From positions 1 to 36,056 of the forward strand of contig SOER01000035.1 in NCBI GenBank assembly GCA_021646405.1: DNA of 36,056 nt. The letters run 5' to 3'. The position numbers and the translations under genes are program-made. This document shows positions 1-36,056 of this stretch, piece by piece. Every line of letters begins with the position of its first letter. Positions within the stretch are counted from its first letter, which is position 1. This DNA comes from Candidatus Loosdrechtia aerotolerans. Lineage in GTDB: Bacteria; Planctomycetota; Brocadiia; Brocadiales; Brocadiaceae. The notes beneath the pieces are model-generated. The model was not told the origin of the DNA, made no database searches, and was given only the letters and a program-made list of their open reading frames with translations.

Positions 1-214
1 GGATCCAATTGAAGCATAGGATACCTCCTCGTATAACTTGTTTACAAACTTTCAGAACTTTCTTACAGAAGTATCCTTTTAAACAATTTTATTTCCTGTT
101 CGGTTTCAACTGCTGTTAACTATAGTAATAAATGGTCTTGACAAACCCATCCACTTTAACCTACTGTATATTTCAATGATTTATTACATAGTTATTAACT
201 TTTTTTCTCCAATT

Positions 215-316
215 TGGGAGGTAAGGAAATTGGAAGAGAAATTGGCACATAAGGATGAAGTCATAGCCGAGATTATGTTTGATCATGTGAAATTAAAAAA
301 GTCTTGGGGAGGCTTG
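215..316 (+). pseudogene. Remnant of IS3-type transposase OrfA (C-terminal coiled coil)
   Basis: The reading frame over this stretch encodes WEVRKLEEKLAHKDEV followed by IAEIMFDHVKLKKSWGGL. This charged helix resembles the C-terminal end of IS3-family OrfA proteins (KLAHKDEV...LKK..GEL type). There is no helix-turn-helix part upstream, no OrfB downstream, and the frame runs on into non-coding repeat sequence. I read it as a decayed insertion-sequence fragment. The resemblance is from memory of the family, not from a search. Confidence 0.45.
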
Positions 317-425
317 AAAGCAGAGTGGGTTCCACCTGCTTTCTCCTCCTTGCGAGCTCATCCTTACCCACATCTTTTTATTCTCCCCATAGGGATGAAA
401 TATCAGGAGCAAAAATGAAGCAGAA

Positions 426-450
426 AGCTCCGGATGAGCGGCATATTGGT
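426..450 (+). repeat. Dispersed AGCTCC...GAGCG repeat, copy 1
   Basis: The sequence AGCTCCGGATGAGCGGCAT followed by ATTGGT belongs to a small palindromic intergenic repeat family. Other members are at 33407-33430 and 33458-33475 (same strand) and at 33766-33787 and 33815-33836 (opposite strand). The similarity to the 33766 copy continues past the palindrome (TTGGT, then CCC, then TCAGG). Confidence 0.6.
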
Positions 451-534
451 ACCCCCTCAGGCTCACGGTTCCCGGTTAAAGACTCAGGGGATGGGGCAAG
501 ACTGATCGTTCTGTTCTCTTCATAATCTTTGACA

Positions 535-573
535 AACGCTTTTAACCTTGAACCTTAAACCTTAAACCTGAGT
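535..573 (+). repeat. Dispersed AACGCTTTTAACC...CTGAACC repeat, copy 1
   Basis: AACGCTTTTAACCTTGAACC and the following CTTAAACCTTAAACCTGAG are repeated in diverged form at 18301-18350 and 33718-33757. All copies are intergenic. Here the copy abuts the 3' end of malQ. Confidence 0.6.
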
Positions 574-578
574 AATTA

Positions 579-2078
579 CTATGCCCTTCCATAAGTCTCT
601 GTCATTTCCAGGAGTTTTTGTATCACATCCTGAGTCAGGTTGGCAGGTAAAAGCCGCCACAGCCAGTTTCCGTCCTTTTTAGAAGGGAAATTCATGCGGC
701 TCTCTTCGCCAAGACCGAGAATATCCTGCATCGGGAAAACCGATAGATTTGCAACGGACATCATTGCAAGCCGGATGAGCTCCCAATGAATATTCTGTGA
801 AGAGATTTCCTTTCCCAGATAGCGGGACAACCTCTCTTTATCTTCTTCCGCAGCTTCTTTTTCGAGCCATCCCTGTATGGTATTATTATCATGTGTTCCG
901 GTATATACCAAACAGTTTCTTATATGGTTGTGCGGTGCATAAGGATTTGTGGGAAGGTTCCAGCCAAAGGCAAAAAGGAGTACCCGCATGCCGGGAAATT
1001 CAAAGTGACGAATAGTTTCTCTTACATCAGGGGTAATGGTACCGAGATCTTCGGCGATAATTGGCAGATAAGGAAAATGCTTGAGAAAGGTAGTAAATAA
1101 ATGTTCTGCGGGTGCTTCAACCCAGCGTCCGTTAACGGCTGTTTTTTCCGTTGAAGGGACTTCCCAGTATGCTACAAAACCACGGAAGTGATCTATCCGT
1201 ACCATATCAAACAGACGAAGGTTTTGCTTCATTCTCTGAATCCACCATGTATATTCTGTCTCTTTCAGTCTATCCCAGTGATAAACAGGATTACCCCACA
1301 GTTGTCCGGTTACACTGAAATAATCAGGGGGTACACCGGCAACAAAGGAAGGTTGCTTCTCCTCGTTGAGCTTAAATAAATCCGGGTTAGCCCAGACATC
1401 AGCGCTGTCATAGCATACATAAATAGGCATATCTCCGATAATCTGAATACCCCGGTCATTACAATAGTTTTTCAGGGCAGACCATTGCTGAAAAAAGAGG
1501 TATTGCAGGAATTTTTTCTTCTCAATTGCACTGTGATACTGTGTTTTGAATGTTTGTATGGATTCTGGTTTTCTATCCCGTATTTCTTCCGGCCACTTAC
1601 TCCAGACCTGCCCATGAAAATGATTTTTTATTACCGTAAAGAGGGCAAAATCATCGAGCCAGTTTGAATTTTCTAAACAGAATTTCTCATATTCGTAGAT
1701 ATGCCGGTTGTTTCCCTTGAAATATTCGTATGCCCGGTGAAAGAGCTGTCTTTTATAAGGGGTGACCTCTCGGTAAGAAACATAATGATCCGGAAAAGAC
1801 GGCAGAGGTTCTATGTCATTTTTTCTCAGGAAGCCGTTTTGGTACATTATCTCCGGGCTGATAAGTAGGGTGTTGTTTGCAAATGCGGATATACTATTAT
1901 AGGGAGAATTGCCGTGTACCAGATCGGTTAAATTTAGCGGAAGTATTTGCCAGAAACTCTGTTTTGTTTTTGCAAGAAAATCTGCAAATGTATATGCCCA
2001 TGTACCAAGGTCTCCTATTCCGTAAGGAGATGGTAACGAAGTAATATGAAACAGAATACCGCTTGCTCTTTTTTTCAT
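579..2078 (-). CDS. malQ: 4-alpha-glucanotransferase (amylomaltase, GH77)
   Basis: Cytoplasmic disproportionating enzyme that transfers alpha-1,4-glucan segments between maltodextrins or glycogen, used in glycogen and maltose metabolism. The 499-residue length is normal for bacterial MalQ. GH77 landmarks are visible in order: the N-terminal GILFHITSLPSPYGIGDLG block, GDMPIYVCYDSADVWANP, the nucleophile Asp in VRIDHFRGF, the acid/base Glu in IIAEDLG, and YTGTHDNNT near the end of the barrel. I chose the ATG at 2078 (MKKRASG) over an upstream ATG at 2126 because GAGGAAAA sits just before it and family homology begins there. No other glycogen genes are in the window, so its pathway partners lie elsewhere. 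Confidence 0.95.
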   Translation of the reverse strand: MKKRASGILFHITSLPSPYGIGDLGTWAYTFADFLAKTKQSFWQILPLNLTDLVHGNSPYNSISAFANNTLLISPEIMYQNGFLRKNDIEPLPSFPDHYVSYREVTPYKRQLFHRAYEYFKGNNRHIYEYEKFCLENSNWLDDFALFTVIKNHFHGQVWSKWPEEIRDRKPESIQTFKTQYHSAIEKKKFLQYLFFQQWSALKNYCNDRGIQIIGDMPIYVCYDSADVWANPDLFKLNEEKQPSFVAGVPPDYFSVTGQLWGNPVYHWDRLKETEYTWWIQRMKQNLRLFDMVRIDHFRGFVAYWEVPSTEKTAVNGRWVEAPAEHLFTTFLKHFPYLPIIAEDLGTITPDVRETIRHFEFPGMRVLLFAFGWNLPTNPYAPHNHIRNCLVYTGTHDNNTIQGWLEKEAAEEDKERLSRYLGKEISSQNIHWELIRLAMMSVANLSVFPMQDILGLGEESRMNFPSKKDGNWLWRLLPANLTQDVIQKLLEMTETYGRA

Positions 2079-2160
2079 TTTTTCCTCGCGGATAAGTATT
2101 ATCAAAACTAAAATGACAGTATGCAATTATAGCTGTTTATTCTCTTAGATTCTATGGAAT

Positions 2161-2187
2161 GGCGGATTTGTTTCCGCCTTTTTATTC
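2161..2187 (+). terminator. Hairpin with T-run oriented to the plus strand
   Basis: GGCGGA-TTTGTT-TCCGCC is followed by TTTTTATT on the plus strand, a small intrinsic-terminator shape. Both flanking genes are on the minus strand, where no T-run follows the stem. It would therefore stop antisense transcripts or is a chance hairpin. Confidence 0.4.
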
Positions 2188-2230
2188 CTTTGCCTTTATT
2201 CCGGTTTGCAGTGAGGAAGGTTTGCTGAAT

Positions 2231-3046
2231 TTAGACTGCTTCTAATTCTTTCCTTAATTCTTCAGCAGAATGAATACGATTCTGAGGATTTTCTTCCAGG
2301 AGACCGGTAATGATTCTACTGAATTTTTCTGGGATACACCTGTTGATCTCTCCGGGCTGGATGGCTGCATCCTGCCATAGTCTCTTTGTTACTACCTGAT
2401 AGAGGATCAGACCAAGAGAATAGAGATCGGAAGTGGCAGTGAGCTTAATTTTTTTTCGTACAGACTTTTCATTTTCTCCTGCAGAATGATTTCGCAGTAA
2501 CTGAATCATCTGTTTTTGTTCCGGTGAAGCGTATTCTTTACTCATGCCACAAAGAATTTCACCCGTTTTAATTGTACATTCAAGGTCTATTAATGACAGG
2601 GTACCTGTTTTTGGATTGAGAATGAGATGACCAGGTTTAATATCAGAATGAAGATATCCTTTGGAATGCATATGCTGTAGAGGCAGCGTAACACTGTAGA
2701 AATACTGAATTATCTGGTTAATCTCATAGTGATCAGGCATGTCTCTTTTCTTATAGTAATCAACAATGTCTTCTCCCTCAAAGTGTGTCATTATGAGATA
2801 ATTCTGGATTAATACAAATTTTCCTCCTCTATACATTATATCACATCCTTCCTTATACCTGGAAGGGATCTGGGGATGTGAGAAGAGGGAAAGAATCTTA
2901 TATTCTTTTGAATAGTTATTGGCCGGGGAGTATTTCATACCCCACTGATTTGTTTCAAATTCAGAATTGCAGAGAATGGCGTAGTTTGCCCGATGACCTG
3001 GTGTGGTTTTAAATTCCCTGAAATGATATTCACTAATAGAATACAT
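2231..3046 (-). CDS. Atypical Ser/Thr protein kinase-like protein
   Basis: A 271-residue protein that is essentially one Hanks-type kinase domain with no membrane segment. Landmarks: Lys38 in WGMK (ATP lysine), Glu48 as likely helix-C Glu, Asp135 in YLHSDIKPGH (catalytic loop), Asp154 in LIDLE (replacing DFG), ASPE in place of APE, and Asp207 in SDLYSLG. Odd points are the lack of a recognisable Gly-rich loop, HSD instead of HRD, and His140 where the metal-binding Asn is usual. Activity is therefore uncertain; it could be a weak kinase or a pseudokinase. The start is well supported by AGGGAGG seven bases before the ATG at 3046. No substrate can be inferred from the neighbours. Confidence 0.8.
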   Translation of the reverse strand: MYSISEYHFREFKTTPGHRANYAILCNSEFETNQWGMKYSPANNYSKEYKILSLFSHPQIPSRYKEGCDIMYRGGKFVLIQNYLIMTHFEGEDIVDYYKKRDMPDHYEINQIIQYFYSVTLPLQHMHSKGYLHSDIKPGHLILNPKTGTLSLIDLECTIKTGEILCGMSKEYASPEQKQMIQLLRNHSAGENEKSVRKKIKLTATSDLYSLGLILYQVVTKRLWQDAAIQPGEINRCIPEKFSRIITGLLEENPQNRIHSAEELRKELEAV

Positions 3047-3328
3047 CGCAAAACCTCCCTAGCCCCGGCAAAAATTTACAAAAAGCTTATACAGTTTTGT
3101 GAAAGGTAATGAAGGCGATGAAGCCTATATTACCATACTACTGCTCTGTTTTATAAATATTTGACAATACCCGGAGATACTCTCGTAACATTTGGTTAGT
3201 ATACCTTCCGTCAGAAACAAAGTAAACCAGAATCCGGGATTGGATTTTAGTATATGCAGTGCTCTTTTATCTTCGGCGATCTGTTTTTCTATAAGAAAAT
3301 TGTATTTGTACAATAAAAAAAGGAGGGA

Positions 3329-3355
3329 GGCCAGACAGATTTTATCTGTCTGGCC
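3329..3355. repeat. Strong perfect hairpin
   Basis: GGCCAGACAGA (3329-3339) pairs perfectly with TCTGTCTGGCC (3345-3355) around a 5-base loop. On the minus strand the stem is followed after a few bases by CTCCTTTTTTTATTG, so it may end transcripts coming from the sulfur module. Confidence 0.6.
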
Positions 3356-3361
3356 CATTGT

Positions 3362-3390
3362 GAGAAGCGTCATGGGGTTTACCGCTTCTC
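3362..3390. repeat. Hairpin
   Basis: GAGAAGCG (3362-3369) and CGCTTCTC (3383-3390) form a perfect 8-bp stem with a 13-base loop, six bases from the preceding hairpin. Confidence 0.45.
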
Positions 3391-3438
3391 GTTCTGGGGG
3401 GAAATCGCTTATACTGCTGCTCATTTTACTGAGAGAAA

Positions 3439-3468
3439 GGCCGGATGGGGATGGGATACCATCCGGCC
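3439..3468 (-). terminator. Probable terminator after the small Cys-rich gene
   Basis: GGCCGGATGG (3439-3448) and CCATCCGGCC (3459-3468) form a perfect 10-bp GC-rich stem 22 bases beyond the stop codon of the 3491-3670 gene. On the minus strand the stem is followed by TTTCTCTC. This fits an intrinsic terminator with an imperfect T-tract. Confidence 0.6.
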
Positions 3469-3490
3469 TCGAGGGGGAAAGCGCAACAGG

Positions 3491-3670
3491 TTAACACTTT
3501 CCAGCCTTACCACCAGTTTCTGTTTGTTCTACTGTTTTTTGAATATTTTTAGCAACTTGTTCTGGTGTTATTTCAGCTGCCTTTGCTGCTCTCTCAATAT
3601 CATCCATGGTAATATGGTCCTTGTTTCCATGATCGGCGTTTGCTTCGCCGCAACCACAACTTGTACACAT
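3491..3670 (-). CDS. Small Cys-rich protein with HypB-like N-terminus (59 aa)
   Basis: Reading the minus strand from the ATG at 3670 gives MCTSCGCGEANADHGNKDH, then a predicted helical part (ITMDDIERAAKAAEITPEQ, ending GGKAGKC) and TAA at 3491. A strong GGAGGT lies eight bases before the start, so I regard it as a real gene. The CxxCGCG start is like the nickel-binding N-terminus of hydrogenase maturation protein HypB, but the GTPase domain is absent, and a His and a C-terminal Cys add possible ligands. A metal-binding or persulfide-handling role is inference. It lies 108 bases downstream of the persulfide dioxygenase-rhodanese gene on the same strand and is probably co-transcribed. Confidence 0.8.
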   Translation of the reverse strand: MCTSCGCGEANADHGNKDHITMDDIERAAKAAEITPEQVAKNIQKTVEQTETGGKAGKC

Positions 3671-3778
3671 AATTCTTACCTCCGTTTTGATAGATGAAAG
3701 TTTTTTAGAAAAGCTTCATGAATATAGAGTTTGCAATGTGCTAATGCACGGTGCCGTGTATTTCCGTGTATTCATCCT

Positions 3779-5146
3779 CTATTCTCCCGTCGGGCATCCG
3801 ATAGCAGAACAAGCACTCATAGAGCCGAGCCAGTCCTCTATCCTTTCGAATCCGCTCTTTTTTAACAACGAAGCGGCTATTGTGGATCTTCTCCCTGTAC
3901 TACAGAATACAGTCATGGGGCGGTTGTCCTTTGGGAGTTTATCCAGGTTATGGGGCAGCTCGCCTACGTAAATATTGATAGCATTCGGAAGATGGCCTTT
4001 TTCAAATTCTTCCTTGCTCCGGACATCCAGAAGGGTAAAATCTTCTTTCGCTTGTATGCGCCGCTTAACCTCTCCTGCATAAATGGTAGGCAGCGTTTCA
4101 TACTTACGACCACTGACTTCCCATTTGCGCAGCCCTTTTTCAAGATAACCGGAAATAGTATCGTATCCGACCCGTATCAGATAACGGACCGCAGCCTCTA
4201 CCTGCTCATACTGATCAACGACCAACCCAATGGGTTTGTCGTAAGGCAAAAACCAGCCGGCAAATGAAGATACCATTTCCAGGGGAATTGCAATACTGCC
4301 GGGAATGGATGCACCTGCAAATGCTTCGGGACTACGCACGTCGAGTACAACCATTCCCTCTTTCATAGCCTTTTCAAAATCATCAACACTAAGCGGAAGT
4401 GGTTTTGGTAAATTTTTAAGGAGCGGTGGTCCTTCCAGATTGAGTGTATGCATGGTGCTGAAATAAGGCGGTTTATAATGATGTTCGTTTACCTTGTAGG
4501 TAATAAACTCATCACGGGTTTTCCGGAGTGCAGGGTTACACATGCGTTCATAGCCAAGTGTTGAAAACTCACGCGAGGCCATACCGCTCCCGCATACAGA
4601 CCCGGCACCGTGCGCTGGATGAAGAATTACCTGATCACCGAGAGGGAGGAGCTTCTGAAAGATACTATCATAAAGAAGACCTGCCACTTCTTCTGCTCTA
4701 TCCGGGTAAAAGTCGGTACGGCCAACATCGCCAATAAAGAGGGCATCGCCGGTAAATACTGCTACCGGTTCTTTGCCAAATTTTTTATCAGTTAAAGAGA
4801 TTGAGATACTTTCATAGGTATGTCCGGGTGTTTCGATTATCTTAAGGTGTATGTCTTCCAATTCAAAAGTATTACCCTCTGATACCGCATTTCCGTAATG
4901 AAAATCAAGATGCTTGCTGTGGTAAATCTGAGCGCATGTCTTATCTGCCAGTTCTTTCGAGCCAATAAGGTAATCCTCATTGCGATGCGTTTCGAAGATG
5001 TGGGTAATGCATGCGTCATGACGAGAGGCAATATCCAGGTAAATATCACAATCGCGGCGGGGATCAACTACAGCGGCCTTTCCGTTATCGCCGAAAATAT
5101 ATGATAAATGTGCCAATCCTTCTGATCGAACTGTTTCCAAGAACAT
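3779..5146 (-). CDS. CstB-like persulfide dioxygenase-rhodanese fusion
   Basis: A 455-residue cytoplasmic protein with an N-terminal metallo-beta-lactamase (ETHE1-type) domain (about 1-245) and two rhodanese domains (about 250-350 and 355-455). The mononuclear-iron ligands expected of a persulfide dioxygenase are present: His54 in ETHRNED, His108 in TPGHT and Asp134 in TGDALF; HPAHG follows at 176-180. The second His of the HxHxDH motif is Asn56. The first rhodanese has no Cys in its loop (GLVVDQYEQ); the second has Cys415 in VFCSTGRRS. This architecture matches staphylococcal CstB, which oxidises persulfides to thiosulfate and sulfite. It lies 20 bases after the DUF442 gene, so the two form a sulfide-detoxification operon. 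AAAGGA precedes the ATG. Confidence 0.9.
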   Translation of the reverse strand: MFLETVRSEGLAHLSYIFGDNGKAAVVDPRRDCDIYLDIASRHDACITHIFETHRNEDYLIGSKELADKTCAQIYHSKHLDFHYGNAVSEGNTFELEDIHLKIIETPGHTYESISISLTDKKFGKEPVAVFTGDALFIGDVGRTDFYPDRAEEVAGLLYDSIFQKLLPLGDQVILHPAHGAGSVCGSGMASREFSTLGYERMCNPALRKTRDEFITYKVNEHHYKPPYFSTMHTLNLEGPPLLKNLPKPLPLSVDDFEKAMKEGMVVLDVRSPEAFAGASIPGSIAIPLEMVSSFAGWFLPYDKPIGLVVDQYEQVEAAVRYLIRVGYDTISGYLEKGLRKWEVSGRKYETLPTIYAGEVKRRIQAKEDFTLLDVRSKEEFEKGHLPNAINIYVGELPHNLDKLPKDNRPMTVFCSTGRRSTIAASLLKKSGFERIEDWLGSMSACSAIGCPTGE

Positions 5147-5166
5147 ATCAGCGTTCCTTTCTTCTC

Positions 5167-5631
5167 TTAAGCCTTACCTGCTGTTGTATGCTGATTAATG
5201 TAATTTACAAAAAAGTCTTTTAAATGCGGTACGTCACATTCAAATCCCATTGACTGTGCCTTTTGAAGCGCTTCTTCACCCGTCATTCCCCGTTTCAGTG
5301 CCTGATCTATCATGGTAAGTGCACCGGAGCGTTTTCCTCTATGGCAGTGGACGTAGATGGGCTTTGCCATACAATCGAGTGCTTTTCGAACCAGCTCGAT
5401 CTGCTCCGGTTTCGGTACCTCTTTGGTTGATATAGGGATGTTGGTATATTCCATACCTGCTTTTCGTACAAGTTCTTCTTCTGCTTTCGGAGAAAGTGGC
5501 TGATCCTCTTCTCCGGCAGTACGGAGATTAATAACCGATTTAAATCCTTTCTGCGGTAATTTCCTGATCTCTTCTTCCGTTGGCTGTCTTGCAGAGGTTA
5601 TATTGTCATTGATTTTAATTTCGTCTTTCAT
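5167..5631 (-). CDS. DUF442 / Blh-like phosphatase-fold protein of sulfide metabolism
   Basis: A 154-residue single-domain protein of the DUF442 (TIGR01244, 'beta-lactamase hydrolase-like') family with a dual-specificity-phosphatase-like fold. The N-terminal INDNITSARQPTEEEI block and the active-site loop VHCHRGKRSG (Cys96, Arg101, a CX4R form shorter than classical CX5R phosphatases) are typical. In other bacteria such domains stand beside or are fused to persulfide dioxygenases and are thought to act as sulfurtransferases. Here it is the first gene of the three-gene sulfur module. The ATG at 5631 has AAGGGGA upstream. The 95-base spacer behind it contains the palindrome CTTTAAATTTAAAG (5678-5691), a possible control site. 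Confidence 0.85.
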   Translation of the reverse strand: MKDEIKINDNITSARQPTEEEIRKLPQKGFKSVINLRTAGEEDQPLSPKAEEELVRKAGMEYTNIPISTKEVPKPEQIELVRKALDCMAKPIYVHCHRGKRSGALTMIDQALKRGMTGEEALQKAQSMGFECDVPHLKDFFVNYINQHTTAGKA

Positions 5632-5726
5632 GGTAATCCCCTTCGTTATACTGATAGGTACATAAAATACTTTAATACTTTAAATTTAAAGGCAAAATGA
5701 AAACTCTTCTTAAACTATACTCATTT

Positions 5727-7274
5727 TCAAAGCTGTCGTAAGAATGCAACAAGGGCTTTTTTCTCATCCGGAAGTAGCTTCAACCTTAAAACAAGGTTAA
5801 AAAATTCTATCGTATCTTCCAGGGTTAAAAGCCGGCCATCATGCAGATATGGCGGCGAATCCTTAATTCCACGAAGGGTAAAAGACTTAATAGGTCCTTC
5901 AGCAGTAACCCATTTATGATTAACCATATGGGGTTTATAAAAGCGTTCAACCTTCAGATCATGCATTCGGTTATCAAGGTAAAACGGTGCCGGATGGCAC
6001 TCTCCGCAGCGTCCCTTTCCAAAGAATATCTTTTGTCCAAGAAGTTCTTCTTGTGTTGCTTCATCTGGATCAAGCATGCCAAATACATCTAATTTAGGTG
6101 CAGGGGGAAAATCGAACATATTCTGCATTTGTGCCATAAAGGATACCTGACTGGTACGATCCGGGAGGTGAAGTCCCTTTTTTGCCGCAGTTACCTGGTC
6201 GCCATCAAAATAAGCTGTACGCTGTTCAAATTCTGTAAAGTCCTCAATGGATCTCAAAGATCTTTTGGAACCATGAATTTGTTGGTTAAACATACCTCTC
6301 AAACTTACGGTGTCAAGCCGAAAGCGAACAGCCTGAGGCCGGGTGTCAGGGTTTAGATGGAATGCAGCATTCGTATGTCCATTAGCGTGACAATCTAAAC
6401 AAGAAACACCGAGGCTTGGTTCCTCAACTAATCTATCTTCCGTCTGGTTAAATTGCTGCTGGGGAAAGGGTGTGAGGAGAAGTCTCAGACCTTCCATCTG
6501 GACGGGCGTTAGTAAACCGGTCATAATCTCGTAGTAATTCTTAATTGAGAGCAGTTTTCCTTGAGAAACATCACCCAGGTCAGGCCGTGAAGATAAAAAT
6601 ATCGGTGGTGGAAATTCCGGGAGAAGGTGGTCAGGGATATCGAGCTCAACGTCAAAGCGCTCAAGTGAACGCTCCTCCAGCTTCAAGATCTCCTCAATAT
6701 GAAACTTCGGAAAAACCTGACCCCCGATCTCATGTTTTACATGGGGAAGCGGTAAAAATCCCCTGGGAAATAGACCCTGTTCCCGGATCTCTGCAGGAGA
6801 CATTTCTGCGAGTTCTTCCCATGTTGTTCCTTCAGGGAGTTTAACCCTCACACCTTCCTGAATAGGTTTACCTCCGGACATGGTTACACCGCTGGCTGGA
6901 CGGTCACTTAAATCATAAATGGCATTGAGCAGATTCATTTGGGTCTTCATAACACCGGGTTTATTATCTTTCGCTTTAGCCATAAGTTTTTTAAAATCCT
7001 CTTTGATAATGATTGGAAAATAGAAGGTACCACCCCTTTTTGGTGGTAATTCCGGACCTGGTATTTTTTCCTTTTCGGTTAATTTTTGTGCATTTTCTCC
7101 TTTTTCACCCTTCTTTTGTGGAGATCTGCCTTCCTGATTTTCTGCCTTATTTTCCTTGGCGGTCTCAGATGGGGTTGGAGATTCTTGTGCATACACGTAT
7201 CCTGGCAGTGTAGATCCAAGGATGAGGATTATAAACACAGAAAGCATTCGCAGCGCTCCTTTTTCTTTTTTCAT
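5727..7274 (-). CDS. Secreted di-heme cytochrome c (MauG/cytochrome c peroxidase-like)
   Basis: A 515-residue exported protein. An N-terminal hydrophobic signal (to about Ala29) is followed by a charged linker (30-80) and a long conserved region. Two heme-c motifs are visible: CLDCH (292-296) and CGECH (423-427). The C-terminal LRGIKDSPPYLHDGRLLTLEDTIEFFN is the di-heme peroxidase signature region. The substrate is unknown; a periplasmic redox role is likely. It is a paralogue of the next gene, sharing long blocks such as GKPIQEGVRVKLPE, RPDLGDVSQGK, and LLLTPFPQQ followed by FNQTEDR. Two starts are possible: ATG 7274 (AAAGGA, spacing about 9) or ATG 7247 (MLSVFIIL) with a better AAGGAG. I keep the former because it gives the basic n-region expected of a signal peptide. 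Confidence 0.88.
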   Translation of the reverse strand: MKKEKGALRMLSVFIILILGSTLPGYVYAQESPTPSETAKENKAENQEGRSPQKKGEKGENAQKLTEKEKIPGPELPPKRGGTFYFPIIIKEDFKKLMAKAKDNKPGVMKTQMNLLNAIYDLSDRPASGVTMSGGKPIQEGVRVKLPEGTTWEELAEMSPAEIREQGLFPRGFLPLPHVKHEIGGQVFPKFHIEEILKLEERSLERFDVELDIPDHLLPEFPPPIFLSSRPDLGDVSQGKLLSIKNYYEIMTGLLTPVQMEGLRLLLTPFPQQQFNQTEDRLVEEPSLGVSCLDCHANGHTNAAFHLNPDTRPQAVRFRLDTVSLRGMFNQQIHGSKRSLRSIEDFTEFEQRTAYFDGDQVTAAKKGLHLPDRTSQVSFMAQMQNMFDFPPAPKLDVFGMLDPDEATQEELLGQKIFFGKGRCGECHPAPFYLDNRMHDLKVERFYKPHMVNHKWVTAEGPIKSFTLRGIKDSPPYLHDGRLLTLEDTIEFFNLVLRLKLLPDEKKALVAFLRQL

Positions 7275-7350
7275 ATTTTTTTTCCTTTCATGTTTTTTCC
7301 CTCGTAATGTATCCTGTTGTTACAAGAATAGAAGAACTTTTAAGAATATA

Positions 7351-7423
7351 TGGTGGAGGCCGGAAAGGAGGGGAATTTGTTTTTAGCGCCATTTATTCCT
7401 GGCGATTATTCTGGCCTCCACCA
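7351..7423 (-). promoter_or_regulatory. Structured hairpin element, copy 1, upstream of di-heme cytochrome
   Basis: The outer arms TGGTGGAGGCC and GGCCTCCACCA form a perfect 11-bp stem. On the minus strand an inner hairpin (CGCCA...TGGCG) is followed by the single-stranded tract AACAAATTCCCCTCCTTTCC, which contains CCTCCTTT, identical to the 16S rRNA anti-Shine-Dalgarno core. A nearly identical copy precedes the paralogous gene (9522-9593). It lies between the stop of the upstream gene (22 bases) and the start of the downstream gene (77 bases), so it could be a leader RNA, a 3' hairpin of the upstream gene, or a tiny mobile element. Confidence 0.65.
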
Positions 7424-7444
7424 GTGGTTGTTATTTTTATATTT

Positions 7445-9394
7445 TTATAACTGCCGCATGAATGCTACAAGATCATTCTTCTCCTCCTGGCTGAGCTTCA
7501 AGCAAAAAACCAGATTAAAAAATTCAACGGTATCTTCCAGGGTCAATAACCTCCCGTCATGCAAGTACGGTGGAGATTCTTTAATACCACGCAGGGGGAA
7601 TGTCTTGGCAGAGCCATCTGCTGTAGCCATCACGCCATTGATCATACATGGTCTATAAAATTGCTCTATCCTCATGTCATGCTTCGTATTGTCCGTATAA
7701 TGCGGGGCCGGATGACAAACGCCGCATTTTGCCTTTCCAAAGAACAGGGCTTGCCCGCGCATTTCTGATTCTGTTGGATTTTTTTTGGGATCGAGCAGAC
7801 CGTACCTGTCAAGTTTAGGGGCTGGAGGGAAATCCAGGATTCTTTGAAATTCAGCCATTTCTTCTACCTGGACCCTACTAGGCTGGAAAACTCCTTTTTT
7901 TTCTGCTGTTGCAGTATCGCCGTCAAAATAGGCAGTTCTCTGCTCAAACTCGGTAAAATCCTCTATTGTCTGGATAGACCGCTGTAAACCGAATAACCGC
8001 TGTACATGTACCCCCCGTATCGTTGGAGTGTCAAGACGCTTACGAAATGCCTGGGGACGAATATCCTGCTGGAGTTCTATGCTTCCATTCGTATGCCCGT
8101 TCACATGGCAATCAAAACAGGCAGCTCCAAGACTGGGATGTTCAGACCGCCGGTCTTCGGTCTGATTGAATTCCTGCTGCGGAAAAGGGGTGAGTAACAG
8201 CCTGAGTCCCTGAATCTGTTTAGGATTCAATATACCGTTAAATATATCATAGTAATTTTTAATGTTTATCACTTTGCCTTGAGAAACATCGCCAAGGTCA
8301 GGCCGGGTAGTAAGAAATATCGCCGGCGGGAACTCGGGTAAAAAATGGTCAGGCAAATCAAAATCTACATCAAAACGCTTCAGATCCCTCTGCTCCATCT
8401 CTTTAATTGCTTCAATTTCCTGTTCAACGATAACAAAACCTCCCACAGTGTGATTGGGATGAGGCAGTGGCATAAACCCCTCTGGAAATAAGCCTTTTTC
8501 CCTGATTTCCTCAGGACTCATCTCTGCGAGCTTTTCCCATGTCATTTCTTCAGGGAGTTTAACCCGTACCCCTTCCTGAATTGGTTTCCCGCGGGACATC
8601 GTTACACCTTTTGCAGGCTTGTTACTGAGATCATACCGTTCCCCGAGCAAGGTGGTATGGATTTTTGCTATTTTGGGTTTTGCCGCCCTCATTCTTTCCA
8701 TCATCATTTTAAACGGTTCTTTTATAACAACAGGGAAAAAACTTGTGCCCGTCCTTTTCTCCAACTCCGTCTTCTGGTCAGGTGTCAATCCCATCTTCTC
8801 GAGCTCTTCTTTTTCCGCCGTCAACATCTTCATCGTTTCCACAATCTCTTCCCGGGGCATCATTTTTATGATCATCTTTAACATTATTTTCATCATCTCT
8901 TCTTTCTCCGGTGGTATCATCTTCATCATCTTTTCCTTTTCTTCCGGAGACATCATCTCCAACATCATTTTCATCATCTTTGTCTTTTCCTCTGTCGGCA
9001 TCATCTCCATCATCATTTTCATCATCGTTCCTGATTCTTCTTTTTCTTCTTTTTGAGCTGACCCTGTTTCTGGCTCTGGTATCTTCGATGGTGATATCCC
9101 CTTTTCGTGAACAACATTCCGGACCGAGGTCATTTCTTTAGTAAACACTTCCTTTTGATCTGGAGTCATTTCAATGTCGAATAGAGTATCGTGAGCAGAT
9201 TCCAGCTCTCTGATAAATAATTCTTTTTGCTCTGGTGCCATTTCATCATCAAATAATACCGGCTTTTGAACTGGCGGTGTTGTCTTTTCACATAGCTGTT
9301 CCTGGGCAAACACAGTACTACCGAGAAGAACGATCCCGGTAAGTACTTCTAATAACAAGCATCTTGCTGATAATCTTTGTTTTTTTTGCTTCAT
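7445..9394 (-). CDS. Secreted di-heme cytochrome c with Met-rich N-terminal domain
   Basis: A 649-residue paralogue of the 5727-7274 product with an extra N-terminal region. A signal peptide ends near VFA-QE (about residue 31). Residues 50-215 carry repeats of an (M/L)xP(E/D)(E/Q)K type (MAPEQKELF, MTPDQKEVF, MSPEEKEKM, LTPDQKTEL). Within this, residues 121-190 contain 24 Met in 70 residues, with runs such as MMKMMMEMM. The conserved core then follows with heme motifs CFDCH (426-430) and CGVCH (557-561) and the C-terminal YLHDGRLLTLEDTVEFFN. The Met/Glu/Lys stretch is probably helical and could bind copper or another soft metal, or act as an oxidant sink; that is inference. AAGGAG precedes the ATG. 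Same strand and order as its paralogue. Confidence 0.88.
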   Translation of the reverse strand: MKQKKQRLSARCLLLEVLTGIVLLGSTVFAQEQLCEKTTPPVQKPVLFDDEMAPEQKELFIRELESAHDTLFDIEMTPDQKEVFTKEMTSVRNVVHEKGISPSKIPEPETGSAQKEEKEESGTMMKMMMEMMPTEEKTKMMKMMLEMMSPEEKEKMMKMIPPEKEEMMKIMLKMIIKMMPREEIVETMKMLTAEKEELEKMGLTPDQKTELEKRTGTSFFPVVIKEPFKMMMERMRAAKPKIAKIHTTLLGERYDLSNKPAKGVTMSRGKPIQEGVRVKLPEEMTWEKLAEMSPEEIREKGLFPEGFMPLPHPNHTVGGFVIVEQEIEAIKEMEQRDLKRFDVDFDLPDHFLPEFPPAIFLTTRPDLGDVSQGKVINIKNYYDIFNGILNPKQIQGLRLLLTPFPQQEFNQTEDRRSEHPSLGAACFDCHVNGHTNGSIELQQDIRPQAFRKRLDTPTIRGVHVQRLFGLQRSIQTIEDFTEFEQRTAYFDGDTATAEKKGVFQPSRVQVEEMAEFQRILDFPPAPKLDRYGLLDPKKNPTESEMRGQALFFGKAKCGVCHPAPHYTDNTKHDMRIEQFYRPCMINGVMATADGSAKTFPLRGIKESPPYLHDGRLLTLEDTVEFFNLVFCLKLSQEEKNDLVAFMRQL

Positions 9395-9521
9395 ACACTT
9401 CTCCTTGCCAACGTAATTTTACCCTGAACTAAAATACCTGAAGCTTTTGATATAAAGAAAACACCCGTGCGCATTCTGAATAGGATGTGCATACCATCCT
9501 TTTGGAATTTTACGAAAAATA

Positions 9522-9593
9522 TGGTGGAGGCCGGAAAGGAGGGGAATTTGTTTTTGGCGCCATTTATATCGGCGATTATTCTGACCTCCACCA
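9522..9593 (-). promoter_or_regulatory. Structured hairpin element, copy 2, upstream of Met-rich cytochrome
   Basis: Same design as the 7351-7423 element. The outer stem has one change giving a U-G pair (GGTGGAGGTC against GGCCTCCACC), the inner hairpin is CGCC...GGCG with a different loop, and the tract containing CCCCTCCTTTCC is unchanged. It lies 88 bases after the sod stop and 128 bases before the cytochrome start, whose Shine-Dalgarno AAGGAG could pair with it. A 67-codon open frame crosses it (9391-9594), but I do not consider that a gene. Confidence 0.65.
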
Positions 9594-9680
9594 TTATTTA
9601 TATCGTTACCGCATAAACACCATATAACCCTTCTTTTAAGAAGGGGAAAAAAGCCTGCAAACTTACTCTCAGTTAATTGC

Positions 9681-10406
9681 TTATCGTACTACGCCTGCTT
9701 CTGCCGCAGGAAAGGTAGCGAGTCTTGACTCCACAACATTCCAATCGATGTTTTTAAAGAAGGCTTCTATATATTCAGCCTTCTTTGTACCGTAATCGAG
9801 CAGAAAGGCATGTTCAAATACATCCATTATTAAGAGGGGATTTCCTCCTGCAAGATGATTGGCATTATGCTCATCGATCCAGAAATTAACGAGCATTCCA
9901 TTTGTGACATCCTGATAGAGAGCAGCCCAGCCGATCCCCCTCATACCTCCTACTCCTTTAAAATCCCTTTCCCATGCTTCATAGCTGCCAAAGGTCTCAT
10001 TTATTTTTGCACTGAGAGTCTTTCCTATCGTAGTACGTTTTTTTGTAAGGTTTTCAAAATAATACTCATGGAGCCTCATTCCGTTGTACTCCCAGCCAAG
10101 TCTTCTCTTTAACTCGGCAAATTCCGGGGTATTTGTACTCTTATTCTCAATCATTTGAGAAAGTGTATTCATAAGTTCATTGGTATTTTTTACATATCCA
10201 TTATAAAGGGTAAAATGGGTTTTTAAGGCGTTATCACTAAACCCATCCATTCCTGTTAAGGAGGAATAATCCTTTGCATCATAACTGTTCGTCATGGCCT
10301 TTCCCTCTTTTTGAAATGTTTTTGCATGTAACTCTTGAGGACCACTGAATAATAAAGCCGCTCCGCTTAATCCAGATAATGTGAGAAACTCACGCCTGTT
10401 AAACAT
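9681..10406 (-). CDS. Tat-exported Fe/Mn superoxide dismutase
   Basis: Dismutates superoxide to oxygen and hydrogen peroxide. The 241-residue protein begins with MFNRREFLTLSGLSGAALLF, a twin-arginine signal (RRxFL) ending near ELHA, so it is exported already folded. The four metal ligands are visible: His64 (LKTHFTLYNGYV), His113 (RLHEYYFENL), Asp195 and His199 (MDVFEHAFLLDYG). The usual DxWEHAY is DVFEHAF, with the Trp replaced. The ATG at 10406 was chosen because of AAAGGAGGT just before it and the Tat motif right after; a longer frame reaches 10487 but has no ribosome site and overlaps the predicted promoter. Lying next to two secreted cytochromes, it may protect that compartment. Fe or Mn preference cannot be told by eye. 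Confidence 0.93.
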   Translation of the reverse strand: MFNRREFLTLSGLSGAALLFSGPQELHAKTFQKEGKAMTNSYDAKDYSSLTGMDGFSDNALKTHFTLYNGYVKNTNELMNTLSQMIENKSTNTPEFAELKRRLGWEYNGMRLHEYYFENLTKKRTTIGKTLSAKINETFGSYEAWERDFKGVGGMRGIGWAALYQDVTNGMLVNFWIDEHNANHLAGGNPLLIMDVFEHAFLLDYGTKKAEYIEAFFKNIDWNVVESRLATFPAAEAGVVR

Positions 10407-10459
10407 AATAACCTCCTTTGAAGGTAAATAAGGGAACTCTTTTTTTAAAGATGTCTTGT

Positions 10460-10487
10460 ATAATACCTCTGGCAACATGCTTGCCAA
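10460..10487 (-). promoter_or_regulatory. Predicted sod promoter with overlapping palindrome
   Basis: On the minus strand TTGGCA (-35, 10482-10487) and TATTAT (-10, 10460-10465) are 16 bases apart, placing the start of transcription about 47 bases before the sod ATG. The inverted repeat TGGCAA-N5-TTGCCA (10470-10486) covers the -35 box and spacer, a likely repressor or activator site. Confidence 0.5.
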
Positions 10488-10672
10488 ATAGTCCTGTAGA
10501 GAAAAATTATTATTATTATTGTGTATGGAATAATATAAATATTTATTATATAATTACTTACAAATATATTAATGATTGTTGCCGATATTTTTTTATTCTT
10601 ATAATTTAGCTATCTTATTCTTATGTATGTATATGCATACTTCACCGGGGAGGGTATTTTTAAGTAGCTACA

Positions 10673-10716
10673 GTTAGAACATATATGTTCTAACCTGTAT
10701 GTTTGTAAAAACATAC
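10673..10716. promoter_or_regulatory. 22-bp perfect palindrome and adjacent hairpin
   Basis: GTTAGAACATA followed directly by TATGTTCTAAC (10673-10694) is a perfect 22-bp palindrome. Two bases later GTATGTTT-GTAA-AAACATAC (10697-10716) forms a hairpin followed by AATTTTTA on the plus strand. Between the ABC operon's 3' end and the sod promoter, this is either an operator or a transcript end. I do not recognise the regulator. The rest of the spacer (10407-10765) is AT-rich with no gene. Confidence 0.45.
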
Positions 10717-10765
10717 AATTTTTATGGAATTGCATGCATTTTTTAAGGTTAGCAACATTTGCAAC

Positions 10766-12262
10766 TTATTGGGCAGGGGCGAGTCTGAGCCCTTTTGGTA
10801 CGCAAAAGCGCTCGGCCAGATCAAAAAACCATTGAACCAGGATTGCTAATACAGCGGCAGGTATGGCGCCTTGTAAAATGAGTCCTATATTATCTAACCG
10901 GATACCGGTAAGAATGGGTTGGCCGTAGCCGCCGGCACCGATTAGTGCACCGAGGGTAGCGGTTCCTATGTTAATTACTGCAGAGGTTTTAATGCCGGCG
11001 AGAATAGACCGGGAGGCAAGTGGTAATTCGATAAGCAAGAGGCGCGGGAGGGGTGGCAGGCCAAGTGCTTCTGCAGATTCTCGTATATCCGATGGGATAC
11101 TATATAATCCGGTGTATGTATTTCGCACAATAGGAAGTAAGCTGTAGAGAAACAGGGCGAGAATGGCAGGGGGGCTTCCGATACCGAGTAAGGGAATCAT
11201 GAAAACAAGGAGTGCCAGGGATGGAATTGTTTGAATAATCCCCACGCTGTTAAGAGTGATTTGTCTTATTTTTGGTTGTTTGGCAGCCAAAATTCCTATG
11301 GGAATTGATACGATAATTGCACCTGCCAGTGAAATAGCTACCAAAAAGAGATGTTCGCGGGTTCTCTTTAGGATACGCCCGAAAGTTGTTTCGATATAAA
11401 TCTGCGGACGTACGCCAAACTCTTCAGCAAGGAAATCAGCAGCGATCTGGTTTTCAGGGATCTTTTGGATCTTTGCCCGGGCGTTCATCTGTACCATTTC
11501 CTGTTCAGAAATGCGTCCCTCCAGTCGTTGTATTGTTTGTAATGCATCTGGCCACCGGTCAGTGAGATCTGCACGATAGAGCAGGACTGCATGATAATCA
11601 GGGAAGTACCCGAGATCATCATCGAGGGTAACAAGATTGTAGTACTCGATATCTGCATCGGTTGAATATACGTCTGTTGCGTCAATAGTACCACTTTCAA
11701 TACCCCGGTATGCTAAATCGTGATCAAGCCCCCGTACGTTTTTCTGTGGAAGTTTATAGTGATCGCGAAGGCCTGGCCAGCCATCCTTGCGATTCATGAA
11801 TTCGTTGGTAAAACCGAACGTTAAATCAGGGAAATTGCGGAGATCAGAAATCCTGGTAATGCCAAGCCGTTGAGCTGTTTCTGCTTTTAATCCGATTGCA
11901 TATGTATTATTGAACCCGAGGGGTTTACTCATTCGAATGCCTAAATGGGAAAGCGCCTCATCCATTCCTACAAATGCTCTTTCTGCCAGGATTTCATGAA
12001 CGATAGTTCCTGTATATTCCGGGTAGATATCAATATTTCCGTTCAGGAGTGCACTCCAGAGGACCCGGGTACCACCCAGTTGTTTCTGGTGTACGGCAGG
12101 AGTTCCTTCTTGCCGGATCTGGAGAGCAGCGATTTCTCCTATAATTACGTTTTCTGTAAATTTTTTTGTTCCAACCCTTACGTGCGGTGTTACCTGCCCG
12201 GTGGTATATGAATCGGGCATACATAAAAATACTATTATGGAAAACATTATACATCTTCTCAT
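10766..12262 (-). CDS. Glycine-betaine/choline-type ABC importer: binding protein fused to permease
   Basis: A 498-residue fusion. A short signal or anchor (about 1-22) is followed by an OpuAC-type substrate-binding domain (about 26-290: VGTKKFTENVIIGEI, IDIYPEYTGTIVHEIL, ESGTIDATDVYSTDADI). A permease domain with about five or six membrane segments follows (about 300-485: SIPIGILAAKQPKIR, IIQTIPSLALLVFMIPLLGIG, the EAA-like loop ESAEALGLPPLPRLLLIELP, GTATLGALIGAGGYG). The domain order is binding protein first, the reverse of the permease-first OpuA/EgtU arrangement. Substrate is probably a quaternary ammonium compound; ergothioneine-like substrates are also possible. Its ATG overlaps the ATPase stop (ATGA), so the two are translationally coupled. 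Confidence 0.9.
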   Translation of the reverse strand: MRRCIMFSIIVFLCMPDSYTTGQVTPHVRVGTKKFTENVIIGEIAALQIRQEGTPAVHQKQLGGTRVLWSALLNGNIDIYPEYTGTIVHEILAERAFVGMDEALSHLGIRMSKPLGFNNTYAIGLKAETAQRLGITRISDLRNFPDLTFGFTNEFMNRKDGWPGLRDHYKLPQKNVRGLDHDLAYRGIESGTIDATDVYSTDADIEYYNLVTLDDDLGYFPDYHAVLLYRADLTDRWPDALQTIQRLEGRISEQEMVQMNARAKIQKIPENQIAADFLAEEFGVRPQIYIETTFGRILKRTREHLFLVAISLAGAIIVSIPIGILAAKQPKIRQITLNSVGIIQTIPSLALLVFMIPLLGIGSPPAILALFLYSLLPIVRNTYTGLYSIPSDIRESAEALGLPPLPRLLLIELPLASRSILAGIKTSAVINIGTATLGALIGAGGYGQPILTGIRLDNIGLILQGAIPAAVLAILVQWFFDLAERFCVPKGLRLAPAQ

Positions 12263-13059
12263 ATGTCACCGCCTTTCGAGATTTCCAGGGTTTCCAGGGT
12301 TTCTAACGGACCCCGGTATGTCTTTACGAAGCGAGTAACAAATGGGTCTGTAGGCGCACTTATGAGCTCATGGATTGTACCCTGCTGAATAACATGTCCG
12401 GCACGGAGTAGTACAATTTGGTGACCGAGAAACGCTGCTTCCTGGATATCATGGGTAATAAGTACCACACTTTTTCCCAGAGAATGGAAAATCTGTTTCA
12501 GGTCATTCTGGAGATCAGACCGGATAACCGGATCAAGTGCCCCCAGGGGTTCATCCAGCAACAGGACATCGGGGTCGAGCATTAATGCCCTCATAAGGGC
12601 TATACGCTGCTGCTGACCACCGGAAAGTTGTGCGGGAAAGCGGTTGAATCCATCCCTGGGAAATTGCGTTAGTTTTGCTAATTCGAGTAAACGCTCTTCA
12701 ATACGTGGTCTTTCCCATCCAAGATATTGTGCCATGAGTGTTACATTTTTTTGTGCAGTGAGATGAGGAAAGATTCCGCCATTTTGAATAACGTAACCCA
12801 TCCGCTGACGCAGGAGAGGTATATTCTCCTGCGTAATCTCAATTCCTTCAAAAAGAATATGACCTGTATCGGGTTCCAGTAATCCGATCATGAGCCTTAG
12901 TAATGTTGATTTTCCGCACCCGCTGGGCCCAATCAGTACGGTTGTTTGTTCTGACGGGATCAATAAGTTGACAGGGGGTAATACCTGAACGGAATCATAC
13001 GTTTTTGTGACATTCTTAAGCTCAAAGATAAAAGGGTGTGAGATTTGTCCGGTGTTCAT
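12259..13059 (-). CDS. ABC transporter ATPase, glycine-betaine/OpuCA-type
   Basis: A 266-residue nucleotide-binding subunit that powers the importer encoded by the overlapping downstream gene. Walker A is GPSGCGKST (about 44-52), the signature is LSGGQQQR, Walker B is VLLLDEPLGALD, and the switch His lies in LITHD. There is no C-terminal CBS pair like the osmosensing one of OpuA-type ATPases; the protein ends soon after the core (RGPLETLETLEISKGGDI). The start at 13059 has AAAGG upstream. Its last four bases (ATGA) overlap the permease start. Confidence 0.92.
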   Translation of the reverse strand: MNTGQISHPFIFELKNVTKTYDSVQVLPPVNLLIPSEQTTVLIGPSGCGKSTLLRLMIGLLEPDTGHILFEGIEITQENIPLLRQRMGYVIQNGGIFPHLTAQKNVTLMAQYLGWERPRIEERLLELAKLTQFPRDGFNRFPAQLSGGQQQRIALMRALMLDPDVLLLDEPLGALDPVIRSDLQNDLKQIFHSLGKSVVLITHDIQEAAFLGHQIVLLRAGHVIQQGTIHELISAPTDPFVTRFVKTYRGPLETLETLEISKGGDI

Positions 13060-13151
13060 GGTATTTACCTTTCTGTTACAATTCCACAGGGTATTTTCGA
13101 TGGAAATTGTCAGCGCATAGTTTAAAAATAATTTGTGAAAATGCGGGGAAT

Positions 13152-13181
13152 TTATTATTCATGGCTTACCATGAATAATAA
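13152..13181. promoter_or_regulatory. Long palindrome in a divergent promoter region
   Basis: TTATTATTCATGG (13152-13164) and CCATGAATAATAA (13169-13181) are perfect 13-bp arms around CTTA. It lies between the divergently transcribed ABC operon and the YihY gene, a natural place for a shared operator. Confidence 0.45.
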
Positions 13182-13265
13182 TCCAGGAATGACTGAAATT
13201 TCAATCCTATTTTAGCTGTTTTGCAGAAATTATCTTTGTGACAATTCATAGGTGCTGTTTTTATG

Positions 13266-13295
13266 TTGACATAAAGGTTTTAAAGGTTGTATATT
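13266..13295 (+). promoter_or_regulatory. Sigma70-type promoter for the YihY-family gene
   Basis: TTGACA (13266-13271) and TATATT (13290-13295) with an 18-base spacer. The expected start of transcription is near 13302, so an upstream TTG codon at 13300 could hardly be translated with a ribosome site. This supports the ATG at 13357. Confidence 0.6.
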
Positions 13296-13356
13296 CGCGT
13301 TGAACGGTATTGCTGAAGCGTTCAAAGCACAGTTCAATAAAAATCGGATAGAGATA

Positions 13357-15102
13357 ATGAAAAATCCTCTTTCATTCTATCGGGAAACAAAAAAATTTCT
13401 TGACGTAGATCTCTGGGCCGAGGAGAAAGAAGCCTCTCCGGTAAAGCATTTTTTTCGTAAAGCGCTCAGGGCAGCCATTCTTACAGCAAGGGAGTTTACA
13501 GACGGTCAATGGCCGTTAAAAGCATCAGCACTTACCTTTGTTTCTCTTATATCGCTTGTTCCCCTGTTAGCGTTTATCTTATCTATATCAAAGGGCCTTG
13601 GCGCAGAAAAAATCCTCTATGCTGAGATAAATAACTATATTTTTGGTCTTCCCGGAGGTGAAGTAACGCAATCTTTTGTCAGTTTTAAGAATAAGTTAAT
13701 TGCTCAAATCAATACCTTGAATTTTGACGATCCAAATGCCAAACAAGAAACCCTGGATACCATTGAATCCCTGGAGATCAGTATTCCTCCTGAAGAAAAG
13801 CGCCAAAAATTGCCATCCCAACCGGAAGAATCAGAAGATATACCAACCTTTGGTGAACCAGACCTCCCTCAGGTAGTTCCTGCTAGCCGGGAAGAGATAC
13901 AGGCCGCTGTTGAAGAATTTAAATCGGAGCTTTCTGAGATAGTTAAATCAATAAATTTTGAAGAGGAAGATGCAAAACAAAAACTTAAAGAACAGATTGG
14001 ACAGATTACGCTTTCCATCCCTACGAACATTAGTTTAAATATCCTGCACTATAAGAACCAGGTGATACATTTTGTAGAAAAGACAAGTTTTGGATACCTG
14101 GGAGCCATAGGACTTTTCAGCCTTGTTTTTATTGTTGTCAGGGCCTTTGGAACGATAGAGACATCATTTAACGATATCTGGAAGATTAAAAAGTCCCGTT
14201 CGATTTTCAGAAAGTTTAGTAATTATATCAGTATGCTGGTTATTATTCCACTGCTTCTCCTGGCATCAACAACAGTTACTGCTGCTTTAACCAATGAAGG
14301 GCTCGTAAAGTTTTTAAATAGGTTTGGGATCGGTGAGGTCTATTTAATTATCCTTAAGTGGTTCCTCCCGATTCTTGTATTATGGATTGCATTTATCACT
14401 GCCTATATTTTTATTCCTAATACAAAGGTCCGGTTTCTTCCTGCTGCTATTGGAGGTGTAGTAGGAGGGACGATATTTCATCTCGTTCAAATTTTTTATT
14501 TTAAAGGGCAATCAGGACTTGCCAATTATAATGTGATTTACGGTGCATTTGCAGCAATTCCTCTCTTTCTTTTATGGCTGCAGACGAGCTGGACAATCAT
14601 TCTTTTCGGGGCAGAACTCTCGTTTGTTATTCAAAATGTGAGAGGTGTTAAGCTGGAAATGCGTACCGGTGGAATAGATTATGCATCGCGGGAGTTTTTG
14701 GGGCTTCTTATTATGGGAAGGATCGTATCTCAATTTCTGGAGGGGAAGGGAGAGAAATGGTCGGATGAACGTTTATCTGAAGAATTGAACGTCCCTGTAG
14801 GGATAGTTCAGGAGATCATTCTTGCACTATCGGATGCCTCTCTGATTATAGAGATCCCGGTCATGCAATACACCTGCTATATGCCTGGGCGAGACCTGGA
14901 TTCAATTTATGTGGGTGATATCATAGGTGTTATGAGAGGCTATGGGGAAGATTTCGTACCTGTTAGAATGACACAATATGATAAGAAAATAGCAGAACTT
15001 ATGGAGAAGGTTCAGGATGATATTAAAAACAGTCTGCAATTTACGATAAAAGATGTTATTGCAGGAACTGAGCCTGCCCCCCCTTCATCTTCCTCATCGT
15101 AA
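13357..15102 (+). CDS. YihY/BrkB-family inner-membrane protein with large insert
   Basis: The protein (581 residues from ATG 13357) has the YihY/UPF0761 fold: an N-terminal amphipathic region, WPLKASALTFVSLISLVPLLAF as the first membrane segment, later segments (SYLGA-type FGYLGAIGLFSLVFIVVRAF, FRKFSNYISMLVIIPLLLLA, RFLPAAIGGVVGGTIFHLVQ) and NYNVIYGAFAAIPLFLLWLQTSW before the last one. A hydrophilic insert of about 110 residues between segments one and two contains two related ~31-residue copies. The last ~140 residues look like a winged-helix domain (GEKWSDERLSEELNVPVGIV) and end in a Pro/Ser tail. The function of the family is unsettled. The start is uncertain: a TTG at 13300 is also in frame, but the promoter argues for 13357. 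Confidence 0.85.
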   Translation: MKNPLSFYRETKKFLDVDLWAEEKEASPVKHFFRKALRAAILTAREFTDGQWPLKASALTFVSLISLVPLLAFILSISKGLGAEKILYAEINNYIFGLPGGEVTQSFVSFKNKLIAQINTLNFDDPNAKQETLDTIESLEISIPPEEKRQKLPSQPEESEDIPTFGEPDLPQVVPASREEIQAAVEEFKSELSEIVKSINFEEEDAKQKLKEQIGQITLSIPTNISLNILHYKNQVIHFVEKTSFGYLGAIGLFSLVFIVVRAFGTIETSFNDIWKIKKSRSIFRKFSNYISMLVIIPLLLLASTTVTAALTNEGLVKFLNRFGIGEVYLIILKWFLPILVLWIAFITAYIFIPNTKVRFLPAAIGGVVGGTIFHLVQIFYFKGQSGLANYNVIYGAFAAIPLFLLWLQTSWTIILFGAELSFVIQNVRGVKLEMRTGGIDYASREFLGLLIMGRIVSQFLEGKGEKWSDERLSEELNVPVGIVQEIILALSDASLIIEIPVMQYTCYMPGRDLDSIYVGDIIGVMRGYGEDFVPVRMTQYDKKIAELMEKVQDDIKNSLQFTIKDVIAGTEPAPPSSSSS

Positions 15103-15151
15103 TTTCCTTCTTTTCCCTGTTTTTCAGAAAACGAAAGTGCCACAAAAATAC

Positions 15152-15180
15152 TTGTATATTTCCCATAAATGGAGTATTCT
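15152..15180 (+). promoter_or_regulatory. Candidate promoter for the OB-fold protein gene
   Basis: TTGTAT (15152-15157) and TATTCT (15175-15180) are 17 bases apart, with a predicted start about 55 bases before the ATG. The boxes are only four-of-six matches each. Confidence 0.35.
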
Positions 15181-15242
15181 TTATTTTTGTTTTTGAAAAT
15201 TTCTGTTACAGGTATTTAAGGGTAATGTAAAGGAGTCGTGTA

Positions 15243-15992
15243 ATGAAAAAATTCTCAATCGTATATGGTATGCTTTTGATATTTACTACAGTAGTTTCCC
15301 TGCAAAACATATATGCTTATTCAATGAAGCCGGTTGAACCATCGAAAGGGGATGCAAAGGCCCAGGAGGATAAACCTCCTCTTACGGGTAAGATTGTGGA
15401 AACTATGAGTAGCGGCGGTTACACATACTTGCATCTTGAGAAGGATGGTAAAAAAATATGGGCGGCTGTGAGGGAAATGAAAGTAAAGGTCGGGGATGAG
15501 ATTTCCCTTGAACCAGGTATTGAGATGACCAACTTTGAGAGCAAAACCCTTAACCGGACATTTGATAAGATTATTTTCTCCGCCGGGCCTGTTTCATCTC
15601 AGTATCACACACAGCATGGATATGGTTTTGGGGATAGTAAGAGTTTAGAGGTTGGCGCCCAAGAAAACATAAAAGTGGAAAAGGCCCCTGGCTCAAATGC
15701 CTATACTGTAGCTGAATTGCACGCGAAGAGAACTGAGCTTGATCAGAAGAGTGTTGCCCTCAGAGGTAAGGTCGTTAAGGTATCAACGGGTATTTTACAG
15801 AGGAATTGGATCCATATTCAGGACGGAACAGGAAATCCTGATAACGGTACCCATGATATTGTTGTGACGTCCCAGGATCTTCCTTCTCTGGGTGATGTCG
15901 TAACAGTAAATGGTGTCCTCTACAAAGACAAGGATTTTGGAAGCGGGTACTTATACGGGGTAATTATAGAAGAGGCAAGCGTTCAAAAGTAA
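15243..15992 (+). CDS. Secreted double OB-fold (NrfJ-like) protein
   Basis: A 249-residue exported protein. The signal peptide MKKFSIVYGMLLIFTTVVSL...IYA is followed by two OB-fold-like halves: residues about 48-115 (GKIVETMSSGGYTYLHLEKDG...WAAVREMKVKVGDEISL) and about 155-245 (TVAELHAKRTELDQKSVALRG, WIHIQDGTG, GDVVTVNGVLYKDKDFGSGY). The first half is the pattern seen in NrfJ-related periplasmic proteins, often near cytochrome or nitrite-reductase genes. Its ligand is unknown. AAAGGAG lies eight bases before the ATG. It is monocistronic, with a strong terminator right behind it. Confidence 0.8.
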   Translation: MKKFSIVYGMLLIFTTVVSLQNIYAYSMKPVEPSKGDAKAQEDKPPLTGKIVETMSSGGYTYLHLEKDGKKIWAAVREMKVKVGDEISLEPGIEMTNFESKTLNRTFDKIIFSAGPVSSQYHTQHGYGFGDSKSLEVGAQENIKVEKAPGSNAYTVAELHAKRTELDQKSVALRGKVVKVSTGILQRNWIHIQDGTGNPDNGTHDIVVTSQDLPSLGDVVTVNGVLYKDKDFGSGYLYGVIIEEASVQK

Positions 15993-16000
15993 TGCCAGGT

Positions 16001-16044
16001 ATGTGTAACCCAAATCACCGGGTTTGGGTTACACATTTCGTTTT
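16001..16044 (+). terminator. Intrinsic terminator of the OB-fold gene
   Basis: ATGTGTAACCCAAA (16001-16014) and TTTGGGTTACACAT (16023-16036) form a perfect 14-bp stem with an 8-base loop, followed by TTCGTTTT. It separates two convergent genes. Confidence 0.8.
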
Positions 16045-16106
16045 ACGTTCTGCGATAACAATGGTTACAAGTGTAGGATATAATTACGTGAGATCCGGTC
16101 ATATCC

Positions 16107-18002
16107 TCATGCTACAGAGATAACATGGGATTTTGGGATGATACAATTTTTTGATTGCAAAGGCTCTGAGTCCTTTTTCACCCAAAGTTTATGGGATATC
16201 TCAAATACGGTTAATGCAGAAATGAGGGTTTCCCAGTTCTCCTTTCCCGAGAAATGTTTGTTGAGTAAGGCCTCTACAATTTCCCAGTCGAGATAGCTGC
16301 GGAATGCAGCGTTGGGATTGTACAGAAGATCAGCTATCGGGTTACGCAGCTCTTTTCGGATCCATTGGGAATAGTAGGTAACCGGGGTCTCGGCATAACC
16401 GCAATACTTAAGTCCTAGTTTTTGGCAAGCCCTCTGTTTTATCGCCCGATAGCCTTTAATCGTCTGTGTTTTCCACAACGGGGCTGAGAGCGGAATAAAG
16501 GTCTTGGCATACGGGACGTCCAGGATCTCAGGATAAAGCTTTTTGATTATATCAATTTGTATCTTGTGAGTAACCCTTTCAGATATCGGAATAGCAGCAA
16601 CAGCCTCTATCCATTGGTGATCAAAATAAGGGAAATAGACATCTATGCCGGGACGTACCGGGAGAATTCCCTTATTGAGAAACTTCCGGCAGCGCTCATG
16701 AAGATAAAGATAATCCATTGCGGTAACAACAGGGCCTTTCGGGGAATAATGTGAGAGAATGGTATTTAAATGGATTTCCGGTGAGCGGAGTCCAATAGTT
16801 CGAAATTCGGGTCTCCAGATATGTTCCAGGTATTCTGCCCTCTTATTACCGAGCATTCGTTGCTTCAGGTGTTTCTGTACCATCATAAGGCTTTTCATAT
16901 GAAGGTTTCTTGAGGATGCCCAGAAACTGCGGATAAACTCCCCGCCAATGCCATGAACTATTGCATCAAAACCGGGAGGAGAGTACAGGACCCGGCAGGC
17001 ATGGCTGTGCAGGGTGGCAATTATTCCACCTTGATGAAGTACCATAGGGGTAAGCCAATCCCCCAGTACCTGAGGATCGGTCAACTCAAAAGAATGTTCC
17101 ACTCCCGTTTGTTCTGCCAATCTTCTGGCTAATATGACATCCGTACTATCGGGCTGGCCTCCTGTATGGGTGAAACAGGATAATTGTTGATTTGCTGCAG
17201 TTGCCAATATACATCGCGAATCGAGTCCACCGGTTAAGGCGATGGCACAGGTGAGATCTTGCCGGACGGAACGTTTAACAGCTAAGGTAAAAATATCTAT
17301 AAGGTCATGTAATCTTCGTTTGTCATACCTCCCGTAAGGTTCTATATGGTCTAAACGCCAGTACTGTTCTATATAAATTTTGTTCCCTTCATAGATGAGA
17401 TAACTGGCTGGCGGCAGGATATGAACATCTTTAAAAAGAGTTCTCTCGCCGAGAATGTACTCATAGCTCATCAGATCGGCAAGGCCCTCTACATCGATTT
17501 CTGAAGATAGTATGCCTGTTGCCATCACTCGTGCTAACAGTGATGCAAAGACAAGCGTATTATTTCTGAATCCCCAGAATAAGAGGTTATGGTTCAGTTT
17601 ATCATTCGCTAATAGTAAACGGCGTGCCTTGTTATCCCACCATGCTACATTGAAATTGCCATTTATTTTCTTTAAACAGTCGATTCCCGATGTAAGGTAC
17701 TGTTCGAGTAAAAAGGCAGCACCGTTGGATTCTACAAGGGCTTCTCCGTTAAGACCTGTAGTATCGTTGTATATAATACCATCAAAGACACAAGATATAC
17801 CGCTTGACGGGTCCTCTGCAAAATAAGTAACTCCGTTGATTCTGGCAGGATGAATTGAACCAAGGCCTATGTTACCTTCCTGTGTAGTCCATTGATAGTC
17901 GTTTTCCGGAACCAGAGATGGAATGGCCTTGAGCATTTTATCAAGCAGAGTAAGGGGATCCGGGATTTTTGTTTGTGATGCAAATCCATAAATGGCACTC
18001 AT
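16107..18002 (-). CDS. Asparagine synthetase-like protein with Ser in place of the glutaminase Cys
   Basis: A 631-residue AsnB-family protein. The N-terminal half resembles a class II glutamine amidotransferase (SAIYGF, then VFDGIIYND, INGNFNVAWWD, LLLANDKLNHNLLFWG). The C-terminal half is the ATP-dependent synthetase with the PP-loop LTGGLDSR (256-263). The residue after Met1, where glutaminases have Cys, is Ser, so glutamine hydrolysis is doubtful and it may use free ammonia. Proteins of this shape also act as lasso-peptide or beta-lactam cyclases, but no precursor, protease or other such gene is nearby. The ATG at 18002 has a perfect GGAGG six bases upstream and matches the family N-terminus; the upstream ATG at 18041 does not. 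Confidence 0.85.
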   Translation of the reverse strand: MSAIYGFASQTKIPDPLTLLDKMLKAIPSLVPENDYQWTTQEGNIGLGSIHPARINGVTYFAEDPSSGISCVFDGIIYNDTTGLNGEALVESNGAAFLLEQYLTSGIDCLKKINGNFNVAWWDNKARRLLLANDKLNHNLLFWGFRNNTLVFASLLARVMATGILSSEIDVEGLADLMSYEYILGERTLFKDVHILPPASYLIYEGNKIYIEQYWRLDHIEPYGRYDKRRLHDLIDIFTLAVKRSVRQDLTCAIALTGGLDSRCILATAANQQLSCFTHTGGQPDSTDVILARRLAEQTGVEHSFELTDPQVLGDWLTPMVLHQGGIIATLHSHACRVLYSPPGFDAIVHGIGGEFIRSFWASSRNLHMKSLMMVQKHLKQRMLGNKRAEYLEHIWRPEFRTIGLRSPEIHLNTILSHYSPKGPVVTAMDYLYLHERCRKFLNKGILPVRPGIDVYFPYFDHQWIEAVAAIPISERVTHKIQIDIIKKLYPEILDVPYAKTFIPLSAPLWKTQTIKGYRAIKQRACQKLGLKYCGYAETPVTYYSQWIRKELRNPIADLLYNPNAAFRSYLDWEIVEALLNKHFSGKENWETLISALTVFEISHKLWVKKDSEPLQSKNCIIPKSHVISVA

Positions 18003-18082
18003 ATCAACCCTCCGTAATATTGAAAATAGATAAATATTCAATATCTCGCATGATTTAGTATCAAAAAATATACCATAAAACA

Positions 18083-18099
18083 GACACTCAAGAGGTTTT
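18083..18099 (+). repeat. GACAYTCAAGAGGTTTT motif, copy 1
   Basis: GACACTCAAGAGGTTTT. The same 17-bp motif occurs at 28478-28494 (opposite strand) and 35934-35950, where it lies just behind a probable transposase stop codon. It may mark a remnant insertion-sequence end. Confidence 0.5.
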
Positions 18100-18165
18100 C
18101 ATAAGAAAACATGGTTTGAGAACAAACAGGTAAACAGGAAGAAGGTTTATTTTGGCAGGAATCGT

Positions 18166-18229
18166 GGAATTGTGTTATAAAGAATACAGTGTGACATGTC
18201 CCGGAATTGTGTTACAGAAAGTGTGTCAT
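18166..18229 (+). repeat. Paired direct repeats resembling insertion-sequence ends
   Basis: GGAATTGTGTTA...AGTGTGACAT (18166-18197) is followed by GGAATTGTGTTA...AGTGTGTCAT (18203-18229). Such multiple direct repeats are typical of transposase-binding termini, for example in IS21-type elements. No transposase frame is present in the 18042-18403 spacer, so this would be a solo remnant. Confidence 0.35.
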
Positions 18230-18300
18230 TTTTTAGCTTCATGGTGTTAAGACCGGAGAGTCTTTAACGCGATACATTCTGACTGAATCAGAAATAGCCG

Positions 18301-18350
18301 AACAGTCCTTTTCCTAACGCTTTTAACCCTGAACCCTAAACCTGAGGAAT
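18301..18350 (+). repeat. Dispersed AACAGTCCTTTT...TTTTAACCCTGAACCC repeat, copy 2
   Basis: AACAGTCCTTTTCCTAACGC, TTTTAACCCTGAACCCTAAA and CCTGAGGAAT. The first 36 bases or so are the same as 33718-33757, and the 3' part matches 535-573. Confidence 0.65.
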
Positions 18351-18403
18351 TATATAAAATCCCCGAGATCCCGGGTGCGAAAATAACCGTCCTTAGGTAA
18401 AGA

Positions 18404-20047
18404 TTACTTTTCTGCGGTTACCTTTTTCGCCGACCGGCTTGTTAACCGCTGCATTACGGGTGACATATCATGTTTATCAAGATGAACATCTAACAGGGAA
18501 AAACCTTCCCTGTATTCGTATGCAGATATAAGGGCCTCATCGAGTTGATCTTCTGTTTTTACAATAAAGCCTCTGCCGCTGCTGATTATTTCCGGGATAC
18601 GGCTGTACTGCCATAACTGCAGATCATTGAACGGACCATCCATCATTGGTCGTTCTATTCCATACCCGCGGTTATTCAATACAACAATAATAGGATTGAG
18701 GCCATATCTTGCAAGTGTTGAGAGTTCCATGCCTGTCATTTGAAAAGCACCGTCGCCTACCAATACGAGCGGACGCATAGATGGGTTCGCCAGTTGAGCG
18801 CCGATACTTGCCGGCACGGCAAAGCCGAGGGAAAGATAATACGATGGCGACAGGAACTCGGTTCTGCGATGAATTATTAAATCAGAACCACCGAGCAGTG
18901 CATCACCAACATCTGCAATAACGATCATATCATCGGTTAAGAATGAGTTCAGACATTGAAACAACCGTTTTGCTGTAACCTTTTGTTCCGGTTCCGGTAT
19001 GAATGTCTGGATATCACGGCGGGGAATATCCTCTGGCTTTCTGATCCGGATATCAGACTCCATCAATCCATGAACGAAATCATGCAGACGTATATTTTCA
19101 TAATTATGATAACGGATCGAGGTTTTTTCACTCGTAACATAGATCATCTTGCCCTGATCAAGTCTGGCGGTAAAAAGACCCAGATCAACATCTGTCAGAG
19201 GGGCACCCAGGAGGATTAAACAATCGCACGATTCAACATATTCACGGACATAATCATGGCCGATGGCCCCTTCATAAAGTCCGAGGTAGCGAGGATGAAG
19301 TTCACTGATTACTGATTTACTCAAAAGTAACGATGCAACAGGTATATTTGTTTTTTCAGCGAGTTTTAAGAGTTCTTCCTGCAAGCCAAATCTGTGGAGT
19401 TCAACACCTGCTATAATAACAGGTTTTTGTGCTGCATTTATCATGATTACTGCTTCTGTAATAGCCTCTTGAAGGATTTTGGGGTCACTTTCCTCCTGAA
19501 CTTTACAAGTGCTGGCATGATCGTTAATCTGTGTGGTAACTCTATCGCGGGGGAGTTCAATATAGACCGGTCTTTTATAACGCTGAGCTGTTGTTAGAAC
19601 ACGATCGATTTCATATGGGGCCGTCTTAGGGTCATCTAAAAGAGTAGAGGCTACGGTAATCTCTTCAAATATTCTCCTCTGGGTGTCAAAGTCGCGCACC
19701 TTATGATGGAGGAGCGGGTTTTTTATACGTTCTTTTATTCCGGGCGCTCCGCTTATCACGACAACCGGAGATTTTTCTGCATATGCCTGGGCTACCGGAT
19801 TAACTACCTTCAACCCGCCTACACAGTATGTGATACACACGACCCCCATGCCGTTTAAACGGGCATAAGCATCTGCTGCATATCCTGCACCCTGTTCATC
19901 ACACGTGTTAATCAGGGCAAGTTTACTGTGAACAATCTCGTTGCAAAAACCAAGCACATAATCACCTGCAACGCCAAAGACATGACGAACTCCGTAATGA
20001 TAAATCTGCTCAATAAGGTAAGTGCTGATAGTATTTTTTATCTCCAT
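18404..20047 (-). CDS. Thiamine-diphosphate 2-oxoacid decarboxylase (pyruvate/indolepyruvate type)
   Basis: A 547-residue cytoplasmic enzyme of the pyruvate/indolepyruvate decarboxylase group, converting a 2-oxoacid to an aldehyde and CO2. The N-terminal domain has the cofactor-activating Glu in CDEQGAGYAADAYARLNG and the HH pair of this subgroup in NPLLHHKVRDFDTQ. The C-terminal domain has the ThDP/Mg motif running from GDGAFQMTGMELSTLARYG to VVLNNRGYG. The ATG at 20047 is preferred over 20074 because GAGGGAGA precedes it. No alcohol dehydrogenase or tryptophan-pathway gene is nearby to tell the substrate; pyruvate, indolepyruvate or a branched keto acid are all possible. Confidence 0.88.
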   Translation of the reverse strand: MEIKNTISTYLIEQIYHYGVRHVFGVAGDYVLGFCNEIVHSKLALINTCDEQGAGYAADAYARLNGMGVVCITYCVGGLKVVNPVAQAYAEKSPVVVISGAPGIKERIKNPLLHHKVRDFDTQRRIFEEITVASTLLDDPKTAPYEIDRVLTTAQRYKRPVYIELPRDRVTTQINDHASTCKVQEESDPKILQEAITEAVIMINAAQKPVIIAGVELHRFGLQEELLKLAEKTNIPVASLLLSKSVISELHPRYLGLYEGAIGHDYVREYVESCDCLILLGAPLTDVDLGLFTARLDQGKMIYVTSEKTSIRYHNYENIRLHDFVHGLMESDIRIRKPEDIPRRDIQTFIPEPEQKVTAKRLFQCLNSFLTDDMIVIADVGDALLGGSDLIIHRRTEFLSPSYYLSLGFAVPASIGAQLANPSMRPLVLVGDGAFQMTGMELSTLARYGLNPIIVVLNNRGYGIERPMMDGPFNDLQLWQYSRIPEIISSGRGFIVKTEDQLDEALISAYEYREGFSLLDVHLDKHDMSPVMQRLTSRSAKKVTAEK

Positions 20048-20074
20048 GTATTTAACTTCTCCCTCTTTTTCCAT

Positions 20075-20528
20075 ACGGGTATTAAAATACGGACTTTACT
20101 CATTCATAAAAGGATTTTTTGAATTGCAGTTTAACAACAGGATTTATTTTCAACAGGAGAACTACACAATCTCGTGGTTCTTGAGCAGCGCGCTGAAGTC
20201 TTGTTAAGTGTGCTATTTGAGGATGACAAAGTAAAGGCTACAAATACCGGTGACTGATAATTGATTGCATAATTTCTCCGTTTTGATTAGCCCTGTCATT
20301 AGCTGAGGTTTATCTTTTGGCAGTATAATTCGAAAGTCCTTTAAAGTCAAGTGTTGATGATAATTTAGGGTGCTACAGGGATTGATTGTAACTATTTTTA
20401 TCGGTCAATTTTATTATTTTAAGTATTGTAGCAAGATGGAGGTTTATATAAAATAAAGATAATCAGCATTGTGATGTAAATTGCTTTTAATGATTTGAAG
20501 TAATGTCTTTTTTAGGGATTTTCGTATC
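20075..20528. other. Divergent intergenic region
   Basis: About 450 bases between the divergent decarboxylase and esterase genes. It is AT-rich and must hold both promoters, but I could not place convincing -35/-10 pairs. I saw no gene, RNA or strong hairpin. Confidence 0.5.
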
Positions 20529-21788
20529 ATGCATAAATATCTTTATACTCTGCTCATTTTTGTTCTCCTTATACCTCCTTGTTTCGGGCAAGTTGCTGAA
20601 CCTGAAGGTCAGTTGTTAATCCGGAGATACCTGGAAAATACCGGTAAGGATGAAATGGAGGAGATACTGACATCTCTTGAAGGTTTAAAGGTTCGTTTGG
20701 ATAAGATGAAAGAATGGATTACGGCATCGGCATCGTATCCGCCTCAGCAGGTGGGCTTGCAGAGAAAACTCATATCTCTTGGAGAGAGGAAGGGCGAATA
20801 CTTTGTTTATATCCCGTCGAACTATGTGCCGGATACATCATGGCCGGTGGTTATGGCTCTCCACGGGGTCGGGGAAAGTGGATATCGCTCAATTATGGCA
20901 TGGTTACGGTCATCGGCACATAATGATGATTTTATCTTTATTGCGCCCAGCTATGGAATCGGACTCTGGTGGAAAGATGAGGCCGAGAACCTTGTGCTCT
21001 CAATACTGGAAAGGATTAAACAGGATTATCATATAGATACCAACAGGATATACCTTACGGGATTTTCAAGCGGTGCTCATGGTACCTGGTACATGGCTAT
21101 TCGCTATCCCGATCTTTTTGCTGCTATAAGTCCTATTGCCGGAGAATGCCCAACCCCTTCCCTCTTGGGGAACCTATTGCATGTGCCCGTTTATATCTTA
21201 CATGGTACCAGGGATATGGTTATTCCAGTAGAGGCGGCAAGAGATGCATATGCCCGGCTGAAGAAGCTTGGTTATTCTGTTATTTATGAGGAACTACCGG
21301 AAGAGAAACACCGGTTTCCTATGGCTGAGAGTGAGAAGGTTCTTCACTGGTTTCGATCGAGTACAAGATCACTGTACCCGAAGATGATAAGTTTTTCCAC
21401 AGAATCAACAAGATATTCCGCATTGTATTGGATTGAAATTACACAATTTTCTGAACTGGTAGGTCAGGTATCCGGAGTACAGAGAGATATCTCCGGGCAT
21501 TTAATAAGACCCGAAAGGTTCCCGGTAACCGCAGCGGTTGAAGCACAGGTGAAAGATGCGGATAACGAGATTCATCTGACAGTTCAGGGGGTCAAAGAGG
21601 TCCGTTTATATTTGGACGATAGACTCATAGATATGGAAAGACCCCTCTCTGTATATATCAACGGGAGAATGGTATTTTCAGGAAAGATTAACGGGTCTTT
21701 ACGGGCACTTCTCGAAACAGTAAAAAAGAGAAATGACCGGGAAGCGCTGTTTTCTGCTTATGTGGATCTAAAAGTTTTATCTCAGTAA
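20529..21788 (+). CDS. Secreted alpha/beta-hydrolase (esterase/PHB-depolymerase-like)
   Basis: A 419-residue exported hydrolase. A signal peptide (MHKYLYTLLIFVLLIPPCFG) is followed by a helical spacer and an alpha/beta-hydrolase domain (about 85-280). The oxyanion block is VVMALHGVGESGYRS, the nucleophile Ser180 lies in GFSSGAHG, and the acid is probably Asp229 in HGTRDMVIP and the base His261 in EEKHRFP. The C-terminal ~140 residues have a beta-rich look (ALYWIEITQ, EIHLTVQGVKEVRLYLDD, MERPLSVYINGRMVFSG), like accessory domains of prolyl-oligopeptidase-type esterases. The substrate is unknown: an ester, carbohydrate ester or polyester. The ribosome site is weak (AGGG about 12 bases upstream). 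Confidence 0.85.
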   Translation: MHKYLYTLLIFVLLIPPCFGQVAEPEGQLLIRRYLENTGKDEMEEILTSLEGLKVRLDKMKEWITASASYPPQQVGLQRKLISLGERKGEYFVYIPSNYVPDTSWPVVMALHGVGESGYRSIMAWLRSSAHNDDFIFIAPSYGIGLWWKDEAENLVLSILERIKQDYHIDTNRIYLTGFSSGAHGTWYMAIRYPDLFAAISPIAGECPTPSLLGNLLHVPVYILHGTRDMVIPVEAARDAYARLKKLGYSVIYEELPEEKHRFPMAESEKVLHWFRSSTRSLYPKMISFSTESTRYSALYWIEITQFSELVGQVSGVQRDISGHLIRPERFPVTAAVEAQVKDADNEIHLTVQGVKEVRLYLDDRLIDMERPLSVYINGRMVFSGKINGSLRALLETVKKRNDREALFSAYVDLKVLSQ

Positions 21789-21797
21789 TAATTAGAT

Positions 21798-21826
21798 TTG
21801 ACAAAATCTCTCCCAGTCATTACGAT
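21798..21826 (+). promoter_or_regulatory. Sigma70-type promoter for the YjbQ gene
   Basis: A consensus TTGACA (21798-21803) and TACGAT (21821-21826) are exactly 17 bases apart, placing the transcript start near 21833, about 48 bases before the preferred start codon. Confidence 0.55.
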
Positions 21827-21880
21827 ACACTGTGATTTTTTGTAAAACCATTCATCTATGATAGGGTATTGGCTCCTGCT

Positions 21881-22279
21881 ATGGATAAAATACAAATACG
21901 AACGCATTCTCGGTCAGAGTTTATCGATATAACGGTTGAGATTGATAAGATTATACGAAAATCAGGGATGAAAGAAGGAGTATGTTATGTCTATGTGCCC
22001 CACACGACAGCCGCTGTTACCATCAATGAAAATGCCGATCCTTCCGTACAAAAAGACATACTCAATGAACTGAATACGATAGTGCCCTGGGATGGTCGTT
22101 ATACCCATATGGAAGGAAATTCCGCTGCTCACATCAAATCTACACTCGTAGGTTCTTCTGCTTTTATTCCTATAACAGGAGGAAGGTTAGCCCTGGGTAC
22201 ATGGCAAGGTATCTATTTTTGTGAGTTTGACGGACCGAAAAACAGAGAGATATATGTACAGACCGTGAAAAGTGTATAG
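21881..22279 (+). CDS. YjbQ/UPF0047 family protein
   Basis: A 132-residue small cytoplasmic protein of the YjbQ (UPF0047) family; some members have weak thiamine-phosphate synthase activity, but the physiological role is unclear. The family blocks are visible: VPHTTAAVTINENADPSV, VPWDGRYTHMEGNSAAHIKS, GGRLALGTWQGIYFCEFDG. Length is normal. I use the ATG at 21881; an in-frame TTG at 21869 would add four residues. Neither has a strong Shine-Dalgarno. It has its own promoter. Confidence 0.9.
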   Translation: MDKIQIRTHSRSEFIDITVEIDKIIRKSGMKEGVCYVYVPHTTAAVTINENADPSVQKDILNELNTIVPWDGRYTHMEGNSAAHIKSTLVGSSAFIPITGGRLALGTWQGIYFCEFDGPKNREIYVQTVKSV

Positions 22280-22433
22280 ATAGAAAGCAGAAGGAACATT
22301 GAAAGATTCCCACCGTATTATTTCCTGTGAAGAGTTAAGGCACGTGCGAGAATATATCCCATACGCAAATAGAATAGAAGCCTGCGATTATTTAACGTTA
22401 CAGTAAATATTCATAGTATCAGAGAAAAAAAAT

Positions 22434-23180
22434 ATGCCCAAAAGCAGATGGAATATAAGGGACGCGATAAAGGTTTTTTTTGCATATATTATCCTCATGT
22501 TTATTGGTATGCCTGTACTTGTACAGTTTATTCGTATAATTTTTGGGCGCAATATCCTGAATATTATCGATAACACCAGCGTAATTCTGTTTTTATCCTT
22601 TTTTATTAATGTGCTCGTCTGCACGTACGTATTCTATATTGTTAAGGTAGTGCATCGCCAATCGATAGCGGCTCTGGGTTTATCAACCATAAATTTGCCA
22701 TCTAATATAAAATGGGGTATTAAACAATATCTGTTTACACTCCCCTTCATTATAATTGCAGGCATTATTGTTAATCTCATTTCCAGCTATTTTGACATAA
22801 CGCCTGAAATGCAAGATGTTGTTCAGTGGGTGCTGGAAGAAAAATCGTTCTTTATTTTAGCAAGTTTACTATTCTTTGGAGTTATCCTCGCCCCCGTTAT
22901 GGAAGAGATTTTATTTCGTGGGTTTTTGCTGCCGGCGCTAAAGAATACCTTTGGAAGCCGTTATGCTATTGTGATAAGTGCATTTCTGTTTGCTGGCATA
23001 CATATGGATATGTTTGCCATTTTGCAGATATTTATTTTAGGACTGCTTTTGGGATATGTATATGAGAAGACCCAGACCCTTGCTGCTCCTATCATCATAC
23101 ATGTTCTGCATAATTCATTAACCTTAATGTTCTTATTGTATTTTAAATTCTTTTTGAAAGGAAAGGTTCCGTTGTTTTAA
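22434..23180 (+). CDS. CPBP-family intramembrane metalloprotease
   Basis: A 248-residue integral membrane protein with about seven or eight hydrophobic segments. The CPBP (Abi/CAAX prenyl-protease 2) motifs are all present: Glu157-Glu158 with Arg162 in MEEILFRGFLLP, His190 in FAGIHMD, and HVLHNSLT near the C-terminus. These residues form the metalloprotease site in the membrane. Substrates are unknown; family members process prenylated proteins, peptides or bacteriocin immunity factors, and no such gene is adjacent. The ribosome site is weak (AGAG eight bases before the ATG). Confidence 0.9.
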   Translation: MPKSRWNIRDAIKVFFAYIILMFIGMPVLVQFIRIIFGRNILNIIDNTSVILFLSFFINVLVCTYVFYIVKVVHRQSIAALGLSTINLPSNIKWGIKQYLFTLPFIIIAGIIVNLISSYFDITPEMQDVVQWVLEEKSFFILASLLFFGVILAPVMEEILFRGFLLPALKNTFGSRYAIVISAFLFAGIHMDMFAILQIFILGLLLGYVYEKTQTLAAPIIIHVLHNSLTLMFLLYFKFFLKGKVPLF

Positions 23181-23331
23181 TCAGAGTGGATTGTATTCAT
23201 AACCTGACATCTCCTAACCATTCAGGGAAGGATAAGGATTGTCTGTAAAAAACCTTTCACATGCAACAATGTGATGAAGGGTCGTATGCATAAAATACAA
23301 TCGTACGGTAAAAAGTGAACCTGGAGTCATT

Positions 23332-24558
23332 ATGTTTAAGGATGTTGATGAACAATTAGAAATTTTATTGCGTGGTACCGTAGATATTGTTACCAAAGAA
23401 GAGCTAACAAAAAAACTGAAGAGATCGGCAAAAGAGAATAAACCCCTTCGGGTAAAATTAGGATTGGATCCAACTGCTCCCGATATTCATATTGGAAATG
23501 CCGTTCCTATTCACAAATTGCGTGCATTTCAACTGCTTGGTCATACGGCTGTCCTTATCATAGGTGATTATACGGCTACAGTAGGCGACCCTTCGGGGGT
23601 CAACAAGACCCGCCCGATGCTTAATCATGAACAAGTCATAGAAAATGCAAGAACGTATCTTTCGCAAGCAGGGAAAATACTCGATTTAGATAAAACAGAT
23701 GTAGTATATAATAGCCAATGGTTTGCGAAGATGACGTTTGATGAGGTTATCAGGCTTGCTTCCAAAATGACCGTTGCACGCATGCTGGAACGGGATGATT
23801 TTGCAAAACGCTATAATGCAGGCATTCCTATCAGTGTACATGAGTTTATGTATCCGCTTATGCAGGGGTACGACTCTGTCATGGTAAAGAGTGATGTGGA
23901 ACTGGGCGGAACAGACCAGTTATTCAGCTTGCTTGTCGGAAGGGACCTTCAGAGAGACGCAGGTATGGAGCCGCAGATTGCATTAACGACAGCCCTTCTC
24001 GAAGGGACCGATGGAAATAAAAAGATGAGTAAGAGTCTGGGGAATTATATTGGTATAACCGAATCTCCGCGTGAGATGTTCGGCAAGACAATGTCTATTC
24101 CGGATACCCTTATGGGTAAGTATTTTGAATTAGCGACAGACGTAGAGGCTGACGAAATCAACCGGTTACTCGACCCCCGTCATATCCATCCGCGGGCAGC
24201 AAAGGTAGCTTTGGCAAAGGCGATTGTTCAGCGTTACCACGGCAGTGAACAGGCGGAAGCTGCTGCATCGGAATTCGACCGTATTTTTAAGGAACATACC
24301 CTTCCGGATACGATTCCTGACATTCAGGTACCTCCTGCTGAACTAATGGACAGCAAGATAGCGGTTGCACGGTTGATTGTTTTATGCGGTTTTGCAGGTA
24401 CCAACAGTGAGGCGCGCCGGCTGATTCAACAAGGCGGAGTACGTGTGGATAACGAAATTATTGATTGTCCTACGCTCGATATTGAAATAAAACCCGGCAT
24501 GATCCTCCGGGTAGGAAAACGGAGATTTGCACGTATTGTAATCGGGAAGCTAAACTAA
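23332..24558 (+). CDS. tyrS: Tyrosyl-tRNA synthetase
   Basis: Charges tRNA-Tyr with tyrosine in the cytoplasm. The 408-residue protein shows the class I signatures: the HIGH-type motif HIGN (about 53-56, in LGLDPTAPDIHIGN) and KMSKS in DGNKKMSKSLGN. A C-terminal S4 RNA-binding domain follows (LIVLCGFAGTNSEARRLIQ, GGVRVDNEII). It is the longer TyrS subgroup (TyrZ-like). GGAG precedes the ATG. The 150-base upstream spacer has only a small hairpin (CACAT...ATGTG) and no T-box elements that I can see. Confidence 0.96.
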   Translation: MFKDVDEQLEILLRGTVDIVTKEELTKKLKRSAKENKPLRVKLGLDPTAPDIHIGNAVPIHKLRAFQLLGHTAVLIIGDYTATVGDPSGVNKTRPMLNHEQVIENARTYLSQAGKILDLDKTDVVYNSQWFAKMTFDEVIRLASKMTVARMLERDDFAKRYNAGIPISVHEFMYPLMQGYDSVMVKSDVELGGTDQLFSLLVGRDLQRDAGMEPQIALTTALLEGTDGNKKMSKSLGNYIGITESPREMFGKTMSIPDTLMGKYFELATDVEADEINRLLDPRHIHPRAAKVALAKAIVQRYHGSEQAEAAASEFDRIFKEHTLPDTIPDIQVPPAELMDSKIAVARLIVLCGFAGTNSEARRLIQQGGVRVDNEIIDCPTLDIEIKPGMILRVGKRRFARIVIGKLN

Positions 24559-24616
24559 AAGAAATCATGAGTAATTACGAAGTAATCGTGAGGCTAAATC
24601 AAAAAGAAGGTAAAAT

Positions 24617-24766
24617 AACCACAGATGAACACGGATGAACCGTGCCTTCTGACTTTATCCGTACGTATCCGTGCCTATCCGCCTGCCTGTGCGTATCCGC
24701 ATGCAGACAGGTGGTTAGTATGTATGAAATCTGCGTAAATCAGCGTTAATCTGCGTCCCATTTTGG
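24617..24766. repeat. Intergenic repeat of the ACCACAGATGAACAC / TCTGCGTTAATCTGCG type
   Basis: The spacer between tyrS and the glycosyltransferase begins with AACCACAGATGAACACGGAT and ends with TCTGCGTAAATCAGCG and TTAATCTGCG, a widespread intergenic repeat type in many bacterial genomes. Its centre holds a partly palindromic stretch (CCTGCCTG...CAGACAGG). Confidence 0.55.
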
Positions 24767-24777
24767 TTTTTGGAATT

Positions 24778-24836
24778 TGGAATTTATTTGGGATTTGGAA
24801 TTTATTTGGGATTTGGGATTTGACATTTGGAATTTA
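24778..24836. repeat. Short tandem repeat of TGGAATTTATTTGGGATT
   Basis: Two exact 18-bp units (24778-24795, 24796-24813) are followed by degenerate copies (TGGGATT, TGACATT, TGGAATTT). Related TTCCAAAT-type sequence lies in the spacer near 29740-29790 on the opposite strand. Confidence 0.7.
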
Positions 24837-24917
24837 CGCTTCTACGTAACCTGTAAATCAGTTAATTACGTGAATTTGAGTTAGCTGTAACCGCATCCCT
24901 CTAAAGTGTACATAAGA

Positions 24918-25649
24918 ATGGATAACATCTTAATCATCTTCCTGAGATACCCCGAACCCGGAAAGGTAAAAACCCGTTTGGCAAGGGCTATCGGTAATGA
25001 GAAGGCATGTGCAGTTTACACACAATTGGCAGAAGGTGTCATCAAAAATGTTTTTTCAAAAAAACCGAAGACATATGATGTGTATATTTTTTTTACACCA
25101 GCAGAAAAAAGAAGCGGGATCAAAGACTGGTTAATGCCTATACTGAATAATGATGCCGGAGTTGATATACCATGTATATCTCAGGAGGGAGATAATTTAG
25201 GTGAGAGGATATCCAATGCCTTTTTGCAGGTATTTCAGGAGAATGGCCGGAAAAGAAATGTGCAGGACAGCGATCTGTTTTATAGAGGGAAAAACATTCA
25301 GCATAATGAGATGGTTATAAGAGGGGTTCTGAACAGACCCCACTGCAATACGATAATTATAGGAACAGACTGTCCGGGAGTTGATGCTCGACTGATTGAG
25401 AATGCTTTTGAACTCTTAAAAAAAAAGGATGTAGTTATCGGGCCGTGTGAGGATGGTGGTTATTATTTATTGGGGATGTCAAGGTTCATACCTGATTTAT
25501 TTATAGACATAATCTGGGGTACGGACCAGGTACTGAGTCAGACGATAGGGAGAGTGCAGAAAAATGGCTTATCGTATAGTATGTTAAAGAAGTTAACAGA
25601 TATTGATATCATTGAGGATATGTATCAGCATATGCCTGATTTTCTCTGA
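24918..25649 (+). CDS. TIGR04282/DUF2064-type nucleotidyl- or glycosyltransferase-like protein
   Basis: The protein (243 residues from ATG 24918) has the GT-A-like fold of the DUF2064/TIGR04282 family: ILIIFLRYPEPGKVKTRLARAIG at the N-terminus, EGDNLGERISNAF, then IIIGTDCPGVDARLIENAFELL, and VIGPCEDGGYYLLGM. Members are often annotated as arsenosugar-type glycosyltransferases; the real substrate is unknown. A 25-residue hydrophilic insert lies around QENGRKRNVQDSDLF. A GTG at 24906 would add four residues; neither start has a good Shine-Dalgarno. Confidence 0.85.
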   Translation: MDNILIIFLRYPEPGKVKTRLARAIGNEKACAVYTQLAEGVIKNVFSKKPKTYDVYIFFTPAEKRSGIKDWLMPILNNDAGVDIPCISQEGDNLGERISNAFLQVFQENGRKRNVQDSDLFYRGKNIQHNEMVIRGVLNRPHCNTIIIGTDCPGVDARLIENAFELLKKKDVVIGPCEDGGYYLLGMSRFIPDLFIDIIWGTDQVLSQTIGRVQKNGLSYSMLKKLTDIDIIEDMYQHMPDFL

Positions 25650-25670
25650 CAGAGTAACGGATCTTTTCAG

Positions 25671-25756
25671 TCTCAGCCAAATAGGGGCATGGCAATGCCC
25701 CATATGCATCAAGTTAAGATACTCCTCCTCAGTTTACAATCATCAGTTGGCTGAGA
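25671..25756. repeat. 86-bp structured element with 10-bp terminal inverted repeats
   Basis: TCTCAGCCAA (25671-25680) and TTGGCTGAGA (25747-25756) are perfect inverted ends. Inside, GGGGCAT-GGCA-ATGCCCC (25684-25701) forms a second hairpin. It fills the gap between two convergent genes and may be a bidirectional terminator or a small mobile element. Part of it (25691-25715) recurs inverted at 30011-30035. Confidence 0.6.
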
Positions 25757-25760
25757 GCGG

Positions 25761-26978
25761 TTACATCAGAATAAATATTCCAATCATTGTTGAAATCAAG
25801 GTCGTTGTAAATCCAACCTTTGAAAAATCCCAAAATCCTATATGAACATGTTCCTTCGAAAGCTCTAAAACAATCATATTAGCTACAGAACCCATAATTG
25901 TCAAATTACCAGCAAAGGTACTGCTCATCGCCAATACATACCACATAGTTTTCGAATCAATAAATTTATCAATCCACGTTGCTGATAATAATACAAAAGG
26001 TACATTTGATACTAAATTAGAAGCAACTACTGAAAATGTGCTGAAACGAACGACTTGACTAGGGATAGTATCTCCCAAGTAGGGTTCAATAGTATTATGT
26101 GCCAGGGTCAGAAACCCGGCCTTATGAATACCGCCCACGACAATAAACAGTCCGCAGAAAAATAACAGTAGTGTCCAATCGACCTTTTCCATAGCATACT
26201 GCGGTTTTACTCCTGATATAATAATTAATGCAAGTCCACCTGTTATTGCAGATAAAGGGAGGTTGCCCGTAAAGATAAATCCTAAAAAGATAAGAAAAAG
26301 CACACTCATGGATTTTACAGTAAGTTTTATGTCAAGTTCAGGTTGTACAAGTTGAATTGGATTTATTTTTTTAAAGTTAATATCTTCTCTAAAGATCATA
26401 TAAATAATAAGAACGTTTGCAATAAGGCTTAAAAATCCTATAGGTATCAGATGCATGGTAAAATCCAAATATGGTATCTTTGAAAAAACGCCTATAAGCA
26501 TATTTTGTGGGTTACCGGTCAGGGTAACTACGCTTCCAATATTAGACGATGTCGCCAGGGCTATAAGATATGGAACAGGGTTGAGTTGCATTTGTTGTAA
26601 AGCAAGTATCAGAAGCGGGGTGAACATTAAACAGATCGTATCGTTAACAAAAAGGGCCGATAAGATGCCGCTGGAGAATGATACAAAGCATAATAAAAGG
26701 AATGAATTCCTCGCATGCGTGACTAAGAAATAAGAAAGATATTTGAAACAATTAGCTATTTTAAGGTAGGTAATAAGTAGCATCATACCGAGTAATAGTA
26801 AAATAGTATTGAAATCGATAGCCCGATATGCCTCATCCAGTGTTAACACACCTGTTAGTACCATCAATACGGCACCTAGCAATGCCCCTGATGGCCTATC
26901 CAATTTGTGCCATTTTGTCTTTTGGGCAGAGATAATGATATAAGTAAGTATAAAGATAAGGAGTGATTTAATAAGCAA
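25761..26978 (-). CDS. ArsB/NhaD/DASS-superfamily anion or cation permease
   Basis: An integral membrane transporter (405 residues from TTG 26978) with ten or more hydrophobic segments. The two repeat signatures of the ion-transporter superfamily are visible: SSNIGSVVTLTGNPQNMLIG in the first half and SSTFAGNLTIMGSVANMIV in the second. The substrate is unclear: arsenite, a carboxylate, sulfate, or sodium-proton exchange. The frame is open to an ATG at 27068, but that would overlap the ParE-type toxin by 53 bases and has no ribosome site. AGAGGT lies nine bases before the TTG at 26978, so I prefer that start. It is downstream of the toxin-antitoxin pair on the same strand. Confidence 0.82.
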   Translation of the reverse strand: MLIKSLLIFILTYIIISAQKTKWHKLDRPSGALLGAVLMVLTGVLTLDEAYRAIDFNTILLLLGMMLLITYLKIANCFKYLSYFLVTHARNSFLLLCFVSFSSGILSALFVNDTICLMFTPLLILALQQMQLNPVPYLIALATSSNIGSVVTLTGNPQNMLIGVFSKIPYLDFTMHLIPIGFLSLIANVLIIYMIFREDINFKKINPIQLVQPELDIKLTVKSMSVLFLIFLGFIFTGNLPLSAITGGLALIIISGVKPQYAMEKVDWTLLLFFCGLFIVVGGIHKAGFLTLAHNTIEPYLGDTIPSQVVRFSTFSVVASNLVSNVPFVLLSATWIDKFIDSKTMWYVLAMSSTFAGNLTIMGSVANMIVLELSKEHVHIGFWDFSKVGFTTTLISTMIGIFILM

Positions 26979-27015
26979 TTTTTCTAACCTCTTTTGGCGT
27001 TGGCTGGATGGGTTT

Positions 27016-27330
27016 TTATGTGTCGTTTTCAAATCTTTCTGAAATACTTTCCAGTAGCCGTTTCCCATGAATCAACGCTACAATTAGAATTCGTGTGGGC
27101 TCAATCCGGTATACCATGCGGTAACTGTAAATGAACCGTTCTCTTATTCGTTCGTCTCCGATTTCCGGCACAATGCGGCCGATCAAAGGGTATTCGCCGA
27201 TATGCCGGGAAGTTGCCAACATTTTTGTGACAACGGCCCGGGCATAAAACTCGGAATCCCGAGCGATGTATTCGGCAATTGATTCAAGGTCTTCTGTAGC
27301 CTCAGGCGACCACTTTACTTCGAGGTCCAT
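27016..27330 (-). CDS. ParE/RelE-superfamily toxin
   Basis: A 104-residue protein with the ParE-type pattern: VKWSPEATEDLESIAEYIARDS at the N-terminus, the central GRIVPEIGDERIRERFIYSYRMVYRIE and the C-terminal ILIVALIHGKRLLE. ParE toxins poison DNA gyrase and RelE relatives cleave mRNA; which applies here cannot be told by eye. It overlaps the upstream antitoxin gene by 16 bases, the usual antitoxin-first operon. Toxin and antitoxin look intact. Confidence 0.9.
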   Translation of the reverse strand: MDLEVKWSPEATEDLESIAEYIARDSEFYARAVVTKMLATSRHIGEYPLIGRIVPEIGDERIRERFIYSYRMVYRIEPTRILIVALIHGKRLLESISERFENDT

Positions 27331-27503
27331 TTATGGAACTTTCTCTCAAGCTCGTCCTGACTTATCACTCCTTCCTTTTCAGCACGCCCGATTCCTCTTC
27401 GAATTTTCTCGACTACATAGAGGTGGTACTGGACGTCCTCCAACGTGCAATCATCGGGGAGTTTATCCAGTAGAGCCTTTACCTCTTCTTTCGTTGCACT
27501 CAT
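27315..27503 (-). CDS. Antitoxin of the ParE-type pair
   Basis: A 62-residue protein (MSATKEEVKALLDKLPDDCT, LEDVQYHLYVVEKIRRGIG, AEKEGVISQDELERKFHKW) that matches the short antitoxins encoded before ParE-type toxins, with the repeated EDVQYHLYVVEKI pattern. The N-terminal half should bind DNA or dimerise and the C-terminal half the toxin. GGAGGTGA lies before the ATG. Transcription is probably autoregulated. Confidence 0.85.
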   Translation of the reverse strand: MSATKEEVKALLDKLPDDCTLEDVQYHLYVVEKIRRGIGRAEKEGVISQDELERKFHKWTSK

Positions 27504-27605
27504 GGCTAGTCACCTCCTTCATAAAGTAGGATAGAGAATCATCTATTAGAAAGCTATTATAACGGCTTCTCAATTTTCTTTCACTTTAAATTTTCAACAA
27601 ATCCG

Positions 27606-27875
27606 GGACTTACGCATTTGCTAATAAGGAATAAGTAACAGCAAATCTGGCAAGAGAAGCTTTTTGCTCATGCCAGGGAATTCGTTCTTTGATTCTACTC
27701 CAGAATATCGGTTCTGATTAGCAATCAAGAAATTGGTATATAATTGTAAAGAACATTTTTGTTTTCGCATAATTTTATGATCCTGAAATTGATTACAAAA
27801 TACTTTCTCTTTCTTTATATTACCGTATAAAATTATGCTTTTTAAAGATTGGCCATAGGCCAATCGCGTAAGTCC
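27606..27875. mobile_element. MITE-like element with GGACTTACGC terminal inverted repeats
   Basis: GGACTTACGC (27606-27615) and GCGTAAGTCC (27866-27875) are perfect 10-bp inverted ends of a 270-bp AT-rich element. Just inside the right end is a perfect hairpin, GATTGGCC-ATA-GGCCAATC (27847-27865). It contains an 80-codon minus-strand frame (27621-27863) with no ribosome site and no recognisable domain, so it lacks a transposase. Inverted ends of the GGACTTACGCA kind are common on bacterial insertion sequences. Confidence 0.55.
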
Positions 27876-28097
27876 TAATCATTATTTTCTCAAATCACTT
27901 GATAATTTAATAGGTTACCATTAATCTAAGGAATATCTTAACTGACAAAACGTATAAAAATATTAAACAATTGAAAGAATTGGAGAGCCAAAATAAGCTT
28001 GCTAACGTTGGTGAAATATTGATTATATGCATCAATAGTTATTGATTAACTGAAACTGACATCTAATGTTATATTTCAAATTATACTGGAGGTCAAA

Positions 28098-28307
28098 ATG
28101 GAACAATTATCGATTGATGAAAAAAAATTAAAAGATTTACTGAAAGAAACACTTATAGAAGTAATTGAACAAAAAAGGGATTTGTTCCACGATATTATCT
28201 CAGAGGCAATAGAAGACATTGCCTTAACAAATGCAATTAAAGAAGGAGAATCCACCGAATCTACAAGCAGAGAAGAAGTATTTAACATTATCGAGGGGAA
28301 ATCTTGA
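28098..28307 (+). CDS. Orphaned RelB-like antitoxin
   Basis: A 69-residue, mostly helical acidic protein (MEQLSIDEKKLKDLLKETL, IEVIEQKRDLFHDIISEAIE, DIALTNAIKEGE) with GGAGGT before its ATG. It resembles the short antitoxins paired with RelE-type toxins. Its stop overlaps the toxin start (TTGA), as in intact operons, but the toxin is truncated after about 36 codons. It may survive as a free antitoxin or regulator. The spacer before it (27876-28097) is AT-rich and contains TTGAT-N7-ATCAA (28019-28035). Confidence 0.8.
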   Translation: MEQLSIDEKKLKDLLKETLIEVIEQKRDLFHDIISEAIEDIALTNAIKEGESTESTSREEVFNIIEGKS

Positions 28308-28444
28308 AAATTGACTTTAAGAAAAGTTTCTCCAAAGACCTTAAGAAGATTAATGATACAAATATTTTGAAGAAGGTTAAAGCGGTAATTGATACGATTG
28401 GTAAGAGTGTAAGGTCAAACCTTGATTTGTGTTTTTGTCTTAAC
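28304..28444 (+). pseudogene. Truncated RelE-type toxin
   Basis: From the TTG at 28304 the frame reads MKIDFKKSFSKDLKKIND, then TNILKKVKAVIDTIGKS, a clear N-terminus of RelE/mRNA-interferase toxins. It then runs into the inverted repeat at 28413-28461 and stops at 28444. The central and C-terminal parts with the catalytic residues are missing and are not found downstream. It was most likely broken by insertion or deletion linked to an insertion element. Confidence 0.75.
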
Positions 28445-28461
28445 TAATCAAGGTTTAACCC
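28413..28461. repeat. Inverted repeat at the toxin breakpoint
   Basis: GGTCAAACCTTGATT (28413-28427) and AATCAAGGTTTAACC (28447-28461) match at 14 of 15 positions. They lie at the point where the RelE similarity ends. Confidence 0.6.
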
Positions 28462-28477
28462 CATTTCAGAGATGTGA

Positions 28478-28521
28478 AAACCTCTTGAATGTCAAATGAA
28501 ACACGAAACAGAGTTTCGTGT
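28478..28521 (-). repeat. GACAYTCAAGAGGTTTT motif, copy 2, plus hairpin
   Basis: AAAACCTCTTGAATGTC (28478-28494) is the exact reverse complement of 35934-35950. Right beside it ACACGAAAC-AGA-GTTTCGTGT (28501-28521) is a perfect hairpin. Together they look like a residual insertion-sequence end. The rest of the spacer to 28631 has no gene. Confidence 0.5.
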
Positions 28522-28631
28522 GACATTGTGTTTCCAAACAGATGCTTCGGCAGACTCAGCACATGGTTTGGGAACAAGATGACCCAGTCTGAAGGGAGAA
28601 TGTTCTACGCTCAAGCCGGCCCGGGGAATTA

Positions 28632-29657
28632 CTACAGTAACCCTGTTTTTTCATCAAACCTGCACATCACATTCATGTTCTGTACAGCCTGGCCTGAGGC
28701 GCCTTTGATAAGGTTATCAATGGCCGAGAGGATGATAATGCGGTTTTCTGTGACCTTTGCAGCAATATCACAAAAGTTGGTGTAGATGACGTCTTTTGTT
28801 TTTGGAGTCTCGTTAGCTTCCTTTATTCGAATAAACGGTTCTCCGTTGTAAAAATCTTTGTAGAGTTTATGCACGTCGCTATCGCTTGTCTCTGTTGTCC
28901 GGTATTTTGGTTTGACATAAATAGTACAGAGGATACCCCGGTTCATGGGAATAAGGTGCGGGACAAATTGTATCGATACCTTTTGGTCTGTTTTCAAGGA
29001 TAATATGTGTTCAATCTCAGGGCTATGACGGTGGCCGCCCACGCTGTATGCCTCAATATTTTCGTTACACTCACAGTAGTGTGTGCCCTCTTTTGGTTCA
29101 CGTCCGCGTCCGGATACACCTGATTTGGCGTCTACTATGATATCTTCAGAGTAGATGAGTCCTTTCGCAAGTAATGGGGCTAATGCCAGTATTGTTGCAG
29201 TGGTATAACAGCCCGGGTTGCCTATAAGGTTTGTTTTTTTGATCTCTTCTTTATAAAGTTCCGGAAGGCCATATACGGCTGTTTCTATACCGCTGCTGTC
29301 TGTATGCTGTTTCTTGTACCATTGTTCATAAAGGTTTGTATCGCGGAAACGATAATCGGCACTAAAGTCGATGACCTTGATCCCTCGTTGGGTAAATAGC
29401 GGGACGTATTGCATAGAAATGGTTGGCGGTAGGGTAATGAAAGCTACATCAATATCTTTCGGTATTTCTTCCTGATCAATGGTTTCACAGGGAAGGTCAA
29501 GCCTTGTTTTTAATGAAGGGAATATGTCTGATATCCTGGGGCGGTCTGTTTTCCGGATACCGAGGTAGGTAATCTTTACTTCCGGATGGTTTAAAAGAAT
29601 TTTTATGAGTTCGAGGCTTGTATAAGCCGTGGCGCCAATGATTCCGACTTTTATCAT
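28632..29657 (-). CDS. argC: N-acetyl-gamma-glutamyl-phosphate reductase
   Basis: Third step of arginine biosynthesis: NADPH-dependent reduction of N-acetyl-glutamyl phosphate to the semialdehyde. The 341-residue length is normal. The N-terminal nucleotide-binding start is VGIIGATAYTSLELIKIL, the catalytic Cys150 lies in GNPGCYTTATILAL, the general-base His block is SVGGHRHSPEIEH, and the C-terminus has KGASGQAVQNMNVM. The glycine motif is unusual (GATAYTS instead of GAxGYxG). No other arg gene is in the window. No clear Shine-Dalgarno precedes the ATG. Confidence 0.95.
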   Translation of the reverse strand: MIKVGIIGATAYTSLELIKILLNHPEVKITYLGIRKTDRPRISDIFPSLKTRLDLPCETIDQEEIPKDIDVAFITLPPTISMQYVPLFTQRGIKVIDFSADYRFRDTNLYEQWYKKQHTDSSGIETAVYGLPELYKEEIKKTNLIGNPGCYTTATILALAPLLAKGLIYSEDIIVDAKSGVSGRGREPKEGTHYCECNENIEAYSVGGHRHSPEIEHILSLKTDQKVSIQFVPHLIPMNRGILCTIYVKPKYRTTETSDSDVHKLYKDFYNGEPFIRIKEANETPKTKDVIYTNFCDIAAKVTENRIIILSAIDNLIKGASGQAVQNMNVMCRFDEKTGLL

Positions 29658-29855
29658 GATATATGTGGAAGCACAAAATTAATTACAAAGAGATAGATGC
29701 TCTTTTGCATTTAGTGATTGTATTATAAGCCAGCGTAAATTCCAAATAATTTCCAAATTTCAACTTCCAATATCCAAATCATACTGTTTGAAATTTGGGA
29801 GAGGGTAAGGGGGGTTGTTAAAACGTGAAAGAAAACACTACCCCTACATCCTATA

Positions 29856-30021
29856 TGCATCAAGCTCAGGAACAAAGCAGTACTTTTTCTGATCCTCACA
29901 CAAAGTCACCAAGGCACCAAGGTATATGGCATATCCCCATTCTTGACACTTTATCCTTCATCATTCTTTATTCTCTGTGTCTCCGTGTCTTTGTGTGATG
30001 AAAATACTTTAGCTTGATGCA
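29856..30021. repeat. Foldback intergenic repeat with nested inverted arms
   Basis: The outer arms TGCATCAAGCT (29856-29866) and AGCTTGATGCA (30011-30021) enclose the inner arms TCACACAAAG (29896-29905) and CTTTGTGTGA (29989-29998). The left inner half and the TATCCTTCATCATTCTTTATTC part recur at 33151-33240. The spacer 29658-30048 otherwise has no gene. Confidence 0.6.
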
Positions 30022-30048
30022 CATGGGGCAATGCCTGCCCTGCCTGGC

Positions 30049-32493
30049 TTAAACCCTGACCGGCTGGGCCTTTCTTACAACCTCTTCAGGCTTTTTTGTT
30101 CCAAAAACAAAAGGTATCATCTCGTCTACCTTGTCAACAAATACAAATTTCATTTCCTTTTTTGCATTCTCAGGGACATCAACGAGGTCTTTTTCATTCC
30201 GTTCCGGCAATATAACCGTAGTGATTCCTGCCCGCTTTGCCGCCAGTACTTTTTCTTTGATACCACCAACCGGTAAAACATTTCCACGGAGGGTAATCTC
30301 ACCTGTCATTGCTACATAAGGGACAATAGGCGTCCCCTTTAAAAGAGAGATCAGCGCCATAGCAATCGTTACGCCGGCAGATGGACCATCCTTCGGGATA
30401 GCACCTGCGGGAACATGGATATGAAAATCGTACTTATGAAAATCATCGATCTTTATTCCTATTGCATCTGTCCTTGCCCTGATATAGCTCATTGCTGCCT
30501 GGGCCGATTCCTTCATAATTTCCCCAAGGTGACCTGTCAGGGTAAGCTTTCCGGTCCCTGGCATATTGGTAGCCTCAATAAAGAGGATATCTCCGCCAGA
30601 TTGTGTCCATGCGAGTCCTGTGGCAACGCCGGGCTCGGTAGTTCGTTCCGCAACCTCTGAAAAGAATTTTGAAGGTCCTAAATACGCAGGTACTTGATTA
30701 ACGGATACGTGTACAGAGGTTTTTTTGCCAGAGGCAATATCTTTTGCTACCTTTCTGCAAATAGTGGCGATCTCTCGCTCCAGGTTGCGGATACCTGCCT
30801 CGCGGGTATATTCAATGATGATGGTTTTAATCGCATCATCATCAAAGGTAAGCTGCTCTTCGGTAATCCCATGCGCTTTTAACTCTTTTGGTAAAACAAA
30901 CCGTTTTACAATCAGTACTTTTTCTTCTGCAGTATATCCTGGCAATTCCAGTACCTCCATCCGGTCCTTGAGTGCAGGAGGTATAGGGTCCAGGAGATTT
31001 GCTGTTGTAATAAACAATACCTTTGAGAGATCGAACGGTACTTCCAGATAATGGTCTGAAAAGGCATAATTTTGTTCAGGATCGAGTACCTCAAGGAGTG
31101 CTGCAGAGGGGTCACCTCTGAAATCGGCGCCGAGTTTATCAACCTCATCAAGCATGAATACCGGATTATTCGTTCCTGCCTTTCGCAGATTTTGAATAAT
31201 GCGTCCCGGCAGTGCACCAATATAGGTGCGTCTGTGACCTCTGATCTCTGCCTCATCACGTACCCCGCCGAGTGACATACGGATAAATTTTCTGCCCATT
31301 GCGCGTGCTATTGACATCCCTACCGAAGTCTTTCCCGTACCCGGTGGCCCAACAAAACAGAGGATAGGCCCCTTCATATCCTGCCTTAATTTCCGGATTG
31401 CCAGATATTCCAGGATCCTTTCTTTAACCTTTTCCAAATCGTAATGGTCTTCATCCAGGGTTTTATGTGCCGCCTGAATATCTAAATTATCGGTTGTGGA
31501 GACGGACCATGGGAGGGAGATCAGCCAGTCGAGATACGTTCTGGAAACGGTATACTCTGCAGAAGCGGGAGGCATTTTAGCTATTCGGTCTAATTCTGCT
31601 TCAGCCTGTTTTTTGGCCTCCGGAGGCAATTTGGCATCATCCATCTTCTGTCTCAACTCTTTGACCTCTGTAGTGCGTTCGTCTCCTTCACCCAGTTCTT
31701 CCTGAATTGCCTTCAATTGCTGCCTCAGAAAGTATTCCCTTTGCCCCTTCTCCATTTCACTCTTTACCTGGGATTGTATCTTTGAGGCCATTTCCATTAC
31801 TTCCATTTCTCTCGTAAGGAATGCGGTTACTTTCTGTAACCGGGCCTTAACACTAACGAGTTCTAGTATTTCTTGTTTTTCAGCAACGTTGATATTTAAA
31901 TGGGCTGCTATCATATCGGCAAGGCGCCCCGGATTATCAATATTGACAACGGCTATTTTTAGTTCTTCAGGTAACGTAGGTACCATGTTGATTATACGGA
32001 TAAACTGATCGCTGGCGTTTCTAAAGAGAGCCTCCATCTCTTTGTCAGAGTCGATGTGATCCTCTAAAATGGTTACCTTCGCTTTAAAATAAGGATCCGT
32101 CTGGGTATATTCATCGATCTTAATCCTCTTTATACCCTGTACCAGCATCTTTGCTGTATTATCCGGCATACGGAGCATCTGGAGTACTACAGCCGCTGTG
32201 CCATAATCGTAGAGATTTGACTGCTCTGCTGCCTTAAGGTCTTTTTCTTTTTGTGCCACGAGTGCTAAAAACCGGTGGCTGGCAAGGACGTGATTCAAGA
32301 GGGTGAGGTCTCTTTCTGTAACAATATTGAGAGCGGCTACCATACCAGGGAAAAGTACCGTATCCTTCATGGGGAGAATATGTAATTCTTCCGGTATTTT
32401 TAGTCTGTCCGCCTTATCAACGTTTTCTATAACAGTGTCTGATTTCGGTAGACTTTGGTCTTCTGGTGGATTTTTATCTTCTTTATTTACCAT
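30049..32493 (-). CDS. lon: ATP-dependent protease Lon
   Basis: Cytoplasmic AAA+ serine protease that degrades damaged and regulatory proteins. The 814-residue protein has the LON substrate-binding domain (about 35-230, from [19 protein letters not shown]), a coiled-coil linker, the AAA+ module with Walker [10 protein letters not shown] (382-390) and Walker [12 protein letters not shown], and the protease domain with catalytic Ser705 in [10 protein letters not shown] and Lys748 in [14 protein letters not shown]. It lies 95 bases downstream of hsp20 on the same strand, probably a heat-shock operon. No clear Shine-Dalgarno precedes the ATG at 32493. Confidence 0.97.
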
Positions 32494-32588
32494 ACGTTTT
32501 TAAATAATTTTATAAGGGTTATTACGGATTAAGTATCTGCATTAAACCTGCGGCTTATCAATCGGTAAACCTTACAAACCTTCTATTC

Positions 32589-33038
32589 TTAGAAATGAAT
32601 CTTTATAAAGAATGTCCCGGATGATTGCTGCTTTACTTTCGGTAAAGTAACCTGGAGGAAACCATCTTTATAGAGGGCCTGAGTATTATCTACATCAACA
32701 GGCATGGGAATAAATATATTCCTTTCAAAGTACCCGTAGCGGAGTTCTACCTGGTAGAAGCATGTCTTTTCATGAGGTGAAGTATCTTCCCGGTATCCAT
32801 GAATCGTTAAAGTCTGTTTTGAAAAAGTAATCTGAATATCCTCGGGTTTTGCTCCCGGTATGGACATCTTTACTACCATCTCGTCTGGTGTTTCATAGAC
32901 ATCGGTCGGGGGTTGCCATGGTGTTGCTGAACTGACCTGGAGATGCTTACTGAAGAATACAAGGTCTTTAAAAAGATTTTCTAAGTTTTCGTGTTGAGAT
33001 TCGGTTTTATACTCAATATTTATGTGATTTAGCGCCAT
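32589..33038 (-). CDS. Small heat-shock protein (Hsp20/alpha-crystallin family)
   Basis: An ATP-independent holdase chaperone of 149 residues. The alpha-crystallin domain runs from about residue 45 (DVYETPDEMVVKMSIPGAKP, EDIQITFSKQTLTIHG) to the C-terminus (YGYFERNIFIPMPVDVDNTQ, ALYKDGFLQVTLPKV). A GGAGGT motif lies 15 bases before the ATG, farther than usual. It is immediately upstream of lon on the same strand. Confidence 0.94.
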   Translation of the reverse strand: MALNHINIEYKTESQHENLENLFKDLVFFSKHLQVSSATPWQPPTDVYETPDEMVVKMSIPGAKPEDIQITFSKQTLTIHGYREDTSPHEKTCFYQVELRYGYFERNIFIPMPVDVDNTQALYKDGFLQVTLPKVKQQSSGTFFIKIHF

Positions 33039-33150
33039 CTTAAATTTTTATCGACCTCCATGATAAGTTTTGTGGATATGCTAGTATATCATTTTATGCC
33101 TTAAGTGCAAGATGCTATCTAATGGTTTTGTTGAAATTTAAGGTAACTGC

Positions 33151-33240
33151 ATCCTCACACAAAGCCACCAGGATGCCAGGATAATCGTGTATTCCCATTC
33201 TGTATTCTTGGTATTCTATCCTTCATCATTCTTTATTCCC
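33151..33240 (+). repeat. Second copy of the CTCACACAAAG...CATCATTCTTTATTC repeat
   Basis: ATCCTCACACAAAGCCACCA and TATCCTTCATCATTCTTTAT match the repeat at 29891-29975 with some divergence. It lies in the hsp20-groL spacer. Confidence 0.6.
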
Positions 33241-33250
33241 TATTTTCTCG

Positions 33251-33294
33251 TTCCAACGCTCTGCGTTGGAATGCACTATGAGACGCTCTGCGTC
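33251..33294. repeat. Two adjacent GCTCTGCG hairpins
   Basis: TTCCAACGC-TCT-GCGTTGGAA (33251-33271) and GACGC-TCT-GCGTC (33282-33294) share the same GCTCTGCG loop. This 'CGCTCTGCG' hairpin type is a common intergenic repeat in several bacterial phyla. Confidence 0.65.
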
Positions 33295-33406
33295 GCATCT
33301 ACCATATAATGGAACCTAACTCCAGAATTGAATTATCATTGTTCATAAAATTCCTTCGCTTAAACTTCAGAAGAATAACACATTCATTTTTGAAAAAAAC
33401 CTGAAA

Positions 33407-33475
33407 AGCTCCGTTAGGAGCGGTATGTTAAGAGAAAAACACTATACACCACTATCAAGCTCCGGAGGAGCGGCA
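33407..33475 (+). repeat. AGCTCC...GGAGCG repeat, copies 2 and 3
   Basis: AGCTCCGTTAGGAGCGGTAT (from 33407) and AGCTCCGGAGGAGCGGCA (33458-33475) are members of the repeat family also found at 426-450. Confidence 0.6.
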
Positions 33476-33484
33476 GAGAAGGCG

Positions 33485-33632
33485 TTCCCCTCCCTCGCCT
33501 GTCCTGAGAGGAGGCGAAGGGATGGGAGGGGTTAGAGGAGGGTGATGGAACATGCAACACACTTTCTTCCTTCACCCCCACCTAACCTCCCCCATTCCTT
33601 CGATTCCTCTCAGGACAGGCAAGGGGGAGGAA
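33485..33632. repeat. Long imperfect foldback
   Basis: The left arm contains CGCCTGTCCTGAGAGGA, GAAGG and GGGGTTAG; the right arm contains the complementary CTAACC, CCTTC and TCCTCTCAGGACAGGC. Together they form arms of about 55-60 bases around a loop near 33545-33570. The right arm's TTCACCCCCACCTAACC is a very common intergenic repeat motif. Confidence 0.6.
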
Positions 33633-33717
33633 CACCTGGTCTGAAATTCTTTAACATCGCGGTATATAGGACACAGAAACAATCGATGCTAATCGTACCG
33701 AATCTTTATACCATCCC

Positions 33718-33836
33718 AACAGTCCTTTTCCTAACGCTTTTAACCCTGAACCCTGAGGGTCACCAACATGTCGCTCCTCTGGAGCTTACTATGGAGGTAC
33801 ATTCTCATTCTATTAGCATGACGCTCCTCCGGAGCT
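33718..33836. repeat. Composite repeat: TTTTAACCCTGAACCC unit plus two AGCTCC palindromes
   Basis: 33718-33757 repeats 18301-18350. It is followed by AACATGTCGCTCCTCTGGAG (from 33764) and AGCATGACGCTCCTCCGGAG (from 33815), which are reverse-strand copies of the 426-450 family. The arrangement shows that the two repeat types can travel together. Confidence 0.6.
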
Positions 33837-33869
33837 CTCTTTGTGGTGTGGTTTTCTTTCTACTGTTGG

Positions 33870-33902
33870 AATAAAAAAGCCTCGCATATTCTGCGAGGCT
33901 TT
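33870..33902 (-). terminator. Intrinsic terminator of groL
   Basis: AAAGCCTCGCA (33876-33886) and TGCGAGGCTTT (33892-33902) form a perfect 11-bp stem; on the minus strand it is followed by TTTTTTATT. It lies 53 bases beyond the groL stop. Confidence 0.88.
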
Positions 33903-33954
33903 ATGTTTTTTGTAAGTTAAATACAGATGGATTTTTAATAACCAAAAAGAGATA

Positions 33955-35592
33955 TTAATACATATCTCCATATCCACCGTATCCGCCTCCCGGTGGCATT
34001 GGAGGCATCTTTTTCTTCTCCGGTATCTTTCCTATGATGGCATCTGTTGTAAGGAGTAACGTGGATATACTTGCGGCATTTTGCAGTGCAGTTCTGACCA
34101 CCTTTGTAGGGTCAATAATACCAGCTTCAACCATGTCGCAATATTGGTCTGTGCTCGCATCGTATCCTTCGTTTCCTTTTGATGTTTCTACTTTTTGGAC
34201 AACAATGGCAGCGTTTACCCCTGCATTGGTAGCAATTTGCCGTAGCGGTGCCCTTAACGCCCTTCGGATGATGTCAGCACCCACGCCTTCATCACCGGCA
34301 GGCTTTGCTGAATCTAAAGCCGGAAGGGCTCTGAGAAGTGCTACACCTCCACCGGGAAGGATACCTTCTTCAACGGCTGCCCGGGTGGCATGAAGGGCAT
34401 CTTCTACCCGTGCTTTTTTCTCCTTCATTTCGCTTTCAGTAGCTGCACCTACATTGATCTGAACTACTCCTCCTGCCAACTTTGCCAGTCTTTCCTGGAG
34501 TTTTTCGCGGTCGTAATCCGATGTAGTTAGTGAGATTTCATTCTTAATTTGTTCGATGCGGCCTTTTATTTTCTTGCTATCACCGGCACCTTCAATAATC
34601 GTTGTATTCTCTTTATCAATTTCCACCTTCTTTGCACGGCCAAGGTCCGAAAGCTGGATCGTTTCTAAATTCATACCAAGATCTTCAAAAACTGCCTGGC
34701 CTCCGGTAAGGATTGCAATATCTTCCAGCATGGCCTTCCGTTTATCACCGAATCCAGGGGCTTTTACCGCTACACATTTGAGGGCTCCACGGAGCTTGTT
34801 CACAACGAGCAGCGTCAATGCCTCTCCCTCGATCTCCTCTGCAATAATTAAGAGCGGTCTCCCCGTCTGTGCAATCTTTTCCAGGATGGGGAGGAGTGCC
34901 TTAGCCATAGTAATTTTTTTCTCATGAATTAAAATGTAAGGCTCTTCGAGCACACATCTCATTGTATTTGGGTCTGTAATGAAATACGGTGATAAATAAC
35001 CTTTGTCAAATTGCATACCCTCTATCCATTTTGCCTCAGTCTGCAGGCTTTTACCCTCTTCTACGGTTATTACCCCATCCTTTCCAACCTTTTCCATCGC
35101 ATCGGCAATAATCTTTCCAATCTCAGCATCATAGTTAGATGCAACCGTGCCGACCTGCTCAATCTCTTTCCGGCCTTTAACAGGAATACTCATCTCTTTT
35201 AGCTTCTCAACAACTAATGCAACACTCTTATCAATACCGCGCTTAATTGCCATCGCATGAGCGCCGGCTGCAACATTCTTTAACCCCTCAACAAATATTG
35301 CCTCTGCAAGTACGGTTGCCGTAGTTGTGCCATCACCGGCCACATCGTTTGTTTTCGATGCAACTGATTTTACCATTTGTACGCCGATATTCTGCATGTG
35401 GTTTTCAAGTTCGATTTCTTTTGCAACGGTAACACCATCCTTCGTTATCGTTGGCGAACCAAAACTCTTTTGAATAACAACATTACGCCCCCGCGGTCCT
35501 AACGTAACCTTTACAGCATCAGCGAGTTGTCTGACTCCCAGTTTTACAGCCTCCAGCGCATCATGATCAAATATGATTTCCTTTGCTGCCAT
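33955..35592 (-). CDS. groL: Chaperonin GroEL (Hsp60)
   Basis: ATP-driven folding chamber of the cytoplasm. The 545-residue protein begins [18 protein letters not shown] after Met and contains [17 protein letters not shown], the ATP-site [17 protein letters not shown] and [19 protein letters not shown], all typical of group I chaperonins. The tail is [11 protein letters not shown] instead of the usual GGM repeats. The ATG at 35592 has GGAGGG upstream; the frame is open to 35784, but family homology starts here. No groES is next to it, either before or after, and no CIRCE element is visible. Confidence 0.97.
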
Positions 35593-35704
35593 ATTTGAAT
35601 ACCCTCCAAAATATTTTTCACACGTTTTAAATAAAAACCTCACTATCGAATAACTGTTTGGGATTAGCAAACCAAATGCCGATAACCAATACAGGCTTAT
35701 TGTA

Positions 35705-35733
35705 AGTATAGTGTTTTTTATAAATACAGTTAA
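35705..35733 (-). promoter_or_regulatory. Predicted groL promoter
   Basis: On the minus strand TTAACT (35728-35733) and TATACT (35705-35710) are 17 bases apart, with about 105 bases of leader before the ATG. It looks like a housekeeping-type promoter, not a sigma32 site. Confidence 0.5.
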
Positions 35734-35903
35734 GTTGTTGTCTGTTAAAGAGATTGAATATAAAAAGATGGAACTGAAAAACAAAGGGAGGATTTCTTAT
35801 TTATATGGTTATGTCATTTTGACAGTGTTCTCGTTTCCATGATTACAGATTATTGCCAATATGACAGTAAGCAAAGCAGGACAGGGTATTGTTCCATATA
35901 TCT

Positions 35904-35950
35904 GATATTCAAGATGTTTTCACCGGTAAATCTGACATTCAAGAGGTTTT
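35904..35950 (+). repeat. Two direct repeats at a probable insertion-sequence end
   Basis: GATATTCAAGATGTTTT (35904-35920) and GACATTCAAGAGGTTTT (35934-35950) are spaced 30 bases start to start, each preceded by ATCT. The second copy is exact to the motif at 28478-28494 and one base off that at 18083-18099. They lie just behind the stop of the partial frame that runs off the window. Confidence 0.6.
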
Positions 35951-35955
35951 TTTTC

Positions 35956-36056
35956 TTAAGCAGAAGAAATAGTTTTTAATGGTTGATAGATTGTGGCATC
36001 AAAGGTGAAATAATTCAGAATATCCTCATGCAGTTGCGTAAAATTGGTGACCTGCT
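35956..36056 (-). CDS. 3' end of a probable transposase (partial)
   Basis: A minus-strand frame enters from beyond the window and ends at TAA (35956-35958). It gives 32 residues including QLHEDILNYFTFDATIYQPL and ending KTISSA. I do not recognise the family with certainty. The direct repeats immediately behind the stop, which recur elsewhere in the window, suggest the C-terminus of an insertion-sequence transposase. Confidence 0.4.
   Translation of the reverse strand, partial: QVTNFTQLHEDILNYFTFDATIYQPLKTISSA

Follow-up and report, generated by a model that had tools for sequence, protein, structure and literature searches.

We analyzed a 36,056-nucleotide stretch of DNA from Candidatus Loosdrechtia aerotolerans (here called the window), in which a cluster of genes related to oxidative stress lies on the minus strand. 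An Fe/Mn superoxide dismutase gene (SOD; Sod_Fe_C in Pfam; 9681..10487) is followed by cytA (7445..9394) and cytB (5727..7274), each encoding a two-CxxCH cytochrome identified by motifs, similarity, and phylogeny, and then by genes for a DSP-PTPase/BLH-type phosphatase (5167..5631) and a metallo-beta-lactamase (MBL)/rhodanese protein (3779..5146), the conserved next gene of the cluster, both assigned by Pfam. Judging from its translation, the SOD likely starts at an internal ATG (MFNRREFL...), and its N-terminus appears to carry a Tat-like signal. The N-terminal part of CytA (window positions 8871-9011) contains methionine/lysine/glutamate-rich internal repeats (MMKMM...EMM), which lie N-terminal to the cytochrome domain.

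The two cytochromes bear only remote similarity to MauG and the bacterial cytochrome c peroxidases, cytA being of a remote bCcP/MauG type, and public-record names for proteins of either kind include "cytochrome B6." Other anammox genomes often have SOD directly after one such cytochrome, which makes it fair to infer that the cytochrome is a peroxidase-like partner of SOD. In a phylogeny of 121 proteins, cytA groups with other Brocadiales cytochromes (SH-aLRT of 98-100), and cytB groups with Desulfobacterota/Myxococcota homologs, namely those of Desulfobacteraceae and other deltaproteobacteria (SH-aLRT of 94-97). Since they fall in separate clades, cytA and cytB appear to derive from different sources and to have been brought together.

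The window contains two copies of a short structured element in the gaps of this cluster, both read on the minus strand. Copy 1 (9523..9592) lies between SOD and cytA, 88 nt past the SOD stop codon and 128 nt ahead of the cytA start, and copy 2 (7352..7422) lies between cytA and cytB, 22 nt past the cytA stop codon and 77 nt ahead of the listed cytB start. The copies are 93% identical and stand where the initial annotation placed them, and the same element precedes cytA and cytB although the two genes differ in origin. In the mRNA sense, the window copies read GGUGGAGGYC-AGAA-UAAUCGCC...GGCGCYAAAAACAAAUU-CCCCUCC-UUUCC-GGCCUCCACC. In the predicted fold, a 10-bp outer stem is combined with a mismatch and a GAA/UUC step, CCCCUCC stays unpaired, and the apex forms a small hairpin. 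The outer stem of copy 1 is formed by the 5' arm GGUGGAGGUC (9583..9592), which includes a U-G wobble, and a 3' arm at 9523..9532, and that of copy 2 is formed by GGUGGAGGCC (7413..7422) and GGCCUCCACC (7352..7361). Next to the 3' arm stands CCCCUCCUUUCC, placed by sequence and fold at 9533..9544 in copy 1 and at 7362..7373 in copy 2, where it comprises the unpaired CCCCUCC plus UUUC and holds a 9-nt match to the 16S 3' end; CCCCTCCTTTCC is present at these positions in both copies.

An outer stem of 11 bp had been described earlier; the predicted stem has 10 bp, with flanking pairs extending some copies to 11, and the C-to-U change pointed out at the same time does yield a U-G pair. Relative to dinucleotide shuffles, the folding z scores of the two copies are -5.0 and -4.8 on the sense (minus) strand and -3.8 and -3.6 on the opposite strand. 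Copies 1 and 2 score 67.7 and 63.5 bits, respectively, with our covariance model R1, both being within its training set. No Rfam family was matched at its gathering threshold, the only matches being sub-threshold ones (miRNA, GOLLD, and MicA) that all lie far below it, in agreement with the earlier suggestion of a structured element unlike familiar riboswitches.

Only these two copies turned up in the organism's own 3.26-Mb genome, whether it was searched by BLAST, with the covariance model, or with a 24-nt pattern allowing up to 3 mismatches. Three Candidatus Jettenia genomes, including Candidatus Jettenia ecosi J2 (SULG01000006.1), carry three copies apiece, all inside the same gene cluster, which is arranged as SOD-element-cytA-element-cytB-element-phosphatase-MBL/rhodanese. 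The element is absent from all other genomes searched (62 of the order and a 392-genome sample of the phylum). A homolog of the cytochrome is present in 41 of 60 genomes, the tandem cytA-cytB pair occurs only in the four element-bearing genomes, and the other 37 genomes with a homolog lack the element. It was likewise not found at 80 loci with cytochrome homologs from other phyla, except in Jettenia ecosi itself, or in the viral contigs searched. Searches for copies outside the cluster by BLAST, pattern, and covariance model, covering the own genome, the order, and the phylum sample, returned only coding-region or chance matches. Two candidates were rejected as extra copies, the sole 3-mismatch pattern match (G001), which falls within a gene, and a match in G022, which falls in a coding-looking stretch; weak matches of 16-27 bits were seen in G037, G039, L108, and L042. 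Copies scattered at random intergenic sites, the outcome named beforehand as refuting a regulatory role, were not encountered, and the element is tied to the cluster. It probably represents an RNA control element not described before and specific to this cluster of anammox genes, and it occurs in two genera.

The window also carries repeats of other kinds. A large palindrome at 33474-33643, with 77-nt arms that are 81% complementary, is a member of a repeat family that is dispersed in the genome and matches at least ten of its other contigs, and further direct repeats are 79-98% identical (18298-18337 with 33715-33754 and 29892-29976 with 33151-33241).

At all five positions, the element lies nearer the preceding stop codon than the next start codon. 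The distance from stop codon to element is 28, 13, and 10 nt in Jettenia and 88 and 22 nt in the window, hence 10-28 nt at four of the five positions with copy 1 of the window as the outlier, and the distance to the next start is 234-248, 61, and 84-112 nt in Jettenia and 128 and 77 nt in the window. By position, it is linked to the end of the gene before it no less than to the start of the gene after it. The third Jettenia copy follows cytB and precedes the phosphatase gene, which encodes no cytochrome; the corresponding gap in the window (5632-5726) lacks it, so the third copy is dispensable. Because the element hugs the preceding stop codon and also precedes a noncytochrome gene in Jettenia, "leader of di-heme cytochrome genes" is too narrow a description. 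The initial annotation was right that the element occupies the gaps before both di-heme cytochrome genes, but the phosphatase copy in Jettenia and the 37 cytochrome-bearing genomes without an element argue against cytochrome specificity, and its position follows the preceding stop codon rather than keeping a consistent place before this cytochrome family. The copies are on the sense strand and upstream of genes, as proposed for a cis element in an mRNA leader, but they lie between cistrons rather than at a demonstrated mRNA 5' end. In G012, the listed cytB open reading frame ends early through an internal TGA (L133, about 6876-8309), either an assembly error or a broken gene, and the element lies 10 nt past the stop codon of its relatives. 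In the gap ahead of cytA in L135 (G005), a second hairpin, AATACCCGAC...GTCGGGTATT, lies between the element and cytA, and the changes in it in G012 and G017 look compensatory by eye.

The element is far better conserved than its surroundings. Ten of the 11 copies share an identical 24-nt half, TTCCCCTCCTTTCCGGCCTCCACC, and the eleventh differs by one wobble-keeping change, while four-fold (synonymous) sites of the orthologous cytochrome genes are 39-49% identical between the genera. The intergenic gaps of the window and Jettenia align poorly outside the element, except for a short stretch ahead of the cytA start that looks similar by eye. Among the Jettenia genomes, conservation is 99-100% for the copies at cytA and cytB, against 80-82% in the downstream gap. 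The near-invariance of the 24-nt half despite the divergence of four-fold sites, together with this difference within Jettenia, points to purifying selection on the sequence, not leftover homology. Copies within a genome are nonetheless more alike (93% in the window; 80-96%) than copies at the same position across genera (61-77%), despite the orthology of the cytochromes themselves. In each lineage, the copies would therefore have been either homogenized inside the cluster or kept similar because they share a binding partner.

The few substitutions in the outer stem bear on whether the element acts as RNA. Two are C/U changes and a third creates G-U, and all three retain pairing on the sense strand and would make A-C mismatches on the opposite strand, an argument that rests on three events and has a chance probability of about 1 in 8. 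Compensatory changes are almost absent, the sole double change sitting in a region of uncertain alignment, and because the stem hardly varies, covariation cannot prove pairing. Element length ranges from 70 to 79 nt across copies, and the variation is limited to the inner and apical part with the arms intact, which is easier to reconcile with a hairpin than with a rigid DNA site. The pattern is suggestive of an element that acts as RNA rather than DNA.

The unpaired tract resembles the tail of the ribosomal RNA. The 16S gene of the same genome ends in ...GGATCACCTCCTTTCTAAGG, its 3' end reads GGATCACCTCCTTTCT, and CCUCCUUUC of the element is a 9-nt match to it (the stretch common to both is CCTCCTTTC), which 45-57 of 20,000 dinucleotide shuffles also reached in a test chosen post hoc, after the match had been seen. 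In full-leader folds, CCCCUCC is predicted to be unpaired with a probability of about 1, and the tract is invariant in 11 copies. Most of UUUC is predicted to pair with the stem GAA(A) and hence is not exposed. As first described, the element contains an anti-Shine-Dalgarno sequence, which is predicted to be exposed in CCCCUCC but not in most of UUUC.

We tentatively favor a cis-acting RNA hairpin between cistrons, one that controls how stable the individual segments of an mRNA are, or how well they are translated, and whose pyrimidine bulge serves for recognition. SOD, cytA, and cytB, plus the phosphatase gene in Jettenia, would be cotranscribed as one polycistronic mRNA. After processing or decay of this mRNA, the GC-rich outer stem would shield each upstream segment at its 3' end or, alternatively, mark a cleavage boundary, so that genes of one mRNA could reach different levels. 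The conserved unpaired CCCCUCC would be what is recognized, whether by a Shine-Dalgarno sequence, an RNA-binding protein, or an RNase. This reading is supported by the element's nearness to preceding stop codons, its place after three successive genes in Jettenia, the strong folding of the sense strand, the length variation and stem substitutions described above, and the near-invariance of the 24-nt half. As with intercistronic protective hairpins, a stable predicted hairpin stands close behind the upstream stop codon, here within a presumed operon. Established analogs are the malE-malF hairpin and the consecutive protective hairpins after menB and menC (PMC5927463), which are likewise stable, stand close behind successive genes of a cluster, and lack a good U tract. 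In contrast to malE-malF and menBCE, the element reuses the same sequence in each gap and has a near-invariant unpaired pyrimidine tract. The invariant CCCCUCCUUUCC needs an added role, because a protective hairpin alone requires no conserved sequence.

The element could instead be an anti-Shine-Dalgarno translational switch, in which the bulge pairs with the downstream Shine-Dalgarno site or mimics the 16S tail until a signal or a change of fold frees it; we regard this as rather unlikely. The rarity of the 16S match in shuffles and the unpaired, invariant tract favor it, and each of the downstream genes carries AAGGAG or GAAAGGA, with which the bulge is predicted to form a duplex of -8.2 to -10.5 kcal/mol. 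However, the 16S tail forms duplexes with these sites that are about as good or only slightly weaker, a result to be expected of any Shine-Dalgarno sequence and no evidence of specific control. The distance to the start codon also varies from 61 to 248 nt, and pairing of the bulge with the Shine-Dalgarno site would form a pseudoknot. Translational riboswitches and anti-Shine-Dalgarno leaders resemble the element as structured RNAs with a Shine-Dalgarno-complementary single strand upstream of coding regions, but the element is intercistronic, stands far from start codons, and matches no Rfam family. Trans targets were rejected, as exact 12-nt complements of the bulge elsewhere are single sites in unrelated contexts with no shared target. 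One is the clear Shine-Dalgarno region of an unrelated gene, GGAAAGGAGGGG in L188 around 1500 (G000:C8:16686), whose product by eye combines a secreted N-terminal domain with a C-terminal part resembling an ammonium transporter; this complementarity is probably due to chance. Of the cis-acting switch in the initial annotation, what stands is a conserved structured element whose single-stranded tract can pair with the genes' own sites; the pairing barely exceeds that of the 16S tail, and the element is not specific to di-heme cytochromes.

A more far-reaching proposal, which we hold to be doubtful, is an undescribed class of intercistronic RNA in which the bulge mimics the 16S 3' end after each gene, and binding by the ribosome or a Shine-Dalgarno sequence would make the translation or decay of a gene depend on termination at the gene before it, the element being reused and kept uniform along one oxidative-stress-type mRNA.

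Intercistronic transcription attenuation, in which the GC-rich stem and a short T-rich stretch (ATATTTTT, CGATTTTC, and others) would partly terminate transcription and so grade expression along the operon, is improbable. The element does sit after stop codons, and a few nucleotides at most separate its 10 GC-rich pairs from a tract rich in T (about 4-6 of 8 positions in the copies read), but this tract is short and not adjacent to the stem, and the hairpin is long, with internal loops. A consensus scan for terminators passed over the outer stem, but its limit on loop size would rule out such a hairpin in any case, and attenuation leaves the invariant bulge unexplained.

There is similarly little to recommend a palindromic DNA element (REP-, MITE-, or attC-like) of selfish or recombinational nature that spread by local copying. 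Copies within a genome are more alike than those at the same locus across genera, so copying or conversion within the cluster may have happened, and the adjoining genes are not themselves duplicates. Only two or three copies exist, however, all in one cluster, in contrast to the dispersed palindrome at 33474-33643 of the same genome, and conservation between genera goes far beyond that of synonymous sites. REP elements, defined as extragenic palindromes of 14-50 nt (PMC12306157), share with the element its extragenic position, its imperfect palindromic hairpin, and the high similarity of copies, but the element is 70-79 nt long and has two to three copies in one cluster rather than hundreds scattered through a genome. 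Integron attC sites are also imperfect palindromes just past each stop codon, with near-identical copies after different genes; the element lacks their GTTRRRY/RYYYAAC boxes, which led us to reject this identity, its cluster is conserved between genera, and no viral copies were found. Gene duplication as the origin of the two copies was rejected, as cytA and cytB fall in different clades, and with no other copies in the genome, the earlier alternative of a palindromic mobile element copied with the gene is disfavored.

Least probable of all is a double-stranded DNA operator at each gene, its inverted GGTGGAGGYC half-sites being recognized by a regulator. This reading would account for the near-invariant inverted arms, the single copy per gap, and the mutual likeness of copies in one genome as sites of one factor, but not for arm spacing that shifts by 4 and 8 bp between copies and so changes helical phase, an invariant asymmetric tract unexpected in a symmetric operator, or T/C and G-T variation that retains pairing on the mRNA strand only.

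In our analysis, the intercistronic hairpin is the best fit, ranking above the anti-Shine-Dalgarno switch, the attenuator, the DNA operator, and the palindromic DNA element. To our knowledge, little is known about RNA-level regulation in anammox bacteria, and a literature search on the subject brought nothing relevant by title or abstract. With its confinement to one superoxide dismutase/peroxidase-like cluster, its repetition gap by gap, and a copy of the 16S tail at its core, the element offers a compact test case for how protein ratios may be set within an anammox operon, and the covariance model R1 can be used to screen further Brocadiaceae genomes for it.
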